Shown here: positions 1 through 64,000 of the stretch, piece by piece
How the letters are laid out: each line of letters starts with the position of its first letter
Numbering within the stretch: position 1 is the stretch's first letter
NCBI GenBank assembly: GCA_025458865.1
Contig: JALORP010000011.1
Span: 37,848 to 101,847, forward strand
Direction: 5' to 3'
Source: Steroidobacteraceae bacterium
Lineage (GTDB): Bacteria; Pseudomonadota; Gammaproteobacteria; Steroidobacterales; Steroidobacteraceae
Length of the DNA stretch: 64,000 nt
Notes under the pieces: generated by a model
What the model was told of the DNA's origin: nothing
What the model saw: the letters and a program-made list of their open reading frames with translations, nothing else
The model's database searches: none
Made by a program: the position numbers and the translations under genes

Positions 1-1676
1 GCCTCGAAGGCGTCGTTGCGCTCGGGCATGCCCTCGAGCGCCTGCGTGACGGCCCGCGTCCGCGTTCGCGCGTCGAACAGCCGGGCGTCGAGCTCGCGCA
101 GCGAACGGCGCGCGTGCCAGGCGCGCAGGCCGAAGTCGCGCTCGAGATCCCACTGCAGCACGCCGCGGGCGAGGCGCGCCTTCTCGCGCGCCTCGGCGAG
201 GGCAGGATCGTCGCCGCGTGCCGCGAGCTCGCCCTCGACGCCGGCGAGCATCGAGAGCAGGCGCTGCTCGTCGGCGTCCGCCAGCGCCGCGGGGTCACGA
301 TCGCGCAGCGCCGCGTCCAGCCGCGACTTGAGCGCATCCCGCCGGGCGTCGAGCGCCTCGACGTCCACGCCGCCCAGGACCTCCCCGGCCGCAGGGACCT
401 TGGCGTCGAAGGCGCGGCGGCGTGCATCCACCATGTGCGCGAACACGTCGAGGCTGTCGCGCCAGCCGGCGAGGTTGCGCCCCAGGAAATCGAGCGAGCG
501 GTAGTTCTTGAGCGCCTCCTGGAACTCGTGTCCAGCCAGCAGGTGGTAGAGGTAGCGCGACTCGGGCGCATCCGGCAGCGTCGCGAGCTGCCAGAACCAG
601 CCCTGCCCCTCCTCCTTGTCCGCGGTGAGCACCGCCTCAAGCATGCGCCCCGCGCGTATGGCGGCGATGGACTCGTCCAGGCGGGCGCGCTCCTCGTCGT
701 AGGCCCGGATCGCCCGCTCGTACAGCTCCGCGGCCTGCCCCTGGGCATCGAGCCTCGCATAAGCGTAGGGGACGGCGAGATAGGACTCCTGCACGGCGGC
801 ATCCAGCAGCCCGCGGCCCTGCAGCTCGAGCCAGGGAGCGAGCGCCTCCGAGTAGCGCTCGAGCGCCGCGTCGGCCCATCCGGCGCCGAGCAGCGCCTTG
901 CTCGACTGCGGGCCGGCCAGTCGCACCCGCTCGAGGACGGCTCGAGCCTCGAGCGGACGGTCCGCCTGCAGCATCGCGTAGGCGGCCGCAACGTTGGCCT
1001 TGTCCCGCAGCGACTTCAACTCCTCGCTGCTCGCGGCCATCTGGCCCACGGACTGCAGCAGCGCGAGGCCCTGGTCCACGCGCCCGGCGCGAACCAGCGC
1101 CACGCCGAGGTTGAAACGGCCGTACGCGGTCCACGCCTCCGGACCACTCCAGCCGGACAGCTCGGCCACCGCCTCGTCGTAGCGGCCCCGGTACATCAGG
1201 CCCTGCGCCAGCAGCAGCCGGCGCTCGGCGTCGAGCTCGGCCGGCAGCGAAGCCCCCGCGCGGCGCAGGGCGCGATCCGCCTCGTCGAAGTAGCTGCGGG
1301 CGTAGAGCACCCGGCCGAGGTGGAACCACGCGCGGTCGCGCACGGCCGGCGGCGTCGTCTCCCGCGCAAGCAGCCGCTCGAAGACCTCGGCCGCGCGGGC
1401 GTGCTGCCCGAAGGACAGGTACATGCCACCGAGCAACAGCTCGGCGTCGTCGGCGTGAGGCGCCATGTGCCCCTGGGCGGCATAGGACTCGGCGCGCACG
1501 ATCGCGTCGAAGTACTCGCCCTGGTAGAAGTGGAACAGGACGTCCCCGTAGTGAAGGTCGCCCAGCGCGACGGGCGGCAGGCCGCCGGGATCGGCAGCCT
1601 CCTGCGCCCGCGCAGCCGGCGCGGCGAAGCCGAGCGCCGCGGCGGCGAGCCACACCCCGAGCCGGCCGGCGCTCAC
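1..1676 (-). CDS. Secreted tetratricopeptide-repeat-type protein, truncated by window edge
   Basis: Not in the ORF track because it uses GTG (1676-1674) and runs off the window. Reverse-strand translation begins VSAGRLGVWLAAAALGFAAPAARAQEAADPGG then helical TPR-like repeats (YGDVLFHFYQGEYFDAIVRAESYAAQGHMAPHADDAELLLGGMYLSFGQHARAAEVFERLLARE). Starts 2 nt after the upstream stop (1679-1681). Confidence 0.8.
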   Translation of the reverse strand, partial: MSAGRLGVWLAAAALGFAAPAARAQEAADPGGLPPVALGDLHYGDVLFHFYQGEYFDAIVRAESYAAQGHMAPHADDAELLLGGMYLSFGQHARAAEVFERLLARETTPPAVRDRAWFHLGRVLYARSYFDEADRALRRAGASLPAELDAERRLLLAQGLMYRGRYDEAVAELSGWSGPEAWTAYGRFNLGVALVRAGRVDQGLALLQSVGQMAASSEELKSLRDKANVAAAYAMLQADRPLEARAVLERVRLAGPQSSKALLGAGWADAALERYSEALAPWLELQGRGLLDAAVQESYLAVPYAYARLDAQGQAAELYERAIRAYDEERARLDESIAAIRAGRMLEAVLTADKEEGQGWFWQLATLPDAPESRYLYHLLAGHEFQEALKNYRSLDFLGRNLAGWRDSLDVFAHMVDARRRAFDAKVPAAGEVLGGVDVEALDARRDALKSRLDAALRDRDPAALADADEQRLLSMLAGVEGELAARGDDPALAEAREKARLARGVLQWDLERDFGLRAWHARRSLRELDARLFDARTRTRAVTQALEGMPERNDAFE

Positions 1677-1678
1677 GG

Positions 1679-2293
1679 TCAATCCCACTCCCGGACCACG
1701 AACTCCGGCTGCAGCTTCTGTACGCGGTCGCTGATCCTGAGCTCGACGTACTTGGCGCCGACTCCCTTGTCGATCTCGAGCGTCGCTCCGCGCCGGTAGT
1801 CGCGTCCATGCGGGCCGACGCCCGTGAAGAACGCGGAGAGCTCGTGCTTGCCCGCCTTCAGGTTGCCGAGCCATACGCGGTGCACGCCGCCGCGCGCGAG
1901 CGCATCCACCTCGCGCCCGGTGTAGAGGTAGTTCGTCACTTCCTTGCCGTTCAGGACGATCTGAACGGAGTCGAGGCCGAAGAAGGTGCCGACATCCATG
2001 GAGACGAACACGGCCAACTGGGTATTCGCGGGGAACAGCAGTTCTTCCTCGAGCAGGAACAGGTCGCGGTTGAGATCCACGACCTGCTGCTTCAGCGCCC
2101 CCACCTCCCCGTCGAGCGAGCGGATGTCGGCAGGCGCATCGTCGGCGAGCGCCACCAGCGCGCCGAGCGCGAGCACGGCCGCGGCGATCGCGGCGATCCA
2201 GGCGCCGGAGCGCCGGCGGCGGTAGGTCGCGCGGAGCCGCCGCTCAGGGCCGGCCAGGTAGGCGCTTGCGATTCCCGGGCTGTCGATCGGCAT
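1679..2293 (-). CDS. Membrane-anchored coiled-coil protein of unknown function
   Basis: 204 aa; N-terminal TM segment (AWIAAIAAAVLALGALVALA), short coiled coil, then beta-rich C-terminus; co-oriented with TlpA and TPR genes. Confidence 0.75.
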   Translation of the reverse strand: MPIDSPGIASAYLAGPERRLRATYRRRRSGAWIAAIAAAVLALGALVALADDAPADIRSLDGEVGALKQQVVDLNRDLFLLEEELLFPANTQLAVFVSMDVGTFFGLDSVQIVLNGKEVTNYLYTGREVDALARGGVHRVWLGNLKAGKHELSAFFTGVGPHGRDYRRGATLEIDKGVGAKYVELRISDRVQKLQPEFVVREWD

Positions 2294-2305
2294 GTCCTGT
2301 TTTCC

Positions 2306-2914
2306 TCACTCGTCCAGCAGGCTGCGCAGGTCGGCGAGCATCGCCCGCTCCCCGCGCGCATCGAGTTCTCCATAGGCGAAGCGCACCACGCCGCCCCGGT
2401 CCACGAGCAGCAGCATCGGCAGCGCGCGCGGCCGGTAGACCTTGGCCACGGCCCTGCCCCTGTCGTGCAGCTGGGGGTAGCCCGCGCCCAGCGCGTCCGT
2501 GATGGAGCGCGCCTCGGCGGGATCCTCGTCGAGCACGATGCCGTAGGCCGCGAGCCCGGCCGCGGCATAGGTCGACCTCAGGCGCTCCAGCCGCTCGATC
2601 TCGTTGCGACAGGCGCCGCACCAGCTGCCCCAGAACAGCAGGGCGACCACCTCGCCACGGTGCTCCGACAGGCGGTGGTTGCGACCGTCGAGCGCCTTCA
2701 GCGCAAAGTCGGGCGCAGGGCCCGGCTCCGCGGCCAGGGCGGGAACCGATGGCCCGCCGGCCACGAGCAGCACCGCGGCGGCCAGCAACGCTGCCCACCG
2801 CCTGCCTGCACTGGCTCCACCATGCGACCGCGACGCCACCCTGCGCTCCCTTGCCTCGCCCGTGCCCTGACTGTCGCCATACGACTGCCCGAGCTTACCG
2901 CAGCAACGTGACAT
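2306..2914 (-). CDS. TlpA-like thiol-disulfide oxidoreductase (redoxin)
   Basis: PDFALKALDGRNHRLSEHRGEVVALLFWGSWCGACRNEIERL; WCGAC active site; hydrophobic leader. Start uncertain. Confidence 0.8.
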   Translation of the reverse strand: MSRCCGKLGQSYGDSQGTGEARERRVASRSHGGASAGRRWAALLAAAVLLVAGGPSVPALAAEPGPAPDFALKALDGRNHRLSEHRGEVVALLFWGSWCGACRNEIERLERLRSTYAAAGLAAYGIVLDEDPAEARSITDALGAGYPQLHDRGRAVAKVYRPRALPMLLLVDRGGVVRFAYGELDARGERAMLADLRSLLDE

Positions 2915-2976
2915 AACGCTGCCACGGCCGCCACCTCGAAGGCCTTGACCCGCGTCGCAGTTCGGCGACGCGCCGG

Positions 2977-4578
2977 TCAGGTAATCCGGCCATTCACGAT
3001 GGGATTGAAGGCAATGAGGCTGTCCTGGAGGGAGGCCGAGCCGAGTCCGTTGGTCCGGAAGAGCGTGGAGAAGCTCCCCTGCTCGCCGTGCAGGGCCAGG
3101 TAGTTCAGCACGACCGTCTCGACCAGCAGGTTCACGTTGTTCGCCGCCGGCGTGGAGGAGGTCTCCACCGAGCCATCGGGCCTGAACCAGCCGATCTGCT
3201 GGTGCTGTTCCGCAGGCCGGCCGTCGCCGGTGTAGAGCTGCGGCCGGCCGTTCGGGCTGTAAACCAGGAAGAACGACGCCGCCGTCTGCTGGTTGTCGCT
3301 GGTCCACATGAACTTGCCGCGGCCGTCCGCGGTGTTGTCCACCTGGCCGCTGGCCGACAACGAGCCGTCGCTGAAGACATAGAGCATCAGCGGCACGCCG
3401 CGGCGGGCGGCGTATTCGAGGCAGGCGCCCATGCAGCGACCCGCGCGGTAGTCGCGGATCTCGCCCGTGGCGCGGCCCTGGCCGTGGTAGTCGTACCCAC
3501 CCATGGTGATGGTCCCGGCGCCGGCGTAACCGTTGACCACCAGCTTCATCACCGCCGCGGTCTTGCGGAACTCGGCATCGGCGTCGAACTCGGCGCGGCT
3601 GAAGATGCCGCCTGCGCCGACGATGTCCGGGTCCAGTTCGGGATTCAGCGCCGAGGGGTCGCCGTACCGGTCGGCGAGGTCCGCCGACTTGACGTAATTG
3701 CAGCGGACCATTTCCTTGATCACTTCGTCGCGGGTGATCCCGGTGTTGACCCGGCCGAGCTTGCGGTCCGACAGTCGCTGGATGGACTCCATCACCGCCA
3801 CCGCGTCGTCCTGGTCCAGCAGGCCGACCAGCTTGCCGGTATCCACCAGGCCGGTGACGTCGCTGGTGCGGTCCACCTTCGTCGGGGTGACGGAGGGGTC
3901 GATCATCCCGGCCGGCGCCATGGAGTTGCCGCCCGACTCCGAGGCGCGCGAGCCGATCAGGGTCAGCAGCTCGCCGTCCGCGCCGGCCTTGTAGATGCCG
4001 TACATCGGGTTGTGCGGGTTGTTGCCGGTGTCGTTCTCCGAGCGCGCCGGGATGACGGCGCCGTTCGTGCCGGCGATGGCCATCGGCGAGACCCGGTCGA
4101 GAATGCCCCGCAGGAAGGCGCTGTCCGAGTGGAAGCGCAGGCCCAGCTGGTCGTTGATCCAGGTGTTGGTCGGGCTGGTCGGGTTCGGCGCGCCCGGGAC
4201 CATGTCGCCGGGCAGGCCCTGCCGGCCGTAGCCGGCGACGGAGAGCAGGTCGAGCTGGCCGCCGCGGCCGCCGGCGAGCACGTTCGAGCCAACCATGTTG
4301 GCGCCACCGGCAAGGTCGATGCAGATGAACGGGATGCGGCCCGCTCCCTGAACCGCGATGCCGCAGCGCTGCTTGAGCAGCTCCAGGTCGGGCGAGAGGG
4401 CCGCCTCGGCCGCACGCGGGTTGGCGAACAGGCCGAACACGGTCGGTGCGACCACCGTGGCGCTGCCGGCCATGAGCCCCTGCGCGATGAACTGGCGGCG
4501 CGTCACGGGCCGCGGATGGTCGGGCTGGCGGATCGGCTCGTCCGGGTGGAGGGGTCCGCGCCTGCGTTTCCTGAACAT
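2977..4578 (-). CDS. DUF1501-like protein with Tat-type signal
   Basis: MFRKRRRGPLHPDEPIRQPDHPRPVTRRQFIAQGLMAGSATVVAPTVFG..., 533 aa; ICIDLAGGANMVGSN motif; start re-chosen at internal ATG 4578 of the 1040-aa ORF. Confidence 0.75.
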   Translation of the reverse strand: MFRKRRRGPLHPDEPIRQPDHPRPVTRRQFIAQGLMAGSATVVAPTVFGLFANPRAAEAALSPDLELLKQRCGIAVQGAGRIPFICIDLAGGANMVGSNVLAGGRGGQLDLLSVAGYGRQGLPGDMVPGAPNPTSPTNTWINDQLGLRFHSDSAFLRGILDRVSPMAIAGTNGAVIPARSENDTGNNPHNPMYGIYKAGADGELLTLIGSRASESGGNSMAPAGMIDPSVTPTKVDRTSDVTGLVDTGKLVGLLDQDDAVAVMESIQRLSDRKLGRVNTGITRDEVIKEMVRCNYVKSADLADRYGDPSALNPELDPDIVGAGGIFSRAEFDADAEFRKTAAVMKLVVNGYAGAGTITMGGYDYHGQGRATGEIRDYRAGRCMGACLEYAARRGVPLMLYVFSDGSLSASGQVDNTADGRGKFMWTSDNQQTAASFFLVYSPNGRPQLYTGDGRPAEQHQQIGWFRPDGSVETSSTPAANNVNLLVETVVLNYLALHGEQGSFSTLFRTNGLGSASLQDSLIAFNPIVNGRIT

Positions 4579-4616
4579 GTCCCTGTGCCTCTTTTCAGTT
4601 TCCAAGTCGATCCGGG

Positions 4617-7091
4617 TCAATGCAGCAGCGTGGCAGCGCTGCCCAGCACCGCGGCGCAGCTGGCCTTGACCACCGTCGCGGTCCGACCTGCCGGGCAGCT
4701 GCCGCCGCAGGCGGTCAGCCGGCCCATCAACGACTCGAGCTCCGTGCGGATCTCGTCGGCCGACGGCTGGGTAGCGATGCCGCTGCCCACCGCCCTGCTC
4801 ACCAGCGGCCCGATCACCAGCTCGCGCTCCCCGGGCGTGTCGAAGGCCTGACCCGCGGGCGCCGCGAAGTTGAAGCCGGGGAAGAACGTGTCGCGCCTGC
4901 CCGGGTCGTCCACCAGCGAGTTGCAGACCTCGATGGCCATCTGCGCAACGCCGATCTGGTGCGAGGACAGGAAGCCCTCGATGCCGTCGGCGGTGGGCAG
5001 CTGCTGCTTGATCCGCTCGTAGGTCTCGTCCACGGCCGGGTCGGTGCGCGGCACGCCGGTCATCTCGGACATCGAGGCGGCGATGCGCTCGAAGGTCCTC
5101 ATGCCCACGCGCGGCTGCGGCTGGCCGTCCGCCGGCGGCGGCGGCGCGATCGGCGGCGCCTCGGTGTGGGTGTGCGAACGATTGCCGATTTGCTCGAAGC
5201 TCAGGAAGAACTGGTCGAGCGCCGGGCCCTTGTCGAGGCCGATGACCGTGCCGATCTGGGCGAGCGGGAAGCCCGTCGGCGACTCGTAGCCGGCGGCATT
5301 CACCGTCGCGTCCACCGAGACGAAGGCCTGGCCGACCTTGGCCTCGGCGCCGTTGATGCCGAGACGCACGCCCTTCAGCCGCAGCCCGTCGAGCGTCGCC
5401 GGCGCGGCCCCTGGCGTGAGCCTGACGACCGACGGCTTCTCGAACAGGTAGCCGTAGCTGTCGAACTGGCTCGCCTCGAGCAGCACGTAGCTGTCCGGGA
5501 TGTCGGTGAGGTGCGCAACGCTGAACAGCATGTAGAAGCGCTCGCCGACGCCTGCCTCGAAGTTCTGCAGGATCTGCGGCTGCGTGAGCGCGCGGTTGTG
5601 GACCGCGACCAGCCGGATGACGCCCTGCCACTGGCGGTCGCCGGAGACCTCGTTGCCCAGGACCAGCGCGAAGGTGTCGTTCCAGTCGGCGAGTGAGCCG
5701 CCGCCCTGCGGATCGCTGCCGGTCACCAGCTCGCCGTTCACGTAGATGCGGCGGCCCTCGACGGGGTCGTAGGTCGCCACCACGTGCTGCAGCGTCGCCT
5801 GCAGGACCTGCCGCGCCGAGGGCGTGGACAGCTGCGGCGCGCCGTTGGCGCCGGTCGTGCTGCTGCGGTTCATGAAGTCGTAGTCGTACATCGTCTGGCC
5901 GAGCGTGAAGTTCCGGGCGGTCGTGCCGCCGGAGTAGCTGACGATGTACGCGTCCTCCTGCACGACGTTGGCCGGCGCGACCCAGGCCTCGACGGAGTAC
6001 TCCCCGGTCGCCTTGATCAGGTCGTGCAGCTTGCGGCTGCCGGTCGTCGAGGACTGCAGCTTGCCGCTCCTCACGTTGACGCCCCAGCCTCCGACCCACT
6101 CCACGTCACCGGACATGTTGAGGTTGGCCGCCGGCTCGACGCCGCTGGTGTCGTAAGCGACCGTACCGGTGCCGGTCTTGAACTCGAACAGCGCGATGAC
6201 GCTGCTGTCGAAGCGGTTGCCGCCGCTCGCGACCGTGCCTTCGTAGAGCGACAGCGCCTTGGACACGAGGAGCGTCGGGTCGACCTGGGTCAGCGGGACG
6301 CTGTTAGCGAACTGGCGGATCGCCGCTTCCATGGCGTTCGCGTTCTGCTGGCAGTCGCCCCAGCAGTTGTGGAACTCCTCGCGCAGGCGGACCACGAAGC
6401 GCGACAGCTCGGGCGCGTCGAGGTTGATTCGAGGCCGGGCCGCCGAGTAGGCGATGTCCACGTCGCGCTCAGCGAAGAACGGCGACTGCGCCGGCTGGCC
6501 GCCGGAGACGTGGCAGCGCGAGCAGTTCTGCTCGAGCAGCGGATACACCGTGGTGGCGAAGCTGCCCGGGCTGGCCGGGAAGGACTTGCTGGCGCCGACG
6601 TCGCGCAGCGGCGGCGGCTGCAGCGCGATCTCGCGCGTGCCGCCGACGGTCGCGCCGGCCCAGTTGCGGATCCACACCGTCAGCTGGTCGGCGCACGCGG
6701 AGTCGGCCCCGAGCCAGCAGTTGTGGCCGCCGCCCACCTTGGAGACCATCCGCGAGCCGCGCGGGTCGTTGAGGTTGACGACGCCGTTGGCGGCCTCGTA
6801 GGCGAGATTGATGTCGTCCCGGCGCGCGAACTGCGGCGACTGCCCGCCCTGGCCGTGGCAGGAACCGCAGCGGTTGTTGGCCTGCAGGTTGTCCCAGACG
6901 TTCAGCTTGAACGACTGCACGTCCTGGCTCGCGGGCGGCGGCCCGCTGTAGCCGGCCGGCGGCGGCGCGCTGGTGACCGGGTTCTCCTGGACGGGGGCCC
7001 CGCCGCCGCAGGCGGCCGCGAGCCAGCCGATCGCTGCGACTGTCAGTGCGGCGCGCAGGCCGCGGAGCGAGAAGGAATCCTTGGTGTTCAT
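4617..7091 (-). CDS. LamG-domain lipoprotein with two c-type heme motifs
   Basis: MNTKDSFSLRGLRAALTVAAIGWLAAACGGG lipobox; CGSCH and CSRCH; LamG-like region EYSVEAWVAPANV...IYVNGELVTG; 824 aa; start re-chosen at 7091. Confidence 0.8.
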   Translation of the reverse strand: MNTKDSFSLRGLRAALTVAAIGWLAAACGGGAPVQENPVTSAPPPAGYSGPPPASQDVQSFKLNVWDNLQANNRCGSCHGQGGQSPQFARRDDINLAYEAANGVVNLNDPRGSRMVSKVGGGHNCWLGADSACADQLTVWIRNWAGATVGGTREIALQPPPLRDVGASKSFPASPGSFATTVYPLLEQNCSRCHVSGGQPAQSPFFAERDVDIAYSAARPRINLDAPELSRFVVRLREEFHNCWGDCQQNANAMEAAIRQFANSVPLTQVDPTLLVSKALSLYEGTVASGGNRFDSSVIALFEFKTGTGTVAYDTSGVEPAANLNMSGDVEWVGGWGVNVRSGKLQSSTTGSRKLHDLIKATGEYSVEAWVAPANVVQEDAYIVSYSGGTTARNFTLGQTMYDYDFMNRSSTTGANGAPQLSTPSARQVLQATLQHVVATYDPVEGRRIYVNGELVTGSDPQGGGSLADWNDTFALVLGNEVSGDRQWQGVIRLVAVHNRALTQPQILQNFEAGVGERFYMLFSVAHLTDIPDSYVLLEASQFDSYGYLFEKPSVVRLTPGAAPATLDGLRLKGVRLGINGAEAKVGQAFVSVDATVNAAGYESPTGFPLAQIGTVIGLDKGPALDQFFLSFEQIGNRSHTHTEAPPIAPPPPADGQPQPRVGMRTFERIAASMSEMTGVPRTDPAVDETYERIKQQLPTADGIEGFLSSHQIGVAQMAIEVCNSLVDDPGRRDTFFPGFNFAAPAGQAFDTPGERELVIGPLVSRAVGSGIATQPSADEIRTELESLMGRLTACGGSCPAGRTATVVKASCAAVLGSAATLLH

Positions 7092-7102
7092 GCCCTTTCT
7101 CC

Positions 7103-8284
7103 TCACTCGCCCATGCAGAAAGCGGCGGACTCGGCGAACACCTGCCTCAGCCGGTACCCGCCAGAGCGGAACGAGGACACCATCGAGGCGACCTGCGCGC
7201 GGTCGGCGGCGTCTGTCGGCGTGCGCAGGCACACCGTGCGGAAAACCTTCTCGACCTGGCAGCTGGCGAATGCCTCGCTGTTGCCAAGCTCCGCGCCCAG
7301 CGAGGCGGCGCCGGCGCCACCCCCGGGCAGCGACGGGCTCCAGCCGAGCAGCGCGTTCTGGCCCGCGCGCCAGTAGTTGTCCCAGCGGTCGTTGCGGGTG
7401 ATATAGCCCGGACGGAAGGTGTCGGCGTTGATCGAGTACTTCGGGCGCACCTGCCCGGGCGTGTAGATCATGCGGCCCTGGTCCTGGTCCCAGTCGTGGT
7501 AGGCGAAGGCCTGCGCCATCGGATCCATGCCGGCGTGGCAGGTGACGCAATTGTTCAGGAACAGCCGGCTGTCGCCGCCGGGGCTGCGGCTCACGTCCTG
7601 CCGGATGCGGTCGGCCTGGCGCGAGCCGTCCTGCAGTTCCTCGAGGTCGTGGCACAGGTGGTTGAGGAGCGTGAAGCGGAACATCGCGCGGTTGGTGCCG
7701 GCGACGAAGAAAGACTCGGCTGCCGCGCGGGTGGTCATGACGCCGGCGGCGGCCTCGACCGGGAAGCCGTAGGTCCCCGACTGGGTTCGCCGCTGAAGCA
7801 CGCTCTTGAGGTCGGCGTGCCGGCGTTCGAGCGCCTCGTAGTGCGCGTTGCTCGAGACGCTCGGCGCGGGCACCCCGGACACTCCGTTGCCGACGTACAG
7901 TATGTCGGCGGAGAGCAGCTCGTTCATCGGCACGTCGTCGCGCACCATGCCGATGAAGGTGGCGACGTAGTCGTTGAGAGGTGCGAACACCGTGCGGTCG
8001 CGGTTGGTCCACGGCATCGCGAGGTTCTTGAGGGTGACCGAGTAGAACGCCGGGTGCTCCATCGCACGGAAGGCCGCGTCCTGCGACCGTCCCGCCGAGA
8101 TGTCCGCGGCCATCGCGTCGAGCGTCGCGGCGGCCGCCGGCACGCCTGCGATGCGGTCGTGCATGCGCTTGGCCTGCTCGCGCGGCCCGGCCTGGGCGGC
8201 GCCGGCCGCGAGCGTCGCGGCTATGAGCCCGCACGCTGCGATGCGGATCGCATGGCCGTCGAAGATGCTTCGGTCGCGTTTCAT
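7103..8284 (-). CDS. Cytochrome c-like secreted protein with one CxxCH
   Basis: MKRDRSIFDGHAIRIAACGLIAATLAAGAAQAG signal peptide; FLNNCVTCHAGMDPMAQAF; start re-chosen at 8284. Confidence 0.75.
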   Translation of the reverse strand: MKRDRSIFDGHAIRIAACGLIAATLAAGAAQAGPREQAKRMHDRIAGVPAAAATLDAMAADISAGRSQDAAFRAMEHPAFYSVTLKNLAMPWTNRDRTVFAPLNDYVATFIGMVRDDVPMNELLSADILYVGNGVSGVPAPSVSSNAHYEALERRHADLKSVLQRRTQSGTYGFPVEAAAGVMTTRAAAESFFVAGTNRAMFRFTLLNHLCHDLEELQDGSRQADRIRQDVSRSPGGDSRLFLNNCVTCHAGMDPMAQAFAYHDWDQDQGRMIYTPGQVRPKYSINADTFRPGYITRNDRWDNYWRAGQNALLGWSPSLPGGGAGAASLGAELGNSEAFASCQVEKVFRTVCLRTPTDAADRAQVASMVSSFRSGGYRLRQVFAESAAFCMGE

Positions 8285-8353
8285 TTGTGTGCTCCGTTCA
8301 CTCACGGCGTCCTTCAGACGGGGCCGACTATAGGCAGGCGTTTCGCGCGACGT

Positions 8354-8375
8354 AATGTCTCTGAACTGCGACATT
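8354..8375. promoter_or_regulatory. Candidate operator dyad in divergent intergenic region
   Basis: AATGTC-N10-GACATT, perfect 6-bp arms in the 8285-8537 gap between divergently transcribed arms. Confidence 0.35.
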
Positions 8376-8537
8376 CCACGATCGGCGCGTTCACGCTAGG
8401 GTAGAAGCGTGATCTGCAGTGCGCGGAAGTGCTGTGCGCTGTGTCCCGAGGCCTGAAAGCCCCGGAAAAGTGTGAGCCCGTTGGCAGTCCGGGCGCGGTC
8501 GACGCAGACCGGCCGGGACCTCCAGGAGACGATCGAG

Positions 8538-11143
8538 ATGCGCGTCACGAAATGGAAAAATGCCGTAGCGGCGGTCGCGGCGCTCGCGCTTGCGGGCTGC
8601 GAGAGCAGCACCGACGGCAGCCTCGACATCGGCGGCGGCCAGTCGCCCGACCCGGTCGTGCTCGACTTCCCCGTAGCCTACGTAAAGCGCGCGCTGCCCA
8701 CCGGCACCGAGGACGTGCGGCGCCTGCGGAGCTTCCAGGCGGGCGCGGACCTGTGGCTGCGCGACCGCGCGGCGCCCTCCGCCTCCGAGCGCAACATCAC
8801 CGGCGGCGTGACCGGCGGCGAGTGGGACCTGCGCGACGTGGACGTCTCCTACGATGGCAACCGGCTGCTGTTCTCCATGCGCCCGCCGCTCATCGATGGC
8901 GCCGAGGAGAGCGAGCAGCCGACCTGGAACGTCTGGGAGTACGACCGAACGACCGACACGCTCCGGCGCGTGATCGCCTCCGATCTCGTCGCGGAGGAAG
9001 GCCACGACGTCGCGCCGCACTACCTCCCGGACGGGCGCATCGTCTTCTCCTCGACGCGCCAGCGGCAGTCGAAGGCCACGCTCATCGACGAGGGCAAGCC
9101 GCAGTTCCCCGCGCTCGACGAGGATCGTCGGGAGTGGGCCTTCGTGCTGCACGTGATGAATTCGGACGGCACGGGCATCCGCCAGATCTCCTTCAACCAG
9201 AGCCACGACCTCGACCCGGCCGTGATGAACGACGGGCGGATCGTGTTCTCGAGATGGGAGAACGCCTCGGGCAGCTCGATCCACCTCTATACGGTGCGGC
9301 CGGACGGCGCGGGGCTCGAGCTCCTCACAGCCACGACACCGGCAGCGGCGGCTCGGTCGTACAGTTCCTGCAGCCGCGGCCGAGGCCCGACGGGCGGGTG
9401 CTGGCGCTGATCCGTCCCTTCAACGGCACCGAGCAGGGCGGCGACGGCGTGCTGATCGACACCGCGGGCTACGTCGAGATCGCCCAGCCCGTGCTCGCCA
9501 ATGCCGGCGCTGCCGGCCCGGCGCAGGTGAAGGTCACCGGTAACGACGTGCGCACGGTCCCCGGGCTCTCGCCCGGCGGCCGCTATGCCTCGCTGTTCCC
9601 GCTCTGGGACGGCACCGACCGCGTGCTCGTCAGCTGGACCCTGTGCCGCGTCCTGCTCGACGGACGCCAGCTCCCCTGCAGTTCGTCGGACGCGACGAAC
9701 CCGCAGGCCGTGGTGGCGCCGCCGCTGTACAGCGTGTTCATGTGGGACCCGCGGGACGGCACGCAGCGACCCGTGCTGCAGCCGCTCGAGGGCACCATGT
9801 ACACGGATGTCGTCGCGATGCAGCCGCGCACCCTGCCGCCGGTCATCCTGGACGCGGTCGCGGGCGTGGACTACGACTCGGATCTCGCCACTGAGAACGT
9901 CGGGCTGCTGCACATCAGGAGCGTCTACGACCTGGATGGCACGGACAACGCGCCCGGCGGCATCACCGCCCTGCGCGACCCGGCCCAGGCGACGGCCGAC
10001 CAGCGCCCGGCGCGCTTCCTGCGCATCGAGAAGGCGGTGGGACTGCCGGACGACGAGGTACGCGACTTCCGCGGCACGGCCTTCGGCGTCGCCGGCGGCC
10101 TGGGCATGCGCGAGATCCTCGGCTACGCGCCGATCGAGCCGGACGGCTCGGTCAAGGTGAAGGTGCCGGCCGGCGTGCCCTTCGGCATCACCGTGCTGGA
10201 CCGCGACGGCAAGCGGATCTCGCCGCGCCACCTCAACTGGCTGCAGCTGCGGGCGGGCGAGGTGGTGACCTGCAACGGCTGCCACGTGCCAGCGGGCCAG
10301 CAGCCGGCCGGCCAGCCGCGCGTATCGCACGGCCGCAGCGGCCTCACGGCGAGCGTCAATCCCGGCGCGCCGACGACCGGCTCACCCTTCCCCAACACGG
10401 TTCCCGCGCTGTTCGCGGACCAGGGCGAGACCATGGCGGAGACGCGCAGCCGCATCAGCTGCCAGACTGATTGCGCGGCGCTGCTGCCCTCGGTCGACGT
10501 CGTCTACGAGGACGTCTGGACCGACGAGACCGCGGCCGGGCGCGCGCCCGACGCCCCCTTCGCGTTCCGCTACTCGGCCCTCGCCACGCCGGCGCCGACG
10601 AACCTCGCCTGCCAGCAGGAGTGGTCGTCGCTGTGCCGGATCGTCATCCACTACCCGGACCACCTGCAGCCGCTGTGGGACCGGTTGCGGCAGGTGCTCG
10701 ACGTGGACGGGGTCACGGTCCTGGAGGACCGCAGCTGCCTCTCCTGCCACAGCCCGCGCGACGCCGACGGCCTCGTGCGCGTGCCGGAGGGGCAACTCGA
10801 CCTGACCGGCGAGCCCTCGCCCGAGCAGGCCGACCACCTGGTCTCCTTCCGCGAGCTTATGTTCACTGACAACGCCCAGGAAGTTAACATGGGCGCACTG
10901 CAGGACATCCTGGTGCCCGGACCGCCGGACCCGGTCACCGGCCAGCCGACCCTGGTGCCCGTGCCGGTCGCCCCCTCGATGAGCGGCGGCGGCGCGCGGG
11001 CCTCAGGCCGGTTTTTCAGCCGGTTCGAGGCGGGCGGGTCGCATGCGGGTTTCCTCGATCCGGCCGAACTGCGACTCATCGCCGAGTGGCTCGACATCGG
11101 TGGACAGTATTACAACGATCCCTTTGCAGCGCCGGCGGACTGA
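8538..11143 (+). CDS. PD40/hydrazine-synthase-alpha-like lipoprotein with two CxxCH motifs; apparent frameshift near 9326
   Basis: MRVTKWKNAVAAVAALALAGCESS lipobox; beta-propeller-like repeats (DVSYDGNRLLFSMR, HYLPDGRIVFSSTR, VMNDGRIVFSRW); TCNGCH and SCLSCH. N-terminal part is in the frame of ORF 8472-9410, C-terminal part in the frame of ORF 8429-11143. Confidence 0.7.
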
Positions 11144-11248
11144 CGTGACGACTGCACCCGGAGGCGGCCGTGAGTATCCCCGCCCGGGGCGGCGCGCCGT
11201 GGCCTTTCCCGCCGGGGACCGTGGCCGACTGCCGCGCCGGGTCCACGC

Positions 11249-11977
11249 ATGAGGTTCCTCCTCGTCGCGGCGGTCCTCCTGCTGCTCGCGCTGCCAGCCA
11301 CCGCCGCCGGACCGGAGGTCACCGTCGCGGAGCCCTTTATCGAGCTTCGCACCGGACCGGGCCGGGGCTACCCGGTCACTCAGGTGGTCAAGCGGGGCGA
11401 GGCCGTGACCATCGAGAAGCGCCGCACCGACTGGTTCAAGGTCGCGGATGCCGATGGCCGCAGCGGCTGGGTGCACCGCTCGGCCATGCTGGCGACGCTG
11501 ACCGAGGCCGGCGAGCCCCTGCCGATCGATGATCCGGGCCGCGAGGACTTCGGCGAACACCGCCGCGAGCTCGGCGTGCTGGCCGGGGACTTCGAAGGCG
11601 CCAACGTCATCACCGTCTACGGCGCCTGGGCCTTCAACCCGCACCTGTCCGCGGAGCTGCGCCTGTCGCAGATCCTCGGCAGTTTCTCGGACGGGGAGAT
11701 GGCCACTCTCGGGCTCACGCACGTATTCAGGCCCGACTGGCGCGTCCAGCCCTTCGTCGGCCTCGGCACTGGCGTGATCGACATCCAGCCGAAGGCCTCG
11801 CTGGTCCAGACGGAGGCGCGCACCGACCAGGTCGCCTACGCCGGACTGGGCGTCAAGGGTTACCTGTCGCGGCGCTTCATCCTGCGCGCAGAGTTCAACA
11901 AGTACGTCGTGTTCACCGACCGCGACGACAACGAGGAAGCCGACGAATGGAAGCTGGGTTTCGCATTCTTCTTCTGA
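11249..11977 (+). CDS. SH3-domain plus outer-membrane beta-barrel protein
   Basis: Signal peptide; bacterial SH3 pattern (FIELRTGPGRGYPVTQVVKRGEAVTIEKRRTDWFKV...GWVHRSAM); barrel-like C-terminus ending WKLGFAFFF. Confidence 0.8.
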   Translation: MRFLLVAAVLLLLALPATAAGPEVTVAEPFIELRTGPGRGYPVTQVVKRGEAVTIEKRRTDWFKVADADGRSGWVHRSAMLATLTEAGEPLPIDDPGREDFGEHRRELGVLAGDFEGANVITVYGAWAFNPHLSAELRLSQILGSFSDGEMATLGLTHVFRPDWRVQPFVGLGTGVIDIQPKASLVQTEARTDQVAYAGLGVKGYLSRRFILRAEFNKYVVFTDRDDNEEADEWKLGFAFFF

Positions 11978-12624
11978 GCGCCGTCCTGGCGCTGCCCGGC
12001 TGCGCCTGGGTGCGCGGCGGCGAGGTCCCGGAGACGGCCGAGGCCGACGCCGGGGAATCCGAGGCCGTGCCCGAGGTCATCTCGCCCCAGGTCGAGCGGC
12101 GCCCGGTCAAGCCGGCGAAGATCGACACCGAGAACTGGGAGGCCGGCGCCTACATCGGGTCGCTGTCCGTCGAGGACTTCGAGGTCAACAAGGTCCTGGG
12201 CGGGCGCATCGCCTTCCACATCAGCGAGGACTTCTTCGCGGAGGCGATCTTCGGCCAGTCGGACGCCGGCATCTCGAGCTACGAGCGGCTGTCGGGTTCC
12301 GCGCCACTGCTGACCGATAGTGAGAGGGAGTTCAAGTACTGGAGCCTCGGGTTCGGATGGAATGTGCTCCCAGGAGAGGTGTTTCTCGGCGGGTCTCGCG
12401 CCTACAACAGCGCGGTCTACCTGACCGCAGGCGCGGGCAGCACCACTTTCGCCGGCGATGATCGTTTCACGGTCACCCTCGGTGCCGGTGCGAGGCTGCT
12501 GCTGACGGACTGGCTGGGGCTGCACCTCGACATCCGGGACCACATCCTCGAGGTCGACGTGGTGGGTACGAACAAGGAAACCCACAACTTCGAGGCGACG
12601 GTCTCGCTGACGGCGTTCTTCTGA
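11947..12624 (+). CDS. Outer-membrane beta-barrel lipoprotein
   Basis: MEAGFRILLLSAVLALPGCAW lipobox; alternating aromatic strands; C-terminal F (SLTAFF); overlaps previous gene by 31 nt. Confidence 0.75.
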   Translation: MEAGFRILLLSAVLALPGCAWVRGGEVPETAEADAGESEAVPEVISPQVERRPVKPAKIDTENWEAGAYIGSLSVEDFEVNKVLGGRIAFHISEDFFAEAIFGQSDAGISSYERLSGSAPLLTDSEREFKYWSLGFGWNVLPGEVFLGGSRAYNSAVYLTAGAGSTTFAGDDRFTVTLGAGARLLLTDWLGLHLDIRDHILEVDVVGTNKETHNFEATVSLTAFF

Positions 12625-12655
12625 ACGCGGCACTGACCAAGGAGGCGAACCGCCC

Positions 12656-13171
12656 ATGCTGACCACTCGCCGCATCTTCCTCGGATCGGCCTTCGCGACG
12701 GCCGCGGCCTGCGCCGCGCCCGCGGCATTCGCTGCCGGCGCCGCCGGCAGCGCCACGCCCGCGCCTGACTTCGAGCTGCCGCTGCGCTCCGGCGGCGCGG
12801 TCAAGCTCGCGGACCTTCGCGGCCAGGTCGTGATGCTCAACTTCTGGGCCAGCTGGTGCGCGCCCTGCCGCCAGGAGTTCCCGATCCTCGACGAGATGTA
12901 CCGGAAGTACCAGCCCATGGGGTTCACGCTCCTCGGCGTCAACGTCGAGAGCGAGACCAAGGATGCGGAGCGGTTCCTCTCGGCCATGCCCGTGTCCTTC
13001 CCCATCGCCTTCGACCGGGAGAACGCGGTGAGCGGCCAGTACGGCGTCTCGGCGATGCCGACGACGCTGCTCGTGGACCGCAAGGGCAACGTCCGCTGGC
13101 TGCATCGCGCCTACAAGCCCGGCGACGAGAACGAATACATCAGCCAGGTCCGCCGGCTGCTGCGGGAGTGA
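12656..13171 (+). CDS. TlpA family disulfide reductase
   Basis: APDFELPLRSGGAVKLADLRGQVVMLNFWASWCAPCRQEFPILDEMYRKY; WCAPC. Confidence 0.9.
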   Translation: MLTTRRIFLGSAFATAAACAAPAAFAAGAAGSATPAPDFELPLRSGGAVKLADLRGQVVMLNFWASWCAPCRQEFPILDEMYRKYQPMGFTLLGVNVESETKDAERFLSAMPVSFPIAFDRENAVSGQYGVSAMPTTLLVDRKGNVRWLHRAYKPGDENEYISQVRRLLRE

Positions 13172-13173
13172 GC

Positions 13174-13401
13174 ATGAAGAACCTCCGTCCGGCCCTCTGG
13201 CTCGCCATCGCGCTCGGCACCGCCGGCTGCGGCCCGGTCGAGCCCTGGGTCAAGCCCTACGAGCGCGAGCGCCTCGCGGATCCCATCATGAGCTGGGACC
13301 GCGACCCCGTTTCCGCGTCCTACATGAAGCACGTCTACGAGTCCCGAGAAGGCTCCCGCGGCGCCATGGGCGGAGCCGGCGGCGGCTGCGGCTGCAACTG
13401 A
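13174..13401 (+). CDS. DUF4266-type small lipoprotein ending GGGCGCN
   Basis: MKNLRPALWLAIALGTAGCGPVEPWVKPYERERLADPIMSWDRDPVSASYMKHVYESREGSRGAMGGAGGGCGCN, 75 aa; hidden inside ORF 12856-13401; lipobox TAGC. Confidence 0.8.
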   Translation: MKNLRPALWLAIALGTAGCGPVEPWVKPYERERLADPIMSWDRDPVSASYMKHVYESREGSRGAMGGAGGGCGCN

Positions 13402-13403
13402 CC

Positions 13404-14540
13404 ATGCGCCGGCACGCCCTCCTCGCCCTCTCATGCTGCGCGGCCCTCTCGGCGCCTGCGCAGGCAGGCGTGCTGGCGGAGGACCGCGCCGACGTCATGT
13501 ACCACCTCTACGACGGCGGCGGCGTCGAGATCGACGGCCCCTCGATGCTGGTGCGCAAGAAGTTCGCCGAGAAGTACGCCGTCAGCGCCAACTACTACGT
13601 GGACCTGGTCTCGAGCGCATCGATCGACGTGGTGACGACCGCGAGTCCGTACAAGGAGGAGCGCAAGGAATACAGCCTCGGTGGCGAGTACCTGCGCGGC
13701 AAGTCGATCTACACGGTCGGGTTCACGAACAGCAAGGAGAACGACTACGAGGCCAACGCGGCGAGCGTGTCCATCTCGCAGGACATGTTCGGCGACCTGA
13801 CGACGCTGCAGCTGTCGTTCTCGCGCGGCTGGGACCAGGTGTTCCGCCGGGGCGACGATACCTTCGAGGACCGCCTGGACCGTCGCGTGTACGGCGCGGA
13901 CCTCACGCAGGTGGCCACGAAGTCGCTCATCCTCGGCCTGTCATGGGAAACGGTCACCGAGGAAGGGTTCCTCAACAACCCCTACCGCAGCGTCCGCTAC
14001 CTGGACCCGGAGGCCGCCTCGGGCTACTCCTACCAGGCGGAGGTCTACCCGCGAACCCGCACCGGCAACGCGCTCGCCGTCCGCGGCCGGCACTTCCTGC
14101 CCTGGAGGGCCGCCGCACAGGCGGAATACCGGTGGTACTCGGACAGCTGGGGCGTCCTCGGCCACACCGTCGAGCTGTCCTACACCCAGCCTTACGGCGC
14201 GCGGTGGGTCTTCGATGCCCGCTACCGCTGGTACACGCAGGACGGCGCCGACTTCTACTCCGACCTGTTCCCGCGCGAGGACTTCCAGAATTTCCTGGCG
14301 CGCGACAAGGAACTGGCGACCATGACGAGCCAGACCATAGGCATCGGCGCGAGCTACGAGCTGCGGCTGCCGGGCATGGACTTCCTGGAGAAGACGACCG
14401 TCAACTTCCGCTACGACTACATGCTCTTCGACTACGACGACTTCCGCGACCTCCGCGTCACGGGCGTCCCGCCCGGCACCGAGCCGTTCTACGACTTCAG
14501 CGCGAACGTCGTGCAGCTGTTCTTCTCGGGCTGGTTCTGA
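13404..14540 (+). CDS. DUF3570-type predicted outer-membrane beta-barrel protein
   Basis: 378 aa; signal peptide; MYHLYDGGGVEIDGPSMLVRKKFAEKYAVSANYYVDLVSSASIDVVTTASPYKEERKEYSLGGEYL; terminal aromatic residue (FFSGWF). Confidence 0.8.
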   Translation: MRRHALLALSCCAALSAPAQAGVLAEDRADVMYHLYDGGGVEIDGPSMLVRKKFAEKYAVSANYYVDLVSSASIDVVTTASPYKEERKEYSLGGEYLRGKSIYTVGFTNSKENDYEANAASVSISQDMFGDLTTLQLSFSRGWDQVFRRGDDTFEDRLDRRVYGADLTQVATKSLILGLSWETVTEEGFLNNPYRSVRYLDPEAASGYSYQAEVYPRTRTGNALAVRGRHFLPWRAAAQAEYRWYSDSWGVLGHTVELSYTQPYGARWVFDARYRWYTQDGADFYSDLFPREDFQNFLARDKELATMTSQTIGIGASYELRLPGMDFLEKTTVNFRYDYMLFDYDDFRDLRVTGVPPGTEPFYDFSANVVQLFFSGWF

Positions 14541-14541
14541 C

Positions 14542-15516
14542 TCAGGGCGGCGCGAGTCCCGACGAGTACAGCACCTTTCCGCCGGCGGTCACCAGCACGG
14601 CGTCCACGTCCCGGAGCCTCTCGATGAGCGCGAGGCCGCGCTCGGCTCCCAGCACGAAAACGCCGGTGGAAAGGCCGTCGGTCGTCGTGGCGTCCGGCCC
14701 GATGATGGTCACGCTGCGCAGTTCCCCGGCGCTGCGGCCCGTCCGCGGATTGATGATGTGGTGGTACCGCTGCCCGTCCTCGTCGAAGTAGCGCTCGTAG
14801 TCGCCCGAGGTCGAAAGCGCGGCGTCCACGAGCGGAATCCGGGAAACGACGCGCTGCCGGTCGTCCGGGTGGCGGATGCCGATCACCCAGGGCCGGCCGA
14901 GCCGGTCGCCGAGGATGCGCGTGTCGCCGCCGGCGGTGACGGTGCCGTGCCGGATGCCCTTCTCCGCCAGGATCGCGACGCCGCGGTCCACGGCGTAGCC
15001 CTTCGCAATCCCGCCGAGGTCGATGCGAACGCCGTCCTGCGTGAAGCGCACGGTGGAGGCCGCGCGGTCCACGATCACGTGGCGCCAGTTCACCGCGGGC
15101 AGGTGCGCGGCGATCTGGGCGTCGTCCGGGCGCTGTCCGGCGCGGTAGTCGTAGAGGTAGCCGACGCTCGCGTAGGTGATGTCGAAGGCGCCGTCGGTGA
15201 GCACCGAGAACTCGAGGGCGCGAGCGATCAGTGCGGCGAGTTCGGGAGCGACCGCCACCGGCCCGGCGGCCGCGCGCGCATTCACCTGGGAGAGCTCGCT
15301 CTCCGGCTTGTAGTGCGACATCAGCCGGTCCACGCGGTGCATCTCGGCGAACACCGCGGCCATCGCGGCATCCGCGACCGCGGCGTCCTCGTGCCAGGCC
15401 TCGACCGCCACGCGCGTACCCATGATGGCTTCCTCGCGTACGCGCCACTCCGCCGCGGCGGGCGCGGCTGCAAGCAGCGATGCGGCCGCGAGCGCCGCCG
15501 ACAGCAGTGCTTTCAT
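14542..15516 (-). CDS. apbE: FAD:protein FMN transferase (ApbE family)
   Basis: EAIMGTRVAVEAW, FDITY, DLGGIAKGYAVDRGV, TAGGDTRILG, GDYERYF, HHIINPRTGRSA, ATTTDGLSTGVFVLG; 324 aa; start re-chosen at 15516. Confidence 0.92.
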   Translation of the reverse strand: MKALLSAALAAASLLAAAPAAAEWRVREEAIMGTRVAVEAWHEDAAVADAAMAAVFAEMHRVDRLMSHYKPESELSQVNARAAAGPVAVAPELAALIARALEFSVLTDGAFDITYASVGYLYDYRAGQRPDDAQIAAHLPAVNWRHVIVDRAASTVRFTQDGVRIDLGGIAKGYAVDRGVAILAEKGIRHGTVTAGGDTRILGDRLGRPWVIGIRHPDDRQRVVSRIPLVDAALSTSGDYERYFDEDGQRYHHIINPRTGRSAGELRSVTIIGPDATTTDGLSTGVFVLGAERGLALIERLRDVDAVLVTAGGKVLYSSGLAPP

Positions 15517-15663
15517 GGGCCCATGATAGCGGCGTGGGCGCACGGCGGCTGCCCGAGCCGTCGTCAACCGGCTACACTTGCGCGGGGCGCCGCCGGTGGA
15601 ACTTGCCGCAGGCGACGCGGTCCCCCTCCTGATACGGGACCGGATACCCGCGAGGAACCCGAG

Positions 15664-16467
15664 ATGCGCATGTTCGCCCCCGCCACTGTCCTGCTCGCCG
15701 CGATGCTCGCCGCCGGCCCAGCCGCCGCGGAATCGCGCGAGGAGAAAAACATCAGCCAGTCCCTGCAGGTCCTCACGGAGCTGCAGAGCATGCCCGACCT
15801 CAAGGCCCCCGACTGGCTCCTGCAGCGCGCCGAAGGCATCGCGATCCTGCCGCAGGTCGTGAAGGCCGGCGTCGTCTTCGGCGGCCGCGGCGGCACCGGC
15901 GTGCTGCTGGTGCGCCAGCCCGACGGGCGCTGGAGCAACCCGCTGTTCATCGGCATCGGCGCCGGCAGCTTCGGCTGGCAGTTCGGCGTGCAGGCGACGG
16001 ACATGGTCTTCGTGTTCACGACCCGCCGCAGCGTCGAGGGCATCGCCGGCGGCAAGCTGACGCTGGGCGGCGACGCGGCCGCCGTGGCCGGACCGGTGGG
16101 CCGATCGGCGACCGCAGCGACCGACCTGACGCTGGCCGCCGAGGTGTATTCGTACTCGCGCAGCCAGGGCCTGTTCGCCGGGGTCTCGCTCGAGGGCACC
16201 TACCTGTTCCCTCGCAACAGCGCGAACGACCGTTTCTACGGCCGCAAGGGCATCCTGCCCTCCGAGATCCTCGCGCCGGAGGCCCCACTGTCGCGCGCGC
16301 CCGCGCCGGCGCTGATCGCGGAGGTGGCCCGCATCACCGCGGCGCCGACCGCAGCGGCACCGGCTCCAGCGCCGGGCGCCGCCGCACCGTCGGCCGCGCC
16401 CCCGGCGACGGGCAGCGCCCAGACTTTCCCGATGGCGGACCCCAAGCCCGGCGAGGAGCCGCGCTGA
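15664..16467 (+). CDS. SYLF/Ysc84-domain lipid-binding protein
   Basis: LLQRAEGIAILPQVVKAGVVFGGRGGTGVLLVRQ...FIGIGAGSFGWQFGVQATDMVFVF; signal peptide; Pro/Ala-rich tail. Confidence 0.85.
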   Translation: MRMFAPATVLLAAMLAAGPAAAESREEKNISQSLQVLTELQSMPDLKAPDWLLQRAEGIAILPQVVKAGVVFGGRGGTGVLLVRQPDGRWSNPLFIGIGAGSFGWQFGVQATDMVFVFTTRRSVEGIAGGKLTLGGDAAAVAGPVGRSATAATDLTLAAEVYSYSRSQGLFAGVSLEGTYLFPRNSANDRFYGRKGILPSEILAPEAPLSRAPAPALIAEVARITAAPTAAAPAPAPGAAAPSAAPPATGSAQTFPMADPKPGEEPR

Positions 16468-16501
16468 GGTCCGAGGAACAACCCGGAGCGCGGGAGGCGC
16501 C

Positions 16502-17293
16502 ATGAAAGTCGGTTTCATTGGACTGGGCACGATGGGCCGGCCCATGGCGCAGCGGCTCGCGAGCGCGGGCCACGAGCTGCTCGTGTGGAACCGCACGCGT
16601 CCGCGGCCCGACGCGATCCCGGCGGGCACGGTCTTCGTGGGAAATCCCACCGAGGCCTGCCAGGCCGAACTCGTCATCACCGCGGTCAGCGACGACGCAG
16701 CGGTCGAGTCCGTGATGTTCGACTCCCAGGGCCGGCTGGTCTCCACCGGCGTTCCGGGGCTCATCCATGTCTGCATGAGCAGCATCGGCGAAGGGCTCGC
16801 GCGGCGCCTCGCCGAGGCGCATGCCAAGGCGGGCCAGTCCTACGTCTCGGCGCCGATGTTCGGCCCGCCCGAGGCCGCCCAGAGCGGGCGGCTGGTGATT
16901 CCTGTCGCCGGGCCGCATGCCGCCGTCGAGCGCGCGCGGCTGGTTCTCGCCGTGCTCGGCCGCGTGGACGTGCTTTCCGACGACGCGCCGGCGGCCAACG
17001 TCGTCAAGGCGGCAGGCAACTTCCTCATGGCCTCGGTGGTCGAGAGCCTGCGGGACAGCACGGCGCTCGTGCACGCCGCCGGCGTGGACCCTCGCGAGTT
17101 CACGGGCATCATCACCCAGGCGCTGTTCCCCACCCCGGTCTACCAGTATCTCGGTGGCCTGCTCGCCAACCGCGAGAACCAGCGCGGCGTGCGCGTGCCG
17201 AACCCCTTCCTCAAGGGCGCCCAGCAGTGTGCGGAGGCGGCGAAGCGCCTCGGCGTCGAGGTGCCGATGATCGACCACGTCAGCAAGCGCTGA
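16502..17293 (+). CDS. NAD(P)-dependent oxidoreductase, 3-hydroxyisobutyrate dehydrogenase family
   Basis: MKVGFIGLGTMGRPMAQRLASAGHELLVWNRT; conserved GxGxMG motif. Confidence 0.88.
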   Translation: MKVGFIGLGTMGRPMAQRLASAGHELLVWNRTRPRPDAIPAGTVFVGNPTEACQAELVITAVSDDAAVESVMFDSQGRLVSTGVPGLIHVCMSSIGEGLARRLAEAHAKAGQSYVSAPMFGPPEAAQSGRLVIPVAGPHAAVERARLVLAVLGRVDVLSDDAPAANVVKAAGNFLMASVVESLRDSTALVHAAGVDPREFTGIITQALFPTPVYQYLGGLLANRENQRGVRVPNPFLKGAQQCAEAAKRLGVEVPMIDHVSKR

Positions 17294-17338
17294 GGCCGGC
17301 AGGTCGCACTGCCCTCCACCCCAAGGACGTCCATTCCC

Positions 17339-18010
17339 ATGCCCCAGAACGACCCGGTCCTGCCGCGATTTGCCGCCGGGCTGGCAGGAGCGCTGCTCGC
17401 GATCGGCGCCATGGTCTGCGCTCCGGCGGGCGCCGTCGACGAGACGGCCGGTGCGCCGGGAAAGCCGCCGTTCGCACGGGTGCTCGTGCTGGGCGTCAGC
17501 CCGAACCCCAACCAGCGTTGCCCCTTCGAGCGCTTCCTCGCGAGCAGCATGAAGAGCGAGGCCACGACGGCGATTGCGAGCTGCGACGTCATGGACTACA
17601 AGACCCCGATCACCCGCGAGGTCATCGACAAGGCCGTCGCGGAGTACCAGCTCGACGCCGTGCTCGCCACGAGCCTCGTCGGCAGCCAGCTGTCTGCTGG
17701 CGAAGGCGGCAGCCGCGACACCCGCGGCAGCGGCGAGTACAAGGCCATCGATAGCGGCTGGGCTTACTACGGCGGCTATTACGGCGTCTACGGCGTGCCT
17801 GTCGTCTACGGCGAATTCGTCACGACGCCGTCCATCTTCACGATGCAGGGCGAGGTCGAACTCGTCTCCCGCCTGTACGAGACGCAGGGCGCGACGCTCG
17901 TCCACGAGGTCAAGACGAAGGCGAAGGACCTGGAGTCGCGTGCGGACGCGCTTGCCAAGGTCACGCCACCGATCGCGAAGAAGCTGCGGCGGGAAAGGCT
18001 GATTCGCTAG
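17339..18010 (+). CDS. Exported protein of unknown function
   Basis: 223 aa; signal-like N-terminus; [12 protein letters not shown] tract. Confidence 0.65.
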
Positions 18011-18024
18011 GCGGCGCTGCGGCC

Positions 18025-18041
18025 GGGGCCTACGCGGCCCC
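18025..18041. terminator. Possible bidirectional hairpin between convergent genes
   Basis: GGGGCC-tacgc-GGCCCC; overlaps the msrA stop; no U-tract. Confidence 0.3.
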
Positions 18042-18686
18042 CGCGATGCCCACCGGGCAGCTCACGCCCGTGCCGCCGAGCCCGCAGTAGCCGCCCGGGT
18101 TCTTCGCCAGGTACTGCTGGTGGTAATCCTCGGCGTAGTAGAACTCGCCGGCCGGCTGGATCTCGGTGGTGATCTTCGCGCGGTGGCCGGCGGCGTCGAG
18201 CGCCTTCTGGTAGGCCTCGCGCGAGGCCTCGGCCGCCGACTGCTGCGCCGCCGAAGTGGTGTAGATGCCCGATCGGTATTGCGTGCCGATGTCACCGCCC
18301 TGGCGCATGCCCTGCGTCGGGTCGTGCGATTCCCAGAACACCTTGAGCAGCTGGCCGTAGCTGGTCCGAGTGGGGTCGAAGATCACGCGCACGACCTCGA
18401 CGTGACCGGTGAGCCCGCTGCAGACCTCCTCGTAAGTCGGGTTCGGCGTCGTGCCGGCCGCGTAGCCGACCGCGGTGACGAAGACGCCCGGCTGCTGCCA
18501 GAGGCGGCGCTCCGCCCCCCAGAAGCAGCCCAGGCCGAAGACGGCCTCCTCGAGGCCCGCCGGGTAGGGCGGCTTCAGCGGCTGGCCGTTGACGTAGTGG
18601 CGGTCCGGAACCGGCAGCGGCGTGGACCGGCCGGGCAGGGCCTCACCGGGAGCCGGCATCGTCGTCTTCCTGCCTGCGAGTGCCAT
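18030..18686 (-). CDS. msrA: Peptide-methionine (S)-S-oxide reductase MsrA
   Basis: [15 protein letters not shown] (GCFWG), [53 protein letters not shown]. Confidence 0.95.
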
Positions 18687-18732
18687 GGGGGTTCCTCCTG
18701 TCGGGTGCCGTAGCGTAGGAGACGTTTCGGCG

Positions 18733-18771
18733 CTGCGCCAGTTCCCGATTCCGCGGCGCGTCGGGGGCCGG
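18733..18771 (+). repeat. Direct repeat copy 1
   Basis: ctgcgccagttcccgattccgcggcgcgtcgggggccgg; first 22 nt identical to copy 2 and last 10 nt identical. Confidence 0.85.
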
Positions 18772-18987
18772 CAGTCGTACCCCATAGGACACCGTACTGC
18801 TCCTTCGCAGGATCGAGGGTCCTCGTCGCCTTGCGGCGCTAGATCACGATCGTGGGATGGCTCCGTGGAGTGTCACCGCGAGCGCAATCGCACGGCCGCC
18901 CATCGCAGCCGGACCGCCACCGGCGCACGTCCGTAGCGAGTCCCGGGCGAATCGAGCCACGCTGGCATGCGGTGCCGGGAAGGGCGG

Positions 18988-19017
18988 AGCGGGCAGCGGA
19001 AGCCACCGCTGCCCGCT
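18988..19017. terminator. Hairpin downstream of minus-strand gene 19031-19732
   Basis: agcgggcagcgg-aagcca-ccgctgcccgct: 12-bp perfect stem, 6-nt loop; no clear U-tract. Confidence 0.5.
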
Positions 19018-19030
19018 TGACGTAAAGGAA

Positions 19031-19732
19031 TCAGTCGTAGAACACAGCGACGTCCGCCTGGCAGAAATCTGGATTGCTCAATCTGGAGATTCCAAGCGCA
19101 TACACAGTCATCGGAGCGGGGAAGTCGATCTTCACGTTGCGATCCTCCACGCTGCCGGTCACGAAGATCCGGTTACGCCCAAAGACCGTGAATCCTGGTA
19201 CGCCGGCGTCGCAGTCATTCATCGTCGACTGCTCGAGGCAGACCTCCAGGCGGCATTCCCAGTCCCTGGCCAATGCATCGGTCGACGTGGTGTTCTCGCG
19301 TCCGTTGAACGTGACATGGATGCCCCGCGCAGCGCGGCTCGCATTGGTCAGGATCTCGGCCCGCTCGGACCCGGTTCCTTGTCCCTCGGCGGGGAAATAC
19401 GTCACCCGGTAGCTCTGAACGGCACCCGAGCCTGGCTGGGATCCGGTGTCGAGCAACTCCGAGATGTCTTCCAGCCGATCCAGCACCAGGTCCAGCCGGT
19501 CGCCGACGCCGGTGACCCCTGCATCGATGCTTCCCGTCGTCGTGATCAGCGTGTTCAGCCGGTCAGTGATGGCCACCGGCGCCCTGGGGTTGTCCCGGAT
19601 CTGCTCGGTGACGCCCCTGATCTGGTCCAGCTTCGTGCCGATCGCATCGAGGCGCTCGTTCGTCGCCGGGATGCCCTGTGCCATGGCCGCGCCGGAGACG
19701 AGCCCCGCGAGCCCAAGAACCACGTAACGCAT
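19031..19732 (-). CDS. Secreted protein of unknown function with N-terminal coiled coil
   Basis: 233 aa; MRYVVLGLAGLVSGAAMAQ signal peptide; heptad-like region; C-terminal domain with several Cys. Confidence 0.7.
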   Translation of the reverse strand: MRYVVLGLAGLVSGAAMAQGIPATNERLDAIGTKLDQIRGVTEQIRDNPRAPVAITDRLNTLITTTGSIDAGVTGVGDRLDLVLDRLEDISELLDTGSQPGSGAVQSYRVTYFPAEGQGTGSERAEILTNASRAARGIHVTFNGRENTTSTDALARDWECRLEVCLEQSTMNDCDAGVPGFTVFGRNRIFVTGSVEDRNVKIDFPAPMTVYALGISRLSNPDFCQADVAVFYD

Positions 19733-19965
19733 GCAGTCTCTCCTTGTCAGCTTTGTTGCTGCTTCTTGTGGTGACTAACTGCGGGGCCGGCATTCCCTCC
19801 CGACCAACCACGCGATCGGCTCGAGCCCGTATCCCGCCCTCTCCCCACGCGGCGACTCTACGGAAGGCGCTCTAGGCGCCGCAAGCGCAACCGGACATAA
19901 CGAACAAGTGCATGACGGGTTACCTCTCACACGGGGGGTACCCGAACCCGGGCACGGTTTAGCAC

Positions 19966-20003
19966 CTGCGCCAGTTCCCGATTCCGCACGCGGCGGGGGC
20001 CGG
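19966..20003 (+). repeat. Direct repeat copy 2
   Basis: ctgcgccagttcccgattccgcacgcggcgggggccgg. Confidence 0.85.
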
Positions 20004-20019
20004 GTATCCTTCGCGGCCC

Positions 20020-20988
20020 ATGATGACCGCAATCGAATCGGTGACTGTCGGCGTCCGCGACCTCGACGGCGCCCTCACCCTGTTCCGCGACACCCTCGGC
20101 TACCGGGTGGAGCTCGACGCACGCGCCTCGGTGAACCTGCTGGCGGCCTGGAAGCTGCCGGTGCACGAGGACGTGCGCCTCGTGACACTGTCCTGCGACG
20201 GTCATCCCTGGGGACGCCTGCGCCTCGCCCACTGGCGGGACGCGGCCGCATCCGTCACGCGAGACGACTTCGGCCCAGGCGCGCCGGACCGGCCGACCGA
20301 CGCGGGCCCGAAGGCCCTCGACATCTACACCGGCGCACCCATCGCAGCCGCGCTCGAGGCGCTCGCGGCCGCAGGCTGCGCCCCGCGCGGCCGCGCCGAG
20401 CGGTTCCACATCGGCAGCAACGACACCGAGGAGGTCATCGTCAGCGGACCCGACGGCGTGGCCCTGCTCGTCATGGTGGGCCACGGGCACGTGGCCGGCA
20501 TTCGCCGCCTCGCCCCGGCCGCAGGCCACTTCAGCGAGGTCGCCACCGTCTCGATCGTGACGCGCGACCTCGATTCCTCCCGGCGCTTCTACGAGGAGGC
20601 GCTCGGCTGGGTGCACGAGGCCACGGACGTCGAACTGCGGGGCGAGCACCGCGACGCCGCCTGCAGGCTCTATGGCGTGCCGGAAGGCACGCGCGTGCAC
20701 ATGGCCGTCTACCGTGAGCGGCGCCAGGCCTCCGGCAAGGTTGTCCTGGTGCACTTCCACGATCGCACCACCGGCCCCCTCGCCCATCCGATGCGTCCAG
20801 GCCAGAACGGCCTGGCGCTGCTGACCTGTCGCTGCCCCGACCTCGAGGCGCTCGCCGCCCGGCTCGGCCGGGCGGGCGGCCAGGTCGAGTCCGTCATCCA
20901 GCACGTGGCGGTGGACGCAGGCGTTCCCTGCCGCGTGATGCTGGTGCGCGGCCCGAGCGGCGAGCTCTTCGAATGCGTGGAGCGCTGA
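20020..20988 (+). CDS. VOC/glyoxalase-fold protein, two domains
   Basis: AIESVTVGVRDLDGALTLFRDTLGYRVELD and VATVSIVTRDLDSSRRFYEEALGWV. Confidence 0.85.
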   Translation: MMTAIESVTVGVRDLDGALTLFRDTLGYRVELDARASVNLLAAWKLPVHEDVRLVTLSCDGHPWGRLRLAHWRDAAASVTRDDFGPGAPDRPTDAGPKALDIYTGAPIAAALEALAAAGCAPRGRAERFHIGSNDTEEVIVSGPDGVALLVMVGHGHVAGIRRLAPAAGHFSEVATVSIVTRDLDSSRRFYEEALGWVHEATDVELRGEHRDAACRLYGVPEGTRVHMAVYRERRQASGKVVLVHFHDRTTGPLAHPMRPGQNGLALLTCRCPDLEALAARLGRAGGQVESVIQHVAVDAGVPCRVMLVRGPSGELFECVER

Positions 20989-21950
20989 CCCTCGCCGCGA
21001 CCGGCCTGCTCAGCCTGACTGCCTGGGGGGCCGCTCCCCCGGTGGCGCCTGCGGACGAGGACCGCGCGCCGGCCGGGAGCCGGACGATCCCGCTGCCCGA
21101 GGTCACGGTCGCCGCCCCCGAACCCCGCTACGTCGCGCCGACGCTACGAGACCGCATCGGGCGGATCTGGGCTCCCGTGTTGATCAACGGCCAGGGACCC
21201 TTCCGGCTGGTGCTCGACACCGGCGCGAGCCGCTCGGCCGTCACGACGAAGGTGGCGGAGTCTCTCGGCATCCCGATCGAGGAGTCCAGCCGCGTCACGA
21301 TGCACGGCGTGACCGGATCGGCCATGGCGGCCACGATCCGCGCGGACCGGCTCGAGGTGGGCGACCTGCTGGTCGAGCGCCCGCAGCTGCTGATCGTCGA
21401 GGACGCGTTCGGCGGAGCCGAGGGAGTGCTCGCGACCGAGGGCCTCAAGGACAAGCGGATCACCATCGAGTTCCGGCGCGACCGGATCGAGATCGCGCGC
21501 TCGCGCCGCCAGCCCGCGCCGGCCGGCTTCGCCACCATCCCGGTGCAGCTGGCGCAGGCGCGCGTCATCACCAGCGACGCGCGCGTAGGGCCGCTCGGCG
21601 TGAAGGCGATCATCGACACCGGCGCGCAACAGACCATCGGCAACCTCGCGCTCCGCGACCGGCTGCTGGCCCTTCGAGGGACCGCGCCGGGTCGGGAGCA
21701 GGACGTGATCGGCATGACCGGCGACGTGCAGAGCGGGCCGAATGCCCCCGTGCCGTCCATCGGCCTCGGCGAGATCCAGATCAACAATGCCGACATCACG
21801 TTCGTGGACCTGCACATCTTCCGCCACTGGGGCTACGTCGACGAGCCGGTTCTGATGATCGGCATGGACGTGCTCGGCCTGCTGGACACCCTGATCATCG
21901 ACTACCGCCGGCGCGAGCTGCAGGTCCGTACGCGCCGCGGCGCCCCGTAG
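20973..21950 (+). CDS. Retropepsin-like aspartic protease with two DTGA motifs
   Basis: [24 protein letters not shown] and [22 protein letters not shown]; signal-like N-terminus; overlaps previous CDS by 16 nt. Confidence 0.85.
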
Positions 21951-22002
21951 CAGCACGCGGCGCGCTAGACTGCGGCTCCCACCGCGGCACGGGCGGAATT
22001 CC

Positions 22003-22989
22003 ATGCAGGTACGTTCACTCGGCACGCAGGGCCTCTCGGCCTCTGCGCTCGGCCTCGGCTGCATGGGCATGAGCTGGGCCTACGGCGAGCCCGACGAGCG
22101 GGAGTCCGTCGAGACGATCCGGCGCGCGCTGGACCTGGGGATCACCTTCTTCGACACCGCGGAGGTCTACGGGCCGTACGCAAACGAGCGGCTCCTCGGC
22201 CGCGCGCTGGGCGCCGACCGCGACCGGGCGGTGATCGCCACGAAGTTCGGGTTCCGGATCGTGGACGGGCGCATCGAGGGGCTCGACAGCAGCCCCGGCA
22301 ACGTGCGCCGCGTCTGCGAGGCGGCGCTCGAGCGGCTGGGGACCGACCGCATCGATCTCTTGTACCAGCATCGCGTCGACCCCGACGTGCCAATCGAGGA
22401 CACGGTTGGGGCGATGGCGGAGCTCGTGCGCGAGGGCAAGGTGCGCTTCCTGGGCCTGTCCGAGGCCAGCGCGGCGACGCTCGAACGGGCGCACGCGGTG
22501 CACCCGATCAGCGCGCTGCAGTCCGAGTACTCGCTGTTCGAACGCGGCATCGAGGCCTCCGTGCTGCCGGCCTGCCGCCGCCTCGGCATTGGCCTGGTGC
22601 CCTACTCGCCGCTGGGACGCGCCTTCCTCACGGGCCAGGCGCAGCGCGCCGAGGAGTATTCCGCGCGCAGCGATTTCCGCGCCGGCATGCCGCGCTTCCA
22701 GGGCGAAAACTACGACCGCAACCTGCGCCTGGTCGAGGCCCTCAAGGGGATTGCCGCGAACGTCGGCGCGACGCCCGCGCAGGTGGCGCTCGCGTGGCTG
22801 CTGCGGCAGGGCGAGGACATCGTGCCGATCCCCGGCACGAAGCGCCGCCGGTGGCTGGAGGAGAACGCCGCCGCCGCAGCGCTCTCGCTGCCCGGCGACG
22901 TCATGGCGGAGCTGGACCGTGTGTTCGCACCCGAGGCCGTGTCCGGGGAGCGCTACGCGCCCGTCCACCTGCGCTACCTCGACCGGTAG
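22003..22989 (+). CDS. Aldo/keto reductase
   Basis: [80 protein letters not shown]. Confidence 0.95.
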
Positions 22990-23840
22990 TACTCCCTGCA
23001 TGCGGCCTCGAGCCCCCGCACGACGCGCCGGCCCGCGAGCACCCCGGCAGTCTCCGTGACCACCGTGCGCTGGCCCTCCTGCGCGCCATCGGTGGTGAAG
23101 TAGATCACCACCCAGTCGCGCGTGTGGCCCAGCTCGTGCGCGCGCGCGGTGTTGGAGAACAGCGCGCTGAAGTGCCACGAGCCCCGCTCGGTGTGCAGCA
23201 CCGGCAGCCAGGCCTCGCCGGTGGGATTGAAGCGCCGCGGCGCAATGGTCGGCAGACGGCCCGCCTCCGCGCCCTCGCGGTACTCCCGGTCCACGTCCAG
23301 CAGCAGCGCCACGCCAGGCTCCTGCCCCCCCGGACTGGCGGAGCGCGGAGGCCGCGTGCGCGCCAGCATCCCGGCGAGCGCGGCGCGCACCATGGCCGCG
23401 CGCCGCGGGCCTACGCCCGGGAGCGCCTCGAGCGAGCCGTCGTGCGCCGTCGCCTCGAACGCCTCAAGCGTGTCCACGTGCAGGCCATCGTGGATGCGCC
23501 GCGCGAGCGCCGGGCCGATGCCCGGAACCGTCTGGAACAGCGCCTCGGGGTCCAGGCTGCCGCGCAGCCGCTCGAGCTGGCTGGAGCGGCCGGTGCGCAC
23601 CAGCTCGGCGATGGTCGCGGCAATCGAGCTGCCGATGCCCGGCAGCGCCTCGAGGCCTGCGACGCCCTGCTCGGCGTGGATGTCCCCGACGTCGCGCCCG
23701 AGCCCCGCCACCGTGTCCGCGGCGCGCCGGTAGGCGCCCACCCGGAAGGGATTCGCACGCTGGCTGGCGAGCAGGTCGGCGAACTGGCGCAGGCGCTCGG
23801 CCACCTGCAGGTTGCGCGTCGTGCCGACCGGTTCGGTCAT
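22974..23840 (-). CDS. Helix-hairpin-helix DNA-binding protein, PolX-like N-terminus without polymerase palm
   Basis: [76 protein letters not shown]. Convergent 16-nt overlap with aldo/keto reductase. Confidence 0.8.
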
Positions 23841-24913
23841 GCGGGCCGGCTCGGCAGCCTCTCGCCGTCCCAGAACACCAGTTCGCCGAGGTCGGGCCGC
23901 ACCGCAGCGAGCGCGGGACGGCTCCACTCGCCAGGCCATCGGTAGTCCACGCAAATCGCGAGGCGGCCGGGGCCAATCCAGTCGCCGGCGGAAGAACCGC
24001 CGAAGAGCGCGGCGTGCTCGTCGAAGGGCTCGAGCGGCTTGTGGACGCGATGGCGCCAGTAATGGCCGAAGACCGTCGGCCGGTCGAGAACCGATTCTTC
24101 CCACCAGGGTACGCGCTCGAGGAAACGCCACTTCTTGCCCAGCCACTGCGGGACGGGCGCGGGGCGCTCGGGCCCGGAGGTCAGGAGCTTGACCGGGTTC
24201 TCGCGCTGCTCGATGTGCTCGCCCGGCACGAGGTCGTCGATCAGCATCTGCTCCTCGACCGTCACGCCGTGGTCGGCCTGCCAGTCCTGCGTGCGGCGGC
24301 GCTCCTCCAGCGCCTTTCGCGCCGCCGGGTAACGCTCGGTCAGGCCCGCCCGCGCGAGGTGCTCGGCAGCGCGGGCGCGGCCGGCGGCGATGACCTCGCC
24401 GTTGGAGCGGGCCCCGAGGCGCTCGATGAACGCGAGGCTCCGGGCGTCCCAGCAGGCGTGCACGACGCGCAGGCGCGGATGCTCCGCGACGAGCGGCAGC
24501 GTCTCGCAGAACGCGCGTATGAGCTCCCGGGACCCGGGATCGGCGCGGCGGAACGGGCCGAAGTCCGCCTCGTCCCTCGACGCGTCCGCGTCGCCGCCGA
24601 AGAACCACGCGTTGCCGGCCTTGCGCTGCTCTCGTTCGTCGGGGTCCACGAGCGGCAGCTCGTGATTGCCGAGCAGGCAGGTCGCTCCACCCCGCTCGAC
24701 GGCGCGCATGACGATCTCGAACACGCCCGGGCTGTCCGGGCCCCGGTCGCCGAGATCGCCGACGAAAACCAGGCGCCGGCCCGCGGCGTGGCGGCCATCC
24801 GTGTCGTAACCTAGCACGTCGAGCAGCCGCTCGAGCGCCTGGCGCTGGCCGTGAACGTCGCCGACCACGTCGACCGGAACTTCCTCCAGCCGGCGAACGG
24901 GACTGTATGGCAT
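23837..24913 (-). CDS. Metallophosphoesterase
   Basis: VDVVGDVHGQRQALERLL, RLVFVGDLGDRGPDSPGV, CLLGNHELPL; 4-nt overlap with HHH gene. Confidence 0.9.
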   Translation of the reverse strand: MPYSPVRRLEEVPVDVVGDVHGQRQALERLLDVLGYDTDGRHAAGRRLVFVGDLGDRGPDSPGVFEIVMRAVERGGATCLLGNHELPLVDPDEREQRKAGNAWFFGGDADASRDEADFGPFRRADPGSRELIRAFCETLPLVAEHPRLRVVHACWDARSLAFIERLGARSNGEVIAAGRARAAEHLARAGLTERYPAARKALEERRRTQDWQADHGVTVEEQMLIDDLVPGEHIEQRENPVKLLTSGPERPAPVPQWLGKKWRFLERVPWWEESVLDRPTVFGHYWRHRVHKPLEPFDEHAALFGGSSAGDWIGPGRLAICVDYRWPGEWSRPALAAVRPDLGELVFWDGERLPSRPA

Positions 24914-24949
24914 GGGGCACTCCTTGCTTGCGCCGGGCTGCCCCGCGTC

Positions 24950-25558
24950 CTAGAAGGCGAACGAGAGGCCGGCCAGCAGCTCGAACTGCAGCAGCGAGCT
25001 GCCGCTCGCGACGATCCGGCAGAAATTCTCCTCCCCGCCCGTCCTGCAGAAGACCGCGCTGTCCGAGTCCATCAGCGTCATGTAGCCGCGCGCCTCGAGG
25101 CGCAGCGCGACGCGCTCGGCGAGCGGCATTTCGAGGCCCACGCCCAGCGAGAACGAGAACCGCGTTTCGTCGTCGTAGCCCGACGCGCCCGGAGAGAAGC
25201 GCGTCGCGCCGATGCCGCCGGACACGAAGCTGTTGACCCGTTCGCCCTCGCTGATCGGCGCCGTTCCGCCGATGTGAAGCACCTCGACGTCCACGTCGAG
25301 CTGGCCCTCCGGCTCGACGATCTCCGAGCCCTGGCGCGAATACCAGAGCTGCCACCAGGTGCCGGGGCCGTGGCGCAGCTCCAGCGCGAGCGCAAGACTC
25401 GCGGATTCCTCGAGATCCCGGTCCGCGCCCGTGTCGGCGTCCTCGAAGCTGCCGCCGGCTCGCCCCCCGGCATGCGGCACGATCCGGAAGACCGGCTCGT
25501 CCGCCGCCGCGGCCGCGGACAGCATCCCGAGGGACAGGAGGAGCAGGATTGCGCGCAT
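24950..25558 (-). CDS. Outer-membrane beta-barrel protein
   Basis: MRAILLLLSLGMLSAAAAA signal peptide; barrel-like pattern, C-terminal LLAGLSFAF. Confidence 0.75.
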   Translation of the reverse strand: MRAILLLLSLGMLSAAAAADEPVFRIVPHAGGRAGGSFEDADTGADRDLEESASLALALELRHGPGTWWQLWYSRQGSEIVEPEGQLDVDVEVLHIGGTAPISEGERVNSFVSGGIGATRFSPGASGYDDETRFSFSLGVGLEMPLAERVALRLEARGYMTLMDSDSAVFCRTGGEENFCRIVASGSSLLQFELLAGLSFAF

Positions 25559-25636
25559 GGAACACTCCGTGTTGACCCAGGGGACAACGTTATCCCTTTG
25601 CACGGCCAGCGCAAGCACCCTCGCCTAGAATGGGCC

Positions 25637-26278
25637 ATGTCCCGCATCCTGAAATCCGACCTCTTCGGCCGGGTCGTGCTCGAGGACGGCGAACGCACGG
25701 TGCGGCGGGACACCACGTCCGCCCGCGGGTGGCTCCTCCCGCTCGCCCGCCGGCTGGCCCGCCGCGAGGCACGGGCGCTGTCGAGCCTGGACGGCCTGGC
25801 CGGCACCCCGCGGCTGCTGTCCTTCGACGGCCGTGTGCTGCGCCGAAGCTGGGTGCCAGGCCGGCCCATGCAGGTCGCGCGACCCGTGGATCCGTCCTAC
25901 TTCCGGGAAGCCTTGACGCTGCTGCGCCGCCTGCACCGGGCGGGCGTCGCCCACAACGACCTCGCGAAGGAGCCCAACTGGCTGGTGACGACGGACGGAC
26001 GCCCGGCGCTGGTGGACTTCCAGCTCGCACTGGTGTCGAGGCGCCGGGGACGGCTCTTCCGCGCGCTCGCTCGCGAGGACCTGCGCCACCTGCTGAAGCA
26101 CAAGCGCACCTATTGCCCGCAACGGCTCACCGCCCGGCAGAAGCGCATCCTCGCCACGCCCGCGCCGCATACGCGCCTGTGGCGGGCGACCGGCAAGCGG
26201 CTCTACACCTTCGTGACGCGCCGCCTGCTCGGATGGTCCGACCGCGAGGGTGCGGGTGACCGTAACCTGCGCGGATAA
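25637..26278 (+). CDS. RIO-like serine/threonine protein kinase
   Basis: LHRAGVAHNDLAKEPNWLVTTDGRPALVDFQLALVSRR: HNDLxxxPN and DFx motifs. Confidence 0.82.
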   Translation: MSRILKSDLFGRVVLEDGERTVRRDTTSARGWLLPLARRLARREARALSSLDGLAGTPRLLSFDGRVLRRSWVPGRPMQVARPVDPSYFREALTLLRRLHRAGVAHNDLAKEPNWLVTTDGRPALVDFQLALVSRRRGRLFRALAREDLRHLLKHKRTYCPQRLTARQKRILATPAPHTRLWRATGKRLYTFVTRRLLGWSDREGAGDRNLRG

Positions 26279-26471
26279 ACAGCACCGACCGCTCGCGCCG
26301 CGACCGAGGTGGCGAGGGGGCCCCACAGCCGAGCGTAAAGCGGCGCGAGGCTCGGCGAGCGCCGCAGCGAGGCGAGGAGTGCCCCCCGCCGGATCCCGGT
26401 CGCGGCGCAGGCACTGCTCACGGTGGCGTCCGCGCGCGATCCGCCAGCATGCGATCCGCTAGAATGTGGCC

Positions 26472-26732
26472 ATGACGCCCTCCATCTGCCACGAGCACAA
26501 CCTCCGCCAGCCGCCGCCGGCGACGCGTCCCTTCGGGGTCCGCGTGAGCCTCAGGCGGGGCGATCCGTTCGCCAAGCTGGTCGGCGAGGACTGGCACAAG
26601 CTGCACTGGTACTCGACCGAGGCCGAGCGCGACGCCGCGCTCGCCGAGATGAGCCGCCGCTACCCGTTCTTCCGCGTTGGCGATGAGCCCGCTCTCGTAT
26701 TCGAGAAGGTCGAGGCAAGCGCGCGGCGCTGA
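26472..26732 (+). CDS. Small protein of unknown function
   Basis: MTPSICHEHNLRQPPPATRPFGVRVSLRRGDPFAKLVGEDWHKLHWYSTEAERDAALAEMSRRYPFFRVGDEPALVFEKVEASARR. Confidence 0.65.
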   Translation: MTPSICHEHNLRQPPPATRPFGVRVSLRRGDPFAKLVGEDWHKLHWYSTEAERDAALAEMSRRYPFFRVGDEPALVFEKVEASARR

Positions 26733-26783
26733 GTGCAGGCCTCGACGCGGCGCTGGCTGCGCACGGTGCTACCATGCGCGCCG

Positions 26784-28859
26784 ATGAAAGATCGTAGCGT
26801 CCGCCTCGCTGTCCTGTACGGCCTCGCCCTCGCCGCGGGACCGGCCGTTGCCGCCGGGCCCGCGCTCGAGGAAATCGTCGTCACCGCCACCCGCAGCGAG
26901 ATGCGCCTGCTCGACTACGCCGGCGCCATCGGCCGCATCGAGGCGGCCGAAATCGCCGGGCTCGGCGCCACGCACCACTCCGAGGTCATGAACCGCATCC
27001 CGGGCGTCATGATCCAGCGCGGCAGCGGCCAGGAGTCGCTCACCGCGCTGCGCTCGCCGGTGCTCACCGGCGCCGGCTCCTGCGGCGCTTTCCTCTTCCT
27101 CGAGGACGGCATCCCGCTCAGGCCCGTCGGCTTCTGCAACGTGAACGAGCTGTTCGAGGTCAACGGCGAGCAGGCCGCCGCCGTCGAGATCATCCGCGGC
27201 ACCGGCAGCGCGCTCTACGGCTCGAACGCCGTGCACGGCATCGTCAACGTCATCAATCCACTGCCCTCGCAGCTGCCGTCGCTCGGCCTCGCGCTCGAGG
27301 GCGGCTCGGACGAATATGGCCGGCTCAAGCTGGCGGCCTCGGGCGACACGGCCGCCGGCGAGGCCGGCGTGGCGCTGCACGCCACTCACGACGGCGGCTG
27401 GCGCGACGATGCCGGCTTCGACGAGCAGAAGCTCGCCGCGAGCCTCGTGCGGCCGGCCGCGGAAGGCACGCTCACGTTGCGCCTCAACGCGACGAACCTG
27501 CGGCAGGACACGGCCGGTTTCATCGTCGGCGAGGACAGTTACCGCGACGAAGCAATTGCGAAGAGCAACCCGAACCCCGAGGCCTACCGCAACGCCCACA
27601 GCCTGCGGTTTTCGACCCACTACGGCTTCACGCGCCGCGAGGACGAGCAGTACGACGCCCGCTTCGTGGTGCGAAGCTCGCGCATGGACTTCCTGCAGCA
27701 TTTCCTGCTCGGCAAGCCGCTCGAGGAGAACGGCCAGGACAGCGTGACGGTGCTGCTGTCCCGCAGCCTCGCGGCCGGCGGCGGCCGGATCACCACGGGA
27801 CTCGACCTCGAGCACGCCGCCGGATTCCTCCGCCAGACGCAGGATGGTCCAACGACCGGCGGTTCTGCCGCCGCGAACGCGATCCGTCCCGCCGGCAAGC
27901 AGTACGACTACGACGTCAAGTCGCTGCTCGCCGCGCCTTACCTGCACTGGGTGCGGCCGCTAGGCGAGCGGTTCGAGCTCACTGCGGGGCTCAGGCTCGA
28001 GTGGCTGCAGTACGACTACGACAACCGCATGCTGGACGGCAACACCGACGAGAACGGCGTACCCTGCGGCTTCGGCGGCTGCCTCTACAACCGCCCCGCG
28101 GATCGCAAGGACGAGTTCACGAACGTCGGTCCCCGGCTCTCGCTCGCCTGGCGCCTCGACGAGGCGAGCACGGCGTGGCTCGGCCTCTCGAGGGGCTTCC
28201 GCCCGCCGGAGGCGACCGAGCTCTACCGCCTGCAGCGCGGCCAGGACGTCGCCGACCTCGACTCCGAGCAGATCGACGGAGCGGAACTCGGCTATCGCCG
28301 CCTTGGCGAGACGCTCTCCGTGGAGCTCACCGGTTTCTGGATGGAGAAGGACGACGTCATCCTGCGCGACGCCTTGGGCTTCAACGTCAGCGGAGGCCGG
28401 ACGCGCCACGAGGGTGTGGAGTACGGCTTCGACTGGCGCCCCTGGGGCGGCCTGAGCCTCGCGGCCTCCGGCACCTTCGCCCGCCACACCTATCGCTTCA
28501 CAGGCGCCATCGAGCAGGGCGAGCAGGTGACGAGCGGCGACGACGTGGACACCGCGCCGCGCCAGCTCCACAACGTCCGGCTCGGCTACGGCGGCGCCCG
28601 CTGGCGCGGCGAGCTGGAGTGGGTCTACGTGGACGAGTACTGGGCGAACGCGGCGAATACCGCGCGCTACGCGGGCCACGACCTGCTGAACCTGCGGCTT
28701 TCGTGGTCGCCGGTCGAGACGCTCGGCCTGACGCTTCGCGTCACCAACCTCGCCGACCGCGCCTACGCCGACCGCGCGGACTTCGCCTTCGGCAACTTCC
28801 GCTACTTCCCGGGCCGCGGCCGCGCCGCGTTCCTCGAGGTCTCGTGGCGGCGCGACTGA
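26784..28859 (+). CDS. TonB-dependent receptor
   Basis: LEEIVVTATRSEMRLLDYAGAIGRIEAAEI; plug-like MNRIPGVMIQRGSGQES...IIRGTGSALYGSNAVHGIVNVI; terminal aromatic barrel. Confidence 0.95.
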   Translation: MKDRSVRLAVLYGLALAAGPAVAAGPALEEIVVTATRSEMRLLDYAGAIGRIEAAEIAGLGATHHSEVMNRIPGVMIQRGSGQESLTALRSPVLTGAGSCGAFLFLEDGIPLRPVGFCNVNELFEVNGEQAAAVEIIRGTGSALYGSNAVHGIVNVINPLPSQLPSLGLALEGGSDEYGRLKLAASGDTAAGEAGVALHATHDGGWRDDAGFDEQKLAASLVRPAAEGTLTLRLNATNLRQDTAGFIVGEDSYRDEAIAKSNPNPEAYRNAHSLRFSTHYGFTRREDEQYDARFVVRSSRMDFLQHFLLGKPLEENGQDSVTVLLSRSLAAGGGRITTGLDLEHAAGFLRQTQDGPTTGGSAAANAIRPAGKQYDYDVKSLLAAPYLHWVRPLGERFELTAGLRLEWLQYDYDNRMLDGNTDENGVPCGFGGCLYNRPADRKDEFTNVGPRLSLAWRLDEASTAWLGLSRGFRPPEATELYRLQRGQDVADLDSEQIDGAELGYRRLGETLSVELTGFWMEKDDVILRDALGFNVSGGRTRHEGVEYGFDWRPWGGLSLAASGTFARHTYRFTGAIEQGEQVTSGDDVDTAPRQLHNVRLGYGGARWRGELEWVYVDEYWANAANTARYAGHDLLNLRLSWSPVETLGLTLRVTNLADRAYADRADFAFGNFRYFPGRGRAAFLEVSWRRD

Positions 28860-28881
28860 ACATCGGGACGGACAACACCCC

Positions 28882-29325
28882 ATGCAAACCGGCGCTTATC
28901 TCGTCACCGCGGCCATCGGCGGCCTGCTCGCACTGCAAGTCGGCCTGAATGCCGTCATGCGCAGCCACACCGGCACCGCGCTCTCCGCGGCGCTCGTCAA
29001 CTTCGTGATCGGCTCGGTCGCGCTGGCCGCCGTTCTGTTCGCCACGCGCATGCCGCTGCCCACCGGCGCGCAGCTCGCGGGGGCACCCTGGTGGGCGTGG
29101 CTCGCCGGCCTCGGCGGCGCGGCCTATGTCGCATCCTCGGCGGTGCTGGGGCCGCTGATCGGCGGCGCTGCCTTCCTGGCCTGCGTGGTCGCGGGACAGA
29201 TGGCGGGCTCGCTGCTGCTCGACCACTACGGCTGGATCGGCTTCCCGGAGCGGCCACTCACGACCGCGCGCCTGATCGGCGCGGCGCTCGTGGTCGCCGG
29301 CGTGGTGCTGCTCGCGCGGGAGTGA
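28882..29325 (+). CDS. DMT-family transporter (YdcZ-type)
   Basis: 147 aa hydrophobic; LVTAAIGGLLALQVGLNAVMRSHTGTALSAALVNFVIGSVAL. Confidence 0.8.
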   Translation: MQTGAYLVTAAIGGLLALQVGLNAVMRSHTGTALSAALVNFVIGSVALAAVLFATRMPLPTGAQLAGAPWWAWLAGLGGAAYVASSAVLGPLIGGAAFLACVVAGQMAGSLLLDHYGWIGFPERPLTTARLIGAALVVAGVVLLARE

Positions 29326-29338
29326 GTCGCGCCCGATC

Positions 29339-29540
29339 TCAGCGCTTCTCGTTGGGAATCTTCTGGCAGTCGTCCCAGGGGATGTCGCGTCCCGGGTAGG
29401 CCGGACGTTCGAAGGGCCAGGCTTCCTCGACCCAGCCGCGCACGGCCTTCGACAGGCGCTCGTCCGCCGTGCTGCCCATGGCACTCTCGCGCGCCCAGAA
29501 GGTGACCAGAGGCTGGACCTCATGCCGGGCACGTCGACGG
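29339..29540 (-). pseudogene. Possible 3' remnant of a truncated gene
   Basis: Reverse frame reads RRARHEVQPLVTFWARESAMGSTADERLSKAVRGWVEEAWPFERPAYPGRDIPWDDCQKIPNEKR; no good start; upstream boundary coincides with the end of the SDR gene. Confidence 0.35.
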
Positions 29541-30323
29541 CTAGCAAATCGAGTACCCACCATCAACCGGCAGGGTGACGCCGGTGATGAAATCGGCAGA
29601 GGCCGATGCAAGGAAGACGGCGGCCCCGGCGATTTCATCAGCCTCCCCCCACCGGGCCGCAGGTGTGCGCGCGAGGATCATCCTGTTGAACTCGGCATAG
29701 TCCGGGTGCTCGCGCGCGAGCGCCGTCATCTCGGTGGCGATCCAGCCTGGGGCGATCGCATTGACCTGTATCTGGTGAGGCGCCAGTTCAACGGCCATCG
29801 CCTTGGTCAGTTGCACGATGCCCCCCTTGGCCGCGCCATAGGACGGGAGCAGTCCCGCGCCAAAGTAGGAGTACATGCTGGCGAGATTGATGATCTTTCC
29901 CCGCTTGCGTCTTGCCATGGAGGCCGCCGCGTACTTGGACATCAGGAACGTCGCATCGAGATGGGTGGCGATCGTCGTATCCCAGGCTTCGGGTGACTCG
30001 TGGAGAATGCCGCCAGTGACGATTGCGACACCTGCATTGTTGACCAGAATATCGATGCCGCCCAGGGCCGACTCGACCGCGTCGATGGCACCGGACAGAG
30101 TTTCGCGCGCCGTCACGTCGAGACGCACGGCCAGCGCGGGAACGCCAAGCGCCCTCACCTCCGCTACCACCTCAGCGTTCCTTTCTTCATTTCGCGCAAG
30201 CACTGCAACCGCCGCGCCTGCGCGCGCCATGCCAAGCGCAATCGAGCGCCCGATGCCGCGGTTGCCGCCGGTAATGACAGCAACACGGCCACTGAGATCA
30301 AAAGGCAATGAAGTGCTGGGCAT
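29541..30323 (-). CDS. SDR family oxidoreductase
   Basis: DLSGRVAVITGGNRGIGRSIALGMARAGAAVAVLARN; NNAG; YGAAKGG. Confidence 0.95.
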   Translation of the reverse strand: MPSTSLPFDLSGRVAVITGGNRGIGRSIALGMARAGAAVAVLARNEERNAEVVAEVRALGVPALAVRLDVTARETLSGAIDAVESALGGIDILVNNAGVAIVTGGILHESPEAWDTTIATHLDATFLMSKYAAASMARRKRGKIINLASMYSYFGAGLLPSYGAAKGGIVQLTKAMAVELAPHQIQVNAIAPGWIATEMTALAREHPDYAEFNRMILARTPAARWGEADEIAGAAVFLASASADFITGVTLPVDGGYSIC

Positions 30324-30368
30324 TCTCTTTTCCGGTTATTGCGTGGTCGGACGATCCGGCTGAGCGCA

Positions 30369-30386
30369 GCGCGCTCAAAAGCGCGC
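30369..30386. terminator. Hairpin in the aguA-SDR intergenic region
   Basis: GCGCGCT-CAAA-AGCGCGC, 7-bp stem; no obvious U-tract. Confidence 0.3.
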
Positions 30387-30411
30387 GGTTTGCAGCGTTA
30401 TGGGCAGTCCC

Positions 30412-31548
30412 TCAGGCCGCGCGGCGGCCGGCACGGGCCACGACCCGAAGACGCGCGCCCCGCGGGACCTGCTGCGTGATGCAGTGGACATTGCCGCCGC
30501 CGAGCAGGATCTCGCGCGCCGGTACGCCCACGACCTCGCGGCCGGGGAAGAGCCGGCGCAGGATCCGCAGCGCCCGGGCGTCGGTCGCGGGATCGAGCAG
30601 CGGCACCACCACGCGCCGGTTGGCGATGTAGAAATTCACGTAGGAGCCCGCCATGCGATCGCCCGCCTGGCGCGGGCGCGAGCCTTCGCGCCGATCCACG
30701 CCGGCTGCTTCCTGCGCCGTCATGAAGAGCGGCCCCGGTTGCGGGATCCTGTGCACGAGCAGGCGCCGTCCGCGTGCGTCTCGCGCGGCACGCAGCCGGG
30801 CGAGCGCGTCGCGGCTGATCTCGTGCTGCGGGTCGGCGGGGTCGTCGCACCAGGTGAGCGCAACCTCGCCCGGGCGGACGAAGCAACACAGATTGTCCAC
30901 GTGGCCGTCGGTTTCATCGTTGAACACGCCGCGGCCGAGCCAGATGACCCGCTCGATGCCGAGGTAGTCGCGCAGGTTCCGCTCGACGTCCTCGCGCCCG
31001 AGGCCGGGGTTGCGGTTCGGGTTGAGCAGGCATTCCTCGGTCGTGATCAGCGTGCCCTCGCCGTCCACGTGGATGGCGCCGCCCTCCAGCACGAACGGCG
31101 CGCGGTAGCGATCCAGCCCCTCCACCTCGAGCACCTTGCGCGCGACGAGGTCGTCCTGGTCCCACGGGAAGTAGAGGCCGCCGTCGAGCCCGCCCCAGGC
31201 ATTGAACATCCAGTCCACGCCGCGCACGCGGCCCTGGGCATCGATCACGCCGGTCGGGCCGGTGTCGCGCACCCAGGCGTCGTTGCTGCTGAGTTCGGCC
31301 ACTCGAACCGCGGCGGGCAGGTGCGCACGGGCGTTCTCGTACTGCGCCGCGGAGGCGCCAACGGTCACCGGCTCGCTCGCCGCGATCGCGGCCGCAACGG
31401 CCGTGAACGCCTCCTGCGCAGGCTTCGCGCCGAGACGCCAGTTGTCCGGCCGTTCCGGCCAGATCATCCAGGTGCCGGCATGGGGCTCGAACTCCGCCGG
31501 CATGCGGAAGCCGTCGCGGCGCGGGGTGCTCTTCAGGGTGCGGGCCAT
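30412..31548 (-). CDS. aguA: Agmatine deiminase / peptidyl-arginine deiminase family
   Basis: [65 protein letters not shown]. Confidence 0.93.
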
Positions 31549-31559
31549 ACGAGACTCGA

Positions 31560-31638
31560 GGGGATCTTTGCCTTCACTTTTCCGACGATATCAAGCCAGT
31601 TGGCCCGCGGCACTGGAAAAGTGAGCGTGGATGTCCCC
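31560..31638. repeat. Imperfect palindromic extragenic element
   Basis: GGGGATCTTTGCCTTCACTTTTCC...GGAAAAGTGAGCGTGGATGTCCCC; 10-bp perfect inner arms TCACTTTTCC/GGAAAAGTGA plus GGGGA/TCCCC ends. Confidence 0.7.
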
Positions 31639-31716
31639 TGGAGTCTTTCGGGCATCACGGGTTGCCCCGGGCGCGCCCTTCCATGGGCGCGACCGGAGGC
31701 CCGCTTGCAATGACCG

Positions 31717-32256
31717 TCAGTAGAGCGTGAGCGATGCGCCGGCCAGCAGGGCGCCGATGGCGGCGCCGGCGGCGACGTCGGTCGGGTAGTGCAGGCCGAG
31801 GACCGGACGCGAAGCCGCCACCAGCGCGGCGAAGGGCCACAGCATCCAGCCGAGTTCGGGAAAGTGGTGCGTCGCGATGATCGACAGGCACACGGCGTGC
31901 AGGGTGTGGCCTGAAGGGAAACTGTAGCGGTCGAGCGGCGGCACCGCGGCGCGGATCGCGGCGTGGGAGATGAACGGCCGCTCACGCACCAGCCGGTGCT
32001 TGAGCAGCTTGTAGAGGCCGACGCCGACGAGCGCCGTCAGCGCGAGCTGCAGCGCGGGACCGCGGCCCGCCTCGCCGTAGAGCAGGGGCAGCATGAGTAC
32101 GAGCACGTACCAGAACGCGCCGTCGCCGAGGCGGCTTGCGACCGCGAAGACTCCGCGGATGGCCGTGAAGTCGCAGCCGCGGTTCAAGCGCAGGCACAGT
32201 CGGTACTCGGCGGCGTCGAACCGCGCGAATCGCTGGCGGGCGCGTGCTGCGTCCAT
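31717..32256 (-). CDS. PAP2-family phosphatase
   Basis: KHRLVRERPF, SFPSGHTLHAVCLS, GLHYPTDVAAGAAIG. Confidence 0.9.
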   Translation of the reverse strand: MDAARARQRFARFDAAEYRLCLRLNRGCDFTAIRGVFAVASRLGDGAFWYVLVLMLPLLYGEAGRGPALQLALTALVGVGLYKLLKHRLVRERPFISHAAIRAAVPPLDRYSFPSGHTLHAVCLSIIATHHFPELGWMLWPFAALVAASRPVLGLHYPTDVAAGAAIGALLAGASLTLY

Positions 32257-32459
32257 GTCAGGCCACCTCCGGCCCGAAGTGGGCCTTTTGGGTGGCCGGC
32301 ACTATCGCAAGTGCATGTTCCGGCGAGGTTTCAGCCGCGTGATGGTTTTATGAAGCTCGAACAAACGTGCGCCGCCTCACGTCCGCTCGACGGGGGAAAT
32401 CGCCCGTTTCCGAGACGGAAACAGGGGATCCCGTTTCGCGAACCCGGCCGCCAGCCGCC

Positions 32460-34421
32460 TCAGGCAACCGACCGCCGCTGTGGCGCAGGCTCCTTGTCCG
32501 CCCCAGCGCCCCGCGGATGCTCGTAGTCGTTCTTCTCCCAGTCCCGGTACTGCGGCGGGATCGGGTTCATCGCGCCTTCGGCCAGCCAGCCCAGTTTGCC
32601 GTCCATGAGCAGGCCCGTGACCCTATTGTAGGAGCGGTTGAAGTTGCCCTTGACCGCCCGGAAGTTGCCGTCGATGCGCCTCTTCGCCTCGCGGCAGAAC
32701 AGGTCGGCGAGTTCCTGCGGCGATGCGTCCGCCGGATTGGCCGCGGTCAGGTGGTCGGCATAGGAGAGCGCAGAGGCCATCACGAACAGGTCCACGCCGA
32801 TGTCGACGAAGTTGCCCAGGATGATCTGTTCGCGCTCGAGCTTCGGGCCGTACTTCGCCATGGTGGTGAACAGGCGCCGCGCCAGCAGCTTGCTGGTCTT
32901 CGCGCAGTAGGCGAGGTGCTTGCGGTTGCGCTCGTTCAGGTGCTTCGCATCGAGGTGCCCGCCGGTGTCCGGGATGAACAGCTTCGGCAGCCAGGTTCCG
33001 TAGAAGCCTGCCGCCTTCATCATCGCCTCGCCCTTGCCGACCTTCTGGCCGGGCTTGGGCTGAAGGATGGGCATCACGAGCTTGAAGTGGGTGTCGAGCG
33101 CCTCGCGCGCGATGATCAGGTGCATGACCTGCGACGACCCCTCGAAGATGCGGTTGACACGCGCGTCGCGCATGCCCATCTCCACGTTGGTCGGGCGCTC
33201 GCCACGCGCGTAGAGCGACGTGGCGCGCTCGTAGCCTCGCCCGCCGCGCACCTGCAGGTAGTCGTCGTACATCTTCCAGAGGGTCTCGGAGCACCAGTAC
33301 TTGGCGGCGGCCGCCTCCAGGCGGATGTCGGCCGACTTTCGGTCCGCGAAAGCGCAGGCGATGTAGACCATCGCTTTCATGCCAAAGAGCTGCGCCATGT
33401 AGCTCGCGGTCATCTTCGCCACGGCCTGGTGCTTTCCAACCGGCTGGCCCCACTGCTGACGCGTGGAGGTCCACCACTTCGCGTCCTCGACCAGCGCCAT
33501 GCCGCCGCCGACGGCGGCGGCCGGAATGCCGAGCCGACCGACATTCAGTGTCGCGAGCGCGATCTTGAGGCCCTCACCCGGCTTGCCGACGAGGTTCTCG
33601 ACGGGCACCTTGACGTTCTTGAAGGTGACGATGCCGTTCGCGATGCCCCTGAGGCCCATGAAGCGCGAACGCCGCACGCGCTCGACGCCCGGCCAGGCGG
33701 TCTCGACCACGAAGCAGGAGATCTGCGGCAGCGCCTTGCCGTTCGGTAGAACCTTGTCCGGGGTGCGCGCCAGCACCGCGATCAGCGTGGTCTTCGGGTC
33801 GCTGACGTTGGTGCACCAGAGCTTGTCGCCGTTGAGAATGTAGTGCTTGCCGTCCTCCGACAGCGTGGCCGTCGTGGTCATGCGGGCCGGGTCGGAGCCG
33901 ACGCCCGGCTCGGTCAGCGCGAAGGCCGAGATCTCGCCCTTCGCCAGGCGCGGCAGGTACTTGCGCTTCTGCTCCTCGGTGCCGAACTCCTTGAGCGGCT
34001 GCGGCACGCCGATGCTCTGGTGGGCCGACAGGTACGCCACCGTGCTGCCGCAATAGCTGCCGATCACGCCGAGCACGCGGGCGTAATTGGTGACGGACAG
34101 GCCCAGCCCCCCGTACTCCTTCGGGATCTTCATGCCGAAGAGCCCGACCGCGGCCATCGCCTCGAGCGCCTCGCGCGGGTACTCGCCCTCCTCGTCGATC
34201 TTCCAGGGATCGACGTGTTTCTCGATCACCGGGCGGATCTTCTCGATGTATTCGTCGCCGATGCGCTTGTCCTCGGCCGGCTGCGCCGGGAACGGATACA
34301 CGAGGTCCCAGCGGAAGCTGCCCTTGAACAGCTCCGCCGTGAAGCTGACCGACTCCCACTCCTGCTGGCGGGCGGACTCCGCCAGTTCCATCGACACGTC
34401 CTTGGCCTTCTGGTCGGTCAT
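32460..34421 (-). CDS. Acyl-CoA dehydrogenase (long form)
   Basis: 653 aa; FGMKIPKEYGGLGLSVTNYARVLGVIG, FALTEPGVGSDPARM, RIFEGSSQVMHLIIAREAL. Confidence 0.93.
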   Translation of the reverse strand: MTDQKAKDVSMELAESARQQEWESVSFTAELFKGSFRWDLVYPFPAQPAEDKRIGDEYIEKIRPVIEKHVDPWKIDEEGEYPREALEAMAAVGLFGMKIPKEYGGLGLSVTNYARVLGVIGSYCGSTVAYLSAHQSIGVPQPLKEFGTEEQKRKYLPRLAKGEISAFALTEPGVGSDPARMTTTATLSEDGKHYILNGDKLWCTNVSDPKTTLIAVLARTPDKVLPNGKALPQISCFVVETAWPGVERVRRSRFMGLRGIANGIVTFKNVKVPVENLVGKPGEGLKIALATLNVGRLGIPAAAVGGGMALVEDAKWWTSTRQQWGQPVGKHQAVAKMTASYMAQLFGMKAMVYIACAFADRKSADIRLEAAAAKYWCSETLWKMYDDYLQVRGGRGYERATSLYARGERPTNVEMGMRDARVNRIFEGSSQVMHLIIAREALDTHFKLVMPILQPKPGQKVGKGEAMMKAAGFYGTWLPKLFIPDTGGHLDAKHLNERNRKHLAYCAKTSKLLARRLFTTMAKYGPKLEREQIILGNFVDIGVDLFVMASALSYADHLTAANPADASPQELADLFCREAKRRIDGNFRAVKGNFNRSYNRVTGLLMDGKLGWLAEGAMNPIPPQYRDWEKNDYEHPRGAGADKEPAPQRRSVA

Positions 34422-34473
34422 AGCCTCGTTCTCCTAAGGCAGGCCGCGACCCAGGGGCCGCGGCTCGGTAGTT

Positions 34474-37830
<3,357 letters not shown>

Positions 37831-37964
37831 CGTGTTTCTCCCGGATACGTATGCATCCGATGCCGGGGGGCATCGCTGGCCCCGTATTATCCGGGGCGCG
37901 CCGCCCGCCGGCATTCGGGAATCCACGGTGACGGACCCCCTTCGGCGGCGCCTGGGAGCCCTGA

Positions 37965-39617
37965 ATGACTCGATCACACCCGTCCGGACGCGATGTGCCG
38001 CGCGGGACCGCGCTGCTGCGGGACCCGGCCTGGAACAAGGGCACGGCCTTCACGGCCCGTGAACGCGAGGCGCTGGGCCTCAGGGGGCTTCTGCCGCCCC
38101 ACGTGGGCACGCAGGAGGAACAGGTCGCCCGGGTGCTGGAGAACTTCCGGCGCCTCGACTCCCCCCTTTCCCGCTACATCCTGCTCGAATCGCTGCACGA
38201 CCGGAACGAGGCGCTGTTCTACCGCGTGATCACCGACCACCCGGACGAGATGATGCCCATCATCTATACGCCGACGGTCGGCCTCGCCTGCCAGCAGTTC
38301 GGCCACATCTACCGGCGCTCGCGCGGCCTGTACGTCTCCGCCGACGATCGCGGCAGGATCGCCGGGCTCGTGGCCAACTGGCCCGATCCGGAGGCCGAGA
38401 TCATCGTGGTCACGGATGGCGAGCGCATCCTCGGCCTCGGCGACCTCGGCGCGAACGGCATGGGCATCCCGATCGGGAAGCTCGCCCTGTACACCGCTTG
38501 CGCTGGAATGCACCCGCGACGCTGCCTGCCGGTGATGCTGGACGTGGGCACCAACAACGCTTCCCTGCTGGAGGATCCGCTCTACATCGGCCTGCGGCAG
38601 CGGCGCCTCACCGGCACCGACTACGACACCTTGGTCGAAGAGTTCATCGAGGCCGTGCAGGCGCGTTTCCCCGGCATCGTCGTGCAGTTCGAGGACTTCG
38701 CCAACCACAACGCCTTCCGGCTGCTGCGCCGCTATCGCGAGCGCATCTGCTGCTTCAACGACGACATCCAGGGCACCGCCGCCGTGACGCTCGCCGGCGC
38801 GCTCTCTGCGTTGCGGGTTACCGGCGGCCGGCTGGCGGACCAGACCTTCCTGTGCCTGGGCGCCGGCGAGGCCGCCACCGGCATCTGCGACCTGATCGCA
38901 GGCGCCATGGAGGCCGAGGGTCTCGACGCCGCCGCGGCCCGCGGTCGCTGCTGGATGGTGGATTCGAAGGGCCTCGTCGTCGCGAGCAGGGCGGATCTCG
39001 CCGAGCACAAGCGGCCCTATGCGCACGCGCATGCTCCAGCGGCGAGCTTCCTCGAGGCCGTCGAGGCGTTGCAGCCGACTGCGATCATCGGCGTCGGCGC
39101 CACGCCCGGCACGTTCACGCGCGAGGTCGTCGAGACCATGGCGCGCATCAACGCGCGGCCGATCGTCTTCGCGCTGTCGAACCCCACCTCGCGCGCCGAG
39201 TGCACGGCGGAACAGGCCTATGCGTGGTCAGGCGGGCGGGCGCTCTTCGCCTCCGGCAGTCCCTTCGACCCCGTCACGCTCGACGGGCGGCGCTACGTGC
39301 CGCGCCAGGGCAACAACTCCTACATCTTCCCCGGTGTCGGACTCGGGCTCGTGGCCACGCGGGCGTCACGGGCGACGGACGCCATGTTCATGGCCGCCGC
39401 TCGCTCTCTCGCCGAGTTGGTGAAGGAGGAGGATCTCGCGCAGGGAAGCCTTTATCCGCCGCTCGCGAAGGTGCGCGAGGTGTCGGCGAAGATCGCCGTT
39501 GCCGTCGCCGAGATCGCCTTCACGGATGGCCTCGCGGGCATCGAGCGGCCGGAGGATCTGGCTGGATTCATGAGGTCGCAGATGTACGACCCGCACTACG
39601 TCAGTTACGTGGACTAG
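37965..39617 (+). CDS. maeA: NAD-dependent malic enzyme
   Basis: [75 protein letters not shown]. Confidence 0.95.
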
Positions 39618-39770
39618 GACCGGCCCGATACCGACCTGTTGGTCGACTCCAGCCACGGCCGCCGCGGCACGCCAGAGAGACCCAAGGCTCCCTCGGAGCG
39701 CGTCCGGGGATTGTCGCCTCCCGGGAGCGGCGAAGAGCCGTCGACACCCAGATGCACCTTCTACGGATTC

Positions 39771-39787
39771 CCGCAGCCGTCCTGCGG
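39771..39787 (+). terminator. Weak stem-loop downstream of malic enzyme gene
   Basis: CCGCAG-ccgtc-CTGCGG followed by gtcttta; ~150 nt downstream of the stop. Confidence 0.25.
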
Positions 39788-39860
39788 GTCTTTACTCAGG
39801 CTACGCGCGCGAATCGACGCGGAAGCTAGGCGCCGAAGAGGCGCTTCCTGGCAAGCCGCA

Positions 39861-40481
39861 ATGAGGATCGCAGAAGTCGTTCGGCAGGGCACGCTCGCCG
39901 TGCTGTGCTGCATCGTAACTGCCGCGGTGGTGGCTGGGCCACCCATACCGCGCTCATTGTTCTATCGGCAGTTCATCGAGCAGCCCGACGGAACGCTCGC
40001 GGGTCCGTCGCAGATCTGGGCCGAGGGCAACAACACGCACTGTCTGATGCTTCACGAGGGTCGGTTCGTCCACGCGCTGCAGCGGGGAGACTCCCTCTAC
40101 ATCTGGATCGATGGCCATCGCGACGGTCAGCGAAAGTATCTCGGGAATGGGCTTGCCTCGTACGGGGTGATCCGCCAGATCGAACGCATCCGCAACCTGG
40201 GGGCCTGGGACCGTGAAGTCAAAGTGGACGGCGCCGTGTATGAGTTCTACATGTACACGGGAATTGCGCAGATCGACGGTCAGCAGTACGAGGAGCACGT
40301 GTCGGTAAGCTTCGACTCGCGCAGCGGCGCTCCCAAAGTCTGGGTCAGCGACATCATGGTCGGCGGCAGCGGCGTGTTCGAGAGGCTGACCATGATCTTC
40401 CGCGACGTCGAGGTGAACAAAGCGATGCCCCTTGGCATCTTCGATCTGCCAAACGGCGTAGTGTTCACAGAGAAGAAGTGA
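39861..40481 (+). CDS. Exported protein of unknown function
   Basis: MRIAEVVRQGTLAVLCCIVTAAVVAGPPIPRSLFYRQFIEQPDG; 206 aa; start re-chosen from ORF 39639. Confidence 0.7.
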   Translation: MRIAEVVRQGTLAVLCCIVTAAVVAGPPIPRSLFYRQFIEQPDGTLAGPSQIWAEGNNTHCLMLHEGRFVHALQRGDSLYIWIDGHRDGQRKYLGNGLASYGVIRQIERIRNLGAWDREVKVDGAVYEFYMYTGIAQIDGQQYEEHVSVSFDSRSGAPKVWVSDIMVGGSGVFERLTMIFRDVEVNKAMPLGIFDLPNGVVFTEKK

Positions 40482-40576
40482 CGGCCGCCCGGCGCGGCGA
40501 CACCGACTGCCGCCGTCCACGCGCGAGGCCCGCCGAGGCATCGCGTTCCTGCGAACACCACCGGCAACTCGTCCTT

Positions 40577-41128
40577 CTAGAAGCTCGACCCCGGCATCTC
40601 GAGAAACTCCAGCTCTTCGGCGGTGGAGGGCCGGCCCAGGATCGCGTTGCGGTGCGGGTACCGGCCGAAGCGATCGATGATGGCCTTGTGGCGCAGCTCG
40701 AAGTCGAGATTCGACGGCAGCCCGAGGGTCTCGAACAGGCCGAGGGCCACCTCGTGAATGAATGCGGACTCGCTGTGCATGTACGGCAGGTACAGGAAGA
40801 CCCGCTGCTCGGGCGGCAGCGCGGCGTCGTGGCCTCCCGCGACGGCCTCCTGGGCGAGCACCAGGGCGACGGCATCGAAGGCGAACGCGAGCGCGGTGCC
40901 GCGGTACATGTTGCGGGAAAACTGGTCCAGCACGATGACTTCCGCCAGGCGCCCGTCGGGCCGTGACCGCCACGCGGCGAGTTCGCCTCGAGCAGCCGCC
41001 CGGTGCACGGCCTCGAAGCGCTCGCGCACGACCTGGTCGAACGCTGGATCCGCCCTCCACCACTGCCCCGCCTCGATCTCCTCGAACCAGAAATGCAGCA
41101 CCGCGGACGGGTCCAGGGAGTCGCTCAT
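40577..41128 (-). CDS. DUF924-family protein
   Basis: VLHFWFEEIEAGQWWRADPAFDQVVRERF, VIVLDQFSRNMYRGTALAFA, FLYLPYMHSE, HKAIIDRFGRYPHRNAILGR. Confidence 0.9.
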   Translation of the reverse strand: MSDSLDPSAVLHFWFEEIEAGQWWRADPAFDQVVRERFEAVHRAAARGELAAWRSRPDGRLAEVIVLDQFSRNMYRGTALAFAFDAVALVLAQEAVAGGHDAALPPEQRVFLYLPYMHSESAFIHEVALGLFETLGLPSNLDFELRHKAIIDRFGRYPHRNAILGRPSTAEELEFLEMPGSSF

Positions 41129-41171
41129 TCGGCTGGCCTCCGAGCGAGGGCGCCGTGCCTCACCGGGCAGG

Positions 41172-41519
41172 TCAAAGGAACTCGTCGATGACGCCGGCCG
41201 GCAGCGCGGTCAGAACGAGCACCAGCAGCGGCAGCCACGAGAAGGCTGCTGCGAGGCCGATCCTGCCGCGGCTCAACGCCGCCCGGCTCGCGAGGTAGGC
41301 TGCGAGGAACAGGAGCGGATAGAAGACGCTGGTGCACAGGAACGCGCCGAACCACGAAGCCGTGCAGGCCGACAGCAACCCCCCTCTCGAAGAGCCGAGC
41401 GACATGGCACCCGCCAGCAGGAGGAACGGATAGGGAACGAAGACGAGGCTGGAAAGAACGCGGCCTGCCTTCACGGGCAGGGGGATCGCGGCTTCGTTCT
41501 TGTTGTTTGCCTGGAACAT
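41172..41519 (-). CDS. Small integral membrane protein of unknown function
   Basis: MFQANNKNEAAIPLPVKAGRVLSSLVFVPYPFLLLAGAMSL; about three hydrophobic segments. Confidence 0.6.
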   Translation of the reverse strand: MFQANNKNEAAIPLPVKAGRVLSSLVFVPYPFLLLAGAMSLGSSRGGLLSACTASWFGAFLCTSVFYPLLFLAAYLASRAALSRGRIGLAAAFSWLPLLVLVLTALPAGVIDEFL

Positions 41520-41675
41520 GCGAATGGATCGTACCGGGACGGGGCGCGATTGGTAGCCTTTTTTCCGGGGCAAGGCCACAAGATTCGCTGCGGTCGCACA
41601 GCGAGGGGACGATGGCCGGTTCGTCCAGTCCAGTACAGTCCACCCGCCTCGCCGATGCGGCCCCTGTCCGCCGCG

Positions 41676-44600
41676 TCACGTCCCCCGCCGCAACTCCCGC
41701 CGCTTGGTCAGCAGGAACGCCGCCGGGATCACCACCAGCGTGAGCAGCATCGCGCTCACCATGCCGCCGACCATGGGCGCAGCGACGCGCCGCATGACCT
41801 CCGAGCCGGTGCCGGTGCCCCACATCACGGGCAGCAGGCCGATGATGATGGTCAGCACCGTCATGAGCTTCGGCCGCAGCCGCAGCAGCGCGCCCTCGAC
41901 GACGCTCTCGCGCACGTCGTCTTCGTCGAGCGGCCGGCCGGCTGCCGCAGCGGCGGCCTCGCGCCGCGCCCAGGCCAGGTTGAGGTACAGGAGCATCACC
42001 ACGCCGGTCTCCGCAGCAACACCGGCGAGCGCAATGAAGCCGACCGCCGTCGCGATGCTCACGTTGTAGTCGAGCGCATAGAGCAGCCACACGCCGCCGA
42101 CGAGCGCGAACGGCAGGCTGCCAAGGATGAGGCCGACGTCCGTGAAGCGCCGGAAATTCAGGTACAGCACCAGCACGATGATGGCGAGCGTGAGCGGGAC
42201 CACGACCTGCAGCCGCTCGGCGGCGCGCTCCCAGTACTCGTACTGGCCCGACCAGCGCAGGCTGTAGCCGGGCGGCAGCGGCACCTGGGCCGCCACACGC
42301 TCGCGCGCCTCGGCCACGAACGAGCCGAGGTCGCGGCCGGCGAGGTCCACGTACACCCAGCCGCTGGGCCGGGCGTTCTCGCTGCGGATCATGGCCGGCC
42401 CGTCGGTGATGCGTATCGTCGCCACGTCGGCGAGCGTGAGCTGCGCGCCGCTCGGCGCCACGATCGGCAGCGACCGCAGCTGCTCGACGGAATTGCGCCA
42501 GTCCTGCGGATAGCGCAGGTTGACGGGGTATCGCTCGAGGCCCTCGACCGTATACGTGAGCGTCATGCCGCCGACCGCCAGTTCGACCACCTCCTGGACG
42601 TCGGCGATGTTGAGCCCGTAGCGCGCCGCGTCACGGCGGCGGATGTCCACGTCCACGTACCGGCCGGTGGCCGCGCGCTCGGCGTACACCGAGGTGGCGC
42701 CCGGCAGCGCGGCGACGACCCGCTCGATCGCAAGGCCGATGCGCTCGATCTCGGCGAGGTCCGGCCCCATGATCTTGATGCCGACCGGCGTCTTGATGCC
42801 GGTCGCCAGCATGTCGATGCGCGTCTTGATCGGCGGCACCCACGTGTTGGCGAGGCCCGGCACCTGCACCGCGCGGTCGAGTTCCGCGCGAAGCCTGTCG
42901 GGCGTCATGCCGGGCCGCCACTCCTCGCGCGGCTTCAGCATGATCGTGGTCTCCAGCATCTCGAAGGGCGCCGGGTCGGTCGCCGTCTCGGCGCGGCCCG
43001 CCTTGCCGAACACCCGCTCCACCTCGGGCACCGTCTTGATGAGCCGGTCGGTCTGCTGCAGCAGCGCCCGGACCGTGTCCGCCGACACGCCCGGCAGCGT
43101 CGTCGGCATGTACATCAGGTCGCCCTCGTCGAGCTCCGGCATGAACTCGGTGCCGAGCCTCGACCAGGGCCACAGGGTCGCGAGCGCGAGCAACCCTGTG
43201 CCAGCCAGCACAGCCCAGGGGCGGCGCAACGCGAGGTCGATCGCAGGGCGGTAGATCGCAATCGCGGCGCGATTGAGCGGGTTCGCGGCCTCGGGCTTGA
43301 CCGGGCCTCGGACCAGCAGATCGAGCAGCACGGGCACGAGAGTGATGGACAGCAGCGCCGCCGCCACCATCGCCCAGGTCTTGGTCCAGGCGAGCGGCGC
43401 GAACAGCTTGCCTTCCTGGGCGCCCAGGGCGAACACCGGCAGGAACGACAGCGCGATCACCATGAGCGAGAAGAAGACCGACGGCCCCACCTCGCGGCAG
43501 GCCTCGAGCACCAGCGCGGCGCGGTCCTTCAGCCCCTCGGCCGCGTGCTCGAGCTTCTTGTGCACGTTCTCGACCATCACGATTCCGGCGTCCACCATGG
43601 TGCCGATCGCGATGGCGATGCCGCCGAGCGACATGATGTTCGCGTTGATTCCCTGGAAATGCATGATCAGGAACGAAGCAAGGATGCCGAGCGGCAGGGT
43701 GATGATCACCACGAGGCTCGAGCGGAAGTGGAACAGGAATGCCGCGCACACGAGCGCGACGACGATGATCTCCTCGACCAGCTTGCCGCGCAGGTTGTCC
43801 ACCGCGCGCTGGATCAGCGCCGAGCGATCGTAGGTCTCGACCACCTCGACTCCTTCGGGCAGGCTGCGCTTCAGCTCCTCGAGCCGGTCGCGGACCCGCT
43901 GGATGGTCGCCCGGGCGTTCTCGCCGCTTCGCATGACGACGATGCCTCCGACCACTTCGCCCTCGCCGTCCAGCTCCGCGATGCCGCGGCGCATTTCCGG
44001 CCCGAGCCGCAGGTCGGCGACATCGCCGAGCAGCACCGGCACGCCGGCCTCGGCCTTGAGCGGCAGGGTCGCGAGGTCGTCGAGGCTCTGGATGTAGCCC
44101 GAGGCGCGGACCATGTACTCGGCCTCCGCCATCTCGATCACCGAGCCGCCCGCCTCGCCGTTGCCGCGCTCGATCGCCATGCGCACGTCGGCCACGGTCA
44201 GCCCCTGTCCGCGCATCCGCACGGGATCGAGGACGACCTGGTACTGCTTGACCATGCCGCCGACGGTCGCCACCTCGGCAACGCCGGCAACGGCCTGCAG
44301 CTCGTACTTCAGGAACCAGTCCTGCAGGCTTCGCAGCTGCGAAAGGTCGTGCCGCCCGCTGCGGTCCGCCAGCGCGTACTGGTAGATCCAGCCCACCCCC
44401 GTCGCATCGGGCCCGAGCGCGGGACGCACGTTCGCAGGCAACCGAGCGGCAGCCTGGCTCAGGTACTCGAGCACCCGCGAGCGCGCCCAGTACGGGTCCG
44501 TGCCGTCCTCGAACAGCACGTACACGAACGAATCGCCGAAGAACGAGTAGCCGCGCACCGTGGTGGCGCCCGGCACCGACAGGAGCGCCGTCGTCAGGGG

Positions 44601-44801
44601 ATAGGTCACCTGGTCCTCGACCACTCGCGGCGACTGGCCCGGGAAAGGCGTGCGCACGATGACCTGCACGTCGGAAAGGTCGGGGATGGCGTCCACCGGC
44701 GTTCGCAGCAGCGCCCAGAAGCCCGCAAGGGTCAGCAGCCCGGCGAGCAGCAGGACCAGCGCCCGGTTGCCGAGCGAGGCGCGGATGATGTACTCGATCA
44801 T
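41676..44801 (-). CDS. Heavy-metal efflux RND permease (CusA/CzcA family)
   Basis: 1041 aa; MIEYIIRASLGNRALVLLLAGLLTLAGFWALLRTPVDAIPDLSDVQVIVRTPFPGQSPRVVEDQVTYPL; GTEFMPELDEGDLMYMP. Confidence 0.96.
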   Translation of the reverse strand: MIEYIIRASLGNRALVLLLAGLLTLAGFWALLRTPVDAIPDLSDVQVIVRTPFPGQSPRVVEDQVTYPLTTALLSVPGATTVRGYSFFGDSFVYVLFEDGTDPYWARSRVLEYLSQAAARLPANVRPALGPDATGVGWIYQYALADRSGRHDLSQLRSLQDWFLKYELQAVAGVAEVATVGGMVKQYQVVLDPVRMRGQGLTVADVRMAIERGNGEAGGSVIEMAEAEYMVRASGYIQSLDDLATLPLKAEAGVPVLLGDVADLRLGPEMRRGIAELDGEGEVVGGIVVMRSGENARATIQRVRDRLEELKRSLPEGVEVVETYDRSALIQRAVDNLRGKLVEEIIVVALVCAAFLFHFRSSLVVIITLPLGILASFLIMHFQGINANIMSLGGIAIAIGTMVDAGIVMVENVHKKLEHAAEGLKDRAALVLEACREVGPSVFFSLMVIALSFLPVFALGAQEGKLFAPLAWTKTWAMVAAALLSITLVPVLLDLLVRGPVKPEAANPLNRAAIAIYRPAIDLALRRPWAVLAGTGLLALATLWPWSRLGTEFMPELDEGDLMYMPTTLPGVSADTVRALLQQTDRLIKTVPEVERVFGKAGRAETATDPAPFEMLETTIMLKPREEWRPGMTPDRLRAELDRAVQVPGLANTWVPPIKTRIDMLATGIKTPVGIKIMGPDLAEIERIGLAIERVVAALPGATSVYAERAATGRYVDVDIRRRDAARYGLNIADVQEVVELAVGGMTLTYTVEGLERYPVNLRYPQDWRNSVEQLRSLPIVAPSGAQLTLADVATIRITDGPAMIRSENARPSGWVYVDLAGRDLGSFVAEARERVAAQVPLPPGYSLRWSGQYEYWERAAERLQVVVPLTLAIIVLVLYLNFRRFTDVGLILGSLPFALVGGVWLLYALDYNVSIATAVGFIALAGVAAETGVVMLLYLNLAWARREAAAAAAGRPLDEDDVRESVVEGALLRLRPKLMTVLTIIIGLLPVMWGTGTGSEVMRRVAAPMVGGMVSAMLLTLVVIPAAFLLTKRRELRRGT

Positions 44802-44803
44802 CG

Positions 44804-46060
44804 TCAGTGCCCGTGGTGCGCGTGATGGTCGTGACCAGTCGCCGCATCACCGCCATCCTCGGCCTCGAGGCGACGCAGGCCCTGGCGCACCTGCGACTCC
44901 GAGTCGAGCATGAAGATGCCGGACGTCACGACCCGCTCGCCCGGCTCGAGGCCGGCGCGGATCTCGACCTCGCCGTCGAACTCGCGCCCGGTGACGACCT
45001 CCCGCGGCGCGAACCGCCCTTCGCCGAGCGCGACGATCACGCGGTCGGCACGGCCGGTGCGGATCACCGCCTCCATCGGCGCGAGCACCACCTCGGCCTC
45101 GACGACGGGATCGAACAGCACGTTGGCGCGCATGCCTGCCGCGATGCGACCCGCCGGGTTGGTCAGTCGCAGGCGGACCTGGGCGGTCCGCGTCGCCTCG
45201 TCGAGGGCCGGAAGGATCTCCAGCACTCGCGCCGCGAAGCGTTCCCCGGGCAGCGACGGGAAGCTCACGGTCGCCTCCGCGTCGGGCCGGACCCGCGCCG
45301 CCAGCGCCTCGGGGACGGAAGCGATGATCCACAGGGGATCGGTCGAAGCGATCGTCATGGCGCTCATGCCGGGCTCCGCGAGGCCGCCCTCGCGGACGCC
45401 AAGCTCCAGCACGACGCCGTCCACCGGCGCACGATAGGCCACCCGCTCCACCGGCCTGCCGGTTTCGCGAACCTGCGCGACTGCGCCACGATCCATGCCT
45501 AACGCGACGAGCCGCGCCGCCGCAGCCTCAACCAGCGCCTCGTCGCCCAGGCGCAGCGCCTGCAGGTACTCACCCTGGGCGGCCGCAAGGCGCGGCGAGA
45601 ACACGGCGAAGAGCAGCTGCCCGCGGCGGATTCGCTCGCCCGGTGCCCGCACCGCTAGCTGCTCGACGTAGCCTTCCGCGCGGACCCGCAGCTCGACGCG
45701 GCCGCGCTCGTCGAAGGCGGCCGTCCCGATCGTCTCCACGGACCCGCCGGGCGCGCCGCGTCGCACCACCCCGGTCCGCACGCCGAGGTTGGCGGCGGCG
45801 GCCGCGGACACCTGGATCGTCTCCTCGTCCGCGACGGCGGAGGGCGTGGCCAGGACGAGGTCCATGCCGCAGATCGGGCAGCTTCCTGGCGTCTGCGACG
45901 TCACGTCGGGGTGCATCGGGCACTGGTAGAGCGGGTCGAGGTGCTTCCCAGCGTGCTCGAGCGCGGTCTCTGCCGTCGGCGCGGCGGGCTCGCCGCCGCA
46001 GGCGGCAAGGAACGCAAGCGCGACCGGCATGATCAGGTGGGCGGCGAAACGACGGGTCAT
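44804..46060 (-). CDS. Efflux RND periplasmic adaptor with heavy-metal-binding motif (CusB-like)
   Basis: YQCPMHPDVTSQTPGSCPICGMDLV; HlyD-type adaptor; His-rich C-terminus HDHHAHHGH; start re-chosen at 46060. Confidence 0.93.
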   Translation of the reverse strand: MTRRFAAHLIMPVALAFLAACGGEPAAPTAETALEHAGKHLDPLYQCPMHPDVTSQTPGSCPICGMDLVLATPSAVADEETIQVSAAAAANLGVRTGVVRRGAPGGSVETIGTAAFDERGRVELRVRAEGYVEQLAVRAPGERIRRGQLLFAVFSPRLAAAQGEYLQALRLGDEALVEAAAARLVALGMDRGAVAQVRETGRPVERVAYRAPVDGVVLELGVREGGLAEPGMSAMTIASTDPLWIIASVPEALAARVRPDAEATVSFPSLPGERFAARVLEILPALDEATRTAQVRLRLTNPAGRIAAGMRANVLFDPVVEAEVVLAPMEAVIRTGRADRVIVALGEGRFAPREVVTGREFDGEVEIRAGLEPGERVVTSGIFMLDSESQVRQGLRRLEAEDGGDAATGHDHHAHHGH

Positions 46061-47334
46061 GGCAGTTCTCCGGCCAGGTATTCGATCTCGGCCAGCGCGA
46101 GCGCGTGATCCGTGCGCGCGCGCGCCTCGCGCCCATGCAGGTCCAGCATGCGGTGGTGCAGGGTCACGACGTCGGCGAGCGAACCCTCGCCCGCACGGTA
46201 CGATGCGAGCGCGGCATCGAGCGATACGCCGGCGAGCCGCGCCGCCTGTCTCTCGTAGAGAGAGACGATCTCGCCAAGCCGCAGGGCGCGCGCGTGCGCC
46301 GCCCGGAGCCCGGCCTCGAGCTCGCGCAACGCATCCGCACGGCGTGCGTCCGCAGCGCGCGCACGCGCGCGCGCGGCGCCCACCTCCTGGTCCTGGCGAT
46401 TGCGCGTGAACAGCGGCACGTCGAAGGTGACCATCGCAGTCAGCATGTCGGGCCGGGACAGGCCGTCCATCCCTGGACCGCTGCGAAAACCGTAGGCGAC
46501 GTCGAGCCCGAACGAGGGCTTGTACATTTCGCTGGCGAGGTCCGCCTGGCGCAGGGCCGCCTCCCGCGCGTGCGACAGCGACTCCAGCATGGGGTTCGCC
46601 TGCAGCCGCTCCAGCAGCGCCTCGACGGGATCGAGTGCTCGCACCGGGGCCGGCGCCGCCCGGCGCTCGCGGCGGACCGCATCGCCGACCCACCGCGCCA
46701 GCTCGGCGAGCATGCCGTCGCGCTCGCGCTCGAGGTCGAGGCGGCGCTCCTCGAGTTCGAGCGCCATGAGGCGGGCATCGAGCAGGCCGAGCGACTCGCC
46801 CACACCCGCCGCATAGGCAGCATCGGCGCCGCCCGCGAGTGCCGTAAGCCAGCGGGACTCCTCGGCCACGAGGCCGAGCGACAATTCGAGGTAATCGAGC
46901 TCGCGCCAGGCGCGCTCCACCTCGAGCCGGACGCTGCGGGCGCGGCCGAGCGCCTCGGCGTCGGCGCCGAGCGCGTCGCTCTCATACCGGGCGCGCGCGT
47001 ACTGGCGCGAGCGGCCGGCCGGGAAGCGCTGCATCAGGCCGACCTCGAGCATGGTCATGTCCTCGCGGTCGAACTTCCAGGAGTCGACGGGGACATTGAC
47101 GGCCCCGATCCGCCCCTCGGGATCGGGCAGCTGGCCGGCGGCCACCGCCATCTGCCGCATGGCGTCGGACTCGCTGCGCAGGGCTTCGCCGCCTGCATCG
47201 CGCTCTACCGCGAGCCGCTGCGCCTCGGTGAGCGACAGCGGCTCAGCCTGCGCAGTGCAGGCGAGCAGGAGCCCGGTGACGACAATGAAACTGAGGGCTG
47301 TCGGACCCGCCCCGCGGTCTATGAACGCACGCAT
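46057..47334 (-). CDS. TolC-family outer-membrane efflux protein (CusC/CzcC-like)
   Basis: Signal peptide; LSLTEAQRLAVERDAGGEALRSESDAMRQMAVAAGQLPDPEGRIGAVNVPVDSW; 4-nt overlap with adaptor. Confidence 0.9.
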   Translation of the reverse strand: MRAFIDRGAGPTALSFIVVTGLLLACTAQAEPLSLTEAQRLAVERDAGGEALRSESDAMRQMAVAAGQLPDPEGRIGAVNVPVDSWKFDREDMTMLEVGLMQRFPAGRSRQYARARYESDALGADAEALGRARSVRLEVERAWRELDYLELSLGLVAEESRWLTALAGGADAAYAAGVGESLGLLDARLMALELEERRLDLERERDGMLAELARWVGDAVRRERRAAPAPVRALDPVEALLERLQANPMLESLSHAREAALRQADLASEMYKPSFGLDVAYGFRSGPGMDGLSRPDMLTAMVTFDVPLFTRNRQDQEVGAARARARAADARRADALRELEAGLRAAHARALRLGEIVSLYERQAARLAGVSLDAALASYRAGEGSLADVVTLHHRMLDLHGREARARTDHALALAEIEYLAGELP

Positions 47335-47379
47335 GTACACTCCTCCAGGAACGTCGGGATGACGGACCGGGCGGAGTGT

Positions 47380-47871
47380 CTATTTCAGGTAGCTGCAGAA
47401 GCGTTGCTGGACGGATCGCGGGGGTGCGCGCGGCGAGCGATCTGCCATGACGGCCGCACCGGGTACTTGCGGTTGCAGGTAAGCGCCGGGCGGCAGCGCG
47501 GGCAGGTCTATCCAGGCGCCGAGGTCGGCTCGTGGCGGGTCGGACGCCTTGCTGACCATGGCAGGCACGCCGACCGCCTTGCAGTCGAGCGCCGTGCCGC
47601 AGTCGCCGGCGTGCAGCCCGCCGGACGGACAGTGCGGGCAATCGTGCCGAGGCTCGGGCTGGGGCTGCGCCGGCTCGCCGCCGCAGCCGCCCGCGTGATG
47701 ATCCATGGGCGACTGGGTGACCGCCTCGTCGTCCGGCGAAGCGTCCGCCGTGCAAGGCTGCAGGGCGAGCCCCAGCCAGGTCGCGGTGAATACGGCGAGC
47801 ACCCCGCGTCCGAGCCCCAGCCGTGAACGGCGCAGCCTCGCCAGCAACCTAAGTGCAGATTGCCCAGTCAT
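47380..47871 (-). CDS. Cys/His-rich exported protein, putative metal-associated
   Basis: MTGQSALRLLARLRRSRLGLGRGVLAVFTATWLGLALQPCTA...MDHHAGGCGGEPAQPQPEPRHDCPHCPSGGLHAGDCG; upstream of and co-oriented with efflux genes. Confidence 0.65.
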   Translation of the reverse strand: MTGQSALRLLARLRRSRLGLGRGVLAVFTATWLGLALQPCTADASPDDEAVTQSPMDHHAGGCGGEPAQPQPEPRHDCPHCPSGGLHAGDCGTALDCKAVGVPAMVSKASDPPRADLGAWIDLPALPPGAYLQPQVPGAAVMADRSPRAPPRSVQQRFCSYLK

Positions 47872-47970
47872 TCTCCGCGCGACGCTACTCCCAGCCCCGC
47901 GCCCGGTCAACCGGCCACCTTCCAGTTTGCGGCGCCCGGCCACCCGGCGCGGACCCCGCCCGGGATGCCT

Positions 47971-47980
47971 GTGATAAAAT
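47971..47980 (+). promoter_or_regulatory. Candidate extended -10 upstream of icd
   Basis: tgtgataaaatt ~65 nt before the ATG; no convincing -35. Confidence 0.3.
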
Positions 47981-48046
47981 TCGGGGCTTATCGCCCGGAA
48001 CTCCTTTCCAAACAACGACATCCGGGCTTCCAGGAGTCCAGTGACG

Positions 48047-49348
<1,302 letters not shown>

Positions 49349-49365
49349 CGCCCTCGCCCGAGCGC

Positions 49366-51114
49366 TTGGCGACGGCCGAAAACCCCGCGGACGACACCGC
49401 CCTGGCGCAGCAGTGCGCCGGGGCGGTGATCGACGCGTTCGCGCGCTACAACGCCGATTTCCGCGCAGTCACGCGCCGCGCGCCGGAGCGCTTCGACAGC
49501 CGCGACTGGCCGGGCGTGCAGGCCGACGTGGTCGAACGCCTCGACCTCTACACGCAGAGCGTCAACTCCACCATGGAGGCGCTGGTGCGGCTCCTCGGGC
49601 CACGGGCGCGGGACGCCGTCCTCTGGCGCAACGCGAAGGAGCACTTCGCCGCAGGCATACAGTCGCTCCCGGACCCTGAGTTCCTCAAGACTTTCTTCAG
49701 CTCCATCACGCGCCGGCTGTTCGGCACGATCGGCGTGGATGCCGACATCGAGTTCATCGCGCTGGACCTCGATCCGCTGCGCGGAGTGGACCGGCAGGTG
49801 GATACGATCATCTACGAGAACCGCGGCTCGCTCGAGCTGCTGGTCGAAGAAATGCTCGGCGGCTTCAGGAGCCGCACGCCCTGGCGCGACTTCGACGGCA
49901 GCGTCGAGCACGTCCTGACGGACCTGTTCCTGTGCCTGCAGCGCATGGGCGAGAAGCGCCCCGTCCGCGCCATCGAGCTCATCCGCCCGGTGTTCTACCA
50001 GATGACGCGGGCCTACCTGGTGGGCCGGATACACGGCGAGGGCTATACGCTGCCGATGGCCATCGCGATCCGCAACGGCCGACGCGGCATCCTGGTGGAC
50101 GCGGTGATGCTGCGCGAGACCGACGTCTCGATCCTCTTCAGCTACACGCGCTCCTACTTCCACGTGGACCTGGAGCGAGTCGCCGAGGCCGTCGTCTTCC
50201 TGCGCGCGATCATGCCGAGGAAGCCCGTCTCGGAACTGTTCACCGTCCTTGGGCGCGCAAAACAGGGCAAGACCGAGCGTTTCCGCGAGATATTCCGGCA
50301 CCTCGAGGACACCGACGACCGCTTCGTCGTTGCCCCGGGCGACAAGGGACTGGTGATGGCCTGCTTCACGCTGAGCGACTTCGACGTCGTCTTCAAGGTC
50401 ATCCGCGACCACTTCCCCGAGGTCAAGAACGTCCGCCGCGAGGAGGTCATGGCGAAGTACGACCTCGTTTTCAAGCACGACCGGGCGGGCCGACTCGTGG
50501 ACGCGCAGGAGTTCAAGCGCATGCGCTTCCCCCGGGAGCGCTTCTCGCCCGAGGTGCTGGCCGAGCTGCTCGGCGAGTGCGCGATGACGGTGCAGCTCGA
50601 GGGCGACTACGTCACCGTCAACCACATGTACATCGAGCGGAAGATGACGCCGCTCAACCTGTTCCTGCGCAGCGCCACGCGCGAGCAGTGCGAGCAGGCG
50701 GTGATCGAGTACGGCCAGGCCATCCGCGAGCTGGCCTACACCAACATCTTCGCCGGCGACCTGTTGCTCAAGAACTTCGGCGTGACCCGCAATGGCCGCG
50801 TGATCTTCTACGACTACGACGAGCTGTGCCGCGTGACCGACTGCCGTTTCCGCGACGTCCCCGAGGCGGAGTCCTACGAGGACGAGATGCGCGCCGAATC
50901 GTGGTTCTACATCGCCGAGAACGACGTCTTCCCGGAGACGTTCATCAATTTCCTCGGCTTCGACCCGCACCTGAAGCAGGTCTTCCTCGAAGCCCACGGG
51001 GACATCCTCGAGGCCGACTGGTGGCGCCAGCTGCAGGAGCGGATCACGAAGGGCGAGGTGGTCGAAGTCCTCCCCTACCACTCGCACCGAGTCCGCGTCG
51101 CCAGCAGCCTCTAG
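49366..51114 (+). CDS. aceK: Isocitrate dehydrogenase kinase/phosphatase
   Basis: RNAKEHFAAGIQSLPDPEFLKTFFSSITRRLFGTIGVDADIEF; MTPLNLFLRSATREQ; FYDYDELCRVTDCRFRDVPEAE. TTG start inferred at 49366. Confidence 0.94.
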   Translation: MATAENPADDTALAQQCAGAVIDAFARYNADFRAVTRRAPERFDSRDWPGVQADVVERLDLYTQSVNSTMEALVRLLGPRARDAVLWRNAKEHFAAGIQSLPDPEFLKTFFSSITRRLFGTIGVDADIEFIALDLDPLRGVDRQVDTIIYENRGSLELLVEEMLGGFRSRTPWRDFDGSVEHVLTDLFLCLQRMGEKRPVRAIELIRPVFYQMTRAYLVGRIHGEGYTLPMAIAIRNGRRGILVDAVMLRETDVSILFSYTRSYFHVDLERVAEAVVFLRAIMPRKPVSELFTVLGRAKQGKTERFREIFRHLEDTDDRFVVAPGDKGLVMACFTLSDFDVVFKVIRDHFPEVKNVRREEVMAKYDLVFKHDRAGRLVDAQEFKRMRFPRERFSPEVLAELLGECAMTVQLEGDYVTVNHMYIERKMTPLNLFLRSATREQCEQAVIEYGQAIRELAYTNIFAGDLLLKNFGVTRNGRVIFYDYDELCRVTDCRFRDVPEAESYEDEMRAESWFYIAENDVFPETFINFLGFDPHLKQVFLEAHGDILEADWWRQLQERITKGEVVEVLPYHSHRVRVASSL

Positions 51115-52271
51115 CCCAGCGCCTGCTCGAGGTCGGCGATCAGGTCCTCGGTGTCCTCCGCGCCGATCGACAGCCGCACCGTGGACTCGGTGATCGCGCT
51201 CGCCCGCCGCTGCTCCGGACTGAAGTCGCGCGGCTGCATGAACTGCGGCGGCATCACGAGCGATTCGACGGAACCGAGGCTCGCGGTGATCGCGAACAGT
51301 TCGAGGGACTCGACGAACGCCCGGGCCTCCTCGAAGCCGCCGGCGAGGTCGAAGGTCACCACGGTGCCGAAGTCCTTCATCTGCGCCCGGGCGAGCTCGT
51401 GGCGCGGGTGCGAAGGCAGGCCGGGATAGTGGACCTTCCGGACCCTGGGGTGCGCCTCGAGCCGACGCGCGATGGCGAGCGCAGACTCCGACTGCGCCGC
51501 GTACCGCAGGTGGTAGGTCTTGAGCCCGCGCTGGATCAGGAAGGCGGCGTGCGGGTCGAGCACCGGACCTAGATTGCCGGCGTCCGGGCGGATGGCCTCG
51601 ACCAGCTCGCGCCGTGCGACGATCGCGCCGCCCATGACGTCGCCGTGCCCGGAGGCGTACTTGGTCAGGCTGTGCACGAACAGATTCACGTCGAACTGGC
51701 CGTGGTTGTGGAACCCCGCGAAGGTGTTGTCGAGCAGCGTCAGCGCGCCAGCGCCGCGGGCGGCGGCGGTGATACGGGCGATGTCGGCGATCTTGTTGAC
51801 CGGATTGGTTGGACTCTCGAAGACGACCAGCCGCGTCGGGCGCGACGCGAGGACCCGCTCGATGCCGTCATCGTCCTCGATCGAGAGCAGGGTGTGCTCG
51901 ACGCCGAACCTGGCCAGCATTCCGCGAATGATGGCCCGGGTCGGGCCGTAGGCCTCCACGAAGCACAGGACGTGGTCGCCCGCCTTGCACAGCGACAGCA
52001 GCGCGGTGCTGATGGCGGCGACGCCGGATCCCGAGACGATGCAGTCGTCACGACCCTGAAGTCCTGCGACCGTGAGCTCGAGCTGGCGCGTCGTGGGGTT
52101 CGAGTTGCGCTGGTAGAAGAATCCCGGCCGCTCACCGCGCAGCGATCGAAGGGATTCCGCGATCTCCTCGAACTCGAACTTCACCGACTGGTAGATCGGC
52201 GCGACCAGCGGGCGATTGTCGGGCGGCACCTCGACAACGGGCGGGTGGATGGCGCGTGTGCGATCCTTCAT
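51111..52271 (-). CDS. Cys/Met-metabolism PLP-dependent enzyme (cystathionine gamma-synthase-like)
   Basis: YQRNSNPTTRQLELTVAGLQG; TLLDNTFAGFHNHGQFDVNLFVHSLTKYASGHGDVMGG; SLGSVESLVMPP. Confidence 0.92.
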   Translation of the reverse strand: MKDRTRAIHPPVVEVPPDNRPLVAPIYQSVKFEFEEIAESLRSLRGERPGFFYQRNSNPTTRQLELTVAGLQGRDDCIVSGSGVAAISTALLSLCKAGDHVLCFVEAYGPTRAIIRGMLARFGVEHTLLSIEDDDGIERVLASRPTRLVVFESPTNPVNKIADIARITAAARGAGALTLLDNTFAGFHNHGQFDVNLFVHSLTKYASGHGDVMGGAIVARRELVEAIRPDAGNLGPVLDPHAAFLIQRGLKTYHLRYAAQSESALAIARRLEAHPRVRKVHYPGLPSHPRHELARAQMKDFGTVVTFDLAGGFEEARAFVESLELFAITASLGSVESLVMPPQFMQPRDFSPEQRRASAITESTVRLSIGAEDTEDLIADLEQALG

Positions 52272-52437
52272 GTTCACTGTCCTCTGCGGAGGGCGCATTC
52301 TTCCACAGGCGCCGGCCGGGTCGCGGGGAATCCGCGTCCCCGGCTGCCCCGAAAGGTTTGAAAAGTCCGGACAAGCGCCGCCAGAATACCGATTTCCCGG
52401 CGGCCCCGTCCGCCTGCCCCTCCCCCGGAGCCCGACC

Positions 52438-53601
<1,164 letters not shown>

Positions 53602-53660
53602 AAGCCGCCGCCTCCGGCCGGAAAGAGCACGAGAAGGCGGCGCCCTCGCGGGCGCTCCGG

Positions 53661-54683
53661 CTAGACCTTGTGCAACCAGCCGTAGCGGTCGGCCGCCTCG
53701 CCCTGCTGGATGGCGACGAGCGCGGCGCGCAGCTTGCGGGTCTCGGGGCCCACGTCGCCGCCGCCCACCGGGTGTGCGGAGCCGCGGGCAACCAGCGTGC
53801 CCACGCCGGCCAGCACGGCGGCGGTGCCGGACAGCGCCGCCTCGCCTGTCTTCGCCCAGTCGAGCATCTCCTCGACCGTGAACACCCGCTCCTCGACGCG
53901 GTAGCCCAGGTCGCGCGCCATCGTGAGCAGCGAATCGCGCGTGACACCGTGCAGGAAGGTCGAGTCCAGGCTGCGCGTCAGGATGTGGCCAGGGCGGATC
54001 AGCAGGAAGTTGGCGGCGCCGGTCTCCTGCACCTCGCCGCCCGGGCAGAACAGCACCTGGTCGACGCCGTGGGCCCTGCGCGCTGCAAGCGTCGGGCCCA
54101 TCGCGGCGGCGTAATTGCCGCCGGTCTTCACCATGCCGAGGTGCGAGGCGCAGCGGGTGGCCTGCTCCTCGACGTAGATCCTGAGCGGCTTCATGCCGCC
54201 GGCGAAGTAGTCCCACACCGGGCTCGCCATGACGAGCAGCATCGCCTCGGCCGGTGGCGTGGCCGCCGCGCCGATGTTCGGCGTCGTGCCTATCAGCAGC
54301 GGCCGAAGGTACAGCGCGCCGGGCGCCTCGGGCACCTGGTCGCGCACGCGGTCGATGACCGCGAGGATCATGGTGGCGAGCTGCTCCGCCGTGGGCTCGG
54401 GCAGGCACAGCGACCGCGCGCTCTGGCGCAGGCGCGCGATGTGCCGGTCCATGCGGAACACGTTCACGCTGCCATCGGCCCACTTGTACGCCTTGAAGCC
54501 CTCGAAGCAGGTGCTCGAGTAATGCAGCACATGGGCCGCGGGCGACAGCTCGATCGGGCCGACCTTGCGCAGCTCGTGCTGTGTCCACTGGCCGTCGCGG
54601 AAGGCCGCGACCGCCATGGTGTCGGTGAGGACGCTGCCGAAGGCGGGGCGCGGAGGAGTCTGGGGCTGTACCTGGGCGTTCAT
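53661..54683 (-). CDS. ilvE: Branched-chain amino acid aminotransferase
   Basis: HVLHYSSTCFEGFKAYKWADGSVNVFRMDRHIARL; KTGGNYAAAMGPTLAARRAHGVDQVLFCPGGEVQETGAANFLLI. Confidence 0.95.
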   Translation of the reverse strand: MNAQVQPQTPPRPAFGSVLTDTMAVAAFRDGQWTQHELRKVGPIELSPAAHVLHYSSTCFEGFKAYKWADGSVNVFRMDRHIARLRQSARSLCLPEPTAEQLATMILAVIDRVRDQVPEAPGALYLRPLLIGTTPNIGAAATPPAEAMLLVMASPVWDYFAGGMKPLRIYVEEQATRCASHLGMVKTGGNYAAAMGPTLAARRAHGVDQVLFCPGGEVQETGAANFLLIRPGHILTRSLDSTFLHGVTRDSLLTMARDLGYRVEERVFTVEEMLDWAKTGEAALSGTAAVLAGVGTLVARGSAHPVGGGDVGPETRKLRAALVAIQQGEAADRYGWLHKV

Positions 54684-54689
54684 GGCTCG

Positions 54690-55970
54690 TCAGTCCTGTA
54701 TGAAGATCGTCGCCGGATGCTCGAGGCGATCCTTCAGGGCCTGGATCATGGCGGCGGCGTCGAAACCATCCACGAAGCGGTGATCGAAGGACGAACTGAG
54801 GTTCATCATCCGCCGCACCGTGATGGCGCCATTGTGCACCACCGGCCGCTCGATCGCCTTGTTGACGCCCACGATGGCCACCTCGGGGGCATTGATGACC
54901 GGCGTCGAGACGATGCCGCCGAGCCTGCCGAGGCTGGTCACCGTGATGGTGGAACCCGTCAGGTCCTCCTTAGACGCCTTGCCGCTCCGCGCCGCTTCGG
55001 AGACACGGCGGATCTCGGCCGCGAGGCCCGCGAGCGTGCGCGCCTCCGCGTTCTTCACGACCGGGACCTTGAGGCCGTCCGGCGTCTGCGCCGCGATGCC
55101 CACGTGCACGGCGTGGTGGCGAACGATGACACCGCGCGCCTCGTCGTAGTGCGCATTGCACTGGGGGAAGTCGGCCAGCACCCGCGTCAGCGCCGCCACG
55201 ATGAACGGCAGGAAGGTCAGGCCCGCCTCGCCCTTCGGCAGCCGCGAGTTCAGGTGCTGGCGCAGCGACTCGAGCTCGGTGACGTCGACTTCTTCCACAT
55301 AGGCGAAGTGCGGGATGTTGCGCTTCGCCTCGGTCATGCGCTGCGCGATCAGGCGTCGCACCCCGATGACCTTGATCTCCTCGGTGCCCGCGCGCGGCGC
55401 GGCCACCGGGGCAGCCGCCGGCGCGGTCGCGTTCACGGCCTGGCCGCCAGCGAGCAGCCGGTCGAGATCCTCGGGCTGGATGCGTCCCCCGGGGCCGGAG
55501 CCCGCGACCTGTGAAAGGTCGATGCCGGCCTCGAGCGCCCGCCGGCGCGTGGCCGGCGAGGCCATGACGCGGCCACTGCCCCCGCCGCGCGCCGCGGCTT
55601 CAGGCGCGGCCTGGGCGACTGCGGCCGCTGCCACGGCCGGAGCTGCCGGAGGCGCTGCAGCGAGCGGCTGTGATCCGGCCGGGGATGCCGCCGCGTGTGG
55701 GGCCGCGGCCTGCGCCGGCGAGCCTGCGCCGTCCGTGTCGAACACGATGAGCTCGGAGCCCACCGCGACCATGTCGCCCGGCTGGCCAGCCACGGCGACG
55801 ACCGTGCCGGACACCGGCGCCGGCACCTCCACGGCCGCCTTGTCGGTCATCATTTCGGCGATGACCTGGTCCTCCTCGACGTGGTCGCCGATCTTGACCT
55901 TCCACTCGACGATCTCGGCGGTGACGGTGCCCTCGCCGAGGTCCGGCAGCTTGAAGACGAAGCGGCTCAT
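54690..55970 (-). CDS. 2-oxo acid dehydrogenase E2 (branched-chain type)
   Basis: FKLPDLGEGTVTAEIVEWKVKIGDHVEEDQVIAEMMTDKAAVEVPAPVSG lipoyl domain; VMASPATRRRALEAGIDLSQV; SFDHRFVDGFDAAAMIQALKDRLE. Confidence 0.94.
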   Translation of the reverse strand: MSRFVFKLPDLGEGTVTAEIVEWKVKIGDHVEEDQVIAEMMTDKAAVEVPAPVSGTVVAVAGQPGDMVAVGSELIVFDTDGAGSPAQAAAPHAAASPAGSQPLAAAPPAAPAVAAAAVAQAAPEAAARGGGSGRVMASPATRRRALEAGIDLSQVAGSGPGGRIQPEDLDRLLAGGQAVNATAPAAAPVAAPRAGTEEIKVIGVRRLIAQRMTEAKRNIPHFAYVEEVDVTELESLRQHLNSRLPKGEAGLTFLPFIVAALTRVLADFPQCNAHYDEARGVIVRHHAVHVGIAAQTPDGLKVPVVKNAEARTLAGLAAEIRRVSEAARSGKASKEDLTGSTITVTSLGRLGGIVSTPVINAPEVAIVGVNKAIERPVVHNGAITVRRMMNLSSSFDHRFVDGFDAAAMIQALKDRLEHPATIFIQD

Positions 55971-56983
55971 CGGGCCTCCATCACGGCGGTCAGCGCGCGC
56001 GCCACCCGCTTCTGGCCTGGGAAGTACTCCCACTCGAAGGCGTGCGGATACGGGGTGTCCCAGCCTGCGACGCGCAGGATCGGCGCCTCGAGGTGCCAGA
56101 AACACTCCTCCTGGAGGGTCGCCGACAGTTCGCCGCCGAAGCCGCCGAAGCGAGTCGCCTCGTGCACCACGACGCAGCGGCCCGTCTTCTTGACCGAGTT
56201 CACCAGGGTCTCGACGTCGAGCGGCACCATGCTGCGTACGTCGATCACTTCCGCGTCGAGGCCGAGGCTCCTCGCCGCCGCCTCGCAGACGTGGACCATC
56301 GTCCCGTAGGTGACGATCGACACGTCGCCGCCCTCGCGCACGACCTCGGCCTTGCCGATCGGCACGGTGTAGTGGCCCTCCGGAACCTCGCCCTTCGGGT
56401 GCGTGCTCCAGGGCACGGCCGGCTTGTTCGGGTCTCCGTCGAAGGGACCGTTGTAGATGCGCTTGGGCTCGAAGAAGACCACCGGGTCGTCGTCCTCGAT
56501 CGCGGCGATGAGCAGGCCCTTTGCATCGTAGGGGTTCGACGGCATCACCACCTTGAGCCCCGAGACATGGGCGAAGATCCCCTCGGGGCTCTGCGAGTGC
56601 GTCTGCCCGCCGCGGATGCCGCCGCCGCAGGGCGTGCGGATGGTCACCGGCGCGAAGAAGTCGCCGGCGCTGCGGTAGCGCAGCCGCGCCAGCTCGCTCA
56701 CGATCTGGTCGTAGGCCGGGTAGATGTAGTCCGCGAACTGGACCTCCGCAACCGGCCGCAGCCCGTTGACGCCCATGCCGATGGCCGCCGCGACGATGCC
56801 GCCTTCCGCGATCGGCGTGTCGAGCACCCGGTGCTCGCCGTACTTGCGCTGCAGGCCGTCGGTGACGCGGAACACGCCGCCGAAGTAACCCACGTCCTCG
56901 CCGAGGATCACCACGTTGGGGTCGCGGCCGAGCATGATGTCCATGGCAGAGTTCAGCGCCTGGATCATGTTCATCTGCGCCAT
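55967..56983 (-). CDS. 2-oxo acid dehydrogenase E1 beta
   Basis: MAQMNMIQALNSAMDIMLGRDPNVVILGEDVGYFGGVFRVTDGLQRKYGEHRVLDTPIAEGGIVAAAIGMG; start re-chosen at 56983. Confidence 0.95.
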   Translation of the reverse strand: MAQMNMIQALNSAMDIMLGRDPNVVILGEDVGYFGGVFRVTDGLQRKYGEHRVLDTPIAEGGIVAAAIGMGVNGLRPVAEVQFADYIYPAYDQIVSELARLRYRSAGDFFAPVTIRTPCGGGIRGGQTHSQSPEGIFAHVSGLKVVMPSNPYDAKGLLIAAIEDDDPVVFFEPKRIYNGPFDGDPNKPAVPWSTHPKGEVPEGHYTVPIGKAEVVREGGDVSIVTYGTMVHVCEAAARSLGLDAEVIDVRSMVPLDVETLVNSVKKTGRCVVVHEATRFGGFGGELSATLQEECFWHLEAPILRVAGWDTPYPHAFEWEYFPGQKRVARALTAVMEAR

Positions 56984-56985
56984 GG

Positions 56986-58230
56986 TCACTCCCCCGCCAG
57001 CTCGGCGTGCAGCTGGGCTTCCTGCTTCTTGAGGTGTTCGGGCATGTGCTTGAACACGTCCGCGAACATCAGGTGCGGGTCGAGGCGCGGCGGCTCGGTC
57101 AGCGTGCCGTAGGTCACGGCCTGCCTCCACGACTGCGTGACGTGCTCGTCGAGCTCCGCGGCGAGCGCGGCGTGCCGGTCCTCCGACCACTCGCCGATGG
57201 CGATCAGGTGGTTCTTCAGGCGCTCGACCGGATCGCCGAGCGGCCAGCGGTCGTAGTCGTCCTTGGGGCGGTAGCGCGACGGGTCGTCGCTGGTCGAGTG
57301 CGCCGCCGCACGATAGGTCACGAGTTCCATGATCGTCGCGCCGGCGCCCATGCGGGCACGCTCGGCGGCCCACTGCGTCGCCGCGTACACCGCGAGGAAG
57401 TCATTGCCGTCCACGCGCAGGCCCGCCATGCCGAAGCCCGGCCCGCGCGCGGCGAAGGAACGGTGCTCGCCGCCGGCGAAGCCCTGGAAAGTGGAGATCG
57501 CCCACTGGTTGTTCACGACGTTGAGGATCACCGGCGCGCGGTACACGGAGGCGAACAGCATCGCGTGGTGGAAGTCGGCCTCCGCGCTCGAGCCCTCGCC
57601 GATCCAGCTCGCCGCGATGTCGTCCTGGCCCTTGATCGCGGCCGCCATCGCCCAGCCCACCGCCTGCGGAAACTGGGTCGTCAGGTTGCCCGAGATCGAG
57701 AAGATGTTGCCCTCGCGCCAGTGGTACATCACGGGCAGCTGGCGCCCCTTGCACATGTCGCGGGTGTTGGAGAGCAGCTGGCACATCAGGTCCACCAGCG
57801 GCCGGCCCCGCACCACGTAGAGGCCCTGCTGTCGGTACGCGGGGAAGAGCATGTCGGTCGGCCGCAGCGCCATGCACTGCGCCACCGCCACCGCTTCCTC
57901 GCCGAGCGAGCGCATGTAGAAGGAAATCTTTCCCGACCGCTGCATGCGCTGCATGCGGTCGTCGAAGGCGCGCGTCAGCATCATGTGGCGCAGCCCGACC
58001 TGGAGCTCGGACGGATCCAGGTGAGGGTTCCACGGGCCCACCGCGCGATGCTCGTCGTCGAGCACGCGGATCAATTCGTAGGCGAGGCCATTGATGTCGC
58101 GCACCCGCACGTTGATGTCGGGCCGCGGTGCGACGCCGGCCGGCGAAAGCTCGAGATAGGAGAAATCCGGCGTTTCGCCCGGACGGGCGTGGGGCTTCGG
58201 AGTGTGCAGGCGGGAACGGCGCATCGGCAC
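56986..58230 (-). CDS. 2-oxo acid dehydrogenase E1 alpha
   Basis: LMLTRAFDDRMQRMQRSGKISFYMRSLGEEAVAVAQ; SWIGEGSSAEADFHHAMLFASVYRAPVILNVVNNQWAIST. Confidence 0.95.
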   Translation of the reverse strand: MPMRRSRLHTPKPHARPGETPDFSYLELSPAGVAPRPDINVRVRDINGLAYELIRVLDDEHRAVGPWNPHLDPSELQVGLRHMMLTRAFDDRMQRMQRSGKISFYMRSLGEEAVAVAQCMALRPTDMLFPAYRQQGLYVVRGRPLVDLMCQLLSNTRDMCKGRQLPVMYHWREGNIFSISGNLTTQFPQAVGWAMAAAIKGQDDIAASWIGEGSSAEADFHHAMLFASVYRAPVILNVVNNQWAISTFQGFAGGEHRSFAARGPGFGMAGLRVDGNDFLAVYAATQWAAERARMGAGATIMELVTYRAAAHSTSDDPSRYRPKDDYDRWPLGDPVERLKNHLIAIGEWSEDRHAALAAELDEHVTQSWRQAVTYGTLTEPPRLDPHLMFADVFKHMPEHLKKQEAQLHAELAGE

Positions 58231-58372
58231 CCCTCGCAGTCTTGGTTTTGCGACGAGCCCTTATCCTATGCAGGGCCGCCGCCTTTGGGGCAAAAATCCT
58301 TGCTGTCTTGCACAAAAACGGGACTTTTGTTTCACGTAGCTTATTTCCATGCAAAACAGTGTTCGAAAAGAG

Positions 58373-59476
58373 CTATGCCGGCTTCGCCTTGCGGCCCCAG
58401 GTATAGAGCTGGGTGACCGCGTAGTTCCAGACGGCGCCGACGAGCACGCCAGCCAGGGCGGCCAGGAACCACCCGCTGCGCGACTCGAACAGGTAGGTCG
58501 CGATGCCGACGTTGGCGAGCGCCCCGACGGAACAGGCGGCCATGAAGGTCGCGAGCCCCCGCCACCACGGCCAGCCGGTCAGCCGCCTGTCCCGGTAGGT
58601 GAGGACGTTGTTGATGGTGAAGTTGAACACCATCGCCATCGCGGTCGCACCGGACTGCGCCAGGGTGAATTCGAGACCGAGGCCCTTGAGCAGCGTCGTG
58701 AGCACCGCCATGTGCACGAAGACGCCGAGCCCGCCGACCAGCGCGAACGACAGGAAGCGCACCGGCACGAAACGGCCGATGGTCTTGTCGGCGAGCAGCA
58801 TCCCGTATTCCCAGATGACCAGTTCGTCGAGCTTGCTTTCGCCCGCGGCGCGGGCGCGGAAGGTGAAAGGCACCTCAGCGACCCGCAGCTTTCCGGGCGA
58901 GCTCGCCAGGATGTCGAGAAGGATCTTGAAGCCGATGGCCGAAAGTCGGCGCACCGAGGCGTCGAGCACCTCGCGCCGAAGCATGAAGAATCCGCTCATC
59001 GGATCGGAAACGTCCGGCTGCGCAATTAGGCGGCTTGCTGCCGTCGCCAGGCGGCTGAGTCCTGCGCGCCCGCGGTCCCAGTCTCCGGTGCTGCCGCCCT
59101 TTGCGTAGCGCGTGCCCACGACGATGTCGGCGGCGTCGGCGCGCAACAGCTCGAGCATGGCCGGCAGGATGGCCTCGTCGTGCTGAAGGTCCGCATCCAT
59201 CACGGCGATGAACGGCGCCGCCGAGGCGAGCATGCCCTCGATGCAAGCGGACGACAGGCCACGCCGCCCGACGCGCTGCACGCAGCGCACGCGCGAATCG
59301 ATCCGCGCCATGCACCGCACCAGTGCCGCGGTCCCGTCGGGGGAGTCGTCGTCCACGAACACGATCTCCCAGCCTGTCTCGCCGAGCACCTTTCGCAGAT
59401 GCTCGATCAGTTCGCCGACGTTGGCCAACTCGTTGAAGGTCGGCACGACGATCGAGAGTTCGAGGGGTGGCGACAT
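58373..59476 (-). CDS. Family 2 glycosyltransferase fused to GtrA-like membrane domain
   Basis: LELSIVVPTFNELANVGELIEHLRKVLGETGWEIVFVDDDSPDGTAALV; C-terminal multi-TM FLSFALVGGLGVFVHMAVLTTLLKGLG; start re-chosen at 59476. Confidence 0.92.
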   Translation of the reverse strand: MSPPLELSIVVPTFNELANVGELIEHLRKVLGETGWEIVFVDDDSPDGTAALVRCMARIDSRVRCVQRVGRRGLSSACIEGMLASAAPFIAVMDADLQHDEAILPAMLELLRADAADIVVGTRYAKGGSTGDWDRGRAGLSRLATAASRLIAQPDVSDPMSGFFMLRREVLDASVRRLSAIGFKILLDILASSPGKLRVAEVPFTFRARAAGESKLDELVIWEYGMLLADKTIGRFVPVRFLSFALVGGLGVFVHMAVLTTLLKGLGLEFTLAQSGATAMAMVFNFTINNVLTYRDRRLTGWPWWRGLATFMAACSVGALANVGIATYLFESRSGWFLAALAGVLVGAVWNYAVTQLYTWGRKAKPA

Positions 59477-59639
59477 GGCCGGACAGGATCCTGGAGGCTG
59501 GGGCCGCACCGGAACATACCGCACACGACTCTGCGCCAGCCATTGCGGAAGCTCCACTTCCAGGGTGCGGCGGCGGGTGGCGCGCCCTGCGGGCCGCATG
59601 CCATCATGCCCGCGCCCCAGGTGCACACCGAGCGCGCGG

Positions 59640-61898
59640 ATGAAACCCGGCCCGTCGCCCGTCGAGACCGAACGGCTCGCGCAGCTCCTCCCGATTCTCC
59701 TCGTGGCCGCTGCCTGCCTGTTCAACCTGCTGGCCTATGCGGCCGAGCTGGTCGTCGCCGCACCCCCCGTCAACGACGACGTCTTTCATCTCGGACTGGC
59801 CGGGCGCATGAACGCCGCCTGGGAAGCCGGCGGCAACCCGCTCGACACCTGGATCGGCTACTGGGGCCAGGGCTTCCCCGTCCTGCGCTATTACCAGCAC
59901 CTGCCTCATTTCGTGACGGTGCTCGTGCACCGACTGAGCGGCGGGTACGTATCGCTTCCAGCTGCTTATGACGGGCTGCGCGTCCTGCTGCTGGCCCTTC
60001 TGCCGCTCAGCTTCTACCTCGGCGCACGCCGCCTCGGCGCCGCCCGCCTCGCCGCGGCCTGCGTGGCGCTTTGCGTGCCGCTCCTGGCGGCGGATCCCGC
60101 CGTGCGTCACTTCCTCGGCTTCCAGCCGCGATCGTTCCTCTGGTCCGGCGCGGGCATGTTCCCGCAGCTCTTCGCCATGGTGCTGTTCCCGCTGGCGCTC
60201 GGCGGGGCCGTGCGGACCGCGCTCGGCGGCCGCGGCTACGCACCGGCGATCGCATGGCTCGCGGCGACCTGGCTGTCGCACCTCGTGCTCGGCTACACCG
60301 CCTGCCTGCTCGGGCTGCTGGTCCTGCTCCATCCCGAGGCGAGCGGCCAGCGCGCGAGGGTCGCCTTGCGGCTTGCCGCGATCTACCTCGGCACCGCACT
60401 GGTCGCGTCGTACCTGCTGCTGCCGACGCTGCTCGAGTCGCAGTGGCTCTCGCGAAGCGCCTGGGAACCCGCCGAGTACTGGGACTCCTATGGCGCGCCG
60501 CAGGTGCTCGCCGCGCTCGTCGGCGGCGGCCTGCTCGACGGCAACCGGTTTCCGGTCCTCACGCTGCTCGCCGGGCTCGGCGCCGCATTCGCGGCCTTTG
60601 CCTGCCTCGACCGGCAGCGGCCGGACAGGGGCTTCGCGATCGTGGCGCTCGGCATCTTCGCGCTGGGCCTCATGCTCTTCTTCGGCCGGCCGACCTGGGG
60701 GCGCGCGCTCGAGCTCCTGCCCTTCTCGGCCAGCCTGCCGTTCCACCGCTTCATCTGCGCAGTGCAGGCCGGCGGCATCCTGCTCGCTGGATTCGCGCTC
60801 GCGCGGCTCGCAGAGCGGCTCGATTGGTCAAGGAACAACGCGAGGGCGGCGCTCGCCGGCATGGCGGCGCTGGTGCTGTTGTCGCCCGCCTTCGCCTCGA
60901 CCGGCTCGCTCGCGATCAGCAACGCGCGCTGGCGCGCCGAGGCCGCCAAAGCCTGGGCGGCCGAGGGCGGCGCGGTGGATCGCGCGCTCAGCGACTTTGC
61001 CGCGCTCGACCGCGCGAGTCCGGGTCGCGGCTACGCCGGCGCCAGCTGGGACTGGGGACGCGATTTCCGCGTCGGCAGCGTCAACGTGTACCACCGCTGG
61101 ACGGTCCACGAGCTGCCGGCCATCAGCTACATGTACCACACCATGGGCCTCGCCTCGGACCTCGAGCCGTACTTCGACCCGTGGCGGCGCGACCACCACG
61201 ATCTGTTCAACGTCCGGTACCGACTCGCCGATGCTTCGCAGGACCTGCCGCCGTTCGCGCAACCGCGAGCAGCGGACCCGGACATCGCGGCGGGCGTGGT
61301 CGAGACCGAGGGCTACTTCAGCGTCGTCGGCAGCGCCGGCTTCTTCCCCCGCCCGGCGGGCGACGCCGCGATGCTGCGCGAATTCAATCGCGCCTTCATC
61401 GCCGGGCAATGGCACGCGGCGGACTGGTTCGTGCGCATCGGCCTGCAGCCGACTGACTCTGCGGCGCCGGGCGAGATCGCGCTCGCGCCGGGCGGTCCGT
61501 TCGACTTCGACGACCCGCCCCGGGGCGCCGCGCCGCGCGGCCGCGTGCCCGAAAGCGGCGGCGCCGGGGACGTCTATCGCGCCCGGGTGCTGCTCGAGGA
61601 GCCGGGCATCGTCCTGTTCCGCATGGCCTATCACCCGCACTGGCAGGCCCTGCTCGGCGGGCGGCCGGTGCCCACGTTCATGCTCTCGCCCGGCTATGTC
61701 GGCGTGCACGTGCCGCCCGGCGAGCACCAGATCGTCATGACCTATAGCCCGCCGGGCTGGACGACGTGGGCGCGCTGGACCGGGTTCGCGATACTGGCGC
61801 TGGTCGGCGTCGCCGAGCGGGCAGGCCGGCGCTCTGCCCGTGCGGCCGAAACGCCTTCCAGGGCCGGCGCAAGATTCCGCAATGTTCCGTTCGTGTAA
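59640..61898 (+). CDS. Large multi-TM membrane protein, glycosyltransferase/YfhO-like architecture
   Basis: 752 aa; many TM segments then soluble C-terminus; opening loop VNDDVFHLGLAGRMN; GFQPRSFLWSGAGMFPQL. Confidence 0.75.
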   Translation: MKPGPSPVETERLAQLLPILLVAAACLFNLLAYAAELVVAAPPVNDDVFHLGLAGRMNAAWEAGGNPLDTWIGYWGQGFPVLRYYQHLPHFVTVLVHRLSGGYVSLPAAYDGLRVLLLALLPLSFYLGARRLGAARLAAACVALCVPLLAADPAVRHFLGFQPRSFLWSGAGMFPQLFAMVLFPLALGGAVRTALGGRGYAPAIAWLAATWLSHLVLGYTACLLGLLVLLHPEASGQRARVALRLAAIYLGTALVASYLLLPTLLESQWLSRSAWEPAEYWDSYGAPQVLAALVGGGLLDGNRFPVLTLLAGLGAAFAAFACLDRQRPDRGFAIVALGIFALGLMLFFGRPTWGRALELLPFSASLPFHRFICAVQAGGILLAGFALARLAERLDWSRNNARAALAGMAALVLLSPAFASTGSLAISNARWRAEAAKAWAAEGGAVDRALSDFAALDRASPGRGYAGASWDWGRDFRVGSVNVYHRWTVHELPAISYMYHTMGLASDLEPYFDPWRRDHHDLFNVRYRLADASQDLPPFAQPRAADPDIAAGVVETEGYFSVVGSAGFFPRPAGDAAMLREFNRAFIAGQWHAADWFVRIGLQPTDSAAPGEIALAPGGPFDFDDPPRGAAPRGRVPESGGAGDVYRARVLLEEPGIVLFRMAYHPHWQALLGGRPVPTFMLSPGYVGVHVPPGEHQIVMTYSPPGWTTWARWTGFAILALVGVAERAGRRSARAAETPSRAGARFRNVPFV

Positions 61899-61907
61899 GC
61901 TGCCGCA

Positions 61908-62393
61908 GTGAAAAAAGCCATTCGCAAGCCGCTCGACAGCATCGACCGGCGCATCCTCGAAGTGCTGCAGCGGGACGCATCGCTCTCGGCGGCCGAGGTA
62001 GCCGCCCGCGTCGGCCTGTCCACCACCACCTGCTGGCGCCGCATCCAGCAGCTGGACGAGGCCGGCGTCATCAAGGGCCGGGTGGCGGTGCTCGACCGCG
62101 CCGCACTCGGCCTCGACGTCATGGTGTTCGTGCAGGTGCGCCTGTCGACGCAGGGCCGCGACGCGATCGCGCAGTTCGACCGCGCCATCCGCGACCGGCC
62201 CGAGGTGCTCGACTGCTACACGCTGACCGGCGAGTGGGACTTCTGCCTGCGCATCGTCACCCGCGACATGAAGGAGTACGAGGCGTTCTTCCTCGACCAC
62301 CTGTCGAAGATCCCGAACGTGCAGTCGGTGAACTCGTCCATCGCGGTGACGGTGGTGAAGGAATCCACGGCGCTGCCGCTGCCGCGCGACTGA
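61908..62393 (+). CDS. Lrp/AsnC-family transcriptional regulator
   Basis: [62 protein letters not shown]. Confidence 0.95.
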
Positions 62394-62490
62394 CAACCAC
62401 GGCCCCAGCCCGCAACGGGGCGCGGCCCAGACAGCGGGGTCCTGCGCGCGTTCGCGTAAGCTGCCCCCGACCACGACGCCAGGAGGATGC

Positions 62491-64000
62491 ATGACCGCCG
62501 CAGTCGACAGCCTTTACCGGGGCTTTCGCGATAGCTATCTCGACTACGAGACACTGACGGCCCAGCTGAAGGCCTGGGCCGAGGCCTATCCGGAGTTCGT
62601 CCGGCTGCAGTCGCTGGCGAAGACGGACGAAGGCCGCGACCTCTGGCTCCTCACCCTCGGTCCGGACCCGGACCGGCGCCGCCCGGCAGCGTGGATCGAC
62701 GGCAACATGCACGCGCTGGAAGTGTCCGGTTCGAGCGCGGCGCTGGCGGTCGCCGAGTCGGTGATCCGCCTGCACGCCGATCCGGCGGCGGCAGCCGCGC
62801 TCGGGCTGACGCCGGGCGTCGCCGAGCGACTTCGGGACGTGCTGTTCCACGTCATGCCGCGCATGTCGCCGGACGGCGCCGAACGGGTGCTGAAGACCGG
62901 GCGGTTCCTGCGCTCGGTGCCCCACGACGACAGGCTGCCGCGCGAGCGCCCGTTCTGGCGCGTCGGCGACGTGGACGGCGACGGCCAGTCACTGATGATG
63001 CGGGTCCAGGATCCCGCCGGCGACTACGTGGAGAGCCGGAACTTCCCGGGCCGCATGCTGCTGCGTGAGATCGACGACGAGGGTCCCTTCTACCGGCTCT
63101 ACCCGGAGGGGTTCATCGAGAACTTCGACGGGGAGACGGTCCCGGCACCGCACTTCCTCGACGACAACCCGACCGACCTCAACCGCAACTTCCCCTACGC
63201 GTGGATGCCGCCGTACGTCCAGGAGGGTGCCGGCGACTACCCGATGTCGGAGACGGAGTCACGGGCGGTCGTCGAGTTCACCTCGGCCCACCCGAACCTC
63301 TTCGCCTGGCTCAACCTGCACACCTTCGGCGGCGTGTTCATCCGCCCGCTCGGCCACAAGCCCGACAACGAAATGGAACCCGGCGACCTCGCGATCTTCA
63401 GGCAGATCGAGGCCTGGGGCGAACGCTATACCGGCTATCCCACGGTCAGCGGCTTCGAGGAGTTCACCTACAAGCCGAACAAGCCGCTGCACGGCGACCT
63501 GACCGACTATGCCTATCACCAGCGCGGCTGCATCGCCTACGTGTGCGAGCTGTGGGACCTGTTCGAGCAGGTCGGGCTTCCGCGCCCCAAGCGGTTCGTC
63601 GACCGCTACACCCGCCTCGACCGGGCCGAGGCCGAGAAGATCTATCGCTGGGACGCCGAGCACAACCAGGGCCGGCTGGCCGGCCGCTGGCGCCCGTTCC
63701 GCCATCCGCAACTCGGCGACGTGGAAGTCGGTGGCCCCGATCCGCGCATCGGCATCTGGAACCCGCCGCTCGACCGGCTCGCCGAGGTCTGCAACGGCCA
63801 GGCCGCCGCCTTCCTGCGGGTCGCCGCCATGGCGCCGAGGCTGGAACTGAAATGCTCGGTCGAGCCGCTCGCGAAGGGGCTGCACCGGGTGCGCTGCGAA
63901 GTCGCGAACCTCGGCTACCTGCCCAGCTTCGTCCTCGAGTCGTCCCGCAATCTCGACTGGAACGAGCCGGTGACCGTGTCAATCGAGGCCGAGGGCTGCG
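62491..64000 (+). CDS. M14-family zinc carboxypeptidase, truncated by window edge
   Basis: [70 protein letters not shown] (HxxE-like); [20 protein letters not shown]. Absent from the ORF track because it is open at the edge. Confidence 0.88.

Follow-up and report, generated by a model that had tools for sequence, protein, structure and literature searches.

Co-loss of the DUF4266 C-terminal CxC with the flavin acceptor sites of a DUF3570 barrel and its ApbE in Steroidobacteraceae

The closest described systems are gene clusters that encode ApbE, DUF3570, a thioredoxin-like protein and DUF4266; 221 clusters with DsbD contain DUF4266, and 316 clusters without DsbD have also been described (Meheust, 2021; PMC8238504). 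That study presented DUF3570 as an ApbE-flavinylated protein, the Chlorobium member acquiring flavin at two serines in E. coli when only its own ApbE was co-expressed, and proposed the CXC of DUF4266 for redox cycling. ApbE acts on the motif D-x-x-[S/T]-G-A-[S/T], with FMN attached to the last residue (PMC12052999). Since the DUF4266 family, its CXC motif and the redox guess have been published (PMC8238504), the system analysed here is not a new kind. The initial annotation had called the function of DUF4266 unassigned, which is correct in so far as only a one-line guess existed, but the CXC had already been named as a candidate redox-cycling site. What is added here is the evidence of coupling, a tandem flavin-like site that lacks Gly, the fusion of DUF4266 to the barrel in loci that have lost the CxC, and an eight-gene locus.

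In the window, which is the whole 64 000-nucleotide stretch that we analysed, positions 13174–13401 (plus strand) encode a 75-aa DUF4266 lipoprotein. Its translation, MKNLRPALWLAIALGTAGC-GPVEPWVKPYERERLADPIMSWDRDPVSASYMKHVYESREGSRGAMGGAGGGCGCN followed by a stop codon, is identical to that given in the initial annotation, and its resemblance to DUF4266 is borne out by a match that covers the entire 50-position Pfam model (PF14086, positions 1–50, E = 1.8e-23, 83.6 bits against a curated cut-off of 27). The gene lies between those for a TlpA/ResA-like thioredoxin (12656–13171) and a DUF3570 barrel (13404–14540), as had been noted, and most likely starts with the ATG at 13174, 2 nt past the TlpA stop and with GGGAG just 5' of it. 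A mechanically called GTG open reading frame of 181 aa (12856–13401) is in frame with DUF4266 and runs out of frame through TlpA, which explains why the gene had been described as masked. The hydrophobic start and the lipobox LGTAGC (13174–13230, plus strand) suggest a signal peptide and lipidation at Cys19, which is invariant among 42 aligned members. In the AlphaFold2 model, predicted helices at residues 28–34 and 45–61 are followed by a disordered arm (residues 62–75; 13357–13398, plus strand) that ends in G-G-C72-G-C74-N75, with pLDDT below 50 at residues 69–71 and 73–75. Residues 69–75 read GGGCGCN, and thus the C-terminal CXC of the family is present; the last five of these, G71 to N75, are invariant in the DUF4266 alignment.

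Loci were gathered with a hidden Markov model in the phylum and the order, by a sequence pattern in named genomes and, within the family of the window, by way of the neighbouring barrel. The broad DUF4266 alignment (17 types) was too unconserved for scanning the collection and an alignment of type A, the type found in the window, was used instead. The CxC was retained in 201 of 209 readable loci, a count in which five parse exceptions were judged by eye. Three barrels are without a readable DUF4266 because they lie at contig ends (L164, L175) or beside a run of N (L160); at L180, too, no DUF4266 was read. The invariance of the terminal GCGCN, which the initial annotation had proposed to check, thus proved nearly complete: in one count 137 of 138 loci carried this tail, and over all sets of loci the variants GCGCL, GCGCS, GCGCY and GCGCNE turned up once each. 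The same tail ends the proteins of loci found solely via the neighbouring barrel or the N-terminal pattern [IV][EQ]PWVKPY, and in 223 distinct copies its codons vary synonymously (TGC/TGT, GGN, AAC/AAT and all three stop codons). Retrieval that does not depend on the tail therefore recovers it, which, with the synonymous variation, argues against chance.

This near-invariance is new, and the tail is also present in Bacteroidota, where a Hymenobacter plasmid copy with the tail GGGCGCN adjoins genes for a thioredoxin, ApbE and a DUF3570 barrel that likewise carries D-x-x-S-S-A-S; the search of plasmid proteins yielded two Hymenobacter records only. On the Hymenobacter volaticus plasmid (L273, 3300–4800), ApbE and DUF4266 are unannotated next to DUF3570 and apparently frameshifted. 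Two genomes of one genus (L024 and L025, both at 1501–1653) encode a DUF4266 with the GGGCGCN tail and no visible lipobox or signal peptide. A selenocysteine variant of DUF4266 was ruled out, there being no in-frame stops among the DUF4266 matches.

The DUF3570 outer-membrane beta barrel (13404–14540, plus strand; PF12094, E = 4.8e-40, 138 bits against a cut-off of 25) is modelled with 16 main strands at a pLDDT of 93.3. The two canonical [S/T]GA[S/T] sites that we sought in it are absent, and their places are taken by SSAS and TTAS within the flavin-site-like motifs D67-L-V-S-S-A-S73 (13602–13622, plus strand) and D75-V-V-T-T-A-S81 (13626–13646, plus strand). Both keep the Asp, the Ser/Thr, the Ala and the acceptor Ser of the ApbE motif, with only Gly replaced. 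Across 58 aligned barrels D67, A72, S73, D75, A80 and S81 are invariant, the Gly positions of both motifs are variable, and no conserved Cys was found. That the motif without Gly marks a dead, unflavinylated barrel is less likely, as invariance of the acceptor residues goes with the presence of ApbE and their loss with its absence. The natural losses described below suggest that ApbE sites need not carry the textbook Gly, so that motif searches would miss such substrates. A structure search with the barrel returned generic outer-membrane barrels only (FadL, AlgE, OmpG and a polysaccharide pore). Judged by strand parity, the motif loop (residues 72–82) would lie on the outer side if this barrel, like known ones, has both termini in the periplasm. 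The highly conserved residues of the barrel map in the model mostly to the outer loops and the outer halves of the strands, which would be unusual for surface loops.

Convergent with the barrel gene is that for ApbE, an FAD:protein FMN transferase with an apparent signal peptide (14542–15516, minus strand; PF02424, E = 1.2e-85). It is the single ApbE match in the window genome (87% complete), and a search of the same genome for FMN_bind and DUF2271 substrates found none, so that the DUF3570 barrel is its only recognized candidate substrate. The thioredoxin, identified by domain search and by its WCAPC motif (plus strand), corresponds to the thioredoxin-like protein of the described clusters. 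DsbD (PF02683) was absent from the gene cluster of the window, the sole DsbD_TM match being on another contig; as DsbD is present in one copy in all 14 genomes tested, including those without the CxC, it is uninformative as a marker of the module.

On the plus strand, the gene order is SH3-barrel protein, TIGR04565 barrel, TlpA, DUF4266 and DUF3570, followed by ApbE on the minus strand. These five plus-strand genes, of which the first two encode outer-membrane proteins, belong to a conserved, previously undescribed eight-gene locus; the other three genes of the locus encode proteins with heme motifs. All 51 named loci with sufficient flank encode DUF4266 and DUF3570 together with an HZS_alpha-domain protein with two CxxCH (8472–11143, plus strand, in two frames in the window; PF18582, E = 4.4e-13), a protein with SH3 and outer-membrane barrel domains (11249–11977, plus strand; by domain search) and a TIGR04565 outer-membrane barrel with a lipobox (11947–12624, plus strand; NCBIfam TIGR04565, E = 1.6e-44); 43 of them have a TlpA match. 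Encoded divergently, and present in 47 of the 51 loci each, are a PSD2/DUF1585-like protein with one CxxCH (7103–8374, minus strand; PF07624, E = 2.5e-4, which is below the cut-off) and a LamG lipoprotein with two CxxCH (4617–7091, minus strand; PF13385, E = 7.6e-23). The HZS_alpha-like, PSD2-like and LamG proteins of these loci mostly have 2, 1 and 2 CxxCH, respectively. The DUF4266 module is thereby linked to HZS_alpha-like heme proteins, and for HZS_alpha homologues outside anammox bacteria no confirmed function has been reported (PMC12758564). In the window, the HZS_alpha-like gene is split into frames at 8472–9410 and 8429–11143, with the propeller part up to about 9400 and the heme part after it; as the gene is one open frame in relatives (e.g. 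L286), the split reflects a frameshift or an assembly error. Across the order (147 genomes), all 81 genomes with DUF4266 also have DUF3570, and ApbE is found in 80 of these 81 against 31 of the 66 without DUF4266 (Fisher test, 2e-14, uncorrected for relatedness).

Among the barrel loci of 200 Steroidobacteraceae genomes, eight DUF4266 proteins lack the CxC. Every one of the 201 loci with the CxC has at least one [ST]-x-A-[ST] site in its barrel; the barrels of all eight loci without it have neither flavin acceptor site, and the cognate ApbE is missing as well. Five of the eight genomes have no ApbE at all, and the other three have it only within another system, beside a second, type-B DUF3570 (G566 and G635) or near an FMN_bind gene (G408). 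In one genus (L140, L253 and L263) the tail is like REAIRDGRSDDTASRR and the motif region like QVRAPDVDLAAP, and the search of these genomes for ApbE found none. In another (L141, L264, L265 and L266) the DUF4266 body, now devoid of the CxC, is fused in-frame to the barrel. The motif region there is RESSPDV or NDDSVDL, and these genomes either have no ApbE or have one from another system; the one-frame fusions, with lipobox, VRPYER and DUF3570, lie at L141:4620–5939, L264:2201–3562, L265:444–2087 and L266:2498–4201. An intermediate state is seen in G635 (locus L248), which has the tail GCSSN, the motifs SGVS and FAA, and no cognate ApbE. The other seven loci are fully decayed, and heme proteins are missing in all six that have enough upstream flank, whereas in 13 of 13 intact loci looked at they are kept with their CxxCH. 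Barrel and lipoprotein bodies persist in the eight loci and therefore have a role beyond redox, and the WCxxC of TlpA is retained in six of them, which implies either an additional role of TlpA or its later decay. A Ysc84/SYLF-domain gene (15664–16467 in the window) stays beside the barrel even in L140, L141, L253 and L263, which have lost the redox part.

The best tree of the neighbouring outer-membrane protein OMP2 places these changes in three separate losses, of which two are forced by well-supported branches. The co-loss thus represents only two or three independent events, a number with which a sign test is unable to reach 0.05. Two genomes without ApbE and with an intact tail (G558 and G716) were set aside as their barrels are at contig ends, and L167 retains an ApbE fragment. 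As read from the gene sequences, the co-loss speaks for one shared module; it does not demonstrate that the parts touch, that electrons flow between them or which was lost first. These natural losses connect the cysteines of DUF4266 with the flavin sites on the adjacent barrel and single out a testable pair, the CxC and Ser73/Ser81.

Since the CxC is lost only alongside the flavin sites and ApbE, the likeliest role of its two cysteines is to act with the barrel flavin. We therefore favour, with a probability of about 0.6, a reading in which TlpA and DsbD feed an electron-transfer module of the envelope, with the CxC tail acting as thiol partner to a flavinylated barrel. DUF4266 would be a small lipoprotein directed to the outer membrane, whose Gly-rich arm bears the vicinal thiol pair Cys72-Gly-Cys74. 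ApbE would attach FMN to Ser73 and/or Ser81 of the barrel, and the cysteine pair, alternating between dithiol and disulfide, would relay electrons between this FMN and periplasmic TlpA, which the genome's only DsbD would recharge. The barrel may then trade electrons with the co-encoded HZS_alpha-like, PSD2-like and LamG-cytochrome proteins or with an outside acceptor. We infer that the motifs without Gly are flavinylated and that thiols transfer electrons to the flavin, as well as the direction of flow and the role of the heme proteins. Several points count against the model. The co-loss comprises only two or three independent events, TlpA keeps its WCxxC in six of the eight loci without the CxC, and the window barrel lacks the motif Gly, whose replacement by Ala in another protein lowered flavinylation to about half (PMC12052999). 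In addition, a flavin loop on the outer side would be far from a thiol in the periplasm if the arm stays outside the lumen. A bolder version, which we consider unlikely, is a conduit across the outer membrane: the arm would reach from the periplasm into the lumen of the 16-stranded barrel, and its CxC would reduce two FMNs at the Gly-less sites near the outer mouth, which would pass electrons to surface heme proteins; if true, no multiheme wire would be needed for electrons to cross the outer membrane.

The initial annotation had offered metal binding, thiol redox or modification as roles of the cysteines. Thiol redox stands as the role that fits best, and the other two have no supporting neighbour gene. 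A CxC with Gly is chemically a good site for soft metals, and the arm might bind Cu(I), Zn or Fe, delivering it to the neighbouring redox proteins or sensing it for them. Some published DUF3570 clusters include the VIT1 iron transporter (PMC8238504), but the three widely recurrent neighbours in 80 loci are heme-motif proteins with no recognizable metal transporter among them, the loss follows the flavin sites and ApbE, and the conserved neighbour is TlpA; we regard metal binding as quite improbable. Far more improbable is RiPP-like cysteine modification of the tail by a peptide-modifying enzyme, which would suit a short peptide with an invariant Cys-containing C-terminus: no maturase is recognizable among the recurrent neighbours, and the constant partners of DUF4266 are TlpA and a barrel that bears flavin sites. 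The suggestion that the barrel displays or receives the CxC can be sharpened by the co-loss to the CxC working with the barrel flavins; ApbE, the flavin sites and the upstream heme genes had been missed.

The same co-loss would be expected if the arm served in assembly or loading, holding the flavin loop open for ApbE or isomerizing disulfides during export, and became dispensable once the barrel was no longer flavinylated. Folded flavoproteins can conceal the motif from ApbE (PMC10722498), and the DUF4266 gene adjoins that of the barrel. Such a role nevertheless seems unlikely, because the aligned barrels offer no conserved Cys to isomerize, a simple wedge has no need of an invariant CxC, and the Chlorobium protein is flavinylated in E. 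coli with only its ApbE (PMC8238504). Alternatively, TlpA and DUF4266 could serve heme attachment by keeping the CxxCH cysteines reduced in the three heme proteins encoded alongside, as most loci encode these proteins with their five CxxCH and the deeply decayed ones lack them. This is very doubtful: G635 has no CxC but keeps all three heme proteins with all five CxxCH intact, which ties the CxC to flavin rather than to heme maturation, and the Bacteroidota genes for DUF4266, DUF3570, ApbE and thioredoxin adjoin no such heme proteins.

Compared with the DsbD clusters of Meheust (2021; PMC8238504), the window shares DUF4266 with its C-terminal CXC, DUF3570, ApbE and the thioredoxin-like protein, but its cluster is without DsbD (one is encoded elsewhere in the genome), its barrel sites are SSAS/TTAS and not [ST]GA[ST], and it adds the SH3 and TIGR04565 outer-membrane proteins and the HZS_alpha, PSD2 and LamG heme proteins. 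The main text of that paper makes no mention of TlpA, SH3, a lipoprotein or a barrel. In the same bacterial order, a type-B DUF4266 (PWERDxLA...DDHIYFSKE...GGGGCGCN) has the tail and the DUF3570 and ApbE partners in common with the window type but differs in its N-terminal half, and its barrel mostly carries canonical SGAS/TGAS. Some genomes encode both types, and in L112 the two DUF4266/DUF3570 systems, one of each type, are arranged tail to tail on one contig. The flexible C-terminal GCUG arm of mammalian thioredoxin reductase is also a vicinal redox pair that faces a flavoprotein; there is no homology, that pair contains selenocysteine, and DUF4266 is a separate polypeptide with no in-frame stop. 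With MtrCAB-type conduits the window shares an outer-membrane barrel with redox partners and lipoproteins, a functional resemblance only: MtrCAB holds a multiheme wire inside the barrel, whereas the module proposed here would use a covalent flavin and a thiol.
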